NCBI RefSeq assembly: GCF_013155395.1
Contig: NZ_JABJWC010000014.1
Coordinates: 1 to 64,000, forward strand
Reading direction: 5' to 3'
Source: Komagataeibacter melomenusus
GTDB lineage: Bacteria; Pseudomonadota; Alphaproteobacteria; Acetobacterales; Acetobacteraceae
Length of the DNA: 64,000 bases
Program-made: the position numbers and the translations under genes
Shown: piece by piece, positions 1-64,000 of the stretch
Numbering within the stretch: position 1 is the first letter of the stretch
Layout of the letters: every line of letters starts with the position of its first letter
Notes under the pieces: generated by a model
What the model was told of the DNA's origin: nothing
The model's database searches: none
What the model saw: only the letters and a program-made list of their open reading frames with translations

Positions 1-47
1 AACCGAGCAAGTCGCTCTTCAACGTCAAAAAATCCCGCCTGTTTCAT
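1..47 (-). CDS. IS5-family transposase, N-terminal 15 residues only
   Basis: The minus strand reads ATG at 47 followed by KQAGFFDVEERLAR, and continues past the left edge. This N-terminus matches what I remember of a common IS5-family DDE transposase in Acetobacteraceae and other alphaproteobacteria (MKQAGFFDVEERLARLS...). A Shine-Dalgarno-like GGAGGAA sits 7 bases before the ATG. The catalytic part is not in the window, so activity cannot be judged. Confidence 0.7.
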   Translation of the reverse strand, partial: MKQAGFFDVEERLAR

Positions 48-125
48 AGCGCCATTCCTCCAACCAGAACCAGAAAAATGGAATCACAGCGTAGGCCTCA
101 ATACCAAGAGGTTTTTAGAACCCTC
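1..125 (-). mobile_element. End of an IS5-family insertion sequence (cut by window edge)
   Basis: This is the 5' end of an insertion sequence whose transposase reads leftward out of the window. The boundary near 125 is placed where the reading frame of an N-terminal TetR protein stops making sense. The terminal sequence, read on the minus strand from 125 down to 108, is GAGGGTTCTAAAAACCTC, which would be the terminal inverted repeat. The other end and the target duplication are outside the window, so the exact boundary is uncertain by a few bases. The transposase start (see next entry) gives the IS5-family assignment. Confidence 0.75.
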
Positions 126-233
126 CACCTGGTCCAACGTCACGGCGTCATAACCCTGCGCCGCGAAAAGTTTTACGGCACTGTCTAAAATACGACGTCG
201 GCTATTTTCCTTATGAGCCTTTGAATATGGCAT
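126..233 (-). pseudogene. TetR-family regulator, N-terminal fragment cut by the IS
   Basis: The frame starting at ATG 233 reads MPYSKAHKENSRRRILD, then AVKLFAAQGYDAVTLDQV. This is the opening of a TetR helix-turn-helix domain: basic N-terminus, the RILDSAVKLFAAQGY helix, then the start of the recognition region. Homology stops at the valine near 126, where the inverted repeat of the insertion sequence begins, so the recognition helix and all of the ligand domain are missing. It is divergent from the GST gene at 365 and probably once regulated it. Loss of the repressor may leave that gene constitutive. Confidence 0.75.
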
Positions 234-364
234 AAGCTCGCCCCCTCTAAATATGTTCTTGATCATATATTGCGGCTGGCTAGGACCGTCAAAGGAGACG
301 GAAGCGCGGGCAAGGAATCGTTCTTTGATTTCCGTGCTCCATCTCGTTGTAGGAAAGGCCGGTC

Positions 365-994
365 ATGACAAAATTATACTATTCTCCGGGCGCTTGCTCT
401 TTGGCAGGGCATATTTTGCTCGAAGAGTTGGGAAGACCATATGAATTGAAACTGACCCCCGTTGGAGATGAAGGTACAGGAAGTAAAGAATTTCTAAAAA
501 TAAACCCGCGAGGAAGAGTGCCTGTTTTAATTGATGGTGGGGAAATAATTACCGAAAGCCCCGCAATCTTATTTTATTTATCGAGTTCATTTTCAGACGG
601 AAATTTCTGGCCAAAATCAGTTTTAGAGCAAGCTCGCTGCTGGGAGTGGTTTAACTGGTTATCGAGCAATGTACACGCGGTTGCCTATGGACAGGTATGG
701 CGACCTGGACGGTTCATTGATGACGAACATCAGTGGAAAAATGTTATTTCAAAAGGGAACAACAACCTTCAGGAATTTAGTGGTGTAATAGAAAATAATA
801 TTTCTGGGAGAACATGGTGCGTAGGTGAAGCGTATTCATGCGTTGATCCGTATTTATTTGTTTTCTATTCCTGGGGGAAAGCCATCGGGTTGGATATGGA
901 ATCTTCTTTCCCAGCGTGGTCGCGTCATGCAGCGCGGATGTTGGAGCGGTCGGCCGTTCAAAACGCTTTACGGCAAGAAGGTTTGATCCCGTAA
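365..994 (+). CDS. Glutathione S-transferase, beta-class-like
   Basis: A 209-residue cytosolic protein predicted to conjugate or reduce substrates with glutathione. The N-terminal thioredoxin-like domain opens with LYYSPGACSLA, where Cys11 matches the catalytic cysteine of bacterial beta-class enzymes. NPRGRVPVL carries the cis-proline, and ESPAI the serine that contacts the glutamyl part of glutathione. The C-terminal helical domain has the usual WC.GE.YSCVDPYLF pattern, where SCVD replaces the common SIAD. Length is typical. GGAAAGG precedes the ATG. It is noticeably more AT-rich than the LysR gene beside it, so it may be imported cargo. Its likely repressor, upstream on the other strand, is broken by the insertion sequence. 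The substrate is unknown. Confidence 0.88.
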   Translation: MTKLYYSPGACSLAGHILLEELGRPYELKLTPVGDEGTGSKEFLKINPRGRVPVLIDGGEIITESPAILFYLSSSFSDGNFWPKSVLEQARCWEWFNWLSSNVHAVAYGQVWRPGRFIDDEHQWKNVISKGNNNLQEFSGVIENNISGRTWCVGEAYSCVDPYLFVFYSWGKAIGLDMESSFPAWSRHAARMLERSAVQNALRQEGLIP

Positions 995-1024
995 ATAGCA
1001 GCGAGGTACGTTGGGTGTCTTTAG

Positions 1025-1957
1025 ATGGCACAAGAATACCCATTTAACCTCCGCGATCTTCGGCGAGTGATCGCGGTTGCGGAGCACCGTAGCCTGCGTC
1101 AAGCGGCCCTGGCCTTGGAGGTGGATCAGGGCACGCTGACGCGCTCGATCCAGGCACTGGAGCACGCGCTTCGTATTCCCCTGTTCGAGCGAATGCGGAC
1201 TGGGGCGCGGCTCACGGCGGCGGGTATGGCGTTCACCAAGATCGCCGCCTCCGTGCTGGATGGCATGGACGAGGCCATGCTGCATCTGCGCCTGCGGCAT
1301 AACGGAGTGGTGGGCAGGTTCCGCCTCGGTGTGCAGGTGTCCTTCGCTAGTGGCGTAGTGGCCGCCCTTCTCGAACGGTATCAGAGCGTATGCCCCGATG
1401 TGGACTTTCAAGTCATGGACGGCCCGCGTGAGAGATTGCTGGGGGATGTGCTGGCCTCCCGCCTCGACGCGGCGATCGTCATAGCGGGCGAGGGCTGGAC
1501 CGCCCGAGCCGTCCCGCTGGGGTCGGAAAGAGTGCTGGCGGCTATCGCGCGAGATCACCCCCTCGCGGCGCGGGCGGCGGTGACGTGGCCCGGCCTGTCA
1601 GATTGTCTCCTGACGCTCCCGCGTCGTGGTGCAGGCATGGAGCTTCGCAAGCTTGCGCTGCTGCATGGCATCCTGCCTGAGCGTATCATGTTTCATGACG
1701 CTGCCATTGATCGGTTGCTGGCACTGGCCCGTCACGGGGATAAGATTCTGCTCATCACGGAAGGCGCTACGGGCATCAGAATGGATGGCGTCGTTTTCCG
1801 GCCGGTCATGGATATAAGCGGCCCGACGATATTCGATCTCGCCCTGTGCTGGCGGGATGGAGAAAGCGATCCTGTTCTCGCCCGCTTTATCGAATTGGCG
1901 CGGTATCATCATGAGGATGGCGCTTCTTTCCCTGGTGCTGGTGCTGGTGACGTCTGA
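1025..1957 (+). CDS. LysR-family transcriptional regulator
   Basis: A 310-residue LysR-type regulator. Residues 7-66 form the winged helix-turn-helix (FNLRDLRRVIAVAEHRSLRQAA, then the recognition helix around QGTLTRSIQALE). A linker follows, then a periplasmic-binding-like effector domain to about residue 295. Regulators of this kind commonly sit at the end of the trb conjugation cluster in alphaproteobacterial integrative elements, and the conjugation remnants on the other side support that origin. Its last 49 bases overlap the 3' end of the convergent RHH gene. The effector is unknown. Confidence 0.85.
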   Translation: MAQEYPFNLRDLRRVIAVAEHRSLRQAALALEVDQGTLTRSIQALEHALRIPLFERMRTGARLTAAGMAFTKIAASVLDGMDEAMLHLRLRHNGVVGRFRLGVQVSFASGVVAALLERYQSVCPDVDFQVMDGPRERLLGDVLASRLDAAIVIAGEGWTARAVPLGSERVLAAIARDHPLAARAAVTWPGLSDCLLTLPRRGAGMELRKLALLHGILPERIMFHDAAIDRLLALARHGDKILLITEGATGIRMDGVVFRPVMDISGPTIFDLALCWRDGESDPVLARFIELARYHHEDGASFPGAGAGDV

Positions 1958-2364
1958 CGCATGGCGGGAATATCGAGGGGGATGTCGTCACGGAAGGATC
2001 GTCCCTGGGACAGACGACGTCCCAGTGTATCCAGAAACCGGGCAAAGCGTTCCTGCCCCAGCGCATTGGCGGCGGCCTGCGCCTCGGCAGGGAGCGGCGG
2101 CATCTGTCCCAGCCAGAAGCGGATAAACAGGGCGTGCGTTTCCAGCGCGATCATCAGGTCGCGCTCCTGCCGTTGCATCTGCCGCGTCAGCCGGTCTAGT
2201 CGCCGCGTGAGGGCTGCTTCGGTTTTCTCAGCGCTATCGGGCGACAGGAGCGAGGCGACCGCCGCCTCCACCACGGCGGAGCGCGTCACCTTCCGACGCG
2301 TGGCAAGATCGCCGATGTGCGAAATCATGGCGACGGGCAGGGAGACGTTCAAGCGGTCGCGCAT
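1909..2364 (-). CDS. Ribbon-helix-helix (CopG-type) protein of a conjugation module
   Basis: A 151-residue protein. The first about 45 residues read as a ribbon-helix-helix DNA-binding fold (RLNVSLPVAMISHIGDLA, then SAVVEAAVASLL). A long helical region follows that contains RRLDRLTRQMQRQERDL and FIRFWL. I recall this architecture as the CopG-like protein between traG and trbB in alphaproteobacterial integrative conjugative elements. Here it lies 115 bases downstream of the relaxase gene with no traG between them, and it converges directly on the LysR gene with no trb genes. It may control transfer genes or act as a relaxosome accessory, but its usual partners are gone. Confidence 0.75.
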   Translation of the reverse strand: MRDRLNVSLPVAMISHIGDLATRRKVTRSAVVEAAVASLLSPDSAEKTEAALTRRLDRLTRQMQRQERDLMIALETHALFIRFWLGQMPPLPAEAQAAANALGQERFARFLDTLGRRLSQGRSFRDDIPLDIPAMRQTSPAPAPGKEAPSS

Positions 2365-2478
2365 GGAAACCCTCCTTGAAAAGCCATGATGTGAACGCGG
2401 GGTTTTTCCAGAGACAAGAGCGAAACCCCATCCCGCGTATCGGGGAGGGCAAGAGCGTGAAAATAGGCTGCGAGCTGA

Positions 2479-3441
2479 TCACATACTGATTCCGAGATCG
2501 CGCTTTCGGTCGTGTCGCCAGTCGACTCCCCCGTCATCACGGGCGACCCCATCCACATAGCGGTCGTGCTGCTTTTCCAGCGACGGTGCCCAAGGCACAA
2601 GCTGGAAGCCCATGCCGTTGTCGATCATGGCGAACCGGCCCGAGGACAGGTTGAGGCGTTTGACATACTGGCCGGTGACGAAATTGCCGGGAATGCTGCG
2701 CTCATAGGTCAGCCCGCTTTCTTTTGCGAGTTTCGCGCCAACCTGATCGAGTTCCTGCTGCCGCAATGTCGCCAGGAGGTTGCGCTGATAGCGCGCTGAT
2801 CCGTCGGCATGGAATGACGCCAACCCGCGCTCCGCGAGGTGACGGGTGCGCTCCTGCATGGCCTGCCGCACCTCGGCCCCGAAGCCGGTGCGGGTGAGGT
2901 CCATGGGCTGACGCTCCACCAGCCGGTGATCGAGCCACGTCGCGCCCGGTGCTTTCACCTGGGCGGCAAGGTCCGCCATCTCCGGGGCGTCCTCGGGCGA
3001 GACGATGAAGCGGAAATGATGCCGATCGTCTTTGCAGCGCACGGCAAAATCCTGTGCATCCGCGTCCTGACCACCCGGCCCGAACAGATGCGCTTTTTCG
3101 CCGTCGCGGGTGACGCCATCGCGGCGCAGATAGGCGAGATGGTCGGCCAGAGATCCGGGCCGGTTATCACGCATGGTCTGTCGCACCACGCGGGCCTTGA
3201 CGGTGACGCGGCGATGGGCGTCGAACAGGCGGCTTCTGCCAAACCGGGAATGACCACGCCCGAAGGTCGATGGGCCAGAGCGCGGACTGCCGCCTTTCCC
3301 CTTTCCGGGGTTGCCGCTACTGCCTCCGCCCGCGCGTCGGGAGGCATGGAGCACCTGCGCCAGAAAGCTTCGGGGGCGGGCACCACCTCCCTTGCTCCGA
3401 ATGCGGCCCGGACGGACCCGGAAATCCTCATCGCGGACCAT
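2479..3441 (-). pseudogene. DUF3363-type relaxase with large in-frame internal deletion
   Basis: Start ATG 3441 gives a 320-residue protein opening MVRDEDFRVRPGRIRS, the typical start of VirD2/DUF3363 relaxases, which as I remember are about 600-700 residues. The N-terminal part runs through HLAYLRRDGV and DRHHFRFIVSPEDAPEMADL (about residue 158). It then jumps directly to AAQVKAPGATWLDHRL, which belongs to the C-terminal third. The missing block should carry the WVAVDHWNTDNPHIHV histidine motif needed for metal binding, so nicking activity is very unlikely. The frame is open throughout, so a shortened protein could still be made. An upstream in-frame start at 3522 adds 27 residues without family resemblance. 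Confidence 0.75.
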
Positions 3442-3685
3442 CAGAACCTCACTGTGCAGAAGAACCCCGCAGGAAAGCAGGGCAAAACCTGAAACCCTGC
3501 ACACGACCGACCCGCCATGCACACAAGAAGACGAAGCGCGACCGCGCTTCGTCGCCCGACGTGGCAGGCCGTTTTATCTTGCCTTCTCTTTCCTTCATGT
3601 TTCCCGATCCCCTCAACCCCGGACGCATACCCGAAGCGCTCCCGATGGGATGACAGGTTTTCCCGTTCATGCCGTAAATCCCTCG

Positions 3686-4363
3686 TCACGGCGCGCTCCT
3701 TTGCGAAATGGGGATGAACAGGCCATGAGATGGGGTCTTTGATCGCAGCACCTGAACGAAAATGGGCATCACCTCGGGGGCACGCTGAGCCGCTTCTCGG
3801 GATGTAAACGCACCCACAAAAATCGGACATCCGGACGGTGTTTGTTCGTGCGGTTGATCGACAAAACCCACGCCGGCAATTGTACCGCCAACCGACACTC
3901 CATGCAGCAGTCGGACGACTCTCGCGACGTATTTCCGGGTCTCATCAGGCAGCATTTTTCCTGCTGTGAGAAACTGCTCATACCGTCCGGGACCGGCATT
4001 GTAGGCGGCGAGAAAACCCGCATCGCCGTAGCGGTCATGCAGCCATCGAAGATACGCCGCGCCCGCCGTAATATTGTCGTGCGGGTCATAGGGATCAGCC
4101 CCAAGGTTGAGCGCGTGACGCAGTCCCCGCCATGTGTCCGGCATGATCTGCATGAGGCCCATCGCCCCCTTGGGTGATACCGCTGAGGCATCACCCTGAC
4201 TTTCGGCCTGCATCACGGCAGCAATCCATGCGGAAGGAATCTGCATCCGTGTAGCGGCCTCGGTGACGTAGGTCTCGAACGGCTTGGCGCTGGCCGTCTG
4301 CATAGGCATCGCAAACCCGGCGCAGACCACCAGCAGACCAGGCACTGTTTTAACGCGGATCAT
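3686..4363 (-). CDS. Lytic transglycosylase of a conjugation module (VirB1/TrbN-like)
   Basis: A 225-residue secreted muramidase-like protein that would open peptidoglycan for a conjugation channel. Residues 1-26 form a signal peptide ending ASA. The SLT domain has catalytic Glu54 (MQAESQGD), GLMQIMP at 69-75 and AYNAGPG near 120-126. The C-terminal part after about 160 contains GCPIFVGAFTSREAAQ, which is not part of the SLT fold and is of unknown use. The start codon overlaps the stop of the DUF736 gene (ATGA), so the two are translationally coupled. It probably belongs to the same operon as the TraF-like peptidase. The channel it would serve is absent from the window. Confidence 0.85.
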   Translation of the reverse strand: MIRVKTVPGLLVVCAGFAMPMQTASAKPFETYVTEAATRMQIPSAWIAAVMQAESQGDASAVSPKGAMGLMQIMPDTWRGLRHALNLGADPYDPHDNITAGAAYLRWLHDRYGDAGFLAAYNAGPGRYEQFLTAGKMLPDETRKYVARVVRLLHGVSVGGTIAGVGFVDQPHEQTPSGCPIFVGAFTSREAAQRAPEVMPIFVQVLRSKTPSHGLFIPISQRSAP

Positions 4364-4689
4364 GACGGCGTTCGGGGACGGTTCCAGACCAGATGGAACG
4401 TGTCGTGTTCGTCCCGGTCCGGCAGTAGCCGGGCACGCAGGGGGCGGGCGAAAAGCGGGTCATCAATCATCACCGCCAGCCACAGCCCTATGCGTTCCCC
4501 CTGACGCGCCCAGGCGCAGCCCACCTGTATGGCGTCATCTTCCAGACCGCGCAGGACGCGATAATCCGGGGTGTTCTCTGTGGTGGGGTCAGCGATGGGG
4601 AGGATCGACAGATCGTCCTCCATCAGAAAGGTGGTGATCTGGCCGAAAAAGCCGTTTGTGGTGCGCGTGAACGTGCCAAGACGGATCAT
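4360..4689 (-). CDS. DUF736 family protein
   Basis: A 109-residue protein opening MIRLGTFTRTTNGFFGQI, the conserved start of DUF736 proteins. These small single-domain proteins are found almost only in alphaproteobacterial conjugative plasmids and islands. The middle carries DYRVLRG and IQVGCAWARQGERIG, matching the family's usual YRV and GAAW segments. Its function is not known. It sits between the TraF-type peptidase gene (67-base gap upstream) and the lytic transglycosylase, whose start overlaps its stop. The gene order (peptidase, DUF736, transglycosylase, relaxase) is typical of these islands. Confidence 0.82.
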   Translation of the reverse strand: MIRLGTFTRTTNGFFGQITTFLMEDDLSILPIADPTTENTPDYRVLRGLEDDAIQVGCAWARQGERIGLWLAVMIDDPLFARPLRARLLPDRDEHDTFHLVWNRPRTPS

Positions 4690-4756
4690 GATACGTCTCT
4701 CCTGGTCTGCGGATTGCAGGGCAAAGAATTGAAAACTGGGGGAGGGCTACGCCGAG

Positions 4757-5326
4757 TTACTGAAGTGGAGGCGACAGCAGCACCGGATGAGGTCTTTCGT
4801 CGTGGCCCGGTGCAATCCGTCCGGTCGTGACCCAGATCGGGATAGCGCGGCCTATCACCGTGCTGGCGGGAAGCGGTCCGAAATAGCGCCCGTCCAGACT
4901 GCGTGGTTCTGCCGGGTTCATGACGAAAATCTCGCCGCGCATGAGGCGATGACAGCCACGCCAGACGGGTAACGGACGGCCCCGATGATCAGTAGTCAGC
5001 GCGTCGCTGACGGGGCTGCCATCAATCGTGATACTGCCATTTGCTCGGCATACGGTCTGTCCTGGTAAGGCCGCGACGGGCTTGAGCAAGGGCACACCGA
5101 ATGGAAGATAGCCGCGCTGTGACAGCAGCAGGGCCAGCCGGTCGGGCAGACGCACGGCGGCAAGATCTCCGACATGCAGAACACTGTCGGCACGGAGCTG
5201 ATACAGTCCCACCGGGACGCTGGCCGTGCTGTTCCACAGCAGCCGGGGCGTCACACACACGGCGGCGGACGTGCCCACTACCAGCACGACGAAATAGGTG
5301 CCGAAGAACCAGGCGCGCCTGGTCAT
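4757..5326 (-). CDS. TraF-type S26 signal peptidase of a conjugation module
   Basis: A 189-residue membrane peptidase of the S26 family. In conjugative systems TraF processes or cyclises the pilin TrbC. There is one N-terminal membrane segment (about residues 7-25). The catalytic Ser36 lies in NSTASVPVGLY and Lys82 in LLKPVAALPGQ, the expected Ser-Lys dyad, and GEIFVMN supplies the later conserved box. ATG 5326 is chosen because it overlaps the stop of the DUF2840 gene as ATGA; an in-frame start at 5353 would add nine residues. No pilin gene is visible here, so the enzyme may be orphaned. Confidence 0.85.
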   Translation of the reverse strand: MTRRAWFFGTYFVVLVVGTSAAVCVTPRLLWNSTASVPVGLYQLRADSVLHVGDLAAVRLPDRLALLLSQRGYLPFGVPLLKPVAALPGQTVCRANGSITIDGSPVSDALTTDHRGRPLPVWRGCHRLMRGEIFVMNPAEPRSLDGRYFGPLPASTVIGRAIPIWVTTGRIAPGHDERPHPVLLSPPLQ

Positions 5327-5799
5327 GACACCAGCCTCGCACGCTTCAGCCATGCCGCGTGCAGGGTATGCGTGTAGCGCCGTGGTTCCTGCCCGGCGAT
5401 GATACGGTTATGGACATGCCGCCAGTGATCGGGGGAGACGGCGCAGGGATCGAAGCCGAAGCGCTCAATCTGGTCGATCACCTCCAGCACATGCTTTACC
5501 TGCGGCCAGCCCGACACGTCGAGCAGCAGGTCGCCGCCAGGCCAGACAAAGGGCACGGTCTGAAAGGCGGTGCCCCGTTCTATGGTGCGCACGATGGCGA
5601 GGCAGGACACGACCGTGCCGTAATCATTGGCGGCCCAGCGGATAAAGCCGAACGTGCTGCCGGGTGCGAAACTTAGCAGGCGACGGCGTTTGTCGAGCAC
5701 GCGGTCGGAGATCGGCCTGCCGAACCTGATCCAGTGTTCGATGCGCTTTTCGATGAAGGTCAGTTCGACTGTAGTCAGGTTGGAATTATCCGCTCTCAT
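5323..5799 (-). CDS. DUF2840 family protein
   Basis: A 158-residue protein of unknown function. LTFIEKRIEHWIRFG, the FIRWAANDYGT stretch and the WPGGDLLLDVSGWPQVKHVL segment match DUF2840 as I recall it, a family found beside traF in alphaproteobacterial conjugative elements. It overlaps its neighbours by ATGA on both sides, so this is a tight operon with the AlpA-like regulator upstream and the S26 peptidase downstream. In related islands parA and repA-like genes usually lie between the helix-turn-helix gene and DUF2840. They are absent here. Confidence 0.78.
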   Translation of the reverse strand: MRADNSNLTTVELTFIEKRIEHWIRFGRPISDRVLDKRRRLLSFAPGSTFGFIRWAANDYGTVVSCLAIVRTIERGTAFQTVPFVWPGGDLLLDVSGWPQVKHVLEVIDQIERFGFDPCAVSPDHWRHVHNRIIAGQEPRRYTHTLHAAWLKRARLVS

Positions 5800-6137
5800 G
5801 GTCTGTTCCTCCGTGAGGGCATCTCACGCAGGGCGGCGGCATAGTTGTCGTCCGAGGTGTTTTGGCAGCGATGGCGCTGAAGCCATGCTTCCACGTCCTC
5901 GCGGAGATAGAGGACGCGCGAGCCAACCTTTAGAAACGGTGGACCGCCGCCGGTGCAGCGGTATTTCTCCAGCGTGCGAATAGAGACCCCGATCAGTTCG
6001 GCGGCTTCACCCCCGCGCAGATAGGGGCGCAGGATACGGGACGGGGATGTAAGCGGGCGTGCTGGTACAGAGACCTCGGACGTCGGTTGTGTCGGTGGCA
6101 CGGATACGCCCATTTTGGGTTTCGTGGCATCGGTCAT
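5796..6137 (-). CDS. AlpA/excisionase-like helix-turn-helix protein
   Basis: A 113-residue protein. Residues about 40-90 form a MerR-like winged helix of the HTH_17 type: LRGGEAAELIGVSIRTLEKYRCTG, then PPFLKVGSRVLYLREDVEAWLQ. Such proteins act as excisionases or regulators of mobile elements. The proline/threonine-rich first 35 residues look disordered. It leads the ATGA-coupled run DUF2840, S26 peptidase and so may control it. Inferred role: island excision or transfer control. Confidence 0.8.
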   Translation of the reverse strand: MTDATKPKMGVSVPPTQPTSEVSVPARPLTSPSRILRPYLRGGEAAELIGVSIRTLEKYRCTGGGPPFLKVGSRVLYLREDVEAWLQRHRCQNTSDDNYAAALREMPSRRNRP

Positions 6138-6221
6138 GAAAACCTCCCTGTCGATGCGGCGTGCTTCGGGGGGGAAGCTGAGCCGGTAAGGGGAGGCTGA
6201 CGGGAAAGAAGCGGTCTGGGA

Positions 6222-6253
6222 GTGGAGGAAATGATGTGCGCGAATTCCTCCAC
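6222..6253. promoter_or_regulatory. 9-bp perfect inverted repeat upstream of the AlpA-like gene
   Basis: GTGGAGGAA at 6222-6230 and TTCCTCCAC at 6245-6253 form a perfect inverted repeat with a 14-base centre. It lies between the DUF2285 stop (6300) and the start of the AlpA-like gene (6137), both read leftward. It could be an operator for the AlpA-like protein or an RNA hairpin. There is no U-run after it on the minus strand, which argues against a simple terminator. Confidence 0.4.
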
Positions 6254-6299
6254 CCCAAAAGGGTAATGGAGCGCAAGGCGAGGTCGGAAATGAGGGTGG

Positions 6300-6848
6300 T
6301 CAGAGTCCGTCCAGCAGTGCGAGATATCCGCCATGAACAAGTGCGCTGCCCTCGTCGCGCAAGGTGCGGGCCATGGTACGCAAGGCAGAATCGCGCCAGA
6401 TGTCGTCGGGCATGGTCCGGGCGTCCGGGTCGAGTAGTTTCGCCGCAATGTCGCGCAGGCTGGCACCCGTCGCATCCAGATCGAAGGCATGCAGGCGCAG
6501 GGCAAGCTGCCGCCAGCGTGTCGGGGTAATTCGGCAGGGATGGCGTGAGGGCAGGCGATAGCCCAGCACATGGGCGCAGAAACGGGCAGCCTCATCACTG
6601 CGTCGCCGATAGGAAGGATCAACAGGGATATGGACTGCCGGGCAGGCGGCGGCCGCGCCATGAAGGGAAAGACTGAACGTGGCCGAGGGCGTCGCTACCA
6701 CGATGGCGCGGCCCAGTTGGTCGGCCTGATCGAACAAGGGATGACCCAGTGAGCGCCAGGAGGGAAGGGCAGGCGGAGTGAAGCTGTCAACAGCGTGTGT
6801 CAGGCTGATGACGCTGGAGGTGACGCCCGGTCGCCAGATCACGGGCAC
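6300..6848 (-). CDS. DUF2285 domain protein, second half of a split gene
   Basis: This 182-residue reading frame (GTG at 6848) opens MPVIWRPGVTSSVISL and ends in a DUF2285 domain. It includes PVDPSYRRRSDEAARFCAHVLG and the C-terminal RDSALRTMARTLRDEGSALVHGGYLALLDG. In related islands this follows a DUF6499 segment in one protein. The bases just upstream also encode PHSPEIPVTR in the same frame, so the GTG is probably not a true start and the frame is the continuation of the gene at 6871. Function unknown, suspected DNA-binding or replication control. Confidence 0.7.
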   Translation of the reverse strand: MPVIWRPGVTSSVISLTHAVDSFTPPALPSWRSLGHPLFDQADQLGRAIVVATPSATFSLSLHGAAAACPAVHIPVDPSYRRRSDEAARFCAHVLGYRLPSRHPCRITPTRWRQLALRLHAFDLDATGASLRDIAAKLLDPDARTMPDDIWRDSALRTMARTLRDEGSALVHGGYLALLDGL

Positions 6849-6870
6849 GCGGGTGACGGGTATTTCCGGG

Positions 6871-7080
6871 CTATGTGGGAAAACGTATCCTCCAGCGCTG
6901 GCAGAAGGTATCCCATTCCGCGTTGGGATTGGATGCGCCTGCTGAGATCAATCGCGCTGTCTCGGCATGATCTTTGCGATAGGTCGTCCAGCGCCGCATG
7001 AAGGCCCCGGCGAAACCGGCTTCATCCAGGCGTTTGAGGGCGGCACGGTCGGTCTCTGACTGCCAGACGTCGAGCGGCAT
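6871..7080 (-). CDS. DUF6499 (regulator-like) domain, first half of a split gene
   Basis: A 69-residue frame opening MPLDVWQSETDRAALKRLD and ending FCQRWRIRFPT, then TAG. This is the DUF6499 domain that commonly precedes DUF2285. One extra base in the TTTTCCC run near 6877-6883 would explain why the frame stops. A +1 shift there restores the continuous reading RFPHSPEIPVTRVPVIWRPG into the next gene. It is therefore either a frameshifted gene, a sequencing error at a homopolymer, or a case of programmed +1 frameshifting. Confidence 0.65.
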   Translation of the reverse strand: MPLDVWQSETDRAALKRLDEAGFAGAFMRRWTTYRKDHAETARLISAGASNPNAEWDTFCQRWRIRFPT

Positions 7081-7283
7081 GGGGCGGCCTCCCGGATCAG
7101 GTCCGTTTGTCGCTGATTTTGTGAGAAGCCGAGGATTTCAGAAACGGAACGAGCCTGCATAGAGCGAAGGCCGCATAACGTAACCGCATGATTCACTTCA
7201 TGAAAGTGATAACAGGCTCATGATCTACGGAAGATGGCGGCTGTTGGTGCCGCTCACCTCAGGGTCCGCTCAGAAATGTAGAG

Positions 7284-7305
7284 AATACTCCGTGGTTAAA
7301 TACTC
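7284..7305. promoter_or_regulatory. Direct repeat AATACTC x2 upstream of the XRE regulator
   Basis: AATACTC occurs at 7284-7290 and again at 7299-7305, a 15-base period, 24 bases before the ATG of the XRE gene. A tandem site this close to the start fits an autoregulatory operator of a small controller-type regulator. A TATCCT that could act as a -10 box lies almost on the start codon, so the mRNA may have little or no leader. Confidence 0.35.
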
Positions 7306-7328
7306 TGCAAGAGGCTGCCCTATCCTGT

Positions 7329-7538
7329 ATGAACATACGGGAGATTCTGGCAGCAAACCTTAAACGATACCGGCGTGAACGCGGGGTGTCGCAGGAAGAG
7401 CTTGCCCATCTTGCTGAGATCGACCGGACCTACATCAGTTCGCTGGAGCGGTGCCAGTATGCGGCTTCCATTGAGGTCGTGGACCGGCTGGCGAAAGCGT
7501 TAGGGGTTGAGGCATATGATCTGTTAAGGTTAGTGTAA
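7329..7538 (+). CDS. XRE-family helix-turn-helix regulator
   Basis: A 69-residue single-domain Cro/C1-type repressor. NLKRYRRERGVSQEELAHLAEI is followed by the recognition helix around DRTYISSLERCQ and ends VVDRLAKALGVEAYDLL. The size and form resemble controller proteins of restriction-modification and defence loci. It converges on the AT-rich three-gene operon (stop at 7538, operon end at 7598). It also lies next to the DUF6499/DUF2285 genes, where related islands usually carry such a regulator. Whether it regulates the defence-like operon or the transfer genes is not shown. No good ribosome-binding site is visible; AGAGG at 7310 is rather far away. Confidence 0.85.
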   Translation: MNIREILAANLKRYRRERGVSQEELAHLAEIDRTYISSLERCQYAASIEVVDRLAKALGVEAYDLLRLV

Positions 7539-7597
7539 TATAGAATGATTATCTTACCTATACTATTTCATTCGAGAAAATAAAAAATCATACGCAC

Positions 7598-8731
7598 CTA
7601 TTTTCTTTCTTTACATATAGTTTGGTATTTCTCATCTATAATTTTAGCCATACATTCATCTAAAAATAGGCGAATATTTTTCTTTGATGTTTCATTTACT
7701 TTGTTTTCATATGTTATGTTTGATAATAAAAATGTTAATTCTGCATTTAAGTAACTATGATCAGAACGTCCGGTCGCGTTAAAGAAAAAACTTACCTTGA
7801 ATTTTCCTGAATTGGCAGCCTTTTGATATTTAAATTGCAAATCAATTTTTTGGATATGATAATATTTATAATATTGCTCATCTGATATTAGAAAAACATC
7901 ATTCATTTTTTCACCATCAATTTTCATTTTTTTGACGGCATCTTTCATCCATGAAATTTGTGGGTCGTTAGGCAAAGGCGGAGCATTTTTGTCAACATTA
8001 ATTTCTATATTATCGACATCTCCGACTGAAATGTTGTTTGGTAATCCTGCTGTTAGACGTTTAAAAAATCTAATGCGTTCCTCATTGTCAAAAGAATTAA
8101 ATCGTATTTGATCAGGATTTTCAGATGTAACAATATTCGAATGTTTGAGTAGCTTTGATATGTTCTTTATTATATTATTATTTATATTATTTGTTTCTTT
8201 TGAAGAGTGATTTGCTGAGAATTCAAGTTTTATAGATCCGTCTTTCTTCGAGATATTTACGGTTCCACAAAAAACAAGCTCTCTTTCTAGCCAATTTTTA
8301 CTATAATCTGTGCGAGTTATCTTGTAGGATATGCTCGCCTCATTTTCATTTTCGATACATAGATTGGGAGAGGAATTAAAGGAAACATTATCTATTCCGG
8401 AAAGGAGCCATGACGAATCGTCAAATAATCCATTTCTTAATGGAGAGATCCAGTCAGAGTCTTTTGAATTCAGTTCAAGGTTAGATATTTTTATCTTCGA
8501 CTGAGATTCTCTATCTATACTTGATTCTATTAACGTTGAGAAATTATCCGGAGTCAGAAGCGTAGAAGATAAAATGGGAACGGTATTACATTTGTCATTT
8601 CTTCCAATGTAGATGCCTTTTTCTTTTAAGATACAGTCTATTTCTCCATAAGATATATGGTCACTATTGAGTAATACACGCAAGTCAGATCCAAATAAAA
8701 TGATAGAATCTGTATCTATAGGTGATTTCAT
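7598..8731 (-). CDS. GapS4b-like protein, third gene of the putative defence operon
   Basis: A 377-residue cytosolic protein without membrane segments or signal peptide. It opens with a helical region containing SDLRVLLNSDHISYGEIDCILKEKGI, looking like a small winged-helix domain. VPILSSTLLTPDNFSTLIES comes next, then a long alpha/beta part with SFDNEERIRFFKRLTAG, PPLPNDPQISWM and IKIDGEKMNDVFLIS-type segments (about residues 215-290). From memory this resembles the family named GapS4b, partner of GapS4a in the GAPS4 anti-phage system; I could not verify this by search. It starts one base after the stop of the nuclease-like gene (TGA A ATG), so the two are co-translated. Very AT-rich compared with the surrounding island, which suggests separate acquisition. 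Confidence 0.55.
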   Translation of the reverse strand: MKSPIDTDSIILFGSDLRVLLNSDHISYGEIDCILKEKGIYIGRNDKCNTVPILSSTLLTPDNFSTLIESSIDRESQSKIKISNLELNSKDSDWISPLRNGLFDDSSWLLSGIDNVSFNSSPNLCIENENEASISYKITRTDYSKNWLERELVFCGTVNISKKDGSIKLEFSANHSSKETNNINNNIIKNISKLLKHSNIVTSENPDQIRFNSFDNEERIRFFKRLTAGLPNNISVGDVDNIEINVDKNAPPLPNDPQISWMKDAVKKMKIDGEKMNDVFLISDEQYYKYYHIQKIDLQFKYQKAANSGKFKVSFFFNATGRSDHSYLNAELTFLLSNITYENKVNETSKKNIRLFLDECMAKIIDEKYQTICKERK

Positions 8732-8732
8732 T

Positions 8733-9677
8733 TCACTCTCCTGTTTCTAGAAGGCTAAGAATTGATTTTTTGAAAGAAAATATAGTTATTATTTCTTCTC
8801 GTTCTGAGAAATGCATTCGAGCAAGTTGCGCGGCTTGTTCATCTTTTGTTGGGTTGTAATCAGGCATACCAATGTATATTCTTTTTATGATACCAGCGGA
8901 AAATTTGAGTGCATAGGATAAAATTCTTTTATAAGAATTCTGGCTAAAAGCTTGATTGGCGTAAATGACTAATTCGACAGATGTAGAATCTTCTGATCGA
9001 ATAAGGCATGGAACTATATCGGATGCAATTAGTTCAAGGGGCAGAGAATTCCCTGATCGCTTCTCTTTGTCGTAAATGTTGGTTCCAATTTGAGGGTAAA
9101 AGAAATCAGAGGTTTTCTTCGAAAATCGAATAGAAATATCATCTATAATTTTTATTAAAAATGCTGCCCTCGAATTATCTATGAGATACACGGGGAAAAT
9201 ACAATCTTCTTCTAGACGAACATTTGAAAGCTGCGGCTTTATGTCACATTCTAGGTTTGTGTCTTCATTGTGAAGCCATATCAAAAGACCGGAATGAGTT
9301 TTTTTGTTTCTGGTTCCATATGCATCGCATATATCTTGTATTTCTTTGCTATGTTTAGCACATGCAATAGTTTCTTGTAGTTCTGTATAATATTCTTTGA
9401 ATTTTCTTTTTAGAGTTGCCGGGCTTGGAGGAGCTGAAAGTGAATTTTTTACAGAGACATGGACTATATCTGTTCTATCGTCATGAAATGGGTTGTGATA
9501 GATAAAAATAATATCTCCACCATGTGTCTTGCGTGGATTTCCTGATTCATTTACATGGGATTTATTATTGCACGCAATCGTCACGTTCTGGAGAAAAGTT
9601 TTCCATCCGATTAATTCCAAAAGTTTCTTGGAAATTTCTTCTCCGATTTCTCCAGATTTTTTTGATTTCTCACCCAT
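8733..9677 (-). CDS. PD-(D/E)XK nuclease-like protein, GapS4a-like
   Basis: A 314-residue protein opening MGEKSKKSGEIGEEISKKLLELIGW, an amphipathic first helix with the conserved glutamate typical of restriction-endonuclease folds. HGGDIIF at about 52-58 supplies the acidic metal ligand (Asp55). HVSVKNS, with Lys77, supplies the catalytic lysine of a PD-(D/E)XK site, the usual acidic residue two before the lysine being Ser here. The rest shows FPVYLID and a C-terminal alpha/beta region. From memory this matches GapS4a of the two-gene GAPS4 defence system. ATG 9677 overlaps the upstream stop by one base (TGATG); GTG 9680 is an alternative start. Confidence 0.6.
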   Translation of the reverse strand: MGEKSKKSGEIGEEISKKLLELIGWKTFLQNVTIACNNKSHVNESGNPRKTHGGDIIFIYHNPFHDDRTDIVHVSVKNSLSAPPSPATLKRKFKEYYTELQETIACAKHSKEIQDICDAYGTRNKKTHSGLLIWLHNEDTNLECDIKPQLSNVRLEEDCIFPVYLIDNSRAAFLIKIIDDISIRFSKKTSDFFYPQIGTNIYDKEKRSGNSLPLELIASDIVPCLIRSEDSTSVELVIYANQAFSQNSYKRILSYALKFSAGIIKRIYIGMPDYNPTKDEQAAQLARMHFSEREEIITIFSFKKSILSLLETGE

Positions 9678-10702
9678 CACTGATCTTTCTTTATGTTAAC
9701 ATCGATTATCGCTCGATAACCATTTTCATGTGGTTCAATTTTTACTTTTGAGACCATAAGGGAGGGATCTGTAATGACAAAAGATGCTCCGGATGAAACC
9801 TTTATTTTGCTTGTAATATTCTTTGTTTGTTTGACAAAATCAGTGGAGTAAAAAATACTTTCATTGCTTAGATTAATTCCGGAACTTATATTAGCTCCTG
9901 CTATTGATTTAGATATAATGTCATCATTGACAAATTCAGATAAAATTTCTTTTAATTCACTGAAGTTTAGGATCTTTCTAGATTCTGTTTTCGTTTTTAA
10001 CTTCGTAATTAATTTTGCTTCTTTATCTGCATTATCTATTTTTGACATAACACCTTTCAATACAGACCCGCAGGCTTTGGCGTTTGATTGGGATGTTTGT
10101 CTGAGGGATACCTTTAAAAATGAATCCAGCCAATATTTTATTTTTTGTCCTAGATTATCAATAGAAAACACCCCCGCGTTTTCTGAAATAATCAAACTGC
10201 CTTTTTGTATCTGGCTTAATGATATCCCACTTCTTTCAATAAGATTAAAAGAATTTGTTGATTTCTGTATATCTAGAAAATAATCTTTTTTTTCTATTTT
10301 AATTATAGCTAAAGCATCATGTATTCTTTCTTTATATAATATATTAGAGAAAAGTAAAAACAATACATTTCCTTTTGAAATATTTGGGTGATTCGATGTG
10401 CTGTAGAGATATTTAGAAATATTTTGTGTTTGTTTGATAAATGATTCATGGTTAGAAAATATTCTACTTGATAAAGTAAATATGGCATTCAAATTTAAAT
10501 CAGACTCATGGAAAAAATCGTATATTTTTTCTTGTTTAGAAAATGGCTTCAAGTAATTTTTTAATAAAATATCTTCAAGATCACTGTCGAAAGATGTTTC
10601 ATATTTCGAAAGTTCAATGCCTTCTTCTCTGGTTTTGTTTCCCACTTGATGGATTGCTATTTTTTTTAGGCGCGATGAACTTATGTCTATTATTTCACTC
10701 AT
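9677..10702 (-). CDS. 37-kDa nucleoid-associated protein (NA37/YejK family), first gene of the defence-like operon
   Basis: A 341-residue protein opening EIIDISSSRLKKIAIHQVGNK, then EEGIELSKYE and ILLKNYLKPF. This is the conserved start of NA37 proteins (the NdpA/YejK family, known as nucleoid-associated). FHESDLNLNAIF, FIKQTQNISKYLYSTSNHPNI and the C-terminal ending VKIEPHENGYRAIIDVNI also fit. Chromosomal YejK is usually a single gene; here it begins an operon with two putative GAPS4 genes and overlaps the second (TGATG). A role in binding or marking DNA for the system is an inference. TTTTGGAAA precedes the ATG as a weak ribosome-binding site. AT-rich, like the rest of the operon. Confidence 0.75.
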   Translation of the reverse strand: MSEIIDISSSRLKKIAIHQVGNKTREEGIELSKYETSFDSDLEDILLKNYLKPFSKQEKIYDFFHESDLNLNAIFTLSSRIFSNHESFIKQTQNISKYLYSTSNHPNISKGNVLFLLFSNILYKERIHDALAIIKIEKKDYFLDIQKSTNSFNLIERSGISLSQIQKGSLIISENAGVFSIDNLGQKIKYWLDSFLKVSLRQTSQSNAKACGSVLKGVMSKIDNADKEAKLITKLKTKTESRKILNFSELKEILSEFVNDDIISKSIAGANISSGINLSNESIFYSTDFVKQTKNITSKIKVSSGASFVITDPSLMVSKVKIEPHENGYRAIIDVNIKKDQ

Positions 10703-10913
10703 AATTATTTTTCCAAAAAATGTATGGAGTATTAATTAAATCAATCATTTTGTACCTTTGGATTCCATGAGGCCTAGTAGGTAGCATCAAGCTACGTTTA
10801 TGCGTTAAAATTAGTCTCTCAGCTTTCTGAAGTAAAGTTGCTTTCTGTTGGTGCGATTCAACGCGATGATTGAGTGCATATTCCTTTTCAGGGGAGGGGG
10901 GCTGTTAGAGAGC

Positions 10914-12062
10914 TTATCTTGTACCTAAAGCGTGAGCGATCGCATCGGCCACGTCATTTGCAGTTTTCCTAATTGGATCAGTTTTTAAGTGGGCATACCG
11001 TGCGGTGGTCTGTACCTGTGTATGACCTAGCAACCGCCCGATCATGGTCAGGTCTGCGCCGAGCTGAAGTGCATCTGATGCGAAGGAATGGCGCAGGTCA
11101 TGGATTCGTAGTGTGTCCAGCCCAGCCCGCGCGCGTATCCGTCGCCAAGGCTTCTGGATGTCGGTCAGATACTGGCCCTCCACCTTCCCGATGATGACAT
11201 GGGGATTACCCTCGATCCGGGGCATGTCCGACAGCACGTCCAGCGTCGCCTTGCCGATGGGTACGACCTTGGCCCCGGTCTTGGAATCCGGCAGTCGCAG
11301 GACACCGGCCCGAAAATCCACATACTCCCATTTCAGGGTCTGGATTTCCCCCAGACGGCACCCGGTTAGCAGCAGTAGCCGAATGCAGGTCGCGGCTTCC
11401 GGCTCACCGTCCGCTTCTCGGAGCACCTTGCCCAGGCGGGCCAGTTCGTCGGGAGTCAGGTAACGCTCCCGCTTCACCTCCTTGTAGCGTTTGACCTTCC
11501 AGCATGGATTGATCCCGTCCGACCGTACGCCCCAGGTGTCGGCTAGGGTGAACATGATCGACAGAACGCCCAGCACCCGGTTGGCCTGGTAGGGCGTCGT
11601 TTTCAATCCTTGGTGCAGTTCGACGACATCGGCGCGGGTCACGTCGATGACCTTGAGTGTGCCCAGCTTCGGTGTGATGAACAGGTCCACGCAGCGGCGA
11701 TACTCATACTGTGTCGAGGGCTTGCAATGCGAGGCGACGTGTTCGTCGAGGAACCGCCTGCCGAACTCTTTCATGGTCGCGGCGGCGCGCAGCCGGTCGC
11801 GTTGCGCGCCGGGATCGCTGCCCAGCCGGACATCGGACAGGTGCTTCATGGCCTCGGTGCGGGCCTGATCCGGAGTGATCGGGCCATGCGGGCCGATATT
11901 GACCCGCCGGATGCGTCCGCCTGCGCGGAACTGGGCCAGGTAGATTTTCCGCCCCGAGGGATGGACCCTCAGACCAAAGCCTCGAAGCTCGTCGTCCCAG
12001 AGGAAATACTCCTTGCCGGTTCTGGCGGCGGCTTCGACGGAACGTTTCGTGATCTTGACCAT
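10914..12062 (-). CDS. Tyrosine recombinase, island integrase
   Basis: A 382-residue phage-type integrase. The DUF4102-like N-terminal arm-binding domain (ITKRSVEAAARTGKEYFLWD, GFGLRVHPSGRKIYLAQFR) is followed by a core-binding SAM-like domain (about 95-175) and the catalytic domain. Catalytic residues are visible: Arg in LTGCRLGEI, His-Leu-Arg-His in RIHDLRHSF, His in LLGHTQVQTT and Tyr in ARYAHLKTD. ATG 12062 is preferred because GGGAGGG lies just upstream; an in-frame start at 12119 adds 19 residues. The gene ends next to the defence-like operon and starts 178 bases from the tRNA-fMet fragment that marks the island end, the usual position for the integrase. Confidence 0.93.
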   Translation of the reverse strand: MVKITKRSVEAAARTGKEYFLWDDELRGFGLRVHPSGRKIYLAQFRAGGRIRRVNIGPHGPITPDQARTEAMKHLSDVRLGSDPGAQRDRLRAAATMKEFGRRFLDEHVASHCKPSTQYEYRRCVDLFITPKLGTLKVIDVTRADVVELHQGLKTTPYQANRVLGVLSIMFTLADTWGVRSDGINPCWKVKRYKEVKRERYLTPDELARLGKVLREADGEPEAATCIRLLLLTGCRLGEIQTLKWEYVDFRAGVLRLPDSKTGAKVVPIGKATLDVLSDMPRIEGNPHVIIGKVEGQYLTDIQKPWRRIRARAGLDTLRIHDLRHSFASDALQLGADLTMIGRLLGHTQVQTTARYAHLKTDPIRKTANDVADAIAHALGTR

Positions 12063-12239
12063 GGGGAACCCTCCCTTGGTTGGAATCACTGGAATCAAAT
12101 AGGAATCATTTGGGGGCAAAATCAGGCGATTCCAGTCGTAAGAGAGTGTAGCATGCTCCGAGTAAAAACGTAAATAAAACCACTACTTATCGTAGAAAAA
12201 TTGGCCGCATGCAGAAAAAGTGTAAGTATTCGACTGGAA

Positions 12240-12284
12240 CTCATAACCTGAAGGCCGCAGGTTCAAATCCTGCCCCCGCAACCA
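12240..12284 (+). repeat. 3' fragment of an initiator tRNA-fMet gene; probable attachment site
   Basis: The sequence from the anticodon loop CTCATAA (CAT at 12242-12244) runs through the 3' anticodon strand, a GCAGG/CCTGC T-stem with TTCAAAT loop, and CCCCGCA plus ACCA at 12281-12284. It agrees closely with the 3' half of bacterial initiator tRNA. The bases before 12240 do not pair with the 3' anticodon strand and give no D-arm or 5' acceptor strand, so only the 3' half is present. This is the usual mark left by integration into a tRNA 3' end, and the integrase gene is next to it. Confidence 0.8.
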
Positions 12285-12311
12285 AGCATTATCCAATATC
12301 ATCAGCATGTT

Positions 12312-12335
12312 AAGCCGTCCGGAAGGGCGGCTTTC
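12312..12335 (+). terminator. Rho-independent-type terminator behind the tRNA fragment
   Basis: AAGCCGTCC, GGAA, GGGCGGCTTTCT form a stem of about 7-9 pairs followed by a short T-rich run. Its position 27 bases beyond the tRNA 3' end suggests it was the native terminator of the tRNA-fMet gene and so marks the chromosomal side of the integration junction. Confidence 0.6.
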
Positions 12336-12479
12336 TGCGTTTGGGAAACACGCGCAGGATGCGTATAGGATGCAAATGGGAGTGAAACTCCAGCGAAGAT
12401 AGGACTGAAATCGGGGATCTTCATGATGGCGTGTCAAGTGTGTTGGAGCCCGGCGATACGGTCGGCAGCGCGATCCTGT

Positions 12480-12826
12480 GTTACGATGGATCATGGTTTC
12501 CGCCCCTCTCGATTCCGCGCCAGCAGGAGCGTCCCGCCGCGTGGCGCGGCTACCTTATCCGAGGCGCTGGCCGACCTTGTAGAGCGGGTGTCGTTCCACA
12601 ACGCCGAGAACGGTTTCTGCGTCTGAGGGTAAAAATGCGCGGGCAGCGCGATCTGGTCACTGTCGTCGGCCATGCCGCCATGATTTTGGCGGGCGAGTTC
12701 GTGCAGATGTCGGAGCGCTGGTTCAATGACCACACCCATGGATTGCAGTTCAAGACGGAGTTCCTCAGGGCCAGCCCACCGACCACGCTCGAGGGCATCG
12801 AACGCTATTTCGGTTGCGGTGAAATT
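12480..12826 (+). pseudogene. RecD2-like helicase, decayed N-terminal fragment
   Basis: Two frames together read as the start of an AAA/RecD2-type helicase. EALADLVERVSFHNAENGFCV ends in TGA at about 12626. One frame over, LRVKMRGQRDLVTVVGHAAM continues through ILAGEFVQMSERWFNDH and FKTEFLRASPPTTLEGIERYFG. One base appears lost in the GTCTGAGG stretch. After about 12826 the sequence is no longer helicase-like and passes into transposase remains. The helicase motor domains are missing, so the gene is dead. Confidence 0.65.
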
Positions 12827-12872
12827 TCTGATTACTCCGGCGCTGATGCCCTGCTGGACCTATCGGTCGTGA

Positions 12873-13049
12873 CACCGCGCCGACTTCCGTCGCTATCGGG
12901 ATCGCAACCGTATCGAGCGGATGTTCAACAAGCTGAAGCAGTTTCGCCGTATCGCAACCTGCTATGACAAGACGAGAAAATCGTTCCTCGCCTTTCTCAA
13001 CCTCGCCGCAGTCAAGTTGTGGCTACCGTCTTTTGTCAACAGAACCTAG
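12873..13049 (+). pseudogene. IS5-family transposase, C-terminal remnant
   Basis: An open stretch bounded by TGA at 12870 and TAG at 13047 reads RADFRRYRDRNRIERMFNKL and then FRRIATCYDKTRKSFLAFLNLAAVKLW. This is the C-terminal part of an IS5-family DDE transposase, with the catalytic Glu in RIERMF. The N-terminal two thirds are absent. It abuts the recD2 fragment, so an old insertion or deletion probably destroyed both. Confidence 0.75.
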
Positions 13050-13129
13050 GCATGATCGGAAAAGACAGACGGGATGATATTCATCATGCCGCGATGCCAT
13101 CTGTCCTGTTGTTCAAGGTTTTACAGAAC

Positions 13130-13642
13130 CTAGAGCTTCTGCCGCATTTCCTCACGGATCTGGTTGCACTGCTTGGTAAAGACGCTGGCCTGCGAGGCTG
13201 TCATGAAATTGATGATGAAGGCCCCGATCAACGAGCAGAATGACAGGCCGATGACGAATTTTCCGGTCACGCTGATGCTGGCATCATAATATTCCGCTGA
13301 ATACCATAGCAGGAACAGGCTGAGTACCGCGCCAATAAAGCCCAGAATACCGGTGGAATGGATAAGGGAATCTTCCTCGCTGCTGAATGATGAGGATTCT
13401 TTCCACAGCAGGTAAAGCTTCTGGTTCATTTCATCGACCTGGCAGTCATGCTCGAGCTGGGCGGCAGAGGTCACTTTTCCCGGTGCCGAGCGGTGCATGT
13501 CGAGTTCCTGCTGCGCCTTGGCAAAGACGCGCCGACGTTCCTTTATGGCAGGCAGGCTGATATCCACAAAGCTGAGAATAGCCACATTCAGGCCGGCCGA
13601 TAATTGCACGACAGCCTGAAAATCACCCCACGTCTGACTCAC
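13130..13642 (-). CDS. Hypothetical membrane protein
   Basis: A 170-residue protein of unknown function. Two clear membrane helices lie in the C-terminal half, around GILGFIGAVLSLFLLWY and FVIGLSFCSLIGAFIINF. The first half is helical and charged (KERRRVFAKAQQELDMHR), and QLSAGLNVAILSFVDISLP near the N-terminus is weakly hydrophobic. The stop codon lies in ACAGAACCTAG, an 11-base sequence that also ends the transposase remnant at 13039-13049. The start faces the gene at 13914. I do not recognise a family. Confidence 0.6.
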   Translation of the reverse strand: MSQTWGDFQAVVQLSAGLNVAILSFVDISLPAIKERRRVFAKAQQELDMHRSAPGKVTSAAQLEHDCQVDEMNQKLYLLWKESSSFSSEEDSLIHSTGILGFIGAVLSLFLLWYSAEYYDASISVTGKFVIGLSFCSLIGAFIINFMTASQASVFTKQCNQIREEMRQKL

Positions 13643-13913
13643 GCGGATTCTCCCTTATCTTCACACCCCTGTTATCACGATAGCGCAGGAACGTGCGATG
13701 CAGGAGATTATAAAAATGACCGGCAGGGCTGCATCCCCGCCCGTGATGCCTGCCGCCCTGGAAGTGCGCCATGCGTGCGCGAACAGGGGCTGGCCTGACT
13801 TTTCAGGTTATGTCTTAGAGTATTTTTAATTCTTTGCGCCGATCTTTTTCCTCCATGTCGGTTCTGGTGTCGTCGCCTTGCTGGAACCGGAATTGATTCC
13901 GTGGGGGAAGAAA

Positions 13914-14474
13914 ATGTCTGCTGTCCTGACCACAGCTATGCGCCGTTCAGGCCGGGAACTGCCTCTCACCGGTGCCCTGACCGGCATGAACCCGGAGCCA
14001 GAGGGCGCGCAGGCCGCATCTGCCGGAACCGCGCATGCGGCCGATCTTCACCTCATGACCGACAGGGGCGACACCATCGGCAGGATGCGCGACGCCAACC
14101 GCTATGCGGTTTTCATGCTGCCGCCCGATCTTGGCTCCGTAAAGATCATGTCGCGCAGCGCCCGCCCGGTCAGCGTGGCTGGCCCGTGCCGCGATGACCA
14201 TCGCCCGCGTGGCGTGCTGGTCCGGCATATCAAGCTGTTTGAAGGCACCGTGGCCCGCCATATCGTCATGCATCTGGCGCAGAAAGCACCAGAAGGGTGG
14301 CATGATGATTTTTATGCCCTGCGCCCCGAACCCTGCCGCTGGACGGACGGGCAGGCGCTGCTGCACCTTGGCCCGCGCCATCCCGGCATGCTGGGCGTGC
14401 TGTGCATGGAGGTTCTGGCCTGTGGTCCCTATGGCCCGTCGCCCGCAGCCAACCAGTCCCGCCCGACCGCCTGA
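13914..14474 (+). CDS. Hypothetical protein, possibly with an Acetobacteraceae Hint-associated C-terminal domain
   Basis: A 186-residue protein. ATG 13914 follows GGGGGAAG. From about residue 60 the pattern resembles the domain that follows Hint modules in some acetic acid bacterial proteins, as I remember it: RYAVFMLPPDLGSVKIMSRSARP, then DDHRPRGVLVRHIKL and later RWTDGQALLHLG. No Hint domain is present here. There is no signal peptide or membrane helix, and the first 50 residues look disordered. Low certainty about function. Confidence 0.5.
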   Translation: MSAVLTTAMRRSGRELPLTGALTGMNPEPEGAQAASAGTAHAADLHLMTDRGDTIGRMRDANRYAVFMLPPDLGSVKIMSRSARPVSVAGPCRDDHRPRGVLVRHIKLFEGTVARHIVMHLAQKAPEGWHDDFYALRPEPCRWTDGQALLHLGPRHPGMLGVLCMEVLACGPYGPSPAANQSRPTA

Positions 14475-14580
14475 AGCGCCAAAGCCCGCTCATAAACAGT
14501 AAGGAAGGTTCTGGCACCGCTGCCTGCAGGCACAAGGGCGCAAGGATGCCCCATAACCCGTGGCAAGGTTTTGCGGCACT

Positions 14581-15273
14581 TTATGAAGCCGCAGGACCAT
14601 CCTTCGCGAAGCCCGCCAGGAAAATCTGCACGGCCTTGTGAAAGCGCGGCCGCATGTCCTGCTCGATCCAGGCGCGGTCGGGCGCACAGGCCAGGCTTTG
14701 CAGCATCAGGTCGCCAATGGTCATGCCAAAGAGCATGTTGCTGTACATGGATATATCCGCCACCGACCTGTTCCGCGCCCGCACGTAGCGGTCGAGCCAG
14801 GTGGTGAGCACATTGTCCTTTCCGCCCGCGCGCAGGCTGGTCAGAATCTGACGGATGTCTTCCGACTGCTGCGATTCGGTCACCAGCGCGCGGATCAGGC
14901 TGATGCGATCCGGCCGCAGGATCACGCTGCCAAGCCGCATGAGCAGTTCGGTCAGTTCCTCCACCGGGTCGGCCATGTGCAGGCATTTGCCAGGGCTGAC
15001 ATTGAACAGCCTGCTGCTGACCAGCGTGCGGAACAGATCCTGCTTGGAATGGAACATGAGGTAGAGCGTGCGCTTGGACATGGCCGAATGCTGCGCCACC
15101 TTGTCCATCGAGGCCGCGTGATAGCCGCATTTCTGCAACACTTCGCTTGCCGCGTCGAGAATGCGTTCGCGGCGTTCGCATTCCTCCATTTCCGGGGGGC
15201 GACCGGGGCCGCGGCGCGGTGTATCGCAGTTCTCATGCATGGGGCCGTGTCCCTCCTGTCCAATCTTGCTCAT
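14581..15273 (-). CDS. TetR-family repressor of the adjacent RND efflux operon
   Basis: A 230-residue regulator. The helix-turn-helix is at about residues 36-85: RERILDAASEVLQKCGYHAAS, then MDKVAQHSAMSKRTLYLMF. A TetR C-terminal ligand domain follows. An alternative start at 15240 has a better AGGAGG upstream and would shorten it by 11 residues. It is divergent from the adaptor gene, separated by about 190 bases with a palindrome at 15352-15369, the arrangement of AcrR/MexZ/TtgR-type local repressors. It probably represses efflux until a drug or metabolite binds. Confidence 0.87.
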   Translation of the reverse strand: MSKIGQEGHGPMHENCDTPRRGPGRPPEMEECERRERILDAASEVLQKCGYHAASMDKVAQHSAMSKRTLYLMFHSKQDLFRTLVSSRLFNVSPGKCLHMADPVEELTELLMRLGSVILRPDRISLIRALVTESQQSEDIRQILTSLRAGGKDNVLTTWLDRYVRARNRSVADISMYSNMLFGMTIGDLMLQSLACAPDRAWIEQDMRPRFHKAVQIFLAGFAKDGPAAS

Positions 15274-15351
15274 TCGTAATCTGCTCCGGCCCGTTTTGAA
15301 TGGGTGCCCTGCTTGACCGCCTTATGGAGACGATATAGTTTTCCATTCATT

Positions 15352-15369
15352 GAAAACCAAATGGTTTCC
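15352..15369. promoter_or_regulatory. Palindrome in the tetR-efflux divergent region, candidate operator
   Basis: GAAAACCAAATGGTTTCC contains AAACCA-AA-TGGTTT, a perfect 6-bp inverted repeat extended imperfectly on both sides. It lies about 79 bases before the repressor start and about 95 bases before the adaptor start. Size and symmetry suit a TetR dimer. AT-rich promoter-like sequence surrounds it. Confidence 0.5.
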
Positions 15370-15464
15370 TTATTTGGCTTTCATATGGCGGCCATGTGCG
15401 GCAAACAGCACGGACGTGATTCAGAAACATTTTTAGATTACGGCCCACAAGCCGGTTGGTGACC

Positions 15465-16607
15465 ATGATGCAATATTCCCGTGTCGTAGCCCCGGCGGCT
15501 CTGATACTCGCCCTGGCGGGGTGCCAGAAGCATGCCGCCGCCCCCAAGATGCCGCCGCAGCCCGTCACGGTCATGACGCTCAAGGCCGCCCCGGTGGAAA
15601 TCCACACCCAGCTGCCCGGCCGCACCGAGGCGTTCGAGATCGCGCAGGTGCGCCCGCAGGTCAGCGGCGTGATCCAGAAGCGGCTATTCGTTGAAGGCAC
15701 GGACGTGCAGGCAGGCCAGCAGCTCTACCAGATCGATCCCAGCATCTATCAGGCGGCGGTGGATAGCGCGCAGGGCCAGCTGCTGCATGCTCAGGGCACC
15801 GAGGTCACCGCGCGCGCCAAGCTCAACCGCTACGGGCCGCTGCTCAAGGCCCATGCCGTAAGCCAGCAGGAATATGATGATGCGCTCGCCGCCGAGCGCG
15901 CGGCCCAGGGTGATATCCTGAGCGCCAAGGGCCAGCTCGAGCGCGCCACGGTCGATCTGGGCTATACCCACATGAATGCGCCCATCACGGGCCGCATCGG
16001 CCGTTCCATCCTGACCGTGGGCGCGCTGGTTACCGTCAACCAGACCAACAACGTCGCCATCGTGACCCGGCTTGACCCGATCTATGTCGATGTGAACCTG
16101 CCCGCCACCGAACTGCTGCGCTTCAAGCGTGAACTGGCGCAGGGGCGGCTGACGCGCGCGGGCGACAATGCCGCCTCCATTACCGTAACGCTGGAAGATG
16201 GCACGACCTACGAGCATTCGGGCAGCATGCAGTTCTCGGAAGTGAACGTGGATGAAGCCACCGCCACCGTCGTGGTGCGCGCGGTCATGCCCAACCCCGA
16301 GCGTCTGCTCCTGCCCGGCATGTACGTGCACGCCCAACTGGCCGAGGGGCTGGACCCCGATGCCCTGCTGGTGCCGCAGCAGGCGGTGCAGCGCAACTCC
16401 CACGGTGACCCGCAGGTGTGGGTGGTCGATGCCGATAACCGGGTCAGCCTGCGCCCCATTACGGTGGGGCAGGCCATCGGCACGGACTGGCTGGTGACTG
16501 GCGGCCTGAAAAGCGGCGAGCGCGTGGTGCTTGAGGGACTGCAGAAAATCCACCCCGGTGACACCGTCGCCCCGCAGGATGCGGCCGAACCGGCCAAGGC
16601 AGGATAA
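15465..16607 (+). CDS. RND efflux periplasmic adaptor (AcrA/MexA type)
   Basis: A 380-residue membrane-fusion lipoprotein that links the inner-membrane pump to the outer-membrane channel. The signal peptide ends in LALAGC, a lipobox with the modified cysteine. Then come the beta-barrel/lipoyl segments (VRPQVSGVIQKRLFVEGTDVQAGQQLYQID), an alpha-hairpin (about 100-165), the second lipoyl half (APITGRIGRSILTVGALV) and a C-terminal membrane-proximal domain (VPQQAVQRNSHGDPQVWVV). Length is normal. ATG 15465 or 15468 is the likely start; a TTG at 15456 is also in frame. The pump gene begins five bases after its stop. Confidence 0.93.
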   Translation: MMQYSRVVAPAALILALAGCQKHAAAPKMPPQPVTVMTLKAAPVEIHTQLPGRTEAFEIAQVRPQVSGVIQKRLFVEGTDVQAGQQLYQIDPSIYQAAVDSAQGQLLHAQGTEVTARAKLNRYGPLLKAHAVSQQEYDDALAAERAAQGDILSAKGQLERATVDLGYTHMNAPITGRIGRSILTVGALVTVNQTNNVAIVTRLDPIYVDVNLPATELLRFKRELAQGRLTRAGDNAASITVTLEDGTTYEHSGSMQFSEVNVDEATATVVVRAVMPNPERLLLPGMYVHAQLAEGLDPDALLVPQQAVQRNSHGDPQVWVVDADNRVSLRPITVGQAIGTDWLVTGGLKSGERVVLEGLQKIHPGDTVAPQDAAEPAKAG

Positions 16608-16612
16608 CCCCC

Positions 16613-19600
16613 ATGTCTCTGTCGCGCTTTTTCATTGACCGGCCCGTCTTCGCGTGGGTGATCGGGCTGATCATCATGCTCGTGGGCGGGGTGTCGATCT
16701 TCCGCCTGCCCATCGCGCAGTATCCCTCCATCGCACCGCCACAGATCGCCATTACCGTGACCTATCCCGGCGCTTCGGCCGATACGGTGAACGATACGGT
16801 CGTGCGCCCCATCCTGCAGCAGATGTTCGGGCTCGATCACCTCGAATACATCTCGTCGCAGTCCTATGCCTCGGGGCAGATGGAAATCGACCTCACCTTC
16901 GCGCAGGGCACCAACCCCGACATCGCGCAGGTGCAGGTGCAGAACAAGCTGCAGCTCGCCCAGCCCAAGCTGCCGCAGGAAGTGACCGCGCAGGGCCTGA
17001 GCATTACCAAGGCCGTCAAGAACTTCATGATGGTGCTCGGCTTCATCTCGACCGACAACAGCATGAGCGGCGCCGATATCGCCGATTACGTGGCCTCGAA
17101 CATCTCCGATCCGCTCAGCCGCGTGACCGGCGTGGGCGACCACACGCTGTTCGGCGCGGAATACGCCATGCGCATCTGGCTCGACCCCTCGAAGCTGTAC
17201 AAATACGGCCTGACCGTGGGCGATGTGCAGACCGCGATCCAGACGCAGAACATCCAGGTTTCATCAGGCGAACTCGGCGGCGTGCCGGCCGTCAAGGGCG
17301 CGCGGCTCGATGCGACCATCATCGGGCCGACGCGCCTGCGCTCGCCCGAGGCGTTCGAGAAGATCCTGCTCAAGGTGCAGCAGGATGGCTCGCAGGTGCG
17401 CATCCGTGACGTGGCCCATGTCGAGCTGGGGCCGCAGACCTACAACACCCATTCCTACTATAACAACATGCCGGCCTCGGGCATGGCGCTCAAGCTCGCC
17501 CCCGGCGCCAACCAGCTCCAGACCGAGAACGCGGTGCGCGCGCAGATCAAGGAACTCGAGCAGTTCTTCCCGCCCGGGCTCAAGACCGTCTATCCGCTCG
17601 ATACCGAGCCCTTCATCGTGCTGTCGATCAAGGAAGTGGTCATTACGCTGATCGAGGCGATCGCGCTGGTGTTCCTGGTCATGCTGGTGTTCTTGCAGAA
17701 CTTCCGCGCCACCCTCATCCCCACCATCGCGGTGCCGGTGGTGCTGCTGGGCACGTTCGGCATCCTGGCCGCACTTGGCTTTTCCATCAACACGCTGACC
17801 ATGCTGGCCATGGTGCTGGCCGTGGGCCTGCTGGTTGATGACGCCATCGTGGTGGTGGAAAATGTCGAGCGCGTCATGACCGAGAAGAAACTCTCCCCGC
17901 GTGATGCGGCCCGGCAGTCGATGGACGAGATCTCCGGCGCGCTGGTGGGCATCGTGCTGGTGCTCACGGCGGTGTTCCTGCCTATGGCGGCCTTTGGCGG
18001 CTCGACGGGCGTGATCTACCGGCAGTTCTCCATCACCATCGTCGCGGCCATGTGGCTTTCGGTGGTGGTGGCCATGGTCATGACACCGGCCCTGTGCGCG
18101 ACCATGCTCAAGCCCGGCGCGCATGAAAAGACCACCGGGGCCGCAGGCTGGTTCAACCGCCATTTCGCGCGCATGACCACGGCCTACCAGAACGGGGTGG
18201 GGCGCGTGCTCGGGCATGCGGGCCTGTCCATGCTGGTGTTCGTGCTGATTACGGCTGGCGTGGGCTGGCTGTTCATGCGCCTGCCCGGTGGCTTCCTGCC
18301 CGATGAGGACCAGGGCCTGATCTTTGGCCAGGTCACCATGCCGCCCGGCTCCACGCTGGAGGAGACGGCGGCCGTCAACCGCAAGGTGGCCGACTATGTG
18401 CTCAGGACCGAGGGCAACAACGTCGAATCCGTCTATTCCACGAACGGGTTCAACTTCGCAGGCCAGGGGCAGAGTGCGGGCGCCTTCTTCATCCGCCTCA
18501 AGGACTGGGATGAGCGGCCCGCCGCCAGCCAGACCTCGGCGGCGATCGCCATGCGCATCATGATGCATTTCTGGATGGACCCGGTGGCCCAGATCTTTGC
18601 CGTCAACCCGCCCGCCGTGCTGGAACTCGGCAATGCCACCGGCTTCGACCTTGAACTTGAAGACCGTGGCCACCTTGGCCACACCCAGTTGCTCGCGGCG
18701 CGCAACATGGTGCTGGGCATGGCGGCCAAGGATCGCCGCCTGACCGCCGTGCGCCCCAACGGCATGGAAGACGCGCCGCAGTTCCATCTCGATATCGACC
18801 GCGAGAAGGCCAACGCGCTGGGCATTACCATTGCCGACATCAACACCACCATCGAAGGGGCGCTGGGGTCGATCTATGTCAACCAGTTCCTGCGTGATGA
18901 CCGCGTGAAGCAGGTCTACATCCAGGGCGAACCCGATGCGCGCATGATCCCTGATGACCTGAGCAAATGGTATATCCGCAACGCCACCGGCGGCATGGTG
19001 CCGTTCAACGCCTTCGTGTCCGGGCAGTGGATCATGGGGCCGCAGAAGGTCGAGGACTATAACGGCCTCAACGCCTTCGAAATCCTTGGCCAGCCCGCTG
19101 CCGGCTACAGCTCGGGGGATTCGATCGCCGCCATGAAGGAGATCCTGGCCAAGCTGCCCGCTGGCGTGGGCTATGAGTGGACCGGGCTGTCGTTCGAGCA
19201 GATGGCCTCGGGCTCTTTCACCGGGCCGCTTTACGCGCTGGCGGTGATCGTCATCCTGTTCTGCCTGGCCGCCCTGTATGAAAGCTGGGCCATTCCGTTT
19301 GCCGTGCTGCTGGTCATTCCGCTGGGCGTGCTGGGCGCGATCGTGGCCACGCTGCTGCGCGGCATGGCCAATGACGTGTATTTCCAGGTGGGGCTGCTGA
19401 CCACGGTGGGGCTGGCGGTGAAGAACGCCATCCTGATCGTGGAATTCGCCAAGGCGTTTTTCGAGAACGGGGCAACCCTTGAGGAATCGGTGCTCGAGGC
19501 AGGCCGCGAGCGCCTGCGCCCCATCCTCATGACCTCGATTGCCTTCGTGGTGGGCGTGTTTCCGCTGGCCATCGCCACGGGTGCGGGGTCTGCCGCGCGT

Positions 19601-19738
19601 GTCGCCATCGGCACGGCGGTGGTGGGCGGCATGCTCACGGCTACCCTGCTGGCGGTGTATTTCGTGCCGCTGTTCTTTGTGGTGGTGCTGCGCCTGTTCC
19701 GCGTCAGGCGCCTGTCCGAGCGGACCAAGGGAGCGTAA
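16613..19738 (+). CDS. RND multidrug efflux pump, inner-membrane transporter (AcrB type)
   Basis: A 1041-residue proton-driven transporter of the HAE1 family, full length. It opens MSLSRFFIDRPVFAWVIGLI, the standard first helix. The proton-relay aspartates are in GLLVDDAIVVVENVERVM (helix 4) and the lysine in GLAVKNAILIVEF (helix 10). FLPDEDQG and the large periplasmic porter and docking loops are intact. It would pump hydrophobic compounds through the trimeric adaptor-channel assembly. It lies in one operon with adaptor and outer-membrane factor, with gaps of a few bases, and a divergent TetR gene likely controls it. Confidence 0.95.
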   Translation: MSLSRFFIDRPVFAWVIGLIIMLVGGVSIFRLPIAQYPSIAPPQIAITVTYPGASADTVNDTVVRPILQQMFGLDHLEYISSQSYASGQMEIDLTFAQGTNPDIAQVQVQNKLQLAQPKLPQEVTAQGLSITKAVKNFMMVLGFISTDNSMSGADIADYVASNISDPLSRVTGVGDHTLFGAEYAMRIWLDPSKLYKYGLTVGDVQTAIQTQNIQVSSGELGGVPAVKGARLDATIIGPTRLRSPEAFEKILLKVQQDGSQVRIRDVAHVELGPQTYNTHSYYNNMPASGMALKLAPGANQLQTENAVRAQIKELEQFFPPGLKTVYPLDTEPFIVLSIKEVVITLIEAIALVFLVMLVFLQNFRATLIPTIAVPVVLLGTFGILAALGFSINTLTMLAMVLAVGLLVDDAIVVVENVERVMTEKKLSPRDAARQSMDEISGALVGIVLVLTAVFLPMAAFGGSTGVIYRQFSITIVAAMWLSVVVAMVMTPALCATMLKPGAHEKTTGAAGWFNRHFARMTTAYQNGVGRVLGHAGLSMLVFVLITAGVGWLFMRLPGGFLPDEDQGLIFGQVTMPPGSTLEETAAVNRKVADYVLRTEGNNVESVYSTNGFNFAGQGQSAGAFFIRLKDWDERPAASQTSAAIAMRIMMHFWMDPVAQIFAVNPPAVLELGNATGFDLELEDRGHLGHTQLLAARNMVLGMAAKDRRLTAVRPNGMEDAPQFHLDIDREKANALGITIADINTTIEGALGSIYVNQFLRDDRVKQVYIQGEPDARMIPDDLSKWYIRNATGGMVPFNAFVSGQWIMGPQKVEDYNGLNAFEILGQPAAGYSSGDSIAAMKEILAKLPAGVGYEWTGLSFEQMASGSFTGPLYALAVIVILFCLAALYESWAIPFAVLLVIPLGVLGAIVATLLRGMANDVYFQVGLLTTVGLAVKNAILIVEFAKAFFENGATLEESVLEAGRERLRPILMTSIAFVVGVFPLAIATGAGSAARVAIGTAVVGGMLTATLLAVYFVPLFFVVVLRLFRVRRLSERTKGA

Positions 19739-19742
19739 TGCG

Positions 19743-21239
19743 ATGACCGTTCTCCCCACACTCAGGCGGGCCGGTGCGGCAACGCTTGCGGCCATGCTGC
19801 TGGCGGGCTGCACCATGATCCCGCATTACAAGCGCCCCACCCCGCCGCTGGCCAGGGCATGGCCCGCTTATGCCACCACGGGCGACGCGGTGGCCGAGAA
19901 CCCGCTTGCGGCCAATCTGGGCTGGGCGGAATTCTTTACCGACCCCCGGCTCAGGGCGCTGATTGCCATCGCCATCCGCGAAAACCGCGATCTGCGGGAG
20001 GCGGCAGCCGATATCCGCCGCGCGCAGGGGCAGTTCGACATCCAGCACGCCAGCCTGTTCCCCGCCATCAGCGGCGGCGGCGAGGCGATGTTCCAGGGGC
20101 CGTCGGATGCAGCAGGCCTGAGCTTTGCGCCGGGCCTCGATACCGGCCACCCGCCCATGTTCAAATATTACCAGATGGGCATTGGCGTCTCGTCGTATGA
20201 GATCGACCTGTTCGGGCGCATCCGCAGCATGTCGCGCGAGGCGGCGGAACATGCGTTGATGCAGCGCGAAAACGCGCGCGCCATGCTGATCAGCATCATC
20301 TCGCAGGTGGCCACGGCCTATATCTCGTGGCTGGGCGACCAGGCCTCGCTGCGCCTGTCCGATGAGACGATGGCCTCGCAGGAAGCCACGCTGGAGATGG
20401 TCAAGGCCCGCTTCGCCCATGGCGAGACCGACCAGATGACCCTGCGCCAGACGGAAACACAGGTGGCGCAGAGCGGGGCCTTTCGCGATGAATCGCGCCG
20501 GCATGTGCGGCAGGATGAAAACCTGCTGACCATGCTCATCGGCCAGCCCATCCCCGATAACCTGCCCCCCGCCAGCCCGCTGGGCCAGCAGACCATCATG
20601 CAGGACCTGCCGCCGGGGCTGCCGGCCGACGTGCTCGAGCACCGCCCCGACATCCAGGCCGCCGAGCACGACCTGCTGGCCGCCAATGCCGATATCGGTG
20701 CGGCCAAGGCGGCGTTCTACCCGCGCATCACGCTCACCGCATCCGATGGCATCAGCAGCCTGCAGCCGCACAAGCTGTTTACATCGGCCGCGACCACATG
20801 GGGTGTGTCGCCGCAGTTGCAGGTGCCCCTGCTCAACTGGGGGCAGAACAGCGGCAACCTGAAGGCCTCGCGCGCCATGCGGGCCTCGAAGGCCGCGGCG
20901 TATGAAAAGACGGTGCAGGCCGCCTTCCGTGAAGTGGCGGATGCGCTGGCCGCGCGCGACACCTACCGCGACGAGACGGCGCAGATGGACCGGTATGTCT
21001 CGACCTCGGCCGATGCGTACAGCCTGGCCATGATGCGCTACAGGGCCGGGACGGATTCCTACCTGACATCGCTGGTGTCGCAGCGCACGCTGTTGCAGGC
21101 GCAGCAGTGGCAGATCTCGATCGCGGTGTCGCGCTACCAGAACCTTGTCACCCTCTACCGCGCCCTTGGCGGCGGCTGGACGCAACATACGCCCGTGCCC
21201 GCGCCGCCCAAGGGGCAGAAAGTGACCGGGAAGGGGTGA
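19743..21239 (+). CDS. Outer-membrane efflux lipoprotein (OprM/NodT type)
   Basis: A 498-residue outer-membrane factor. A signal peptide with LLAGC lipobox at about residue 23 is followed by IPHYKRPTPPL, typical of OprM-like proteins, and two outer-membrane-factor repeats. SYEIDLFGRIRSMSREAAE and ISSLQPHKLFTSAATTWGVSPQL mark the strand/helix repeats. ATG 19743 is four bases after the pump stop; longer in-frame extensions overlap the pump gene and lack a signal peptide. It forms the trimeric exit duct. A palindromic repeat element immediately follows the stop. Confidence 0.93.
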   Translation: MTVLPTLRRAGAATLAAMLLAGCTMIPHYKRPTPPLARAWPAYATTGDAVAENPLAANLGWAEFFTDPRLRALIAIAIRENRDLREAAADIRRAQGQFDIQHASLFPAISGGGEAMFQGPSDAAGLSFAPGLDTGHPPMFKYYQMGIGVSSYEIDLFGRIRSMSREAAEHALMQRENARAMLISIISQVATAYISWLGDQASLRLSDETMASQEATLEMVKARFAHGETDQMTLRQTETQVAQSGAFRDESRRHVRQDENLLTMLIGQPIPDNLPPASPLGQQTIMQDLPPGLPADVLEHRPDIQAAEHDLLAANADIGAAKAAFYPRITLTASDGISSLQPHKLFTSAATTWGVSPQLQVPLLNWGQNSGNLKASRAMRASKAAAYEKTVQAAFREVADALAARDTYRDETAQMDRYVSTSADAYSLAMMRYRAGTDSYLTSLVSQRTLLQAQQWQISIAVSRYQNLVTLYRALGGGWTQHTPVPAPPKGQKVTGKG

Positions 21240-21244
21240 GGGGG

Positions 21245-21322
21245 GAGTTTCGGGCACCGGCTTTTTTTAAAAGGCGGTGTTCTTCTGAAGCTTTTTGAAA
21301 AAAGCTTCACCAAAAACTTTTC
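21245..21322 (-). repeat. Palindromic intergenic repeat, copy 1 (diverged)
   Basis: Related to the elements at 41879-41960 and 57363-57442. The conserved right half GAAGCTTTTTGAAAAAAGCTTC is followed by ACCAAAAACTTTT, read here in the opposite orientation. The left half (GGGCACCGGCTTTTTTTAAAAGGCGGTG) is degraded. It sits between the convergent efflux operon and arfB and could terminate both. Confidence 0.7.
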
Positions 21323-21332
21323 TCTTTTATCT

Positions 21333-21740
21333 TCAGTCCAGGTGGTTGCTGCTGCGGCCCTGCTTGATGCGGCTGCGGTGCTTCTTGTTGTCCACCCGCT
21401 TGCGGCGCTGCGTGCGCGAGGGGCGGGTGGGCACGCGGTAGGCCTGTACGTGGCTGGCCGCGGCAATCATCTCATGCAGGCGGGCCACGGCGTCCTCGCG
21501 GTTGCGGATCTGGCTGCGAAAGCGGCGCGCGGTCAGCACGATCACGCCATCCGCCGTCATGCGGCTGCCTGCTACCGCAATCAGCCTGCTTTTGACACGG
21601 GCGGAAAGTGAGGGCGAACTGCGCGCATCAAAGCGCAGTTGCGCCGCCGTCGCTACCTTGTTGACGTTCTGCCCGCCCGGCCCCGAAGCCAGGATATAGG
21701 TCACATGTAATTCATCATCGGGGATGGTGGGGGGTGACAT
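21333..21740 (-). CDS. arfB: Alternative ribosome-rescue factor / peptidyl-tRNA hydrolase ArfB
   Basis: A 135-residue release-factor-like protein that hydrolyses peptidyl-tRNA on stalled ribosomes. The GGQ motif is at residues 22-24 in ASGPGGQNVNK, followed by the domain-3 fold (LRFDARSSPSLSARVKSRL). The C-terminal tail is strongly basic (TQRRKRVDNKKHRSRIKQGR) and would sit in the mRNA entry channel, as in YaeJ/ArfB. There are no codon-recognition domains, as expected. The gene stands alone, convergent with the efflux operon. Confidence 0.92.
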   Translation of the reverse strand: MSPPTIPDDELHVTYILASGPGGQNVNKVATAAQLRFDARSSPSLSARVKSRLIAVAGSRMTADGVIVLTARRFRSQIRNREDAVARLHEMIAAASHVQAYRVPTRPSRTQRRKRVDNKKHRSRIKQGRSSNHLD

Positions 21741-21873
21741 GGCGGTTTACGGTCCTGAAGGGAGGCAGATGCGGCGGCCGCCTATGAGCGGCCCTGCGTG
21801 GGCGGCATTGCTGTACCGGCTGTTTGCTATCACCATGCCTGCCGCGAGATGACAAGAGCGGAGGAGCACAATC

Positions 21874-22158
21874 ATGAACGATCAGGCCGAAACGGACCAG
21901 TTGCGCAAGGTTCTGGCGCAGGCGGCGGGCGATGCGGCGCAGGCCAAGGTCATGCCCGTGGTCAAGATGATCGCGGCCCAGCAGATCGTTGTCATGGACC
22001 TCATGCAGATGCTTGTCGAGGCGAAGGTACTGCATGCCGATGAAATCGCCGCCCGCATGCGCCATCACATCGAGCATACCGATACGAAGGACATGGCCGC
22101 GCGCGCCCTGTTCGAGCAGGTGCGCGCCCGCTTCGCATCGACCGCCCCCAAAACCTGA
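21874..22158 (+). CDS. Small helical protein of unknown function
   Basis: A 94-residue, methionine-rich, mostly helical protein with no signal peptide. VVKMIAAQQIVVMDLMQMLVEAKVLHADEIAARM reads as one or two amphipathic helices. GGAGGAGC lies 8 bases before the ATG, so expression is likely. It begins a run of three small same-strand genes (next at 22180 and 22358). I do not recognise a family. Confidence 0.6.
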   Translation: MNDQAETDQLRKVLAQAAGDAAQAKVMPVVKMIAAQQIVVMDLMQMLVEAKVLHADEIAARMRHHIEHTDTKDMAARALFEQVRARFASTAPKT

Positions 22159-22179
22159 TTTGCAAGGAAGATGTTGCAC

Positions 22180-22332
22180 ATGGCCGATCATCCTCCTGCC
22201 CTGCGGGCAGAAATCGCAGCGCTCAAGGCGGAGCTGGCGCGCGTGCGTGAAGAACTCGTGCAGGCCCGCAAGACGATCCATGACCTGAACCTGCAACTGC
22301 GGCGTGATGCGTCACGCCCCGCCACGCGCTGA
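22180..22332 (+). CDS. 50-residue coiled-coil mini-protein
   Basis: The frame reads MADHPPALRAEIAALKAELA, then VREELVQARKTIHDLNLQL, ending in TGA at 22330-22332. Heptad-like spacing of Leu/Ile/Val suggests a short coiled coil. AGGAAG 9 bases upstream favours ATG 22180 over ATG 22171. It lies 21 bases after the previous small gene and 25 before the next, so the three are probably co-transcribed. Function unknown. Confidence 0.5.
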   Translation: MADHPPALRAEIAALKAELARVREELVQARKTIHDLNLQLRRDASRPATR

Positions 22333-22357
22333 ATGCGCCCGAAAGGGAACTGCCACC

Positions 22358-22624
22358 ATGAAAGATGAACGCGACGCCGCCGGCCGGGCCGTGGTCTATC
22401 CTACCGTCAGTTGCGGGGCGGAGGCCGTGCAGGATTCCATCGTGGTGATGGACCTGTTCATGGCCACCGCACCCGAGCACATGCCCAGGGGCGACAGGCG
22501 CGTGGTCACCGTGCTGCCGCCTGAACTGGCGCTCAACCTTGCCGGGCAGTTGCGCCAGGCCGCCGAGCGCTGTCAGGCCGCCCGCGCCGAAAAGCAGGCC
22601 AAGGGCTCAACCCCCGCGGCCTGA
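22358..22624 (+). CDS. Small protein of unknown function
   Basis: An 88-residue soluble protein reading MKDERDAAGRAVVYPTVSCG. The centre is hydrophobic (SIVVMDLFMATAPE) and the C-terminus helical and charged (LAGQLRQAAERCQAARAEKQ). Third of three small genes on the plus strand. Its last 18 bases overlap the 3' end of the convergent glycosyltransferase-like gene. No family recognised. Confidence 0.5.
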   Translation: MKDERDAAGRAVVYPTVSCGAEAVQDSIVVMDLFMATAPEHMPRGDRRVVTVLPPELALNLAGQLRQAAERCQAARAEKQAKGSTPAA

Positions 22625-23545
22625 CAGCGCCCGCATGCCGCCATAGCGCAGGTTGACCGCAACGGTTCCGCCCTGCACGGTGGGAATGGCGAGGGTGTTC
22701 TCCAGCGCGTTGCGCATGGCCTTTTGCGAGGCCATGTGCACGATGCCCACCGGCGCATGCGGAAAGAACAGGTTGGCCAGCATGCCCGTGGCCTCATCAA
22801 GCAGCCAGGGGCCGATATAGTTGTGGCTGTTATCGAGAAAGGTCACGGGCTGGCCGTCGATATAGACGGCCAGCGCCATGCAGAGCTGGTCCTGCGTGAA
22901 GGCCATGTGGCGGCGTGGCAGGATCAGCGCCTGCCACTGGCGCAGCACGGTCCAGATGGGGGCGTGGCGGTGCAGGCAGAACACACCCGCATTGAGCAGC
23001 GGCTTGGCCCCGATGCGCCTGCGGATGGCAAATGGCAGCCGGGCGCGGGTGGCGTTCTTGTACAGGAACGAGCGGATCTGCATCCAGCCGGGGCACAGCC
23101 AGCGCACGCCCAGCAGATCGGCCCGCTTGGCGCCGATTTCGGGCACGATGGCCAGGGTCCGGCTCATGGCGGCTTCAAACATCCGTTCAAGCGCCTGCCC
23201 GTCCTGCACCCATGTATCGGCGTCAAGCCACAGGATCAGGTCAAAATCGGGCAGCATCTGGTCAAGCCACAGCTTGCTGATGTTGATGGCAAGGCTGGGC
23301 CGTTTTGCCAGCGCGCGGCGCGGCGCGTAATCGGGGATATGGGGTGCAAGCACAAGCACGCCCTGCGCCCCGAGCCTTTCACGCTGGGCCACCGTCATGC
23401 CGCAGTCGATCACGCCGATGGTCGTATCGGCATGATCGCGGATGGAGGCGATGAGTTCGGCCACCAGTTCAAAATAGGCATGGTCGCACCCGGTTACGAT
23501 AATGCGGCGGGCGGCAGGGGAGGCAGGGTGGTCAGGCGGCGTCAT
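22607..23545 (-). CDS. GT-A-fold glycosyltransferase-like protein
   Basis: A 312-residue protein resembling family 8-like nucleotide-sugar transferases. IIVTGCDHAYFELVAELIASI forms the first beta-alpha unit, and LILWLDADTWV carries the DxD-type metal/nucleotide site (about residue 108). PLLNAGVFCLHR, with DQLCMALAVY near the C-terminus, matches the second active-site region. No membrane helices. It is followed downstream on the same strand by no close gene and lies 49 bases after the family 2 transferase gene, so these may act on the same surface glycan. Substrate unknown. Confidence 0.72.
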   Translation of the reverse strand: MTPPDHPASPAARRIIVTGCDHAYFELVAELIASIRDHADTTIGVIDCGMTVAQRERLGAQGVLVLAPHIPDYAPRRALAKRPSLAINISKLWLDQMLPDFDLILWLDADTWVQDGQALERMFEAAMSRTLAIVPEIGAKRADLLGVRWLCPGWMQIRSFLYKNATRARLPFAIRRRIGAKPLLNAGVFCLHRHAPIWTVLRQWQALILPRRHMAFTQDQLCMALAVYIDGQPVTFLDNSHNYIGPWLLDEATGMLANLFFPHAPVGIVHMASQKAMRNALENTLAIPTVQGGTVAVNLRYGGMRALSGRGG

Positions 23546-23594
23546 GGCCCCATATAGGCACAGGACGGCGTGGGCGGAAATACGCGGCTTTTTT

Positions 23595-24398
23595 TCAGGT
23601 CCTGCCCACGCCAGGTGGCTGGCGGTAGCGCGCGCTCAGCCCGGGGTGGCGGAAGGCCATGATGGCGCGCAGGCTTTCATGCGCGATCCAGGCCTCGTTG
23701 GTGGTGCGTGAACTGCCATGCACGCGGTAGCGGCACAGGATCTCGGGCACGTAGGCGGCCTGGAAGTCGCGGTCGATGAATTTCAGCCAGAAATCATAGT
23801 CTTCCCAGCCTTCGTCAATATGGCTGTAGCCATCTACCGCCTCCCACGCCTCACGGCGCAGCAGGGCCATTACATCCACGTAGTTCTCGCGCACGATCTG
23901 GGCGGGGTCCCATATGTCCGCCGAGCCGATGCGCTGCTCCTTGCCAAAATATTCAAGCTGGCAGTACGTGGCGTCAAACCCGCCATCCACCGCCGCCTCA
24001 TGCAGGCGGGCAATGGCGCGGGGATAGATCATGTTGTCCGCATCCATCACGAACACGAACGCCCCGCCTGCATGGTGGAACGCGGTATTGCGCGCAGCCG
24101 ACGGGCCAAGGTTGCGCGTATGCACGACCAGGGTGCAGCGCCAGAAGCGTGCGTGGTTTTCCTCCATCCATGCGGTGATGAGGGCCACGGAATCATCCTT
24201 GCCCGAGCAGTCATCGACCACCACCAGTTCAAGGGCGGCGTGGGTCTGGGCGGCAAGCGAATCAAGCGCTTCGATGATGTAGCAGCCATAATTGAAGTTG
24301 GTCACGCACAGGCTGACCAGGTCGGCCGGTTTCCTGCGGCGGTGCTTGAAGGCGAAGACGGTCTCGCCGGTCACCATCCAGGGGGCTGCAATGCTCAT
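23595..24398 (-). CDS. Family 2 glycosyltransferase
   Basis: A 267-residue transferase. VSLCVTNFNYGCYIIEALDSL is the nucleotide-binding start, ELVVVDDCSGKDDS the first acidic motif, and FVFVMDADNMIYP the DxD site. EGWEDYDFWLKF supplies the ED catalytic-base region. ATG 24398 overlaps the upstream stop as ATGA, showing coupling with the preceding glycosyltransferase-like gene. Soluble; probably adds a sugar to a lipopolysaccharide or exopolysaccharide chain. Confidence 0.85.
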   Translation of the reverse strand: MSIAAPWMVTGETVFAFKHRRRKPADLVSLCVTNFNYGCYIIEALDSLAAQTHAALELVVVDDCSGKDDSVALITAWMEENHARFWRCTLVVHTRNLGPSAARNTAFHHAGGAFVFVMDADNMIYPRAIARLHEAAVDGGFDATYCQLEYFGKEQRIGSADIWDPAQIVRENYVDVMALLRREAWEAVDGYSHIDEGWEDYDFWLKFIDRDFQAAYVPEILCRYRVHGSSRTTNEAWIAHESLRAIMAFRHPGLSARYRQPPGVGRT

Positions 24399-25964
24399 TC
24401 TTCCGGTGTGCTCCATACATGCGCGATAAAGTCGCGGATCCGCGCGCAGCCCGCCCGGTTGCCCGCTGGCGTGCCGATCAGTTTCAGGGCGCTGCGGCGG
24501 ATGGCCTCGGCCTTGGCCTGTCCATCCGGCGTCTGGGTCAGCCATTCGACCAGATTGGGGATATGGCGGCCCGTTTCTTCAAGGAAGTGCTCGCCCGGCC
24601 GGAAGACCGGATGCGGCAGGCACGGCTCGGACACCACCACCGCCCCGTTGGCCATGGCCCCCTTGACGATGCGGTGCCATTCAAAAAAACCGTAGTCATC
24701 GCGGTGGATGTTCAGCGCAATGCGCGAATGTCCCGCCACATGGGCGGCCAGGCGCGAGAGCGGCCGGTCACGCGGGCTGGTATCGATGGGTGTGGTGAAC
24801 TTGCGGTAGTAGAAATAGGTGCGGTACTGCGCGAAGAAACCGGCATTGCGGGCAAAGAACTTCTCGCGGTGGGCCGAAAGGCCGCCAAAAAAGCTGATAT
24901 CCAGCCCGCGCTCCGCAAAGGGCGTTGCGGGGTCGGGGCGCTTGCGGCACGCAGGCGGCAGGATGCGCACCATGGGGTGCTGCATGTCGTCTTTTTGCAG
25001 ATAATCGCGCTCTGTGCCGATGGTGGGCGTGAAATGGATGGCGGGCAGCCCGGCCTGCCGGAAGCTCTCGGCCATCTGGTAGCAGATATCGATCACGCCT
25101 GCCGCCATGAGCAGGAAGGGCAGGCCGCGCTCGAACCACAGGGTCTGGGGCTGTTCGGTATTGAACATGATGGCATCGCGGATGATGGCGCCCGTGGCCC
25201 AGTCCCGCCCGCGGCCAAGGTGAAAGAACTCATGCGGGGCAACGAAAATGCACAGCGCGGGGCGGTCATCAATGCTGGCGGTCTCATCAAGCAGGCGGCA
25301 GTCCAGCCCGGCCTCGCTCAGGCTGCGATGCAGGTCGGCCGCGATCTCGTGGATGAAGACATTCCCGGCCGTATTGTAATAGACGCCGATGCTTTCGGGC
25401 ACCGGGCCGCCGGGGGCGAGGTAGTCCGCATCATCCAGCCCCTTTGCCGCGCACAGCGCGCCCAGTGTTTCCGATACACGCAGCGGGCTGAAGATGCGCC
25501 GCCCTTCGGGCACGCCATAGAGCAGGGCGTGCTCGGCCATGTCCGTCATGTCGCGGTCAAGGTCGCGGTTGCTGTCGTGATAGGCGCCGGGTTCAAAAAA
25601 CGGCAGTTGCTCGAGCGTGCGCACGCCGATGCTCAGGTCCTCGAGGTGGAAGCGCGTGAGCAGGCCCTGGTGGGCCACGTGGCAGCCCGCATGCGTGTGC
25701 AGGAAGTGGATGAAGGGGTTGCGGTTGCGTGCCCCCCGCATCGGGGTGCTGGATCAGGTAGGCATCGGGCCGGAAGTTGCGGTTGGGCTGACGCCCTTCA
25801 CGATAGCCGTATTTGACGTAATGCAGCAGGGGATCGAGTTTGGACCCGGCCACATCCGTATAGGTGGCGAGATAGAAGGCCGCATCGAACTGGCCGGACT
25901 CCCTGATCTGCTGGAGGTCCTGTTGTTCCGTCGGTGTCAGGGTCAGGAGCAGGTCCGCGGACAA
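24395..25964 (-). pseudogene. Glycosyltransferase-like gene with a frameshift at a C6/G6 run
   Basis: The first frame begins at TTG 25964 (MSADLLLTLTPTEQQDLQQI), contains LHYVKYGYREGRQPNRNF, and runs off after HPDAGG. The second frame, open as a 448-residue reading from 25741, continues RNRNPFIHFLHTHAGCHVA and then a glycosyltransferase-like body with VPESIGVYYNT, a region with EFFHLGRG and a C-terminal SRIALNIHRDDYGFFEWHRIVKGAMANGAVVVSE. Five rather than six bases in the run at 25732-25737 would join them (DAGARNRN). It may be a real mutation, a sequencing error, or phase variation. ATGA-coupled to the next transferase. Confidence 0.7.
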
Positions 25965-26338
25965 TGGTTCTTACCTTGGCTGGGGGGATTGGGGTGCACG
26001 CCGGGGCGGGCACATCCCTCCTGCTAGGGCACTTCCATTAAGAATTGATTATTGCACGGGTGGTTTTTGGTGCTGGGGCGCGGGTTACAGGCCGTATCCT
26101 GTACCGTACAGTCATAAAAGAACGGTCATGCGGGCCATCCTGCATGGCCCGGTGCCAGGGTGCGCGCGCCCGATATTATCAATCATGATGAATATGGCAG
26201 GGGATGGGCCAGCCGCGTGCATGCCCGCGGCATGACAGCCCCGCGGCCCTTCTGCTATCATGATGGCTGGAAAAAGCGGTGTCCCGGTGCCTGCGGCCTG
26301 CGGGCCAGCGTTGGGGCACAGACAGGGAGATCGGGTGC
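25965..26338. other. 374-base gap without a recognisable gene
   Basis: This divergent intergenic stretch separates the frameshifted glycosyltransferase gene from the membrane protein gene at 26339. It must hold both promoters. I see no convincing small gene, tRNA or terminator. AAGG 10 bases before the TTG at 25964 is the only clear translation signal for the left-hand gene. Confidence 0.5.
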
Positions 26339-27007
26339 ATGTATCCGACCCGGATGGATGAAGAGAAGGGCCTGCGGGCCTTTGCGCGGCGGCACTGGTG
26401 GGCCTGCATGAGCGTGCCGGTGCTGCTGTGCCTGGGAACGGCCTTTGCGCTCTACCAGCACTGGAGCGCGCGCAGCGAGACGGATTTTGCCCAGCACAAT
26501 GTCCTGATCAAGCATTCGCAGGAGGAGGCAGCCTTCGCCCGGCAGCTTGCCCTTGATGACCAGACCATCATCAGGGACCGCAAGGTCTTCCTTGACTTCA
26601 CCCGCGCCGACTTCGCCCGCATCGCCCCCGCTACCCAGATGGCATGGCTGCTCAAGGAATACGCCAAGTTCGATATCAGCCGCGTCAAGGTCTATGACGG
26701 GCACGAGATGCACCCCTTCACGCCCGCGCCCTGTTCGGTGGCGCTGTGCTTCGTGCCCATTTTCGTGGAGGAACTGCACGATGATCCCCTCCACAACACC
26801 AAATACATCCAGGTTGGCGCGCTGGAGGACATGTCACGTACGTTGATTGTCGATGCCGAGCAGTTCTGGCGGCTGCGCAAGATGGTGCTGCGCATCGACG
26901 CCATCCTGTTTGCCGACCGGCGCGAGCAGATGAACGATTTCGAGAAGGCGATGCAACTGCGTGCCTCGCTTGACGTGCTGCGCGCTGATGCCCAGAAAAT
27001 TCACTAA
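26339..27007 (+). CDS. Hypothetical single-pass membrane protein
   Basis: A 222-residue protein with one N-terminal membrane helix (WWACMSVPVLLCLGTAFALY, about 22-40). The large extracytoplasmic part includes HSQEEAAFARQLALDDQTII and VKVYDGHEMHPFTPAPCSVALCFVPIF, with two cysteines that could pair. ATG 26339 follows AGGGAGA; ATG 26354 is also possible. No family recognised. It may share the transcript with the manC-like gene that starts 160 bases later, but a promoter in that gap cannot be excluded. Confidence 0.6.
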   Translation: MYPTRMDEEKGLRAFARRHWWACMSVPVLLCLGTAFALYQHWSARSETDFAQHNVLIKHSQEEAAFARQLALDDQTIIRDRKVFLDFTRADFARIAPATQMAWLLKEYAKFDISRVKVYDGHEMHPFTPAPCSVALCFVPIFVEELHDDPLHNTKYIQVGALEDMSRTLIVDAEQFWRLRKMVLRIDAILFADRREQMNDFEKAMQLRASLDVLRADAQKIH

Positions 27008-27167
27008 AGGCGCGTTCTGCAAAAAAAAACAGGGCGCTGACCATGCGCTCCGGCAGCCTCTGGCATGAAGGCCGGCTCCGGTGCCTTGCGAAAAAAAAGC
27101 ATGCCCCAGAACTTCCATCATTTTCAGGCGCTGTGTGAATGTCCGCCCCGTTCCTTCAGGAGTTTCC

Positions 27168-28610
27168 ATGACCGGTCCCCTCCCGCATCCTGCCCTGCCC
27201 GTGGTGCCGGTCATTTTGTCGGGGGGGAGTGGCAGCCGGTTGTGGCCCGTCTCGCGCAGCGCCTACCCCAAGCAGTTCTGGCCGCTGGTCTCGCAGCGCA
27301 CCCTGGTGCAGGAAACCGCGCTGCGCAGCCACGGGCCGGGCTTCAGCGCACCCATCGTGGTGTGCAACAACGAGCATCGCTTCATCATGGCCGAACAATT
27401 GCGCGAAGTGGGCATCACCGCGCCGCGCATCCTGCTTGAGCCGGTCGGGCGCAATTCCGCCCCCGCCATCACGGCCGCCGCCCTGCTCGCGGCCGAGACC
27501 GACCCCGATGCGGTGCTGTGGATCATGGCCGCCGATGCCGCGATGCAGAAGCCGCAGAACGTGGCCCCGGCACTTGCGCTGGCGGCGCAGGTGGCGCGGG
27601 CGGGGCGGATCGTGACCTTCGGCATGACCCCCACGCGGGCCGAGACCGGCTATGGCTATATTGAAAAAGGGGCGCCGCTTGCGGGGCATGACGGTGCCTT
27701 CGCGGTGGAGCGGTTCGTTGAAAAACCTGATGCCGCCAATGCAGCGCGGATGTTTGGCTCGGGGTGTTTTTTATGGAACTCGGGCATGTTCGTGTTCACG
27801 GCGCGGACCCTGCTGGGGGAGATGGAAAAATTCGAGCCCGCCATCCTCGCCGCCATGCGCGTGGCCGTGCGCGAGCGGCGCTCCGACATCGATTTTGAAC
27901 GGCTGGACCCCACCGCCTTTGCCGCATCGCCCGATATCTCGATCGATTACGCCGTGGCCGAGCGCACCGGCCTCATGACCGTCATCCCCGGTGATTTCGG
28001 CTGGTCGGACGTGGGCAGTTGGGATGCGCTGTGGGAACTCGGGCCGCCCGATGGCGCGGGCAACGTGGTCAGTGGCGATGTGGTGCTCAACAACACCACC
28101 AACAGCTACGTGCGCACCGATGGCATCCTGACCGCGGTGAGCGGGGTGGAAGACCTGCTGGTGGTGGTCAATGAAGATGCGGTGCTGGTCACCCATCGCC
28201 ACCATGCGCAGGATGTAAAAACCATCGTGGCGCAGCTCAAGAAGGCGGGCCGCCCCGAGGCCACGGCCCATCGCCGCCGCTACCGCCCCTGGGGCTTTTA
28301 CGAGACGCTGATCGTGGGCACCCGCTTTCAGGTCAAGCGGATCGTGGTGGAGGCAGGGCGGATGCTGTCGCTGCAGAAACATTACCACCGCGCCGAGCAC
28401 TGGGTGGTGGTGGAAGGCACGGCCCAGGTCACGCGCAACGGGGAGGAGATCCTGGTGCGCGAGAACGAGAGCGTCTACCTGCCGCTTGGCGCCACGCACC
28501 GGCTGAAAAACCCCGGGCGCATTCCGCTGACCCTGATCGAGGTACAGTCCGGCCCGTATCTGGGCGAGGATGATATCGTGCGGCTGGAGGATGCGTACAG
28601 CCGCACCTGA
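27168..28610 (+). CDS. manC: Mannose-1-phosphate guanylyltransferase / mannose-6-phosphate isomerase
   Basis: A 480-residue bifunctional type II enzyme supplying GDP-mannose for exopolysaccharide (acetan-like) and lipopolysaccharide synthesis. The N-terminal pyrophosphorylase carries ILSGGSGSRLWPVSRSAYPKQF and FVEKPDAANA. The C-terminal cupin (from about residue 370) has RPWGFYETL, QKHYHRAEHWVVVEGTA with its metal-binding histidines, and ENESVYLPLGATHRL. ATG 27168 is chosen with CAGGAG upstream. It lies beside the glycosyltransferase cluster, consistent with a shared role in surface glycans. The symbol follows domain content; aceF/xanB-type names are also used for such enzymes. Confidence 0.92.
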   Translation: MTGPLPHPALPVVPVILSGGSGSRLWPVSRSAYPKQFWPLVSQRTLVQETALRSHGPGFSAPIVVCNNEHRFIMAEQLREVGITAPRILLEPVGRNSAPAITAAALLAAETDPDAVLWIMAADAAMQKPQNVAPALALAAQVARAGRIVTFGMTPTRAETGYGYIEKGAPLAGHDGAFAVERFVEKPDAANAARMFGSGCFLWNSGMFVFTARTLLGEMEKFEPAILAAMRVAVRERRSDIDFERLDPTAFAASPDISIDYAVAERTGLMTVIPGDFGWSDVGSWDALWELGPPDGAGNVVSGDVVLNNTTNSYVRTDGILTAVSGVEDLLVVVNEDAVLVTHRHHAQDVKTIVAQLKKAGRPEATAHRRRYRPWGFYETLIVGTRFQVKRIVVEAGRMLSLQKHYHRAEHWVVVEGTAQVTRNGEEILVRENESVYLPLGATHRLKNPGRIPLTLIEVQSGPYLGEDDIVRLEDAYSRT

Positions 28611-28645
28611 CCAGGGCCATGGCAGGGATTGGAAGGTTCATATTT

Positions 28646-28663
28646 CCTTCATAAAACTGTCAT
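28646..28663 (+). promoter_or_regulatory. Pho box upstream of pstS
   Basis: CCTTCAT-AAAA-CTGTCAT is close to the PhoB consensus CTGTCAT-AAAA-CTGTCAY: two 7-base direct repeats separated by four A. A weaker third half-site ATATCAT follows at an 11-base spacing. It lies about 100 bases before the pstS start, so induction by phosphate starvation through PhoB-PhoR is expected. Confidence 0.85.
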
Positions 28664-28765
28664 GGACATATCATTTTCATTACGGATATTAATTTTTTAT
28701 TCTTCGGCCTGTCGGCTGCAAGGCCAGACGCGTCTGTATTCTTCATGTCGGAGAACATGAGTATT

Positions 28766-29776
28766 ATGTCCTTTCCTGCTCGAATGCTTACCTGTGCCCT
28801 GCTGGCAAGCGCCCTGCCCGTCATGGCCCATGCCGCTGACATTACAGGGGCCGGTTCCAGCTTCGCCGCGCCCATCTATGGTGCCTGGGGGGCGGATGCG
28901 CGGAGTGCTGCGGGCGTCAACCTGAATTACCAGACGGTCGGCTCCTCCGCCGGGCAGAACCAGATCCTGGCCGGCACGGTTGATTTTGGCGCCTCCGACG
29001 TGCCGATGGATGCGCAGAAGCTGGAAAACGCCCACCTGTTCCAGTTCCCCACGGTCATGGGCGGCATCGTGCCGGTCATCAACCTGCCCGGCATTGCCGC
29101 CAACCAGATCCAGCTTGATGGCCCCACGCTGGCCGCCATCTATCGCGGCGAGATCGAGCAGTGGAACGACAAGCGCATCGCCGCCCTCAACCCCGGCGTA
29201 AAACTGCCTGACACGGCCGTGGCCACCGTGCACCGCGCCGATGGCTCGGGCACGACGGCGGTGTTTACCGGCTATCTCGCCCGTGTCTCGCCCGAGTGGC
29301 GCGAGGGGCAGGGTAGTGGCGCTTCCATCGCCTGGCCCGGCGGCATCGGCGCGCGTGGCAATGACGGGGTTGCCGCCTCCGTGCGCAATACCGAGGGCGC
29401 GATCGGCTATGTCGAATATGCCTTCGCCGCCAATGCGCACATGGTCACCGTCAAGCTCAAGAACCATAGCGGCGCCTATGTCGCCCCCGATATGGACAGC
29501 TTCAGGAGTGCTGCCGAGGCCGCCGACTGGAAGGATGCCTCCCACTTCGCCGTTGACCTGCTTGATACGGCAGGCGCTGGCGCGTGGCCGATCGTCTCGC
29601 CCACCTATGTGCTCGTGCCGGTACCCACCGCCAAGGCCGAACATGGGGCGGCCGTGCGCAAGTTCTTTGGCTATGCGCTCAAGAGCGGGGATGCGGCAGC
29701 CTACAAGCTGGATTACGTAACGGTTCCCGCCACGGTCAAGGCCGAGATCATGCGCCAGTGGGACAGCGCCAGATAA
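28766..29776 (+). CDS. pstS: Periplasmic phosphate-binding protein PstS
   Basis: A 336-residue ABC-type phosphate receptor. The signal peptide ends MAHA before ADITGAGSSFAAPIY, the conserved start of mature PstS. The phosphate site is formed by TGAGSSF, DFGASDVPM and RADGSGTTAVFTGYL, and IGYVEYAFA is also typical. In-frame ATGs at 28745 and 28757 exist; GGAGA at 28750-28754 best fits 28766. No pstC, pstA or pstB follows; a porin gene with its own Pho box does. The permease must be encoded elsewhere. Confidence 0.93.
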   Translation: MSFPARMLTCALLASALPVMAHAADITGAGSSFAAPIYGAWGADARSAAGVNLNYQTVGSSAGQNQILAGTVDFGASDVPMDAQKLENAHLFQFPTVMGGIVPVINLPGIAANQIQLDGPTLAAIYRGEIEQWNDKRIAALNPGVKLPDTAVATVHRADGSGTTAVFTGYLARVSPEWREGQGSGASIAWPGGIGARGNDGVAASVRNTEGAIGYVEYAFAANAHMVTVKLKNHSGAYVAPDMDSFRSAAEAADWKDASHFAVDLLDTAGAGAWPIVSPTYVLVPVPTAKAEHGAAVRKFFGYALKSGDAAAYKLDYVTVPATVKAEIMRQWDSAR

Positions 29777-29805
29777 TCCTCCCGGCACAGTAACGACATA
29801 ACAGG

Positions 29806-29830
29806 ACCGCCCGGTTTCCGGGCGGTTTTT
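29806..29830 (+). terminator. Rho-independent terminator after pstS
   Basis: ACCGCCCGG-TTT-CCGGGCGG followed by TTTTT is a perfect strong hairpin with U-run, 30 bases after the pstS stop. It separates pstS from the porin gene, which has its own Pho box just beyond. Confidence 0.9.
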
Positions 29831-29842
29831 CTGTATGGAGGA

Positions 29843-29871
29843 CTGTCATAAAACCTTCATGAAACTGTATT
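29843..29871 (+). promoter_or_regulatory. Pho box (three half-sites) upstream of the OprP-like porin
   Basis: CTGTCAT-AAAA-CCTTCAT-GAAA-CTGTATT gives three 7-base half-sites at regular 11-base steps, an extended PhoB site. It lies 69 bases before the porin start and directly after the pstS terminator. Confidence 0.85.
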
Positions 29872-29939
29872 GGAAACATAACACACAAACCTGTGTCACG
29901 CCCTTAAATGAACCCATTCTTCATTACGGAATGGTTCAT

Positions 29940-31649
29940 ATGATTCGCCGCTCAGCTGCTTCACTGTTGCTTGGTTCCTCCGCCCTGTGGGGGGCGTGCT
30001 CCCTTCAGTCAGCTCATGCGGCATCGGCCTCCGATGCTGCCCAGATTCAGGCCCTGCAGCGCGAAATGCAGGAAATGCGGCGTGAAATGTCGGGCCAGAT
30101 CAGTGTCCTGCGCCAGCGCCTTGCCCGTGCTGAAACGCACGCCCCCAACACGACGGCCGCCAATGCGGCGCAGGCCCGCCGGGTGGCCGCCGCCAATGGC
30201 CAGCCCCTGCCCGAAAGCTATGCGCGTGACATCCATATCGGTGGCGACACCGGCACGGGCAGCGGCATGGGCAGCGTGTTGCAGAAGGCCGATCTCGGCA
30301 CCCCGCCATCCGACCGTGGCGTGTCGTCCTCCTGGTCCTCCTTCCGCGCCGCGACGGAAAAGGAAGAGGCCCTGCACCTTGGTGGCATGATGGTGGGCTT
30401 CCCCGGCGGGCGCCCGACCATTTCGTCTGATGATGGCATGTATGCCATGTCCATCGGCCTTGCCTTCCATGAAGACATCGGCGGCTTCATGGGCATGTCC
30501 CCGCGCCGGGGCGAGGCGCGGGGTGATTTCTCCAGCCTGGCCGAAAACGCCCGCCGCCTGCGTATTCCCATCTCGTTTCGCTACAAGAACTGGATCGCCA
30601 ACATCACGCCGGACTTCGGCAATGGCACGGGCGATGGCGCGACAACGCTGTATGAAGCCAACCTCAACTATGCGGGCTTCCACAACACCGTCATTACGGC
30701 CGGTTACTTCCAGCCGCGCGTGACGGAAGAAGACTCCGAAAGTTCGAACGAATTCGAGATGATGGAGCGCCCCGCCATTACCGATATCGTGCGTAACATC
30801 GCCGCCGGTGACGCGCGCATGAGCTTTGGCGCGCTGCATTATGCCAAGCGCTGGTGGATTGCGGGTTACGTGACGGGCCAGAGCTATGGCGCGCGTGGCG
30901 GCTCACCTGAAAAGGTAACCGGCGTCAACAGCTATACCGGCATTGCCGACAGCCAGAGCGGCGCCACCTTCCGCGTGGCGGGCCGCCCCTACATGTCCAA
31001 GGATATTGACGTGCATGTTGGCGTGTCTGGCATTACCGCGTTCAAGGTGGCGGAAAATGGCGGTTCGCGCAGCTATACCTTTTCCGAAGGGCCTGAAGTC
31101 AACCTGACCACCACCAAGTTCCTCAGCACGACGGTGGGCAACGTGGGCAGCATCTGGTCGGCTGGTCCCGAACTCGGCTTCCGCTGGAAGCGCCTGGTGC
31201 TGAAGGGTGAATACTACCATATCGGCGTAACCCGTGGTGACAACTACGGCACGAGTGCCGCCAATCGTGGCACCGTCAATTTCCAGGGTTACTATGGCGC
31301 CGCCAACTACACCCTGTTTGGCAAGGCGCGTAGCTACAACATCAAGGAAGGCGCCTTCGCCGCTCCGGGCGTTGACCATGCGTTTGACCCGGCCCACGGC
31401 TACTGGGGCGCGCTGGAACTGTCTGCCCGTTACAGCGTGGCGGATCTGGACAGCGCCCTGGGCACGCCCGGTGGCATCCGTGGCGGGCAGCAGACGGTCT
31501 GGTCGGCGGGTGTGAACTGGTATCCCAACCGGCATTTCCGCTTCATGCTTGACTTCAACCACATCATCGTCAGCCGCAACAGCGCCCTGTATGACCTGTA
31601 TGGCCGTGATGGCAATTCCGTCGCCGGTCGTATCCAGGCCGCTTTCTAA
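29940..31649 (+). CDS. Phosphate-selective porin-like protein (OprP/OprO family)
   Basis: A 569-residue outer-membrane protein. The signal peptide is MIRRSAASLLLGSSALWGAC, continuing to AHA. A short coiled coil follows (AAQIQALQREMQEMRREM, about 33-60), as in OprP-like trimeric porins, then a long beta-rich barrel ending in a C-terminal phenylalanine (RIQAAF), the outer-membrane assembly signal. RMPISFRYKNWIANITPDF-type strand pairs and GYFQPRVTEED recall the family. Its Pho box makes phosphate or polyphosphate uptake likely. ATG 29931 is an alternative start. It would supply phosphate to the periplasmic PstS encoded just upstream. Confidence 0.85.
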   Translation: MIRRSAASLLLGSSALWGACSLQSAHAASASDAAQIQALQREMQEMRREMSGQISVLRQRLARAETHAPNTTAANAAQARRVAAANGQPLPESYARDIHIGGDTGTGSGMGSVLQKADLGTPPSDRGVSSSWSSFRAATEKEEALHLGGMMVGFPGGRPTISSDDGMYAMSIGLAFHEDIGGFMGMSPRRGEARGDFSSLAENARRLRIPISFRYKNWIANITPDFGNGTGDGATTLYEANLNYAGFHNTVITAGYFQPRVTEEDSESSNEFEMMERPAITDIVRNIAAGDARMSFGALHYAKRWWIAGYVTGQSYGARGGSPEKVTGVNSYTGIADSQSGATFRVAGRPYMSKDIDVHVGVSGITAFKVAENGGSRSYTFSEGPEVNLTTTKFLSTTVGNVGSIWSAGPELGFRWKRLVLKGEYYHIGVTRGDNYGTSAANRGTVNFQGYYGAANYTLFGKARSYNIKEGAFAAPGVDHAFDPAHGYWGALELSARYSVADLDSALGTPGGIRGGQQTVWSAGVNWYPNRHFRFMLDFNHIIVSRNSALYDLYGRDGNSVAGRIQAAF

Positions 31650-31775
31650 CAGCCTTCCGGGTGCTGCCCTGCTTCATGCGGGCGGCGTTTCCTGAAGTTT
31701 TGAAAACCGCTTTATGACAGGCGCGTGCGCGATTTTAAGGCGGTTCCGTGGGGGCATGGTCCCTCGCCGTTACGC

Positions 31776-31809
31776 AACGGGCTGCATGGTGATGCCATGC
31801 AGCCCGTTT
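31776..31809 (+). terminator. Hairpin terminator between the porin and the convergent ATP-grasp gene
   Basis: AACGGGCTGCATGG, TGATG, CCATGCAGCCCGTTT is a near-perfect 14-bp stem with short T or A runs on both sides, so it could terminate transcription in both directions. It lies in the 198-base convergent gap. Confidence 0.8.
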
Positions 31810-31847
31810 GCATTCATGCGTCCTGCCGCGGTGGCCGCCTGGCGGGC

Positions 31848-33176
31848 CTAGGGGAGGGCGAGCGGCATGTCGGTAATCATGCCCGCCTGCAGCAGGGTGG
31901 AGAGCTTGCCCATGGCCTCGCTGCGGTCCACCGATTTGCCATAAGGCATGTTGGGCCGCAGGCGTTCCTCCAGCCGCGCTACCGAGCCACGGCGTGGCCA
32001 GGGGCGGCGCAGCAGTTCCTCCACCAGGGCCGGGTGCCGCCACGGAATGTCGATCCATGCGGAGGCATGGCGCACGCTGTCGGCTTCCGCGCGCAATATC
32101 TGCGGGAACAGCGCCACGAGCGTGCGCGCGCCAAGGTCCGGCATGTCGGGTGATGTGACGGCAGGCTGCGTGCCGCGCACATGGCGCAGCAGGCTGCGGA
32201 TCAGCGTCGTGCCATTATGGCACAGATGACCGATCTGGGTCAGGCGCGGGTTCATTTCTATGAAGTGATAGGTGCCGGTTCTGGCGCAGCGCACGAAATC
32301 CAGCCCGAAGAAACCTGAAAGCTGGAGGCTGCCGCACGCCACCCGTGCTGCATGCTCCATATCCGCGGACCCGGTGATCTCGATGACCGTGGCCGCCCCC
32401 GTGCGCCCCTGATAGGCCACGACATTGGCCCCCAGCGTTGCAATCACCTCGCCACGCCAGCACGCCACCATGATATTGGCGGGCATGCCCTCAACATGCG
32501 CCTGCGCCATGACCGGCATAAGGCGGCGGCTCGAGGCCTCCATGAAGGAATAGATGTCCCGATCCGCCAGCAGCACGCGCAGCGCGCAGGCCATGCGCGC
32601 GGGCTGCGACAGGCGGCGGAAGGCTGCCATCGCCTCTGGCGGGGTATCGGCAATGACCACGCCCGACCCGCCCCAGCTCCGGTCGCGCTTGAGTACCCAC
32701 GGCCCGGGCGTGCGCGCGCACCATGCCCGCAGGTCCTGTGCCGTATCGAGGGCGGCCGCGGCAGGGGTGGGCACGCCCTTTGCCCGCAGGGCCTCGATCA
32801 GTTTAAGCCGTGTTTCGGCATAGCTGAAGAATTCGGGCTGGCCGAGCGAACGCGCAATGGTTTCACGGCACAGGCGGCCCGCCTCGGTGCCGGGATCGGC
32901 CTCGGCATAAGCCTGGTGCAGGGCCAGCACCACCCGGTCATCGGCGGGCACGACCAGGTCGGGCCGGATGCGGGCCATGGCCTCGGCCAGGACGCCGGGG
33001 GCGGCGAAATAAGGGTAGCGGCTGAAGCTTGCGATGCCATCAAGGCAATGCAGCGAATGCCCCTGCGGGCAGATGGCATGCACGCTCACCCCGCTTTCGA
33101 TGAATTCCAGGGCGGCCCGCGTCATGGCGGACCACCAGACGGAGGAGACGATCAGAACTGTAAAATCATTTTTCAT
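31848..33176 (-). CDS. ATP-grasp family ligase-like protein
   Basis: A 442-residue protein with the ATP-grasp layout. The N-terminal domain opens FTVLIVSSVWWSAMTRAALE. The ATP-binding segment includes GPWVLKRDRSWGGSGVVIA (about residues 155-173, lysine and glycine-rich loop) and the metal ligands sit in YHFIEMNPRLTQIGH. The enzyme class joins a carboxylate to an amine, thiol or similar group through an acyl-phosphate. The C-terminal 120 residues do not match the core and may be specific. It lies 52 bases downstream of a flavoprotein gene on the same strand, and the two may form a small biosynthetic pair. Substrate unknown. Confidence 0.8.
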   Translation of the reverse strand: MKNDFTVLIVSSVWWSAMTRAALEFIESGVSVHAICPQGHSLHCLDGIASFSRYPYFAAPGVLAEAMARIRPDLVVPADDRVVLALHQAYAEADPGTEAGRLCRETIARSLGQPEFFSYAETRLKLIEALRAKGVPTPAAAALDTAQDLRAWCARTPGPWVLKRDRSWGGSGVVIADTPPEAMAAFRRLSQPARMACALRVLLADRDIYSFMEASSRRLMPVMAQAHVEGMPANIMVACWRGEVIATLGANVVAYQGRTGAATVIEITGSADMEHAARVACGSLQLSGFFGLDFVRCARTGTYHFIEMNPRLTQIGHLCHNGTTLIRSLLRHVRGTQPAVTSPDMPDLGARTLVALFPQILRAEADSVRHASAWIDIPWRHPALVEELLRRPWPRRGSVARLEERLRPNMPYGKSVDRSEAMGKLSTLLQAGMITDMPLALP

Positions 33177-33228
33177 GGGTCAGGACTTTCCAGTTCAGGT
33201 CATGGCGGCCATGACCGGCAGGGGAGCG

Positions 33229-34464
33229 TTACGGCGCAAAGGCTGGTTGCGCAAAGGCTGCAAAGGCGCGTTGCCGCCTGAAGCGCGCCGTCAGCCTGCG
33301 GGCGGTAAAGCGCGCGCCCCACGCAAAGCGCAGCAGCGGGCCAAAGCTGCCAGCCGCCATCGGGCCGATGAAATACAGTCCCGGCACGCTGGATTCGAAG
33401 TGGCGCGACAGCGCGGGCATGCTGTCTTCCGTGCGCACGGCGCGCGCCAGCGCCGGATCGACAAAAGGCAGCCTGTCAACGGCAACCTGCACGCCTGTGC
33501 CCAGGAAGACGTGGTCCACCTCCGCCGTGCAGGTCAGGCCGGTCTGTCTGTCGCGGAAGGTCAGGTGAATGGCGCCGCCGTGCAGGGCGGCGGCGGTCAG
33601 TTCCACGTTGAGCCAGATCGGCACCTTCTCGCGCACGACCTGCCCGGTCACCCAGCCTGCCGCAGGCCCGAGATGCCCGCGCGTGATGCGCAGCCGCAGG
33701 CGCGCGGGCAGCATGTGAAACACATCGGGCAGGTCGCACGCCATGCGCGAGCGCCAGCCCGTGCCAAGGCCGGAGAGGGGTTTCCTGATGCGCGTGACCA
33801 GCCGCCTGAGCGGGCTGAGCTTCTGTGGCGGGTTGTTGATCCAGATCTTGGGCCGCCGGGTACAGATGAAGGTTTCCGCCCCCGCATCATGCAGGAAGCA
33901 CGCCGTATCCACCGCCGATGACCCCGCCCCGATCACCGCCACGCGCTTGCCCGCAAAGCGGGCGAAGGCCGTCTCGTCAAACGTATGGCTGATCCGCTCG
34001 CGCGGCAGGCCGCGCACGACGGGGGGCAGGTAGGCGAAATGCTCGATGCCCACCGCCAGCACCACGTTGCGCGCCATGACGTTCTCGCCATTGTCCAGCC
34101 GCAGCGCGAAACCCTCGCCCGCGCGGGTGAGGCGCGTGACCAGAAAGGGCCTGAGCTGGGGCACATGGGTTTTCTGGAACGTCTCGCCATATTCCCGAAA
34201 GACTTCGGCGGGAATGGGCACGCCCGTTGGCGCGTAAGGGTAGCCGCGCTCACGGCAGAACCGCGCCAGCGTGAACCGCCGCGCGGGGTCGAACAGATCC
34301 AGCGCGAAGCCTTCCGCCTTGAGCCGCAGGGCAGCAGGCACATGGTCGCGCCAGAATGCCATGGGCCGCCCGAAAATACGGAAATTCACCCCCCTCTCGC
34401 GCAGATGCGCGGCAAGGGAAAGGCCATAGGGACCAGCCCCTATAATGGCGATGTCAGTATTCAT
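33229..34464 (-). CDS. FAD/NAD(P)-binding oxidoreductase, monooxygenase-like
   Basis: A 411-residue flavoprotein. The FAD dinucleotide fold is at the N-terminus (DIAIIGAGPYGLSLAAHL) and a second Rossmann fold at about residue 172 (KRVAVIGAGSSAVDTACFL) would bind NAD(P)H. The family resembles lysine/ornithine N-hydroxylases and flavin-containing monooxygenases; VFLGTGVQV and GLYFIGPMAAGSFGPLLRF close the FAD site. It is first in a probable two-gene operon with the ATP-grasp gene. No siderophore synthetase is visible nearby, so the substrate is open. Confidence 0.82.
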   Translation of the reverse strand: MNTDIAIIGAGPYGLSLAAHLRERGVNFRIFGRPMAFWRDHVPAALRLKAEGFALDLFDPARRFTLARFCRERGYPYAPTGVPIPAEVFREYGETFQKTHVPQLRPFLVTRLTRAGEGFALRLDNGENVMARNVVLAVGIEHFAYLPPVVRGLPRERISHTFDETAFARFAGKRVAVIGAGSSAVDTACFLHDAGAETFICTRRPKIWINNPPQKLSPLRRLVTRIRKPLSGLGTGWRSRMACDLPDVFHMLPARLRLRITRGHLGPAAGWVTGQVVREKVPIWLNVELTAAALHGGAIHLTFRDRQTGLTCTAEVDHVFLGTGVQVAVDRLPFVDPALARAVRTEDSMPALSRHFESSVPGLYFIGPMAAGSFGPLLRFAWGARFTARRLTARFRRQRAFAAFAQPAFAP

Positions 34465-35172
34465 CAGAAATCCACCAGCCTGTAGGTTCGGAGTGCGAAC
34501 AATGATCAGTAAAAGTGTGGAGACGTGAATCTGTATCGGGCATTCATGACAGATGCCGATGTATTACCTGCACGCAAACAGGGGATGGCGTGTCAGAACG
34601 AGGGCCAGACCACGATCTGGCCATACGTTAACCATACATTTACCCCATGAAAGACAACAATCAAAAAAAGACAAATATATGTAAGAGATGCGTGATCTGG
34701 CAAAAATCACACAGCACTCATCGTAAGATGTGCGCTTTATAGAGCGCACGTTATGGTTGTGAAGAAATAAATAGTGTGAATGAAACTTTTATGCTGTTTC
34801 CATACTTCGCGCACGCGGGCATGGGGTGCGGGGGCCTGCGCGCCAACAGGCGCCTGCCAGCCTGCCGTAACGGGGCAGGCAAAGCGCGTCCTGCCATTGC
34901 GTGGCAAGCAGGAGAAAGTTTCTGGCAAAGATGGTTTTGAAAGCTGCGGCAGCGCGGCCTTCCACAAAAGGGCGGCCATGCCAGGACCGTTATTATTTCC
35001 AATCAAAGCATTGTTTTTAAAGTATTTATTATAACGGGCAGCGTTACCGTGTTGCGACTGTGGGTGAAATCCTTTATCTCCGGTGGCCAGGCGTAAGCGA
35101 CCTTTTGCGTGTTCCTGTTGCGTCTGCACGCCCGTGTGTTCATCAGGTGCCCTGCCCGGGATTTTATCGACC
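34465..35172. other. 708-base intergenic region with strong inverted repeats
   Basis: This divergent gap is AT-rich in its left half and has no convincing protein gene; the short open frames lack family likeness and good ribosome-binding sites. GTGCGCT-TTATAG-AGCGCAC at 34729-34748 is a perfect 7-bp inverted repeat. A GC-rich stretch with CAGGCGCCTG and GCCTGCCGTAACGGGGCAGGC at about 34847-34879 could fold strongly. A small RNA or long leader for the downstream glycosyltransferase is possible but unproven. Confidence 0.45.
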
Positions 35173-35940
35173 ATGCAAGCTTTGTCCGCATCTGAGCCAC
35201 GGGATAGACATGAAGGCCCTCCCCCGCATCCGGGGCCGGGGCTGAGCATCATCGTTCCGTGCTATCAGGAGCGGGGCAATATCGTTCCCCTGTTCCATGC
35301 CGTCAGAAAAGCGGTGGCCGGCCATGACTGGGAACTCATTTTTGTCGATGACAATTCACCCGATGGCACCATCGATGAGGTCTGGCGCCTGGCACGGGCT
35401 GACACAAGGGTGCGCGGCCTGCTGCGGATCGGGCGGCGGGGCCTGTCTTCCGCCGTGATCGAGGGGGTGCTGTCCTCATCAGCGCCCGTTGTGGCGGTGA
35501 TGGATTGCGACATGCAGCATGATGAAGCCCTGCTGGCCGGGATGGCCGATGCCATAAGCCAGCAGGGTTATGACATCGCCATAGGCAGCCGCCATGTCAA
35601 AGGCGGCGATAATGCCGGGCTGGCCAATGCCTGGCGGCGCGCGCTGTCCGGGTTTGGCATCCGGGTGGCGCAATGCCTGCTGCCCCTGCGCGTGAGCGAC
35701 CCGATGAGCGGGTTCTTCGCCATGCGGCGCGCGCTGTTCGTGCAGTCGGTTGGCAGCCTGTCGGGCACGGGGTTCAAGATCCTGCTCGACCTGCTGATGG
35801 CGCAGGAAGCGGGGCCGCGGGTTATTGAACTGCCATTCGTGTTCCGCGCCCGGCATGAGGGGGCGAGCAAGATGGACCGGAAGGTGCTTTTCCAGTTCGT
35901 GCAGATGCTGCTTCATCATCTGTGGCGGCGTTATAAATAA
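35173..35940 (+). CDS. Family 2 glycosyltransferase, polyprenyl-phosphate hexosyltransferase-like
   Basis: A 255-residue enzyme similar to dolichol-phosphate mannose synthase or GtrB-type transferases. GLSIIVPCYQERGNIVPLF opens the nucleotide-binding domain, ELIFVDDNSPDGTID holds the first acidic site, VVAVMDCDMQHDEALL the metal site, and DPMSGFFAMRR the conserved SGF motif. It ends without the two C-terminal membrane helices of GtrB, so it is the short cytosolic form. ATG 35173 is chosen because the family fold starts soon after; no good Shine-Dalgarno is seen. Confidence 0.8.
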   Translation: MQALSASEPRDRHEGPPPHPGPGLSIIVPCYQERGNIVPLFHAVRKAVAGHDWELIFVDDNSPDGTIDEVWRLARADTRVRGLLRIGRRGLSSAVIEGVLSSSAPVVAVMDCDMQHDEALLAGMADAISQQGYDIAIGSRHVKGGDNAGLANAWRRALSGFGIRVAQCLLPLRVSDPMSGFFAMRRALFVQSVGSLSGTGFKILLDLLMAQEAGPRVIELPFVFRARHEGASKMDRKVLFQFVQMLLHHLWRRYK

Positions 35941-35966
35941 AGGCTGGCCTTGCCTGGAACGGTGCC

Positions 35967-37085
35967 CTACGCCGTCGCATCCAGTTCCAGAATGGTGCGG
36001 GCATTGGCTTCGGTCGTGGCCAGCGTGGTGATGGTGCCGGTGCGCAGGGCAGCCAGGATGGCAACGATCTTCGTGCTTTCCGATGCAATGGCGATGACAT
36101 TGGGGATGCGGCGCAACTCATCGAGCGAAAGCCCGATGACACGGCCCTGCATCGGCACGTCGGCCGCCTTGCCTGCAATCGTGATGAAGTCATAGCCCAT
36201 CATGTCGCCAATCGCGCCCGCGAGTTTAGAGGCCGCGATTTCAGCAGGCGAGAACCAGCCCATGCGCACCATGTTGCTGTCTTCATTCACATCGCCAATG
36301 CCGATCAGGGCAATATCGGCCCGGCGCGCCCGGTTGAGCGTGTGCTGCACGACATCGTTGGCCATGAGCGCCCGGCGCATCTGGGCATCAGCCACAAGGG
36401 CGGGGGCGTAGAGCGTTTCGCTCTCGCCGCCAAAGCGCGCGGCAAGGCGGCGGCAGATGTGGTCGGAACTCATGTGCTCGCCCGCGCGCATCGACCCCCC
36501 GATGGCGGAGACAAAGGTAATGGCGCGGGTGACAGGCATGCCGGTATGGCTGGCGATGGCCGCGATGTTACGGCCCATGCCCACGGCGATGATCATCTCG
36601 TCTTGCAGGATGCTGTCGAGATGCAGGGCGACGATGGCGGCCACGCTGTCACGCTGGGCGTCCTGGTCGCGCTGGTCGACTGCCGTCAGCAGCCGGGCAA
36701 TGCCAAAGCGGCGCTGGAATTCCTGCTCGAGTGCGGCTGCGGCGGCAGGGCGCGTGCGCACGCGGATATCGACAATGCCTTCCTCACGCGCACGCTTGAG
36801 CAGTTTGCTGATGGTGGGGCGCGACAGGGAGAACTGCCTGGACAGTTCTTCCTGTGTCACCTGTTCAAGGTAATAGAGGGCCGCGATTTCCGTAACCTGA
36901 TCCAGCGTGACTTCCGTGCGCCCGCCGGATTTTGCATCTGGCGCGGCCTGCACGGCATCACGCGACCCTGCGCGCCGCCCTGGGCGTTCGGGCGATGCCG
37001 TGCGGGTGGATTTGCGCGGGGTGTCAGACAGGGAGGCGTTCCTCGTAATAAGCAATGCGACTGATTTTTTCGGCTGATGGGCCAC
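35967..37085 (-). CDS. SorC-family sugar/polyol-responsive transcriptional regulator
   Basis: A protein of up to 372 residues. The N-terminal helix-turn-helix (VTEIAALYYLEQVTQEELSR, then QFSLSRPTISKLLKRAREEG, about 63-102) precedes a sugar-phosphate-binding domain with VGMGRNIAAIA and ITFVSAIGGSM. That makes it DeoR/SorC type, like EryD and related polyol regulators. The 37085 start overlaps rpiB by 62 bases and its first 50 residues look unstructured. A TTG or CTG start nearer 37030-37055 is plausible, since GAGGAA lies there. It is downstream of rpiB and likely controls the divergent kinase-transporter operon. Confidence 0.83.
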   Translation of the reverse strand: MAHQPKKSVALLITRNASLSDTPRKSTRTASPERPGRRAGSRDAVQAAPDAKSGGRTEVTLDQVTEIAALYYLEQVTQEELSRQFSLSRPTISKLLKRAREEGIVDIRVRTRPAAAAALEQEFQRRFGIARLLTAVDQRDQDAQRDSVAAIVALHLDSILQDEMIIAVGMGRNIAAIASHTGMPVTRAITFVSAIGGSMRAGEHMSSDHICRRLAARFGGESETLYAPALVADAQMRRALMANDVVQHTLNRARRADIALIGIGDVNEDSNMVRMGWFSPAEIAASKLAGAIGDMMGYDFITIAGKAADVPMQGRVIGLSLDELRRIPNVIAIASESTKIVAILAALRTGTITTLATTEANARTILELDATA

Positions 37086-37473
37086 CGGAAAACTGCGATG
37101 AGAGGTACGCTTTCACAATCGTTTTTGCAAGTTCGGGGCCAATCACGCGCGCGCCCAATGTAATGATCTGGGCGTTGTTGCTCTTCATGGCCCGCTCGGC
37201 GGAATAGGTGTCGTGTGTCTGGGCGGCGCGGATGCCATGAACCTTGTTGGCGCTGATGGCGACCCCGATTCCCGTGCCGCACAGCAGGATGCCGCGTTCG
37301 TGCGTTCCGGCCTTTATGGCCTCGGCCACGGTTACGGCAATATCGGGATAGAGGACCGGCGCGCCGTCATATGTACCGTAATCGGTAATGGCGTGGCCTT
37401 CCGCCTCAAGAAAATCACGGATGGTTTCCTTCAGGGTGAATGCTGCTTCATCGCAGCCGATGGCGATATCCAT
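37024..37473 (-). CDS. rpiB: RpiB-family sugar-phosphate isomerase
   Basis: A 149-residue LacAB/RpiB isomerase that interconverts aldose and ketose phosphates. MDIAIGCDEAAFTLKETI holds the substrate site (usually GCDHA, here GCDEA). GILLCGTGIGVAISANKV holds the catalytic cysteine and anion hole, and HDTYSAERAMKSNNAQIITLG the conserved NNA/G region. In tetritol pathways related enzymes (EryH/EryI, DerI) act on erythrulose phosphates. Its place opposite a DAK-type kinase and a polyol transporter suggests such a role, or ribose-5-phosphate isomerisation for the transketolase/transaldolase genes. Confidence 0.87.
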   Translation of the reverse strand: MDIAIGCDEAAFTLKETIRDFLEAEGHAITDYGTYDGAPVLYPDIAVTVAEAIKAGTHERGILLCGTGIGVAISANKVHGIRAAQTHDTYSAERAMKSNNAQIITLGARVIGPELAKTIVKAYLSSQFSGGPSAEKISRIAYYEERLPV

Positions 37474-37609
37474 GATGTGTATCCTTTTATCCGGTCATCC
37501 CGGGAGCGAAGGCCGCCCGGCGGGGTTTCTGTTGCGGGGTCTCTGCGTTGTGCGCCACACAAACGATAACCAATATGCACAAAAGATAATTATAATAACC
37601 TTTGTAAAC

Positions 37610-37642
37610 CGGATATATCCGCCATAATCACGTTATAGTGAT
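37610..37642. promoter_or_regulatory. Palindromes in the rpiB-kinase divergent region, candidate operators
   Basis: The 338-base gap between rpiB and the kinase gene is AT-rich and contains CGGATATATCCG (37610-37621, perfect) and ATCAC-GTTATA-GTGAT (37627-37642), placed back to back. Either could bind the SorC-type regulator encoded downstream of rpiB. No other gene is seen in the gap. Confidence 0.5.
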
Positions 37643-37811
37643 ATGAAAACGCCAGAAATATGTGCGTTAAAGGCGTTAGAGCCTATGCGAGATGCTTTCG
37701 TTCTACGATTCCGCGTAAACAGGTGTTCCGGTAAGATTACAAAAGTTCCGGAGGCCAGACTAAAAACAACAAGGCGGCCCAATGTCGCACGAGGAAAGAC
37801 GGGAAAGTTCC

Positions 37812-39584
37812 ATGAATACCATCGACATTCACCTGCGCGCCGCGCGCCCGCTGGACCGTATCTTCAATGATCCCGACCAGATCGTTGAAGACGGAATCCG
37901 CGGCTACCTGCTGGCGCATCCCGATATCCTGGCGGGCACGAACAACCCGCGTGTCCTGCGCCGTGCGCATAAAACTGCCACGCGCAAGGTTGGCGTGATT
38001 ACCGGCGGCGGTTCCGGCCATGAACCGGCGTTCCTTGGTTATGTGGGCAGGGGCCTGCTGGATGCCGTCGCCATCGGGGAGATCTTTTCCTCCCCCACCG
38101 CAGCCAGCTTCCTTGACGCGATGCGTGAGGCGGATAACGGCGCGGGGGTGGCCTGCCTGTTCGGCAACTATGCAGGCGATACCATGAATGTGCGGCTGGC
38201 GGTGGATGACGCAACGCGCGAGGGAATTGCCGTGGGCACGGTGGTCGCCAATGATGATGTGGCCTCGGCCCCGAAGGATGACGCGGCGCGCAGGCGGGGT
38301 GTGGCGGGCGAAATCCTGATGTGGAAGGCCGCCGGCGCCCGGGCGGAGGAAGGGGCCTCGCTGGAAGAGGTGCTGGCCACTGCCCGCAAGGCGATCGACA
38401 GGACGCGCTCGATCGGCGTCGGGCTTTCACCGTGCACCATTGTCGCCAACGGTCACCCCAATTTCATGATCGAGGCCGGGACGATGGAAGTCGGCATCGG
38501 CCATCATGGCGAACCGGGGGTGGAAATCAGCAGGCTGGGCTCATCGCGTGAAATCGCGCGGATGATGTGCGACCATATCCTGCCCGACCTGCCCTTCACG
38601 GCGGGCGATGAGGTGACGGTGCTGGTATCCGGCCTTGGGGCCACGCCGGTCATCGAGCTTTACGTGCTGTTTGCCGATATTGCCGATATCATGCGCGAAC
38701 GCGGCATCACCATCCGCCACAACTTCGTGGGCAACCTGTTTACCTCGCTGGACATGAAGGGGGTGACGCTGACGGTGATGAAGCTGGATGCGGAACTGGA
38801 CCGGCTGATGTCCCACCCGGCCCACGCCATCGGCCTGACGCGCGTGGGCAACGCGCCCGAAAACCCGGTTGTGGCGGCCCCGGCGGCCACGGCGCACGAT
38901 CAGGGCGCACACGGGGCACTGGCTGAGACGGAACGCTACATCCCGGCAGCGGGGATTGCGGTCGAGAACACACGTGCGGTGGTACCTGCCCTGGTCAGCG
39001 CCATTGTCGGCGCGCGTGACTGGCTGAGCGAGATTGACGGCAAGATCGGTGATGGCGACCACGGCATCAACATGGCCAAGGGCTTTGCCCGCTGCGGCCA
39101 GGCGCTGGGTGATACGCCGCCCACGATGGAAGGCGGGCTGCGTGCCCTTTCGGACTCGCTCATGGCCGGCATTGGTGGCTCGATGGGGCCGCTGTACGGG
39201 CGGTTTTTTGAAGGGCTGGCCAAGCCGCTGGCAGGTGTGACCCATATCGACGCCCATCTGTTCGGCCTGATGCTGGACGGGGCGGAAGCGGGCATCCGCT
39301 CGCTGGGCAATGCCGATGTGGGCGACAAGACGCTGATGGATACGCTCGTACCCGCCGTCAGGGCCTATCACGCGGCGGAAGGGCAGGGGCTGAAAGCAGC
39401 CCTGGCCGCCATGTCGGTCGCAGCCGGGCAGGGGCGTGATTCAACCCGCGACCTTGTGGCGCGTATTGGCCGGGCCAGCAGGCTGGGTGAGCGCTCGCGC
39501 GGCGTGCTGGATGCGGGTGCGACGTCATGCTGCCTGATCCTGCAGACCATGGCGGCCAGCCTGTCTGGCATTGCCGAAGCCTGA
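37812..39584 (+). CDS. Dihydroxyacetone/erythrulose kinase (DhaK-DhaL fusion, ATP-dependent)
   Basis: A 590-residue single-chain kinase that phosphorylates a short ketose with ATP. The K domain has GGGSGHEPAFLGYVG near residues 65-80 and the substrate-binding histidine in VGIGHHGEPG (about 232). The L domain after about 380 has the ATP/Mg site KIGDGDHGINMAKG (about 411-424) and GGSMGPLYGRFF. Length is that of the Citrobacter/yeast type. ATG 37812 is favoured by GGGAAAG upstream; 37782 is also in frame. In a locus with rpiB, a polyol transporter and a dehydrogenase, an erythrulose-type substrate is as likely as dihydroxyacetone. Confidence 0.9.
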   Translation: MNTIDIHLRAARPLDRIFNDPDQIVEDGIRGYLLAHPDILAGTNNPRVLRRAHKTATRKVGVITGGGSGHEPAFLGYVGRGLLDAVAIGEIFSSPTAASFLDAMREADNGAGVACLFGNYAGDTMNVRLAVDDATREGIAVGTVVANDDVASAPKDDAARRRGVAGEILMWKAAGARAEEGASLEEVLATARKAIDRTRSIGVGLSPCTIVANGHPNFMIEAGTMEVGIGHHGEPGVEISRLGSSREIARMMCDHILPDLPFTAGDEVTVLVSGLGATPVIELYVLFADIADIMRERGITIRHNFVGNLFTSLDMKGVTLTVMKLDAELDRLMSHPAHAIGLTRVGNAPENPVVAAPAATAHDQGAHGALAETERYIPAAGIAVENTRAVVPALVSAIVGARDWLSEIDGKIGDGDHGINMAKGFARCGQALGDTPPTMEGGLRALSDSLMAGIGGSMGPLYGRFFEGLAKPLAGVTHIDAHLFGLMLDGAEAGIRSLGNADVGDKTLMDTLVPAVRAYHAAEGQGLKAALAAMSVAAGQGRDSTRDLVARIGRASRLGERSRGVLDAGATSCCLILQTMAASLSGIAEA

Positions 39585-39612
39585 ATGATGCCCGCGCGGG
39601 CATGACCACGAT

Positions 39613-39645
39613 CGCCCCACGGCGGCTGCGTGCAGCCGTGGGGCG
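39613..39645 (+). other. Strong hairpin between the kinase and transporter genes
   Basis: CGCCCCACGGC (39613-39623) and GCCGTGGGGCG (39635-39645) are perfectly complementary, with an 11-base loop containing GGCTGC/GCA. It is 28 bases after the kinase stop and 86 before the transporter start. No T-run follows, so it may slow or process the transcript rather than end it. Confidence 0.55.
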
Positions 39646-39731
39646 CCACCATTCCTGCAATAACAAGAATAACATCTTCTGCGGAAAGGATGCGCCACGC
39701 TGCGCCCGCCGCGATGCTGGAGGGTAAGATA

Positions 39732-41081
39732 ATGGCCCAGACAGTTCTGCTTGACCCCACGCGGGTCGAGGGCGAAATCCCGCATGAGGAAAGACCGCGC
39801 ACCGCCACGGGCCGGTTTCTTTCGCGCATCGGCATGCCGCCCGCCCTGGCATGGGGGTTTGCCGGGGTCCTGATCTTCATGACGGGCGATGGGGTGGAGA
39901 GCGGCTATCTCTCGCCCTATCTCGTCAGCATGGGGTTTACCGAGCATGACGTGGCCCTTTTGTTCACCATCTACGGGCTGAGTGCCGCGGTTGCGGCGTG
40001 GCTGTCCGGCGCGCTGTCCGATCTGTGGGGGGCGAGGCGGGTCATGCTGACCGGGCTTGCGATCTGGGGATTGCTGCAGGTCGGTTTCCTGCTGGTGGCA
40101 CTCCCCGCACGCTCCCTGCCGCTCATGCTGCTGTTCTACGGCATCAGGGGTTTTGGCTATCCGCTTTTTGCCTTCGGCTTCCTTGTCTGGGTGGTGACAA
40201 CGGTCAGTCCGGGCAGGCTGGGGTCCGCCGTGGGGTGGTTCTGGTTCTGCTTTACCGGCGGCATGCCCACGCTGGGGTCCGTATTTGCCGGTTACACCAT
40301 TCCCCATATCGGCCCGATCGCAACATTGTGGCTCGCCCTTGGCCTTGTCATGCTGGGTGGCGCCATGGCGCTGGGTGGCATTCGGGAGACGCATGGCAAC
40401 ATCCATGCCGCCAGCGCGGACAAGCACCCGCTGAAGACCCTGTTCGCCTCGCTGTCGATTGCGTGGGAGCGGCCCAAGGTCGGTCTTGGCTGTCTTGTCC
40501 GCGCCATTGATACCTCGGCTGAATTCGGTTTCCTGGTCTGCCTGCCGCTGTACTTCATGCACGACCTGCATTTCAGCCTGGGGCAGTGGCTGATGGTGTT
40601 GCAGGCCATCTTCATCTCCAACGTGATCTGGAACCTTCTGTTCGGCATACTGAGCGACTGGCTGAGCTGGCGCGGCACGGTCATGCTGGGGGGCGGCGTG
40701 GGGTCTGCCATCAGCACGCTGCTGCTGTACTGGTGCCCCACCCATTTCGGGCCGGGGCACATGCTGCCCACGCTGTTTGCAGGTGCGCTGTATGGCATGA
40801 CGCTGGCCGCCTACGTGCCGCTTTCCGCCCTGATGCCCTATCTGGCGCCCGACGACAAACCGGCCGCGATGTCGCTGCTCAACCTTGGGGCCGGGGCCAG
40901 CGTGTGGATCGGGCCTGCTGTTGTCTACCTCTTTGAACCACGCTTTGGCATCTTTGGTGTCATGGTCACCTATGCGGGCATTTACCTGCTCAGTGCCTGC
41001 CTTGCGTGGTTCCTGACCCTGGACCCGGCATTGCAGGCGGAACTGGACCGTTCCCGGCGCGCCGTGGCCAGAAGTCAATAA
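39732..41081 (+). CDS. RbtT/DalT/CsbX-family polyol transporter (MFS)
   Basis: A 449-residue inner-membrane proton symporter with about 12 helices. FLSRIGMPPALAWGFAGVLIF, then MTGDGVESGYLSPYL, is the recognisable start of the RbtT (ribitol)/DalT (arabitol) family. SDLWGARRVMLTG gives the loop 2-3 motif of the major facilitator superfamily. ATG 39732 follows GGAGGG. It lies within the kinase-dehydrogenase-transketolase run, so it probably brings in the polyol that this locus degrades. The exact substrate is not evident. Confidence 0.87.
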   Translation: MAQTVLLDPTRVEGEIPHEERPRTATGRFLSRIGMPPALAWGFAGVLIFMTGDGVESGYLSPYLVSMGFTEHDVALLFTIYGLSAAVAAWLSGALSDLWGARRVMLTGLAIWGLLQVGFLLVALPARSLPLMLLFYGIRGFGYPLFAFGFLVWVVTTVSPGRLGSAVGWFWFCFTGGMPTLGSVFAGYTIPHIGPIATLWLALGLVMLGGAMALGGIRETHGNIHAASADKHPLKTLFASLSIAWERPKVGLGCLVRAIDTSAEFGFLVCLPLYFMHDLHFSLGQWLMVLQAIFISNVIWNLLFGILSDWLSWRGTVMLGGGVGSAISTLLLYWCPTHFGPGHMLPTLFAGALYGMTLAAYVPLSALMPYLAPDDKPAAMSLLNLGAGASVWIGPAVVYLFEPRFGIFGVMVTYAGIYLLSACLAWFLTLDPALQAELDRSRRAVARSQ

Positions 41082-41115
41082 ACCCACAAATAAAAACCTA
41101 TACGGGAATAATAAA

Positions 41116-41871
41116 ATGAAACCGTTCAGTGAACTCCTCAGCCTTACAGGCCGCACCGCCGTCGTAACCGGTGGCGCATCGGGCATTGGCCTGGCCATTG
41201 CCCAGCGGCTTGCTGGGCAGGGGGCTGTGGTGTGCCTTGTCGATCGCAACGAGAAGGTGGCCGAGATCGCGGCCAGCCTGGGCAGCCAGCATTGTGGCGT
41301 CCATACCGATGTGACGGATGAAGCCGCGATCAAGACCGCGTGCAGCACCATCCTGTCCCAGCTTGGGCATGTCGATATCCTGGTCAATAATGCCGGGATT
41401 GCCCTGATTGCCTCGGCTGCCGAACTGGAAACATCCGCGTGGGACCTGACGATGGCGATCAATCTGCGCGCGCCGTTCCTGTTTGCCCGCGCGCTTGGCC
41501 CGGCCATGTGTAAAAAAGGCTTCGGGCGGATCGTGAACATTGCCTCACAGGCAGCGCTTGTGGCGCTGGACAAGCATGCAGCCTATAGCGCCAGCAAGGC
41601 GGGTATCCTTGGCCTGACCAAGGTGCTGGCGTTTGAATGGGGGCCATCGGGGGTGACGGTCAACGCGATCTCGCCCACCGTGGTCGAGACGGAACTGGGC
41701 AAGCAGGTCTGGTCCGGGCCGGTGGGCGACGCCTTCCGCGCGCAGGTGCCAACCGGCCGCTTTGCCCAGCCTGACGAGGTCGCCTGCGCCGTCGCCTATC
41801 TGGTCAGCAATGCCGCCGCCATGGTCAATGGCGAAAACCTTGTAGTGGATGGCGGCTATACCATTCGCTGA
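41116..41871 (+). CDS. Short-chain dehydrogenase, probable polyol dehydrogenase
   Basis: A 251-residue classical SDR. NAD(P) binding is by TGGASGIGLAIA (about 18-29), with Asp at the end of strand 2 (CLVDRN), which favours NAD. NNAG is at about 91-94. The catalytic Ser lies in NIASQAAL and Tyr/Lys in YSASK. The C-terminus DGGYTIR is typical. It resembles arabitol/galactitol/threitol dehydrogenases. It follows the transporter by 34 bases, presumably oxidising the imported polyol to the ketose used by the kinase. Confidence 0.88.
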   Translation: MKPFSELLSLTGRTAVVTGGASGIGLAIAQRLAGQGAVVCLVDRNEKVAEIAASLGSQHCGVHTDVTDEAAIKTACSTILSQLGHVDILVNNAGIALIASAAELETSAWDLTMAINLRAPFLFARALGPAMCKKGFGRIVNIASQAALVALDKHAAYSASKAGILGLTKVLAFEWGPSGVTVNAISPTVVETELGKQVWSGPVGDAFRAQVPTGRFAQPDEVACAVAYLVSNAAAMVNGENLVVDGGYTIR

Positions 41872-41878
41872 ACAGTAA

Positions 41879-41960
41879 AAAAGTTTTTGGTGAAGCTTTT
41901 TTCAAAAAGCTTCGAAGAACGCCGCCTGTTTCGATCAAAAGGCGGCACCCAAAAACTTTT
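41879..41960 (+). repeat. Palindromic intergenic repeat, copy 2
   Basis: AAAGTTTTTGGTGAAGCTT begins the element, with an inner hairpin GAAGCTTTTTTC/AAAAAGCTTC. It continues to a second arm GCCGCC..GGCGGC and ends CACCCAAAAACTTTT, the inverse of its start. It lies between the dehydrogenase and transketolase genes and may attenuate read-through. Same element as 57363-57442. Confidence 0.85.
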
Positions 41961-42007
41961 TATTCTTTTTCTCAACATAATTTAAAGACGCAGGAACATC
42001 ACAAGAC

Positions 42008-44110
42008 ATGCGCCATACAATCCCCGCTGCTCCCGATGGGGGCGGCCACGCCAGCGCCAGTATCGACCAGCTCTGCATCAACACCATCCGCACCCTGTCC
42101 ATGGACGGCGTGCAGAAGGCGAATTCCGGTCATCCCGGCACGGCAATGGCGCTCGCACCCTGTGCCTATGCCCTGTGGCGCAATGTCATGAATTATGATC
42201 CCGCCAACCCGCTCTGGCCCAACCGGGACCGGTTCGTGCTGTCCATCGGGCATGCCTCGATGCTGCTCTATTCACTGATCTATCTGGCAGGTGTGCGTGA
42301 TGTGCAGGCGGGCAAGGTGACGGATGCGCCTGCGCTGACACTGGGTGATCTGGAACAGTTCCGCCAGCTTGGCTCAAAAACACCGGGCCACCCGGAATAC
42401 CGCCATACCACCGGCGTGGAAACCACAACCGGGCCGCTGGGGCAGGGATGCGGCAATGCGGTGGGCATGGCCATGGCCGAGAAATGGCTGGCTGCGCGTT
42501 ACAACCGCCCCGGCTTCAATCTGTTCGATTACCACATCTACACGCTGTGCGGTGATGGCGACATGATGGAAGGCGTGGCCAGCGAGGCCGCATCCGTTGC
42601 GGGCCATCTCAAGCTGGGCAACCTGACATGGATCTATGACAGCAACCGCATTTCCATCGAGGGTTCGACCGATATCGCCTTTACCGAAAACGTGCGCAGG
42701 CGCTTCGAGGGCTATGGCTGGCACGTGCTGGAACTGATGGATGCCAACGATACGGGCAACTTTGAACGCCTGCTGGCGGATGCGAAGGCCGAGACCACGC
42801 GGCCCACGCTCATCATCGCCCATTCCATCATTGGCTGGGGCGCGCCGCACAAGGCGGGCACGGCAGCGGCCCACGGCGAGCCGCTGGGTGTGGAAGAAAT
42901 CCGCGAGACCAAGAAATTCTATGGCTGGCCGGAAGACAGGAGCTTCTACGTACCCGATGGCGTGCTGGCGCATTTCCAGTCCGGGCTGGGCGCTCGCGGG
43001 GCTGTGGCCAGCGCGCGGTGGCAGGCGCTGTTTGCGGCGTACCTTCAGGCCCATCCCGACCTTGGGGCCGAGGTTACGGCCATCATCAACGGCACGCTGC
43101 CGGCGGGGTGGGATGGTGGCATCCCGACCTTTGATGCAGATGCGAAAGGTGTGGCCTCCCGCGCCAGTTCGGGCACGGTGCTCAACGCGGTTGCGCAGAA
43201 TTATCCCTGGATGATCGGCGGCTCGGCCGACCTGTCGCCATCGACCAAGACCCACCTGACATTCGCGGGCGCAGGCGATTTCCAGCCACCGCAATGGGGC
43301 GGGACCTATGGCGGGCGCAATGTGCATTTTGGCGTGCGCGAACATGCCATGGGCTCGATCTGCAACGGGATCGCGCTGGCGGGTATCCGCCCGTTCTGCT
43401 CCGGCTTCCTGATCTTTTCCGATTACATGAAGCCGCCGATCCGTATGTCCGCGCTGATGAACCTGCCGGTAATCTACATTTTCACCCATGATTCCATCAG
43501 CGTGGGCGAGGATGGCCCCACCCATCAGCCCATCGAGCAACTGGCCCAGCTCCGCGCTACCCCCGGCGTGACCCTGATCCGCCCCGCCGATGCGAACGAG
43601 GTGGCGCAAGCCTGGCGGGTGATCCTCCCCATGACCGATCGCCCCGCCGTGCTGGTGCTCAGCCGCCAGAACCTGCCAACACTGGACCGCAGCGTTTACG
43701 CCCCCGCCACGGGGCTGGCGAAAGGGGCCTATGTCCTGGCCGATTGCGGCGGCAGGCCCGACCTGATCCTGATGGCGACGGGCAGCGAGATCTCCCTCGT
43801 GGTGGCCGCGTATGAGATCCTGAAAAAGGAAGGCGTAAGTGTCCGTGTCGTCTCCATGCCGTCATGGGACCTGTTCGAGGCCCAGCCCGAAGCCTATCGT
43901 GCCAGCGTGCTGCCGCCCGATGTCACCGCCCGCGTGGCGGTGGAACAGGCATCCGGCATGGGGTGGGCGCGCTATATCGGCCTGACGGGCGAGGCCGTGG
44001 TGACGCATGGCTTTGGCGCCTCCGCCCCGGCGGAAGCCTTGCAGGAAAAATTCGGCTTTACCGTCGACGCTGTCCTTGCTGCGGCACGGCGGCAGATCGC
44101 GCGCGCCTGA
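42008..44110 (+). CDS. tkt: Transketolase
   Basis: A 700-residue thiamine-diphosphate enzyme moving two-carbon units between sugar phosphates. TLSMDGVQKANSGHPGTAMA is the conserved start, LCGDGDMMEGVASEAA the cofactor/Mg site, FGVREHAMGSICNGI the catalytic glutamate region and FTHDSISVGEDGPTHQP the substrate-binding loop. Length is normal. It sits with transaldolase 27 bases downstream in the polyol locus, so erythrose- or ribose-level phosphates made there enter the pentose phosphate pathway. A repeat element separates it from the dehydrogenase gene. Confidence 0.95.
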   Translation: MRHTIPAAPDGGGHASASIDQLCINTIRTLSMDGVQKANSGHPGTAMALAPCAYALWRNVMNYDPANPLWPNRDRFVLSIGHASMLLYSLIYLAGVRDVQAGKVTDAPALTLGDLEQFRQLGSKTPGHPEYRHTTGVETTTGPLGQGCGNAVGMAMAEKWLAARYNRPGFNLFDYHIYTLCGDGDMMEGVASEAASVAGHLKLGNLTWIYDSNRISIEGSTDIAFTENVRRRFEGYGWHVLELMDANDTGNFERLLADAKAETTRPTLIIAHSIIGWGAPHKAGTAAAHGEPLGVEEIRETKKFYGWPEDRSFYVPDGVLAHFQSGLGARGAVASARWQALFAAYLQAHPDLGAEVTAIINGTLPAGWDGGIPTFDADAKGVASRASSGTVLNAVAQNYPWMIGGSADLSPSTKTHLTFAGAGDFQPPQWGGTYGGRNVHFGVREHAMGSICNGIALAGIRPFCSGFLIFSDYMKPPIRMSALMNLPVIYIFTHDSISVGEDGPTHQPIEQLAQLRATPGVTLIRPADANEVAQAWRVILPMTDRPAVLVLSRQNLPTLDRSVYAPATGLAKGAYVLADCGGRPDLILMATGSEISLVVAAYEILKKEGVSVRVVSMPSWDLFEAQPEAYRASVLPPDVTARVAVEQASGMGWARYIGLTGEAVVTHGFGASAPAEALQEKFGFTVDAVLAAARRQIARA

Positions 44111-44137
44111 CCCTATGAAGAGCCGGAAACACAGATC

Positions 44138-45331
44138 ATGAATGAATCGTGCAGCATTGCCGTGAGCAATCCGTTATGCGAACTGGCCCGCTTTGGCCAG
44201 TCGCCGTGGCTGGACTTCATCCAGCGCTCCTTTACCGAAAATGGCAGCCTGAAACGGCTGGTGGATCACGACGGGCTGAAGGGCGTCACCTCCAATCCCG
44301 CCATCTTCCAAAAAGCCATGGGGGAGGGGAGCGAATATGACACCCGCATCCGCCAGGTCCTGTCTGAACGGAGGGTCGATGCGGCAACTCTATATGAAAT
44401 CCTGGCAGTGGAGGACATACAGGCCGCAGCCCGCGTGCTGCACCCGGTCTATGAAGCCAGCAGGCGCATTGACGGGTATGTAAGCCTTGAGGTCGCGCCC
44501 CATCTGGCCCATGACGCCATCGGCACGCTGGCCGAGGCGCGGCATTTGTGGAAACGGGTCGACAGGCCCAACCTCATGATCAAGATTCCCGGTACGCTGG
44601 AAGGGGTCGAGGCCGTGCGCACCGCGATCGCGGATGGCATGAATGTCAACGTGACCCTGCTCTTTTCGCTCGAGGCCTATAAGAAGGCGCTGGATGCCTA
44701 CATGGCGGGTCTGGAGGTACGGCATGCGCAGGGGCTGCCCGTATCGGGCATCGCCTCGGTCGCCTCCTTTTTCATAAGCCGTATTGATGCCCGCATCGAT
44801 GCGGCGATCGATGCACGGCTGGCGGCAGCGGACCCGCAGGCAGCAGCGCTAAAAAACCTGCGCGGCAAGGTTGCCATCGCCAATGCCAGGATGGCCTATC
44901 AATACTGGCGGGAGGTGACACAGGGCGCGCGGTGGCGCAGGCTGGCAGCACTTGGCGCACAGCCCCAGCGCCTGCTCTGGGCCTCGACCGGCACGAAAGA
45001 CCCCGCCTACAGTGATGTGCTGTACGTCGATGCGCTGATCGGGCCGGAGACGGTCAATACCATTCCACCTGTTACATTCGCCGCCTTTCGGGATTATGGA
45101 ACCGTTGCCCCGACACTGACACAGGATATCCCGGGCGTGGAACGGGTGCTGCATGAGGCGGACCGGCTGGGGCTTGATCTGGCCGGGGTGACCGACGCCC
45201 TGCTACACGAAGGGCTGGCCGCCTTTGACGCGGCATTCATTGCCCTGCGCCAAAGCATATCCATGAAAATATCCAGCATGGAAAAGGGCAATGCTTTCGC
45301 AAACCTGCATGAGCATTCTTCGGGCCGCTAG
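44138..45331 (+). CDS. tal: Transaldolase
   Basis: A 397-residue class I aldolase-type enzyme of the long (TalB-unrelated, Tal-2) form. GLKGVTSNPAIFQKAMGEG is the family signature. Schiff-base Lys149 lies in RPNLMIKIPGTLEG, and NVTLLFSLEAYKKALDAY and LWASTGTKDPAYSD are conserved. Some acetic acid bacteria fuse this to phosphoglucose isomerase; here it ends without that domain. Co-transcribed with transketolase. It converts sedoheptulose-7-phosphate plus glyceraldehyde-3-phosphate to erythrose-4-phosphate and fructose-6-phosphate. Confidence 0.93.
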   Translation: MNESCSIAVSNPLCELARFGQSPWLDFIQRSFTENGSLKRLVDHDGLKGVTSNPAIFQKAMGEGSEYDTRIRQVLSERRVDAATLYEILAVEDIQAAARVLHPVYEASRRIDGYVSLEVAPHLAHDAIGTLAEARHLWKRVDRPNLMIKIPGTLEGVEAVRTAIADGMNVNVTLLFSLEAYKKALDAYMAGLEVRHAQGLPVSGIASVASFFISRIDARIDAAIDARLAAADPQAAALKNLRGKVAIANARMAYQYWREVTQGARWRRLAALGAQPQRLLWASTGTKDPAYSDVLYVDALIGPETVNTIPPVTFAAFRDYGTVAPTLTQDIPGVERVLHEADRLGLDLAGVTDALLHEGLAAFDAAFIALRQSISMKISSMEKGNAFANLHEHSSGR

Positions 45332-45609
45332 CGCGTATTGTGTTACTGCGTGCGGGATCGATGGCCGTAACGAGGGATGACGCCTGCACGCACTCCGTCC
45401 CCTGACATACCCGATGCAAAATGGCCTGCGGTCGCCCGTCTCTCGCCCCGATGCGCGGGCCTTCTGCTCCGACGCTTCCCCCGGCGCTATCTCCGGCGAT
45501 ACCGCCCGGACGCGCCGGGTCGGGAGAAACGGCCCAGACCCCGAAACGGTGAAAAATGGCGGCCGGAAGCCATTTCATGGATCGGTCGGAACTGTTCGGA
45601 AGGGGATTG

Positions 45610-45911
45610 TGGTGTCCGCGGCGGGATTCGAACCCACGGCCCCAGGATTCATACCACTTCGGCTTTCACCGCCGCCATGAGCATGGCGTTCGTGGTCTGG
45701 ACTGTCCCTTCACCATGGACCGCAGGCGGTCTACAGGTGCTGCCCATCCAGTCTCTACACCTTGCCAGCAGCGCTGGCCTTGGCTCGGGATTGGCACGGC
45801 TTTCGCCAGAGCGTTCCCCGAATTTGAGCAGATCCGCCATGGGGTTTCCCATCATGGCGCCCAATTTGAAAACCAGGAATCCTGTGCTCTATCCGGCTGA
45901 GCTACGCGGAC
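45610..45911 (-). tRNA. tRNA-Arg(CCU), interrupted by a group I intron
   Basis: Exon 1 (45911-45875) has GTCCGCG acceptor, GCTC/GAGC D-stem, CAGGA anticodon strand and loop TTCCT. Exon 2 (45649-45610) has AA, TCCTG, variable GGGCC, T-arm GTGGG-TTCGAAT-CCCGC, CGCGGAC, A and encoded CCA. All stems pair once the 225 bases between are removed. Anticodon CCT is at 45877-45875. It decodes AGG. The intron lies between anticodon base 36 and A37. Confidence 0.92.
45650..45874 (-). other. Group I intron in tRNA-Arg(CCU)
   Basis: A 225-base intron. The 5' exon ends in U (anticodon base 36) and the intron's last base is G (45650), as group I splicing requires. Within it GACTG (in TAGAGACTGGATGG) and CAGTC (in GGACAGTCCAGACC) form a P7-like helix with a guanosine-site context. 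It is small and has no intron-encoded homing nuclease; the short open frame it contains is not a gene. Introns at this position in tRNA-Arg(CCU) are known from Agrobacterium, and presence here extends this to acetic acid bacteria. Confidence 0.88.
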
Positions 45912-45986
45912 ACACAACGAGGCTTCTAACCGAGCCCATGCGCGTGGGCAAGGTGTTTTATGCGCGCGGGCCGGGCCAATTGCCCT

Positions 45987-47006
45987 TTAGCGCCGCCTGC
46001 GTGCCTTCTGCGCCATGGCGCACAGGCGGGCCACATGCCGCAGCCCCAGCACGATATCGGGGCTGCCGGTCTGCTTGCAGGCCAGTTCCAGCGCCTGCGT
46101 GTCCTGTGCCGCTGCCAGCAGGGTCGCGGCCGACCAGGCATTGAGGGCCTGCCCGAAACTGTCCGTGCGCTTGAAAAACACCGGCGGGCGCAACTGCCGC
46201 ATGGCCTCCGCCCGGCCCATCCCGCCATCCATGGCCAGCCGCACCCGGCGCAGGCGGTGAATGTGGGCCAGCAGCACGCGGGCCAGCGCCACCGGGCTGC
46301 TGCCATCGGTCACCAGCGCGCGCTCCGCGGCGGCATCGGCGGCTTCGCGCTCGCCCGCCATGGCGGCAAAGGCCGCATCCTCCAGCGACACGCCCGCCGC
46401 GTCACCCACGCAGGCGCGCACGTCCTCCAGCCCCAGCCTGCCGCCAGCACCGGCAAACAGGGCCAGTTTTTCCACTTCGCTGCGGGTGGCGGCGCGGTCC
46501 GGCCCCGCGCGTTCGACCATCCAGCCCAGCGCGTCGGGGTCAATATCCACTTTATGCCCCGCCAGCATCTGCCGGATCGCGCCTTCAAGCGCGCGGCCTT
46601 CCTCGGGGTAGCAGCCGATCACGCCGCAGTGGCGGTCCTTTTCGGCAAAGGCGCGCAGTTTTGCGCGTGAGGCCAGGTTGGGCGCTTCGAGAATGACCAG
46701 CGTGTCGGATTCCTGCGCCAGGCAGCGCTGCAGGGCGGCCAGCACGCTGTCACCCACCTCGCGCAGCCAGATCACCCGCCGCCCGCCGCTTAGCGACAGG
46801 GCGGTGGTTTCCTCCTCCAGCCGGTCATGGTCCTCGCGGCCCAGTATGGCCACGCGGAAGGGGTCATTGAGGTCGGGACAGATGGCGCGTGCCGCCATCG
46901 TGGCCCGTTCGCGGATCAGCCCGGCATCATCCCCATGCAGCACGATGGCCCGCAGCGCGCCAGGCGCGTTCAGGGTCGCGTTGACGGAGCGGGCGTCGAT
47001 CTTCAC
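45987..47006 (-). CDS. holA: DNA polymerase III delta subunit
   Basis: A 339-residue clamp-loader subunit that opens the beta sliding clamp. The N-terminal part has AIVLHGDDAGLIRERATMAAR, then RVIWLREVGDS and LVILEAPNLASRAKLRAFAEK. The middle has EVEKLALFAG and DVRACVGDAAGVSLEDAAFA, and the end LELACKQTGSPDIVLGLRHV. These features match alphaproteobacterial HolA. It overlaps lptE by ATGA and ends the operon DUF3576-leuS-lptE-holA, a conserved order in Rhodospirillales relatives. Confidence 0.92.
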   Translation of the reverse strand: MKIDARSVNATLNAPGALRAIVLHGDDAGLIRERATMAARAICPDLNDPFRVAILGREDHDRLEEETTALSLSGGRRVIWLREVGDSVLAALQRCLAQESDTLVILEAPNLASRAKLRAFAEKDRHCGVIGCYPEEGRALEGAIRQMLAGHKVDIDPDALGWMVERAGPDRAATRSEVEKLALFAGAGGRLGLEDVRACVGDAAGVSLEDAAFAAMAGEREAADAAAERALVTDGSSPVALARVLLAHIHRLRRVRLAMDGGMGRAEAMRQLRPPVFFKRTDSFGQALNAWSAATLLAAAQDTQALELACKQTGSPDIVLGLRHVARLCAMAQKARRRR

Positions 47007-47866
47007 CGGTTCTCGTTGCCCCCAATGCTGATGCCCGACATGTCATCATTTTCCAGTATGGACGACGCGCGCCCGCGGGTGGCCGCAGGCGCCTGCGTGG
47101 TGGTGTCGGTGTCGGGGGTGTTATCCATGGGGCCGTGTTCATCGGGTGTCATCATGCCGCCGTTGTTTTCCCCGTTGAGCTGGGCATCGGTGCGGCCGGT
47201 GGCCATGGTGGGCAGGCCGTCGGCGCCGGGTTGCTGGGCAGGCATCTGGTTGTTGGGGTTGATGATGCTGTTGGGGTCGGTGTAGCGCGGCTGGTTCTGC
47301 CCGCGCACCGAGCCGCTGACGGCGGGCCTGGCATGGGTGCGGAACCACACGGCCACTTCCTGCGTGATCTGCTCGGCCAGGTTCTTGGCCACGCGCGCGC
47401 GCACGCCCTCAAGGTTCAGGGTCTGGGCGAAATACTGCTCGTAATTGTTGTTTACCCCGTCCACCACCGACGCGTCGCCCCCGGCCAGCGTGTCCGGGTC
47501 GTTCGAGATGGTCTCCAGCGTCCAGTGGGCAAAGGCTGTGGTGCGCGTGCGGCCCGATGTGTTGTCGGCGTGGATGTCCACGGCCTCGTTCATCAGGTAG
47601 GTGCGGATGCGCAGCACGTAACGGGTCGGGTTTTCCGGCCCGGCGCCGCCCATGTCCTGCTGCAGGGCCTGGCGCAGCAACTGGCCGTAGCGTTCATTGA
47701 TGCGCGCGATATAGACCTGCTTGAGTTCGGCCAGCACGTTGCCGGTGGTGGGCTTGCCATCCGGGCCGATATGGCTTCCCGTCGTCTTGTACATCGGGGA
47801 AAAGCCGCACCCTGCCAGCATGAGCAGGGCGCACAGCACGCCGGTGCGAAGGACGGGAAGGGCCAT
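47003..47866 (-). CDS. lptE: LPS-assembly lipoprotein LptE
   Basis: A 287-residue lipoprotein plug of the LptD outer-membrane translocon. The signal peptide ends CALLMLAGC, followed by GFSPMYK, the usual LptE start. The core continues to about residue 180 (YVLRIRTYLMNEAVDI, NLAEQITQEVAVWF). The C-terminal about 100 residues are Gly/Asn/Pro-rich and disordered, an extension beyond the usual length of about 180-200. It starts two bases after the leuS stop and overlaps holA. Confidence 0.88.
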   Translation of the reverse strand: MALPVLRTGVLCALLMLAGCGFSPMYKTTGSHIGPDGKPTTGNVLAELKQVYIARINERYGQLLRQALQQDMGGAGPENPTRYVLRIRTYLMNEAVDIHADNTSGRTRTTAFAHWTLETISNDPDTLAGGDASVVDGVNNNYEQYFAQTLNLEGVRARVAKNLAEQITQEVAVWFRTHARPAVSGSVRGQNQPRYTDPNSIINPNNQMPAQQPGADGLPTMATGRTDAQLNGENNGGMMTPDEHGPMDNTPDTDTTTQAPAATRGRASSILENDDMSGISIGGNENR

Positions 47867-47868
47867 GT

Positions 47869-50502
47869 CTATTTCGCAACCACGAAATTGACGATGCGGC
47901 CAGGCACATGGATGCGCTTGACGATCCGCGCCCCCTCAAGCAGGCGGGCCACGTTCGGCTCGGCTTCGGCCAGCGCGATCACCCTGTCCGCCGGCAGGTC
48001 GGGGGCCACGGCGATGGTGCCGCGCAGCTTGCCCATGATCTGCACCGCAATGGTCAGTTCGCTGGCCTTGAGCAGGTCCGCGATGGCGGTGGGCCAGGCG
48101 CGTTCCACCACGGGCTGGCCGCCCGGCTCGAGCAGCGCCATCATCGCTTCCGCCTGGTGGGGCACCATGGGGGCGGCGAGCAGGGCCAGCATGGTGGCGG
48201 CCTCGCGGCGGGCGAAGGCCATGCCGTCCTCGCCTGCCGCCTTCTCGGCCTCGGCCAGGGCGGAGGTCAGTTCATGCAGGCGGGCCACGGCCACGTTGGC
48301 GCTGAAGCCTTCGAGCGCCTCGGTCACGGCGGCGATGGCGCGGTGCGTGGCCCGGCGCAGGCCATCAGCCGCGCGTGAGAGCGTGGCGGGGCAGGGCGCA
48401 TCTGCCGGGGTCTGCTCGGCCACGCCGCGCACGAGGCGGAACAGGCGCTGCAGGAAGCGCGCGGAGGCGGCGACACCGGATTCCGTCCACTCCATGTCAC
48501 GCTCGGGCGGGCTGTCGGACAGTACGAACCACCGCGCCGTATCCGCGCCAAACCGCTCGATGATCGCCACGGGGGCGACCGTGTTGCGCTTGGACTTGGA
48601 CATCTTCTCCACCCGGCCAATGGTGACCGGCGCGCCGTTGTCGCGGCGCACGGCGCTGTCCGCGCGGCGCTCGACTTCCTCGGGGTAGAGCCAGTTGCCC
48701 GCCGCGTCGCGGTAGCTCTCGTGGTTGACCATGCCCTGCGTGAACAGCCCGTTGAAGGGCTCGTCCACATGCAGGTGCCCGGTCTCGTGCATGGCGCGGG
48801 TAAAGAAACGGGCATAGAGCAGGTGCAGGATCGCATGTTCGATGCCGCCGATATACTGGTCCACCGGCAGCCAGCCATCAGCGGCAGCAGGCACGGTGGG
48901 CGTTGGTGCGTGCGGTGCCGTAAAGCGGGCGAAATACCATGAGCTGTCGACAAACGTGTCGCAGGTATCGGTCTCGCGCAGGGCGGGCTTGCCGCAGCTG
49001 GGGCAGGCCACGTGCTTCCAGGTCGGGTGGTGCTCGAGCGGGTTGCCGGGGCGGTCGAAGGTCACGTCCTCGGGCAGCTTTACGGGCAGTTGGTCATCGG
49101 GCACGGGCTGCGCGCCGCAATCGGTGCAGTGGATGACGGGAATCGGGCAGCCCCAGTAGCGCTGGCGCGAAATGCCCCAGTCGCGCAGCCGCCAGTTGAC
49201 CACGCCCTGGCCAACGCCCATGCCCTCGAGCCGGGTGATGGCCTCTTTCTTGGCCGCCTCCGTGTCCAGCCCGTCAAGGAAGCCGGAGTTGAACAGCGTG
49301 CCGTGGCCATCACAGGCCTTGTCGGTCATGGTAAACGTGCCCGCCTCGGCGCCTGGCGGCAGGATGACCGGGGTGACCGGCAGGTTGTATTTGCGCGCGA
49401 AGTCAAGGTCGCGCTGGTCGCCACACGGGCAGCCGAACACGGCCCCCGTGCCGTAATCCATCAGCACGAAATTCGCGATCCAGACCGGGAAGGACTGGTC
49501 GGGCATGAAGGGGTGGCTGACGCGCAGCCCCGTGTCGAAGCCGCGCTTCTCGGCGGTTTCGATCGCTTCTTCCGATGTGCCGAGGCGCTGGCATTCGGCA
49601 ATGAATTCCTGCGCCTTCGCATTGCCCGCAGCCACCTTGGCGGCCAGCGGGTGGTCGGCGGCAATGGCCAGGAAGGACATGCCGAACAGCGTGTCGGGGC
49701 GGGTGGTGAACACCTCGACCGAATCAAGGTCGGTATCGAAGCCCGTGGGCGGGGCGTGCAGGCCGAAGCGGATTTTCGCCCCTTCGGATCGGCCGATCCA
49801 GCGCTCCTGCATGGTGCGCACGCGCTCGGGCCAGCGCGGCAGGGTGGACAGGCCCTCAAGCAGTTGCGGGGCGAAATTGGTGATTTTCAGGAACCACTGC
49901 GAGAGCTTCTTCTGCTCGATCAGCGCGCCCGAGCGCCAGCCGCGCCCGTCCACCACCTGCTCGTTGGCCAGCACGGTGTTGTCCACGGGGTCCCAGTTGA
50001 CCCAGCTTTCGCGGCGCTCGACCAGGCCAGCCTTGAGCATGTCGAGGAACAGCTTCTGCTGCTTGCCATAATATTCGGGCAGGCAGGTCGCGATCTCGCG
50101 GTCCCAGTTGAAGGAGAAGCCAAGCCGCTTGAGGGTCGTGCGCATGGCGGCGATGTTGTCCATCGTCCACTGGCCGGGATGCACGCCGCGCTCGCGCGCC
50201 GCGTTCTCGGCGGGCAGGCCGAAGGCGTCCCACCCCATCGGGTGCAGCACGCTGAAGCCGCGCGCGCGCTTGTAGCGCGCCACCACATCGCCGAGCGTGT
50301 AGTTGCGCACATGGCCCATGTGCAACTGCCCCGACGGGTAGGGGAACATCTCCAGCACATAGTATTTGGGCCGGTCGGCGGGGGGCACGTCCGGCACGTC
50401 GAAGATGCCCGAGGCCGCCCAGCGTTCCTGCCACTGCGGCTCGGCCGTGTGGAAATCATAGGCGGGGGTGGCGTTTTCGGCAGGGGTGCTGGTTTCGGTC
50501 AT
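47869..50502 (-). CDS. leuS: Leucyl-tRNA synthetase
   Basis: An 877-residue class I synthetase charging tRNA-Leu. The HIGH motif is [16 protein letters not shown] and KMSKS is [11 protein letters not shown], and the CP1 editing domain lies between ([19 protein letters not shown] with T-rich editing loop). The [16 protein letters not shown]-like segment ([11 protein letters not shown]) is typical. ATG 50502 begins [15 protein letters not shown]; an upstream in-frame start at 50568 adds 22 residues with no likeness. First large gene of the leuS-lptE-holA run. Confidence 0.96.
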
Positions 50503-50606
50503 CTTCTTCTGGTTCGGTATGCGGAGGGCAGGCGGCATGCGCCCGCTGAAAGGGGCCGGGCCGCGCATGGCCCGACCGGGAGTGCGTTACGGGGCGCGCG
50601 TGGCGT

Positions 50607-51140
50607 CTAGTGCTGGCCGCTATCGGTGCGCAGCTGGCGCGCGCGGGTCAGGATGCGGGCCGTGATGTCGGACACGGTATTGGCGGCAACGGGGGTATCG
50701 ACCCACTGCCCGTCCTCATAGGCCTGGCGGAACACGGACACGCGCACCGCATCCGAGCGCAGGCTGCGTGAGAGGACGAAGCAGGTGATCTTGAAGCGTT
50801 CATCCTTGGTGGCGGGTGGCGTGTACCAGTCCGTCAGGATCACGCCCGCCACGGCATCGGCCGAGGCGAACGGCATGAAGGACAGCGTATCGAGCGCGCC
50901 ACGCCACAAGAAGGCGTTGACCCCGTTGCTTTCCAGCGGGGTGGAGCCGCCATTGGCGCCGCGATCTTCCTTCAGCAGGCGGTTCTGGGGCACGGCCAGC
51001 CCGCTTTTGTCGTGCTGCGGCGCGCTGCCGCAGGCAGCCAGCAGGCTGGCGGCCAGCAGGGCGGGGAGTGCTGTGCGTGGCAGCAGGACACGGCCCGTGG
51101 GGGCGGCAGAGGGAGCAGGATGGAACGGGCGAAGGGTCAT
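50607..51140 (-). CDS. DUF3576 family lipoprotein
   Basis: A 177-residue lipoprotein. The signal peptide ends ALLAASLLAACGS (lipobox LAAC). The mature region has PLESNGVNAFLWRGALDTLSF, FASADAVAGVILTDWY and RFKITCFVLSRSLRSDAVRVSVFRQ, matching the DUF3576 family found upstream of leuS in alphaproteobacteria. Start ATG 51140; a longer start at 51203 lacks signal-peptide character. Function unknown, probably envelope-related. Confidence 0.85.
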   Translation of the reverse strand: MTLRPFHPAPSAAPTGRVLLPRTALPALLAASLLAACGSAPQHDKSGLAVPQNRLLKEDRGANGGSTPLESNGVNAFLWRGALDTLSFMPFASADAVAGVILTDWYTPPATKDERFKITCFVLSRSLRSDAVRVSVFRQAYEDGQWVDTPVAANTVSDITARILTRARQLRTDSGQH

Positions 51141-51365
51141 GATGCCTCTGTGGACGCCGGGGATGGCCCCCGCATGTGGTGATCCGGCCACGCGCCCGGT
51201 CACCGGCGGGCATGCCGGGCAGGGGCGTTGCGGCCTGTCGCGTTATCCTTCTTCATATCCTGCCGCGCCTGTCACGCCAAGTCGCATGGGCACTTTACCG
51301 TGCCCGGCGTGACAATCAGGCCATTGAAGCGCAAAAATGGCGGCACACGCCAACTGCTGCGGAAC

Positions 51366-53402
51366 ATGATGAAACACGCGCTTACAGGGTCCGCCCCCTT
51401 CCTGCTCATGGCGGGGCTGCTTTGTGCCACTGCGGCGCATGCGGCGGTCGCGGCTGCCGCCAGCCCGACCGGCAGCCGCGCGGCGGACATGGCGGCCCGC
51501 CTGCAACCTGCCGAGCAGCAGGCCGTGCTCCAGGTCCGCCCCGTTCCGGCTGCCGGGGGGGATGAGACGACCCCCGGCCTGCTGGCCTGGCCGGGCGTGC
51601 CCCGGCTGGGGCTGCCGGTGCTGCGCATGCCCACCTTCGCCACCCCCGTGCAGCCCGGCGATGCTTCGCCGCGGCCCATGCTGCCCTGGCTGGCGCTGGC
51701 CGCGACATGGGACCCCGACCTCGCCCGCCGCGCGGGCGTGGCCCGCGCCCGGTCCGAATGGCTGCATGGCCGCGCGGTGCTGCGCGTGGGCGGGGTGGAT
51801 ACGCTGCCCTCGGGCCGGTTGCAGGGCGGCGAGGACCAGGTGCTGGCGGGCAGCATGGCGGGCATGATCGGGGCGGGGCTGCTCTCGGGTCATGTGCTGC
51901 CGGTCTTCGGCTCGGTCGCGCGGGAGGAGCAGGTGCGTGCCGATGGCGCGACCCCCGAGCGCAGCGCGCCGGTCAAGGCTTCCGACCTTGCGGCCCACAG
52001 CCTGCTGGGCGTGGCCACGGCGCTGGAGGTGGCCCATGGGGGGGCGATGCTGTGCGGCGGCATGGCCCCGTGCGCCGGGGTGACGGGGCTTGCGGGCATG
52101 GTGCATGAGGCGTGGCATTTTCCCGGCATGATCATGGCCGTGCCGGGCGGCGCGCTGGCCGGGGGCGCCGCGCATGGCACGGATACCGCGCCCGCGCTCA
52201 ATGCCATTGCCACGGGGGTGGACATGGAACAGGTCAGCCCCGGCAGCCCCGACGTGCTGGGCGAGATGCTGCGCAAGGCCGTGCGCGATGGGGATGTCAA
52301 ACCCGCGCAGGTGCAGGCCATGGTCACGCATATCCTCGCCTCGTTCTACATGGCGGGCAGCCTTGACCATCCGCCGCCTTTCGCCGCGGCCCGCACCGGC
52401 GTGCAGCCCCCGCCCACCGATACGCTGTTGGGGGATGTGGAGGCCGAGGGCGCGGTGCTGCTGCAAAACGAGAATCGGGTCCTGCCCTTCGATCCCGCCC
52501 TTGGCCCGGTGCTGGTGCTGGTGCACCCGGCCATGCGCGGCCCTGCCGACCTGCTGGCCGAGGGGTTGCGCCATGCCGGGCTGACCGTGACGGTGGTCAC
52601 TGCCCCTGATGGCGCAGGGGCTACGGGCACGCTGCCACCCGCCTGCGCGCAGGCGGCCCGCACGCTGGTGCTCAGCGCCAGCAATGATGACAACCGCATG
52701 ATCACCACCCTGGCCGAACTTGGCGGCCATGTGGCCGTGGTGCTGACCGCCGATGACCCCGACCGGCAGATGCCCTGGCTCGATGCGGTCGATAGCGTGG
52801 TGCAGGGCTGGGCGTGGCGCGATGAGTATGCGCCCGCCCTGTCGGCGCTGCTGTCGGGGCAGCAGGACTTCTCGGGCCACCTGCCGGTGACGCTCACGGG
52901 CGGCCTTTATCCGCCGGGCATGGTCGATGCGAATTACCGCGCCTTCGAGCGCGCGCAGGTCGTGCCGCTGTTTCCGTTTGGCTATGGGCTGTCAGCCCGC
53001 GGGCGGCTGGCGCTGAGCGAGTTGCATGTGGTGCGCGAGGGCAATCACCTCACCGCCAGCTTCACGCTCTCCAATCCCGGCACGGCGGCGGTGCGGGCCG
53101 TGCCCCAGCTTTATGTCGAAACCCCGCCCGACCTGCCGGGCAATCCGCGCAGGCTGGCTGCGTGGCGGAGCGTGATGGTCGTGCCGGGGCATCCTGTGCG
53201 GCTGAGCGTGCCCGTCAGCCTGCGGCTGGCGGGGCAGTGGAATGCGACAGCGGGCAACTGGGCTGTGGCGGGGGGGGATTATACGCTCTCGCTCGGGTTT
53301 TCGTCGGTCATGCTGGTGCGGCATGCCACGTTGCACCTGCCCGCGCTGCATGTACCCGCCACGCTGGAAAACCAGCCCGCCCCGGTGGTGACGGCTGAAT
53401 GA
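51366..53402 (+). CDS. GH3-like exported protein, apparently without catalytic residues
   Basis: A 678-residue secreted protein; signal peptide at residues 1-25 (MMKHALTGSAPFLLMAGLLC and on to AHA). The layout is that of family 3 beta-glucosidases: a TIM-barrel-like domain, then the alpha/beta sandwich (DVEAEGAVLLQNENRVLPFD) and a C-terminal fibronectin-like domain (FPFGYGLS then TFSL-type strands). Key residues seem lost. The usual SDW nucleophile site reads HEAWHF, the early DAGLG segment reads PTFATPV, and the KH(F/Y) acid/base-side motif is not found. Likely a binding or regulatory paralogue rather than an active glycosidase. Divergent from DUF3576. Confidence 0.75.
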   Translation: MMKHALTGSAPFLLMAGLLCATAAHAAVAAAASPTGSRAADMAARLQPAEQQAVLQVRPVPAAGGDETTPGLLAWPGVPRLGLPVLRMPTFATPVQPGDASPRPMLPWLALAATWDPDLARRAGVARARSEWLHGRAVLRVGGVDTLPSGRLQGGEDQVLAGSMAGMIGAGLLSGHVLPVFGSVAREEQVRADGATPERSAPVKASDLAAHSLLGVATALEVAHGGAMLCGGMAPCAGVTGLAGMVHEAWHFPGMIMAVPGGALAGGAAHGTDTAPALNAIATGVDMEQVSPGSPDVLGEMLRKAVRDGDVKPAQVQAMVTHILASFYMAGSLDHPPPFAAARTGVQPPPTDTLLGDVEAEGAVLLQNENRVLPFDPALGPVLVLVHPAMRGPADLLAEGLRHAGLTVTVVTAPDGAGATGTLPPACAQAARTLVLSASNDDNRMITTLAELGGHVAVVLTADDPDRQMPWLDAVDSVVQGWAWRDEYAPALSALLSGQQDFSGHLPVTLTGGLYPPGMVDANYRAFERAQVVPLFPFGYGLSARGRLALSELHVVREGNHLTASFTLSNPGTAAVRAVPQLYVETPPDLPGNPRRLAAWRSVMVVPGHPVRLSVPVSLRLAGQWNATAGNWAVAGGDYTLSLGFSSVMLVRHATLHLPALHVPATLENQPAPVVTAE

Positions 53403-53422
53403 GGGGTAACGGATAAAAGTGT

Positions 53423-54481
53423 TTACTGCCCGGGCCGGATGACCGTGCAGGGCAGGCCCTGATCCTTCAGCGTGGCGCAGGCCTGTGTCGCGGCGGATTG
53501 CGAAAGCCCGGCCAGGCGGGCGCGATAGATCAGGCCCGTGGGCCGCCGGACCGGAATGACCAGGCTGCGCGCGCCCTGCAGGGCCGCAAAGTCACCCTGC
53601 CGCGCCATGGAGTTGGCAAAGCGGGCCTGCCCCTCTGCCGAAAACGCACCCACCTGCACCATCCATGCCCCATATCCGGCGCCGGCACTGGGCGCGGCTG
53701 CGGCCGCCGTGCGGGCATCGGTGTGGCAGGTGCTGCTGCCGGGGTCATAGGCAAGGTTGGCGTCATGCACGCAGGCGGTGCGGTGCTGCACGGGGGCGGG
53801 CGGGTTAAGGGTTGCGTACTGCACATAGGTGTGGTCGGGCTGGATGGTGGTGCCATTGCCCAGCGGCACCGGCGTGGATGTCACCCGCTGGCTGGAGGAG
53901 CCATAAACCGCCAGCGGCCCGCTCAGTGCCACTTCATTGCCCAGATTGGGGGTGATGATGCGAAGGTAGCGAACCGTCTGGCTGGGCAGCGGGCGGCCGT
54001 TTTCAAGGTAGTCGTTCAGCCGCTCGGTGCCTGCATTGTAGGCGGCAAGGAAGCCCGGCGCGCCATACAGCCCGTACAGGATGCGGATATAGGCCGTGCC
54101 CGCGAGGATGTTGTTGTGCGGGTCATACGGGTCGGAGCCGAGGTGGTTGCGGCGCTGCATGTCGGCATAGGTGGGGGGCATGAGCTGCATCAGCCCGATC
54201 GCCCCGCTGGCCGAGCGCGTGAGGTGGCCATCAATATATTCATGCCCGCCCGATTCCTTCTGGATCACGGCGCGGATCCATTCCTGCGGCACGGCAAAGC
54301 GGGTGGCGGCATCGGCAATATAGGGCTGCCACGGGTCGTTTTCGGGGCCGGGCGGGCGGTAGGCGGCCTTGCCCTTGTAGTAGCTGTTATAGCTGGCATG
54401 GGTGTGGCCGCCCCCGCCGGGTGACGTGGCGCAGGCGGCAAGCCCCAGCCCCGCGATGGCAACAAGGAACAGGCGCGTCAT
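53423..54481 (-). CDS. Lytic transglycosylase with C-terminal SPOR-like domain
   Basis: A 352-residue lipoprotein (MTRLFLVAIAGLGLAACATS lipobox) that cuts peptidoglycan. The SLT domain begins near residue 45: Glu in IQKESGGHEY, GLMQLMPPTY, DPHNNILAGTAYIRIL and AAYNAG. After about 265 a SPOR-like domain (WMVQVGAFSAEGQARFANSM, CTVIRPGQ) would bind denuded glycan at division sites. Starts at 54511 or GTG 54526 are in frame; 54481 gives the best lipoprotein signal. Downstream of DUF1489 on the same strand. Confidence 0.87.
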   Translation of the reverse strand: MTRLFLVAIAGLGLAACATSPGGGGHTHASYNSYYKGKAAYRPPGPENDPWQPYIADAATRFAVPQEWIRAVIQKESGGHEYIDGHLTRSASGAIGLMQLMPPTYADMQRRNHLGSDPYDPHNNILAGTAYIRILYGLYGAPGFLAAYNAGTERLNDYLENGRPLPSQTVRYLRIITPNLGNEVALSGPLAVYGSSSQRVTSTPVPLGNGTTIQPDHTYVQYATLNPPAPVQHRTACVHDANLAYDPGSSTCHTDARTAAAAAPSAGAGYGAWMVQVGAFSAEGQARFANSMARQGDFAALQGARSLVIPVRRPTGLIYRARLAGLSQSAATQACATLKDQGLPCTVIRPGQ

Positions 54482-54513
54482 GTCCCGCAGGGAGGGAGGT
54501 GCAGGGAGCATGT

Positions 54514-54957
54514 TCAGATCAGGCACAGTTCCGCCAGTTCGTTGCGTAGGGCTTCGGGCAGGATATCGCCCGTATGGCTGTTTGCCAGAAGGTCGGGTGG
54601 CGCGTCTGCGGGCTTGAGGTAGCGCCAGCCCTGAAAGGCGCGCATGGCACGCGGGCTGACGGGAATGATCTCGGGCGCCATGACCACCCGCGCGCAGGCC
54701 ACGCCATCCTCGCGCGTGTCAGGTTCGATGGCGGTAATGCGCTGGCGGCACAGGATGCGCCCGGCAATCACGCGGTAGATCGATCCGCCATCAAGTATTT
54801 CCGCCGCCCGACGTGGATACATGCGCGTGCGGAACCACGGCTGGCCTGAGGGGCCGGTGCCATCAAGGTCATCGACCGGCGGGGTCTGGAGCGACTGGCG
54901 GGCGGCGAGTTCCTCAAGGGAATGCACGCCAACCGCCAGCTTGACCATATGCAGCAT
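54514..54957 (-). CDS. DUF1489 family protein
   Basis: A 147-residue protein of unknown function conserved in alphaproteobacteria. MLHMVKLAVGVHSLEELAAR, the YPRRAAEILDGGSIYRVIAG stretch and RAMRAFQGWRYLKPADAPPDL match the DUF1489 family well. Soluble, no signal peptide. Nine bases separate it from the end of the nucleoside hydrolase gene and it precedes the transglycosylase gene, so the three probably share a transcript. Confidence 0.85.
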   Translation of the reverse strand: MLHMVKLAVGVHSLEELAARQSLQTPPVDDLDGTGPSGQPWFRTRMYPRRAAEILDGGSIYRVIAGRILCRQRITAIEPDTREDGVACARVVMAPEIIPVSPRAMRAFQGWRYLKPADAPPDLLANSHTGDILPEALRNELAELCLI

Positions 54958-54966
54958 GCCCGGCCC

Positions 54967-56082
54967 TTACCGCGCGGGGGCCGCAGGATCGCTCTGCGCC
55001 TCGTGCATGAAAGTCTCGCGGAAGCGCTTTTCATCAATGCTGCGCACGATATGCATCACCCGCATGGGGCTGCCCTTTGGGGCAAGGGCCTCGGGCACCA
55101 CAAAGGCGTGGCCGTAATGCGGGCCGCGGGTGGTGTCGATATCCATGCGGGCATCGACTGCGGCGGTGACCAGCGTGGGGTCGGCGGCAATGGCGGTGGT
55201 CATTTCATCCCACATGGGCAGCGGGTCGTAATAGCTGCCGATATAGGCGGTGAGCGGCGTTTTTTTGCTGGTGATCTGGCCGAGGTACTCGCGTGAGAGC
55301 ATGAGGTCGTTCGACACGCTGCCCACCACCGTGATCTTCTTCCACGGCGCGGTGAGCGTGATATGGGCGGCCTCGGGGTCGAAGATCATGTTGAAGTCGG
55401 AGGCAAAATCCGCGTTGCCGGTAATCGACATCATGCTCGTGTCAAGCATGCCGCCCATGAAGATGAGCTGCTTTGCCGTCTCGGCAAAACTCGGGTCTTC
55501 GCGGATGGCAAGGGCCAGGTTGGTCAGCGGACCTGCGGCCACGATCGTGACCTCATGCGGGTGGGCATGCACCTGCTCGATCAGGAACTGCACCGCGCCC
55601 TGCCTTGCGGGCGGGGTGTGGGGTGCGCCTTCCTTCATGGTTCCGATGGCGGGCTGCACATCAGGGGCCGTGTCGATCGAGCCGAGGCCGCCCCAGGCCC
55701 CTTTCCACGGAATAGCACCATATTGCTGCTCATGCAGGCGCATTTCGGCGCGCGTGTTGACCAGCGGATAGACCGCGCCATCGGCCACCGGCACGTCCGT
55801 TTTGCCAATAATTTCAAGCAGGCGGCGCAGATGGGCGGATTCCGCGTTCTCCCACCCGTCGCCGCTCACTACCGTAAAGCCCAGCACGCGCACATTGGGG
55901 TTGAACAGCAGCGGAATGGTGGAAAGCTGGTCCGACCCGCCGGGGCCGAGGAAGTCGTTATCCTCAATGACCAGTTCCGGGCCCGCCGTGGCGGGTGCGG
56001 CCATGGCGGGCACGGCCATGAAGGCAAGGGCCGCAGCGGTGGCGGCGAGGCGGGTGGACCGCGAAAGGATGGATGACAACAC
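54967..56082 (-). CDS. Exported nucleoside hydrolase-family protein
   Basis: A 371-residue protein of the inosine/uridine-preferring nucleoside hydrolase family, splitting nucleosides to base and ribose. A signal peptide ends AVPAMA. The metal-binding N-terminus is unusual: ELVIEDNDFLGPGGSDQLST replaces the classical DTDxGxDDA. VTIVAAGPLTNLALAI and IFMGGMLD match the family, and HAFVVPEAL lies near the usual active-site histidine region. Start GTG 56082 follows CAGGGAG; ATG 56109 is also in frame. Periplasmic location suggests nucleoside scavenging. Confidence 0.83.
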   Translation of the reverse strand: MLSSILSRSTRLAATAAALAFMAVPAMAAPATAGPELVIEDNDFLGPGGSDQLSTIPLLFNPNVRVLGFTVVSGDGWENAESAHLRRLLEIIGKTDVPVADGAVYPLVNTRAEMRLHEQQYGAIPWKGAWGGLGSIDTAPDVQPAIGTMKEGAPHTPPARQGAVQFLIEQVHAHPHEVTIVAAGPLTNLALAIREDPSFAETAKQLIFMGGMLDTSMMSITGNADFASDFNMIFDPEAAHITLTAPWKKITVVGSVSNDLMLSREYLGQITSKKTPLTAYIGSYYDPLPMWDEMTTAIAADPTLVTAAVDARMDIDTTRGPHYGHAFVVPEALAPKGSPMRVMHIVRSIDEKRFRETFMHEAQSDPAAPAR

Positions 56083-56133
56083 GCAGCAAACTCCCTGCCC
56101 TGAATGCATGGCCCTATCGTATGGCCTAATGCC

Positions 56134-57339
56134 TCAAAGCACCAGCGCGGCCAGCAGGCTTTCCAGCCGCAGGCGGCCCGCATCGGTGGCGCGCAGGCGC
56201 TGGCCTGCGGGGTCAAGCACCAGATAGCCCTCATCGGTCGCCATGTTCAGGATATCGGCATCAAGTGCTTCAACCACGGCCATGCCGGTGCGCCGGGCAA
56301 AGCGGGTAGTGTCGATGCCCGCGCGCAGGCGCAGGCCCATCAGCAGCATTTCACGCGCGCGGTCGCGGTTGTCCAGCCGCACGTCGGGGTGGGCGCCGGT
56401 GCCGGTGCGCTCCACGCGCTCGGCCCACGGCTCGGGCGCGCGGTGGCGGCGGGTGGCGCAGGTCACGCCATTGCGGGTCAGCCGCCCATGGGCACCGGGG
56501 CCAATGCCCAGATAGTCGCCATAACGCCAGTAGGTCAGGTTATGGCGGCTCTCTGCGCCGGGGCGGGCGTAGTTCGAGATCTCGTAGCCCAGCAGGCCGT
56601 GGCGGGCGGCGACTTCGGCGGTGAGTTCATACAGCCGCGCCGCATCATCGCCCTCGGGCAGGCAAAAGCGGCCCTGGCGGTACAGCCCCTCGAATTTCGT
56701 GCCCGGCTCGATGGTGAGCTGATAGAGCGAGAGGTGATCGGACACCAGCGCCAGGGCCGCCTCAAGCTCGGCCTGCCATGCGGCCTCGGTCTGTCCTGGC
56801 CGGGCATAGATCAGGTCGAACGAGATGCGCTCGAACAGCGTGCGCGCGGTCTCGAGGGCTGTAATGGCCTGCGCGGCGTCATGCTCACGGCCTAAAAAGC
56901 GCAGGGCGGCCGGGTCAAGGCTCTGGATACCCATTGAAATGCGGTTGACCCCGGCCGCGCGGAAGGCCCGCAGCAGGTCGGTCTCAACGCTTGTCGGGTT
57001 GGCCTCGAGCGTGATTTCCACATTGTCGGTAAAGCCGAAGGCGGCGCGGGCATCGGCAATCAGCCCGGCCACCGTCTCGGGCGCCATGAGGGATGGCGTG
57101 CCGCCGCCAAAAAAGATGGAACTGATGGTCGGGCGCTCGGCGGGCGTATCGCCCATCAAGGCTGCTTCATGGGCCAGTTCGCGCCTGAGTGCCGCGCCAA
57201 AGCGGGCGCGGGGGATTTCATCGCGCACATGGCTGTTGAAGTCGCAGTACGGGCATTTGGACAGGCAGAACGGCCAGTGCACGTACAGCGCCAGCGGCTC
57301 GCTGATGTCGGATGCGGGTTTGTGTAAAAATCCTTCCAA
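56134..57339 (-). CDS. hemW: Radical SAM heme chaperone HemW
   Basis: A 401-residue radical SAM protein related to coproporphyrinogen dehydrogenase but acting as a heme chaperone. The cluster motif CLSKCPYC is present (CxxxCxxC). FFGGGTPSL is the SAM-binding glycine motif, then EITLEANPTSVE and NRISMGIQS. TTG 57339 follows AAGGAG and is preferred; an ATG at 57387 lies inside the repeat element and would add 16 residues encoded by it. Typical HemW length. Confidence 0.88.
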   Translation of the reverse strand: MEGFLHKPASDISEPLALYVHWPFCLSKCPYCDFNSHVRDEIPRARFGAALRRELAHEAALMGDTPAERPTISSIFFGGGTPSLMAPETVAGLIADARAAFGFTDNVEITLEANPTSVETDLLRAFRAAGVNRISMGIQSLDPAALRFLGREHDAAQAITALETARTLFERISFDLIYARPGQTEAAWQAELEAALALVSDHLSLYQLTIEPGTKFEGLYRQGRFCLPEGDDAARLYELTAEVAARHGLLGYEISNYARPGAESRHNLTYWRYGDYLGIGPGAHGRLTRNGVTCATRRHRAPEPWAERVERTGTGAHPDVRLDNRDRAREMLLMGLRLRAGIDTTRFARRTGMAVVEALDADILNMATDEGYLVLDPAGQRLRATDAGRLRLESLLAALVL

Positions 57340-57362
57340 GGCAACTCCTTGCAAACCATCAG

Positions 57363-57442
57363 AAGTTTTTGGTGAAGCTTTTTTCAAAAAGCTTCAAAAA
57401 GAATGCCGCCTTTTTGAAAAAAGGCGGCACCCAAAAACTTTT
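57363..57442 (+). repeat. Palindromic intergenic repeat, copy 3
   Basis: AAGTTTTTGGTGAAGCTTTT begins the element, then TTCAAAAAGCTTC, GCCGCCTTTTT-GAAAAAAGGCGGC and CACCCAAAAACTTTT. The ends are inverted repeats (AAGTTTTTGG/CCAAAAACTT). Two inner hairpins with T-runs look like back-to-back terminators between kup and hemW. Confidence 0.88.
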
Positions 57443-57458
57443 ATTCTGTTCAGGACCG

Positions 57459-59459
57459 TCAGATCGCCAGCCGCACGCCCAGCTCCACCACGCGGTCGGG
57501 CGGAATGCGGAAGAACTCGGTGGCCGGTGTCGCATTGCGCGCCATGAACAGGAACAGCGACATGCGCCAGCGCGAGAGCTTGGGCACCGACGAGCGCACC
57601 AGCAGTTCGCGGCTGGTGAAGTAGGAGGCCTGCAGCGCATCAAAGTCCAGCCCGCTGGCCTTCAGGTCTTCCAGCGCGCGGGGCAGGTTGGGCATTTCCA
57701 TGAAGCCGTAGCGCAGGATGATGCGGTAGATGTCGGGGGCCAGTTCCTGCAACGCCACGCGGTGGCCATGGTCGGCCTCGGGCTGGTCGAGCGTCTGCAC
57801 GGTCACGAACAGCACGTGGTCGTGCAGCACCTTGTTGTGCTTGAGGTTGTGCAGCAGGCAGGCAGGCACGAAATCGGGGTTGCCGGTCATGTAAACGGCG
57901 GTTCCCGGCACGCGGATGATGCGCGACTGCGGCAGGCGGGCCAGGAACGAGTTCATCGGCATGCTGTCCTGCTTCTGCCGGTTCATGATGAGCTGGCGGC
58001 CCTTTTTCCACGTCGTCATCATCAGGGTCAGCACGACACCGAGCAGCACAGGCACCCAGCCGCCCTGCGGGATCTTGAGCGCGTTCGAGGCAAAGAACGT
58101 CGTATCAAGCAGGAAGAAGCCGCCAAATGTCGCAATCGCCGCAGGCCGCGACCAGTGGTACAGCCTGCGGAACACCACCATCGCCAGCACACAGGTGCAC
58201 ATGAACGTGCCCGTCACCGCAATGCCGTAGGCCGAGGCCAGCGCATCGGAACTGCGGAAGGCCAGCACCAGCAGCAGTGCGCCCACCATGAGGAAGCGGT
58301 TGAACTCGGGCAGGTAGATCTGGCCCTCTTCCTCCGCATTGGTGTGGGTCACGCGCAGGCGCGGCAGGTAGCCAAGCTGGATGATCTGGCGGCACAGCGA
58401 GAACCCGCCCGAGATGCCCGCCTGGCTGGCAATCACCGTAGCCATGGTGGACAGGATGATCATCGGCACCTGCATCCAGTGCGGGCCGAGCAGGAAGAAG
58501 GGGTTTTCCAGCGCCCTGGGCTCGGCAATGATCAGCGCGCCCTGGCCCAGGTAGTTCAGCGCCAGGCACGGCAGCACGCAGAACAGCCACGCATAGCGGA
58601 TGGGCTGGCGGCCAAAATGCCCCATATCGGCATAAAGCGCTTCCGCACCCGTAACCGACAGCACCACCGAGCCAAGGGCGATGAACGACAGCCACCCGTG
58701 ATAGATGATGAACTGCACCGCATAGGTGGGCGATATGGCCAGCAGCACCATGGGGTGGTGCAGGATTTCAAGCCCGCCAAGGATGCCCAGCAGGCTGAAC
58801 CACACCAGCATGATCGGCCCGAATATGGTGCCCACCTTGCCCGTGCCGTAGCACTGCACCGAGAACAGCCCCACCAGCACCATGAGTGCGATGGGAATGA
58901 CTAGGTCATGGGCGGCGGGGAAACTGACCTCAAGGCCTTCCACCGCCGAGAGCACGGAAATGGCGGGCGTGATCATGCCATCGCCAAAGAACAGGCACGC
59001 GCCCCCGATTCCCACCATGCCGAGTGCGATGCGCATGCGGTTGCTCGGTGCCACGCGCTGGGCAAGTGACATGAGCGAGATGATCCCGCCCTCGCCATTA
59101 TGGTCGGCGCGCATGATCAGGATGACGTATTTCACCGTCACGATCAGCAGCAGCGACCAGATGATGAGGCTGAGAACACCCAGTATTTCCCACGGCTCGA
59201 TCTTGTGGTGCTGCGATACGACCATGATGGTCGAGCGCAGGGCGTAGATCGGGCTGGTGCCGATATCGCCAAACACCACGCCCAGCACGCTGAGCAGGGC
59301 AGCAAAGCCTACGGGGTTTGCGGCATGCTCGTGCTGGTCGGCGCCGTATTCGGTAATCTTGGGTGCGGCATTGGCCTGCTGTGCGGCAGGCACGGGGTGC
59401 GTGCCGCCATCCGGCGTCGTTGAGGATCCGGGGGCAACAGGCCCCGTGGGTTGCGTCAT
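57459..59459 (-). CDS. kup: Potassium transporter Kup
   Basis: A 666-residue K+/H+ symporter with about 12 membrane helices followed by a cytosolic C-terminal domain of about 190 residues. [21 protein letters not shown] is the family signature in helix 1; [20 protein letters not shown] and the GQGALII segment are also conserved. ATG 59459 begins [13 protein letters not shown]; a longer start at 59510 is unlikely. About 60 residues before helix 1 are polar and disordered, which is longer than in E. coli Kup. Monocistronic. Confidence 0.94.
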
Positions 59460-59585
59460 GTCGTGACGGCTCCGCGGCAATGAAGACTGAAAACCGGCAT
59501 CACATCGCAACCGGATAGTTCCGCATTACCGCCTCGCCCCATGCGCAGCAAGGCCCCTGTGTGCTCAGGTGCCATTCCGCCCCGT

Positions 59586-60269
59586 TCAGGCGTGGGCGGG
59601 ACGGGCCCCGAAAATGGCGCTGCCCACCCGCACCAGCGTGGCCCCGCAGGCGATTGCCGCCTCGAAATCGGCTGACATGCCCATGGACACCACCGGCAGC
59701 CCGTGGCGCGCCGCCATGGCGGCCAGCGTGCGGAAATGCGGCGTGGGGTCGGCACCGTGCGGCGGGATGCACATCAGCCCGCGCACGTCCGCGCCAAAGC
59801 GGGTCATGCTGTCGGTGATGAAGGCATCGGCCTCCTCAAGCTTTACGCCCGATTTCTGGCTTTCATCGCCGGTGTTCACCTGCACCAGCAGGTGCGGCAG
59901 GCGGCCCGCCCTGTCCGCCGCGCGGGCCAGCGCATCCGACAGGGCAGGGCGGTCGAGGCTTTCGATCATATCCGCGATCCTGACCGCCTCAAGCGCCTTG
60001 TTGGTCTGGAGTCCGCCGATGATGTGCAGCTTGAGGTCGGGAAAGCGGTCGCGCAGCGGGGGGAATTTGGCCGCCGCTTCCTGCACGCGGTTTTCGCCAA
60101 ACAGGCGTTGCCCCGCCTCGAGGGCGGCGATGACGCTGGATTGCGGATGGAATTTCGATACCGCCACCAGCCCTACGCTGGAGGGGTCGCGCCCTGCTGC
60201 GCGTGCACTCGCTGCAATGCGGGTGCGGATACCGCTCAGGGCCTGTGCTATGGATGCGGATGTTGACAT
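59586..60269 (-). CDS. yggS: YggS/PROSC-family PLP homeostasis protein
   Basis: A 227-residue single-domain PLP-binding protein. GLVAVSKFHP carries the PLP lysine. RLFGENRVQEA, KLHIIGGLQTNKA, LLVQVNTGDESQKSG and SMGMSADFEAAIACGATLVRVGSAIFG are the family's conserved blocks. It acts in vitamin B6 and amino-acid homeostasis. Start ATG 60269; the much longer open frame upstream is the antisense shadow of rsmB. Divergent from rsmB with an 87-base gap. Confidence 0.93.
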   Translation of the reverse strand: MSTSASIAQALSGIRTRIAASARAAGRDPSSVGLVAVSKFHPQSSVIAALEAGQRLFGENRVQEAAAKFPPLRDRFPDLKLHIIGGLQTNKALEAVRIADMIESLDRPALSDALARAADRAGRLPHLLVQVNTGDESQKSGVKLEEADAFITDSMTRFGADVRGLMCIPPHGADPTPHFRTLAAMAARHGLPVVSMGMSADFEAAIACGATLVRVGSAIFGARPAHA

Positions 60270-60356
60270 GGTCCTAGGCTTGGCCTGAATAGCGGCCCGG
60301 TCAAGCCCCCAGGCGCCGTCGCGCCGCGAAGTGCCGCATTTGCAGGTCAGGATTAC

Positions 60357-61703
60357 ATGAAGTCTCCCCCGTCCCCGTCGTCCCGCCCCGATGGCCGCCC
60401 TGATGGTCGCCGTAATCGCACGGGTCGCCCCGACCGGCGTGGCGGCAAGGTCGCCCCTGACCCCACGCGCGATATTGCCTTTGACGTTGTCGAGGGCGTG
60501 ATCGTCCATCGCCGCATGCTCGATACCTCGCTCGAGCATTCCGCCGCCGCCCGCACCGCCGAACCGCGTGACCGCGCCGCCGCCCACCGGCTGGCCGCCA
60601 CCGTGCTGCGCCACATGGGCACGGCAAACGAGGTGCTTTCCCCCTTCCTCAAGCGCGAACCGCCCGAGCCGGTGCGCGTGGTGCTGCTCATTGGCGTGGC
60701 GCAACTGCTGTTTCTCGACACGCCGGCCCATGCCGCCGTGGCCACCGCGGTGGCGCTGGCGCGCAGGCGGGGGCTGGTGCCGTTTGCGGGGCTGGTCAAT
60801 GCCGTGCTGCGCCGGGTGGCGGCTGGCGGGGCCGAGGCGCTTGAGGGGCTGGACCAGCCCCGGCTCGATGTACCGGCGTGGCTGTGGCAGTCCTGGGGCA
60901 GGCTGGCCCGCCCCATAGCCAGCGCGCTGGGCCACGAGCCGCCGCTTGACCTGACCATCAGGCCCGGCTGCGATGCCCCGCCCGGCGGCGAGGTCATGCC
61001 CAATGGCAGCGTGCGCTTTGCTGCTGGCAGCGTGAAGGTGGCCGAACTGCCCGGCTTTGCCGATGGCGCGTTCTGGGTGCAGGACATGGCGGCAACGCTG
61101 CCCGCCCGCCTGCTCAACGTGACGCCGGGCGAGCGCGTGGCCGACCTGTGCGCGGCCCCTGGCGGCAAGACCGCGCAACTGGCCTGCGCGGGGGCGGAGG
61201 TGTTTGCCATCGAGCGCGAGGGCAGGCGGCTCGAGCGCCTGCGCGCCAACCTCGCCCGGCTGGGGCTGGAGGGCGTGAAGGTGATCCACGCCGATGCCGC
61301 CACATGGCAGCCCGAGGCCCCGCTCGACGCCATCCTGCTTGATGCCCCGTGCTCGGCCACCGGCACCATCCGCCGCCACCCCGATGCCATGTGGATCAAG
61401 CGCCCGCGTGACATCGCCACCATGGCCGAGGGCCAGGACCGCCTGCTGGCCGCCGCGCGCGACATGCTGCGCCCCGGCGGGCGGCTGGTCTATGCCGTGT
61501 GCTCGCTCCAGCCCGAGGAAGGCGAGCAGCGCGCCCGCGCGGCTGAGGCGATGGGCCTGATCCCCGACCCCTTCACGCCCGAGGAACTGGCCTTCCTGCC
61601 CCAGGCCCGCACGCCCGAGGGCTGGCTGCGCACCCATCCGGGCATGCTGGCCGATCGGGGCGGCATGGATGGCTTCTTTGCCGCGCGCTTCCGCCGGGGG
61701 TGA
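60357..61703 (+). CDS. rsmB: 16S rRNA m5C967 methyltransferase (RsmB)
   Basis: A 448-residue enzyme. The N-terminal NusB-like RNA-binding domain is at about 35-165 (ARDIAFDVVEGVIVHRRMLD-like). The methyltransferase has SAM-binding VADLCAAPGGKTAQLAC, the PC motif DAPCSATG (cysteine releasing the product) and the catalytic cysteine in YAVCSLQPEEGE. FFAARFRRG ends it. About 35 basic/Pro residues precede the NusB domain. It lies 98 bases ahead of rpe on the same strand. Confidence 0.93.
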   Translation: MKSPPSPSSRPDGRPDGRRNRTGRPDRRGGKVAPDPTRDIAFDVVEGVIVHRRMLDTSLEHSAAARTAEPRDRAAAHRLAATVLRHMGTANEVLSPFLKREPPEPVRVVLLIGVAQLLFLDTPAHAAVATAVALARRRGLVPFAGLVNAVLRRVAAGGAEALEGLDQPRLDVPAWLWQSWGRLARPIASALGHEPPLDLTIRPGCDAPPGGEVMPNGSVRFAAGSVKVAELPGFADGAFWVQDMAATLPARLLNVTPGERVADLCAAPGGKTAQLACAGAEVFAIEREGRRLERLRANLARLGLEGVKVIHADAATWQPEAPLDAILLDAPCSATGTIRRHPDAMWIKRPRDIATMAEGQDRLLAAARDMLRPGGRLVYAVCSLQPEEGEQRARAAEAMGLIPDPFTPEELAFLPQARTPEGWLRTHPGMLADRGGMDGFFAARFRRG

Positions 61704-61801
61704 GAGGGGCTTCCTGTCCCCTGCGGGCGGGTGGACACATTACCGGGGGGAGGTGTGATGAAAGGTTGGCGTCGGGCAGGGATTTCTGTTAAAAAACAGG
61801 C

Positions 61802-62479
61802 ATGGCTGCTCTGAACACCCCCCTTATCGCGCCGAGCCTGCTGGCTGCGGATTTCTCACGCGCGGCGGAGGAAGTCGCCGCGGTTGAAGCCGCTGGCGCC
61901 GACTGGCTGCATCTGGATGTGATGGATGGGCATTTCGTGCCCAACCTCTCCATGGGGCCGCAACTGATCGAGGCGCTGCGCCCCAAATCAAAACTCCCGT
62001 TTGACGTGCATCTCATGATCGCACCGGTCGATCCGTATATCGAGGCGTTCGCCAGGGCAGGGGCCGATCATATCCACCTGCATGTCGAGGCCGGGCCACA
62101 CACGCACCGCTCGCTGCAGCATGTGCGCGACCACGGGGTCAAGCCGGGCGTGGCCATCTGCCCCGCCACCCCGCCCGAGGCGGTGGGCGAAGTGCTCGAC
62201 CTGGTGGACATGATCCTTGTCATGACCGTCAACCCCGGCTTTGGCGGGCAGAAATTCCTGACCAGCCAGCTTCGCAAGATCGAAACCCTGCGCCGCATGG
62301 CCGATGCCACCGGGCGCGACATCCGCATTGGCGTGGATGGCGGCATTACCGCCACCACGGCCCCGCTGGCGGTGGCCGCCGGTGCTGACGTGCTGGTGGC
62401 GGGCACGTCCGTTTACGGGCAGCCCGATTACGGCGCCGCCATCGCGGCCCTGCGCAGCGGGGCGCATAGCCCGGCGTGA
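61802..62479 (+). CDS. rpe: Ribulose-phosphate 3-epimerase
   Basis: A 225-residue TIM-barrel enzyme interconverting ribulose-5-phosphate and xylulose-5-phosphate. IAPSLLAADFSRAAEE, WLHLDVMDGHFVPNLSMGP (metal-binding His/Asp), DVHLMI, VMTVNPGFGGQKF and GVDGGIT are all present. It belongs to the same pathway as the transketolase, transaldolase and rpiB genes in this window, but sits in the common alphaproteobacterial order rsmB-rpe-heparinase-like. Confidence 0.96.
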   Translation: MAALNTPLIAPSLLAADFSRAAEEVAAVEAAGADWLHLDVMDGHFVPNLSMGPQLIEALRPKSKLPFDVHLMIAPVDPYIEAFARAGADHIHLHVEAGPHTHRSLQHVRDHGVKPGVAICPATPPEAVGEVLDLVDMILVMTVNPGFGGQKFLTSQLRKIETLRRMADATGRDIRIGVDGGITATTAPLAVAAGADVLVAGTSVYGQPDYGAAIAALRSGAHSPA

Positions 62480-62516
62480 GGCAGGGCTTCTTGATCCATC
62501 GCGGCGGTAGGTGCCC

Positions 62517-64000
62517 ATGGCACTGACCCGCGTCATGCGCGGCATGCGCGTCTCGCTTGCGCGCCTTCCCCTTTTTGGTGATGGCAAATACCTGCCTGCC
62601 GCCCCCGTCCATAACGTGCGCGACCTGTGGCCGGGCAATACCACCGCAGGCGCAAGGCTGGCGCGTGGCAGCCTGACCTGGGCGGGCTACACCCACCCCG
62701 TGGGGCCGGGGCAGTGGGATGACCCGGCATTCGAGCCCGCCTTCCGTGAAGGGCTGCTCAGTTTCCGCTGGCTGCGCGACCTGCGCGCCGTGGGCACCGA
62801 TGCCGCCCGGCTCAAGGCGCGCGCGCTGGTGGATGACTGGCTGCACCATCCCTCCCAGAGCCCGATGGCGCTTGAATGCGGCGTGATCGGCGCGCGGGTG
62901 GCGGCGTGGCTGGGGCATTATGATTTCTTTGCCGCCTCCGCCAGTGATGCGTTCCGCCAGCGCCTCATGGCCCGCATTCTGGTGGAAGGGCGCATGATCG
63001 CAGCCCTCATGCCACCCGAGCAGCCGGGCTGGCAGGGACTGGCGGCACTCAAGGGGCTGCTGGCCGTGGCCGTGGCCATGCCGGAATATACCGGTTTCCT
63101 GACCCGTTACCGCCGCTATATCGACAACGTGGTGGAAAGCCAGATCCTGCCCGATGGCTGGCACATCGAGCGCAGCCCGGAGGTGCAGCTACGCGCCCTG
63201 CGCGAACTGGCCGAGATGCGGGCTATGATGCAGGCGGTGCAGCACGCGCTGCCGCATTCGGTGGCCCTGGCGCTGGACAAGATGAGCCCGGTGCTGCGCG
63301 CCATGCGCCATGGCGATGGGGGACTGGCGCTGTTCAATGGCAGCCATGAGCGCAGTGCGGCCCTGATCGACATGGTGCTGTCACAGGCCACGCGCACGCG
63401 GGTCGTGGCCAGCGCCATGCCTGATGGCGGGTTCGTGCGCATGCAGGCCGTGCGTTCGCTGCTTTTGGTGGATGTGGGCATTCCCGCCCCGGCCCCGTTC
63501 GACCACAATGCGCATGCGGGCACGCTGTCGTTCGAGTTCTCGTGCGCGCGCCAGCGCCTCATCGTCAATTGCGGTGGCGGCGTGCTGCCCGCATGGAAGG
63601 ACGCCCTGCGGCAAACAGCGGCGCATTCGGTCATGACGGTGGAGGACATGTCATCCTCCGAGTTTGGCGAGGATGGCACGGTCCGCCGCCGCCCCGCCCA
63701 TGTGGGGGTGGAGCATGCCGTGGCCGAAGGGGCGCACTGGCTCAACCTGTCGCATGATGGCTACCATGCCTCCGCCGGGGCGACGTATTACCGCAGGCTT
63801 TACCTCTCGGCCGATGGCGAGATCCTGCGCGGCGAGGAAACGCTGGAAGGCGAGCGCGAACTGTCCTTTACGCTCCGCCTGCACCTGCACCCGTCGGTTA
63901 GCGCCGTTGATGCGCTTGATGGCTCCATCGTGCTGGGTGCGGGTGAGCAGCACTGGCGCTTCCGTGCGGAAGGGGGCGTGGTCTCGATCGAGGAGAGCGT
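62517..64000 (+). CDS. Heparinase II/III-family protein, 3' end outside the window
   Basis: The frame from ATG 62517 (MALTRVMRGMRVSLARLPLF) stays open to the right edge, 494 codons. It has a helical N-terminal domain with FRWLRDLRAVGTDAARLKAR, typical of alginate lyase/heparinase toroids. From about residue 330 the beta-sandwich part follows, with FSCARQRLIVNCGG and a HDGY segment near residue 415. The usual neighbours rsmB and rpe are upstream. The alphaproteobacterial members beside rpe are of uncertain substrate, possibly cell-surface or exopolysaccharide lyases. Confidence 0.85.
   Translation, partial: MALTRVMRGMRVSLARLPLFGDGKYLPAAPVHNVRDLWPGNTTAGARLARGSLTWAGYTHPVGPGQWDDPAFEPAFREGLLSFRWLRDLRAVGTDAARLKARALVDDWLHHPSQSPMALECGVIGARVAAWLGHYDFFAASASDAFRQRLMARILVEGRMIAALMPPEQPGWQGLAALKGLLAVAVAMPEYTGFLTRYRRYIDNVVESQILPDGWHIERSPEVQLRALRELAEMRAMMQAVQHALPHSVALALDKMSPVLRAMRHGDGGLALFNGSHERSAALIDMVLSQATRTRVVASAMPDGGFVRMQAVRSLLLVDVGIPAPAPFDHNAHAGTLSFEFSCARQRLIVNCGGGVLPAWKDALRQTAAHSVMTVEDMSSSEFGEDGTVRRRPAHVGVEHAVAEGAHWLNLSHDGYHASAGATYYRRLYLSADGEILRGEETLEGERELSFTLRLHLHPSVSAVDALDGSIVLGAGEQHWRFRAEGGVVSIEES

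Follow-up and report, generated by a model that had tools for sequence, protein, structure and literature searches.

In a 64,000-nucleotide stretch of Komagataeibacter melomenusus DNA (hereafter the window), we found a gapS4a-gapS4b pair encoded in one operon with an NA37/YejK-type gene, and this trio is genuine and recurrent, the NA37-type gene being a repeated part of a GAPS4-type locus. We consider it probable that the operon encodes a GAPS4-type anti-phage system of three components, which a mobile island at tRNA-Met carries as cargo, with GapS4a as the effector and the NA37 protein as a working subunit. The initial annotation had described three coupled genes on one strand in an AT-rich segment, and the open reading frames and junction letters bore this out (Table 1): the first junction reads CAGTGATGGGT, where the stop of gene 1 and the start of gene 2 overlap in TGATG (GTG or the next codon, ATG, are both possible starts of gene 2), and the second reads GAGTGAAATGAAA, where one base separates the stop of gene 2 from the ATG of gene 3. 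The GC content is 31.6% in 7598-10702 versus 64.0% in the window outside 7301-10900; together with other trios in GC-rich surroundings (39.3% versus 63.1% and 40.4% versus 59.5% in the flanks), this one is more AT-rich than its flanks, which fits travel as a unit.

Table 1. Features of the operon and its surroundings in the window
Feature	Position	Strand	Remarks
Gene 1, NA37/YejK-type protein	9677..10702	-	341 aa; first gene of operon
Gene 2, gapS4a, predicted PD-(D/E)XK nuclease subunit	8733..9680	-	315 aa
Gene 3, gapS4b, partner subunit	7598..8731	-	377 aa
XRE-type HTH regulator	7329..7538	+	PF01381, 8.7e-14; convergent with operon, 59 bases from gapS4b end
Tyrosine recombinase/phage-type integrase	10914..12119	-	PF00589, 4.4e-25; PF13356
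Attachment-site copy, 45-48 bp, equal to the 3' end of tRNA-Met(CAT)	12240..12287	+	no complete tRNA here
Mobile-element gene module	2479..7080	-	Pfam matches

The second and third proteins belong to the GapS4a and GapS4b families, as had been suspected from their motifs: GapS4a scored 340.3 bits against NF047933 (curated cut-off 270, profile positions 1-302 of 302) and GapS4b 380.4 bits against NF047934 (curated cut-off 300, positions 1-355 of 355), and their genes are adjacent on the same strand in the manner of a GAPS4 pair. The GGD...SVK stretch read at the outset as a PD-(D/E)XK-type site likewise held up, as E14, H53-G54, D56, S76 and K78 (numbering of the window's GapS4a) are the same in all 12 of the GapS4a sequences aligned and supply the E / HGxD / SxK residues of this superfamily; on sequence grounds, E14, D56 and K78 are the candidate active site. 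The order alpha-beta-beta-beta-alpha-beta, typical of PD-(D/E)XK nucleases, was found in the structure model of a naturally fused protein from another locus (L021; H2-22, E29-35, E51-61, E68-79, H85-105, E121-132), which stands in for the window's GapS4a. GapS4a is also matched by phrog_7059 (6.3e-13), a family without assigned function, though a tblastn search of phage records with GapS4a gave no match.

Natural GapS4a-GapS4b fusions imply that the pair acts as one unit. Two loci (L021 and L022) encode a fused 710-aa GapS4ab with NA37 downstream, and at a third (L060:4594-7281, minus strand) an 895-aa fusion of an added N-terminal domain, a GapS4a part and a GapS4b part is followed by NA37; since their scores lie under the curated cut-offs (231 and 212 bits for L021, under both; 129.6 bits for the GapS4b part of L060, under 300), the fusions count as GAPS4 relatives rather than as members in the strict sense. 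In the GapS4a part of the L060 fusion other residues stand in place of the D in HGxD and the K in SxK, and the first 200 residues of the fusion match the PADLOC 'Effector, Endonuclease' model (1.7e-18); seemingly the nuclease was swapped for another with GapS4b and NA37 retained, an exchange that speaks for GapS4a as the effector and for the remainder as a chassis for sensing and targeting.

The product of gene 1 is kin to NA37 as judged from its relatives and its modelled structure, and of the 'clear NA37/YejK signatures' initially attributed to it the kinship stood and the clarity did not: PF04245 gave no NA37 match to it up to E 1, let alone one over the gathering cut-off, and nothing in a scan of the source genome itself. 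Because of this lack of a direct match we term the protein NA37-type. Its N-terminal 55-58% matches annotated nucleoid-associated proteins by tblastn, it shares 46.5% identity over 333 aa and 46.7% over 338 aa with the GapS4-linked homologues of L015 and L016, which themselves pass PF04245 (74 and 79.6 bits, cut-off 24.6), and its AF2 model (pLDDT 85) matches the YejK structure 9be2, pointing to a YejK fold. By analogy with the family, the protein would bind the nucleoid. In a tree of NA37 proteins the GapS4-linked members, the window's included, separate from the YejK of gammaproteobacteria (100/100, subject to a warning of long branches), and the same split groups the gene 1 protein with NA37s of Firmicutes, Bacteroidota and phages; the tree is compatible with a single recruitment and with several. 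NA37-family genes occur in 23 phage records from three host genera, and Polaribacter and Tenacibaculum phages encode NA37 (L009:6007-7056 and L010:4983-6011; 126-130 bits against PF04245). The window's protein is weakly matched by phrog_1113 (3.6e-4), likewise a family without assigned function.

The survey of other genomes used GapS4a as its sole query, which kept the sample free of selection for NA37; because the scans rely on conserved GapS4a motifs, distant relatives are under-sampled. It yielded 24 GapS4a loci besides the window: ten from a search of genome contigs, two on plasmids, six on virus contigs, five new ones from 395 genomes of Chryseobacterium's class (a sixth was L021 again) and one new one from 369 genomes of Luteibacter's class (the other was L015 again). 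A spurious GapS4a match (L003), a distant archaeal locus (L081) and three E. coli genomes with DNA identical to L011 were left out of the count. NA37 directly adjoins GapS4a/b in 12 of the 24, even though the NA37 genes of a host number from zero to two in the 17 genomes checked. As in the window, it lies upstream of the pair in three of these (L015, L016, L019); at the other nine it lies downstream, either of GapS4a/b (L017, L018, L020, L057, L058, L059) or of the fusions at L021, L022 and L060. Twelve loci have no adjacent NA37 (L006, L007, L011, L012, L013, L014, L023, L024, L061, L064, L079, L080), and among them a linked NA37 is possible at L061, which an assembly gap interrupts, and at L013, L024, L064 and L080, each cut on one side near a contig end. 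The loci are not all independent, since the matches of L011 and L012 are identical and those of L017 and L018 near-identical. As placed here, Bacteroidota have NA37 in 9 of 10 loci, the tenth being the broken L061, the sole clostridial locus found also has it, and genomes with the trio, the window's aside, come from three phyla. Neither of the outcomes that the initial annotation had named as refuting it, a lack of GapS4 family matches and a lack of recurrence, thus came about, and its interpretation is supported.

Several neighbourhoods deserve mention in their own right. Upstream of the trios of Capnocytophaga felis (L017) and Segatella baroniae (L018) lies a similar 400-aa gene, recombinase-like by eye, and the near-identical trios with this shared neighbour point to recent transfer of one element. 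Beside the trio of L058 are two genes (1469-5466) that by eye we take to be an OLD-type ATPase and a UvrD-type helicase, presumably a Gabija-like pair. On a plasmid of Halobacterium sp. DL1 a distant GapS4a-like gene (2.1e-14) sits in a three-gene set (L081:4307-7273), whose first (233-aa) and third (433-aa) genes gave no match to the NA37 or GapS4b profiles; the set is possibly an archaeal analogue.

The cargo position of the operon, between an XRE regulator and an integrase, was corroborated by the integrase, the mobile-element module and the copy of the tRNA-Met 3' end (Table 1). The module encodes DUF3363, SLT transglycosylase, DUF736, S26 signal peptidase, DUF2840, HTH_17, RovC-type DNA-binding and regulator-like domains, and we take it to be that of a conjugative element. 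The 40-base core of the attachment site has eight matches in the genome, seven exact (the window's own included) and one with 2 mismatches, a complete tRNA-Met is present at 4 of the 8, and the block length of 45-48 bp was set against the six other exact copies. No relative of gene 1 turned up in 99 other genomes searched, and none of gapS4a in 298 others sampled from the source order, which marks the trio as rare and probably recent cargo.

We propose that GapS4a would be the effector, a PD-(D/E)XK DNA nuclease as its motif and the order of its fold elements suggest, and that GapS4b would be its partner in one unit and may also touch DNA, for which there is a weak structural lead. Recurrence, permuted gene order and tight coupling argue that the NA37 protein works as a third subunit and is not a mere neighbour. 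It would most likely hold or guide the complex on DNA and allow it to react to some property of phage DNA (such as ends, replication forks or altered topology), such that the nuclease acts in infected cells only and its cleavage either halts phage growth or leads to cell death. The effect of NA37 may be to activate, to aim or to restrain, and either of the roles suggested for it at the outset, sensing foreign DNA or shielding the chromosome, may apply. For systems without an NA37 of their own, the two-gene form, the chromosomal YejK of the host may serve in trans.

The odds that we give to other explanations are not mutually exclusive. One that we take seriously, without quite believing it, is that two-gene GAPS4 is complete alone and that some lineages added NA37 as an optional extension which broadens or tightens sensing. 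It draws on the two-gene loci of Enterobacterales plasmids and genomes, of virus contigs and of 3 of 5,426 E. coli genomes, and on a GapS4a+b tree of 20 rows (12 with NA37 and 8 labelled two-gene, including the one-side-cut L013, L064 and L080; L011, L012, L024, L060 and L061 were left out), in which gain and loss of NA37 are indistinguishable because it is unrooted. In this tree a single branch (100/99, in 100% of 200 bootstrap trees, with a long-branch warning that includes L014 and L064) sets all two-gene rows off from the others, in keeping with our proposal. Against the rival, the rows with NA37 hold several deep branches, and all ten unbroken loci placed outside Proteobacteria (L017-L022, L057-L060) have NA37. 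An unlinked PF04245 NA37 gene is, moreover, present in both complete two-gene hosts checked (G755 and G1201, the latter with less than 1 kb readable upstream of its GapS4a locus) and in G1520, where a contig end truncates the GapS4a locus. Of the 17 GapS4a-bearing genomes checked, 16 have an NA37-family gene (that of the source genome found by a custom profile and not by PF04245), and none was found in G1102, which carries the broken L061; for comparison, the background frequency is 4 of 124 for Luteibacter's class, in a sample that itself contains G747 and G1201, and 65 of 129 for Chryseobacterium's class. This pattern fits that of a borrowed YejK and is too little for proof of dependence. 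The stronger claim that GAPS4 is in essence three-part, with NA37 as ancestral core and a two-gene branch that dropped its own copy and leans on host YejK, is one that we doubt more than we believe, as two complete two-gene genomes bear it out and no more; if it were true, protection by two-gene GAPS4 would depend on yejK, and phage resistance would be wired to a nucleoid protein.

That NA37 instead protects or restrains, coating host or island DNA or keeping GapS4ab inactive until a phage disturbance frees the nuclease in the logic of a guard or antitoxin, strikes us as improbable. Such a role would suit the window, where NA37 comes first and its translation is coupled to that of gapS4a, and the carriage of the family by some phages (two that were scanned pass PF04245); NA37 is, however, the last gene in Bacteroidota loci, an operon position unusual for an antitoxin, and there are two-gene loci to which no NA37 is linked. 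We see hardly any chance that the trio serves the island as a toxin-like or addiction module and plays no part against phages: an XRE regulator adjoins it and we are aware of no trio assayed against phages, but NCBI names both partner families antiphage GapS4a/GapS4b. Little credit is also due to NA37 as an island accessory outside the defence system, regulating transfer or expression of the mobile element, for which the accessible part of PMC8565334 offers the related name NdpA2, said there to control ICE transfer in P. aeruginosa; against it, GapS4ab is the recurrent neighbour of NA37 while the surroundings differ, and this in both gene orders.

Given the same trio in distant bacteria, the known GapS4a/b pair may be only part of a machine. 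If our proposal of a three-component system is true, the nuclease pair would gain an identifiable DNA-side partner, a widespread family of nucleoid proteins whose role is obscure would be tied to immunity, and a cheap, decisive test would be possible in standard laboratory E. coli, with the caution that defence assayed in E. coli K-12 may draw unnoticed on a component of the host.

GAPS4 has been described as a two-gene anti-phage system. The window's pair shares with it both families (NF047933 and NF047934), the a-b order and the tight spacing, and departs from it in the translationally coupled NA37 gene in front, which brings the locus to more than two genes; on account of this third coupled gene we file it as a GAPS4 variant and not as plain GAPS4. 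The two-gene GAPS4 loci read here, such as L006, L007, L014, L023 and L079, have no NA37 alongside. Compared with NA37/YejK (NdpA; PF04245), the window's protein lies beyond the Pfam model and is encoded with a nuclease pair. Within its accessible part, PMC13092281 (DefensePredictor), where 'GAPS' is absent from the main text, reports an E. coli anti-phage transcription unit with a YejK nucleoid-associated domain as newly validated, and the likeness of that unit to the window's trio appears to lie in the YejK domain within a defence unit.
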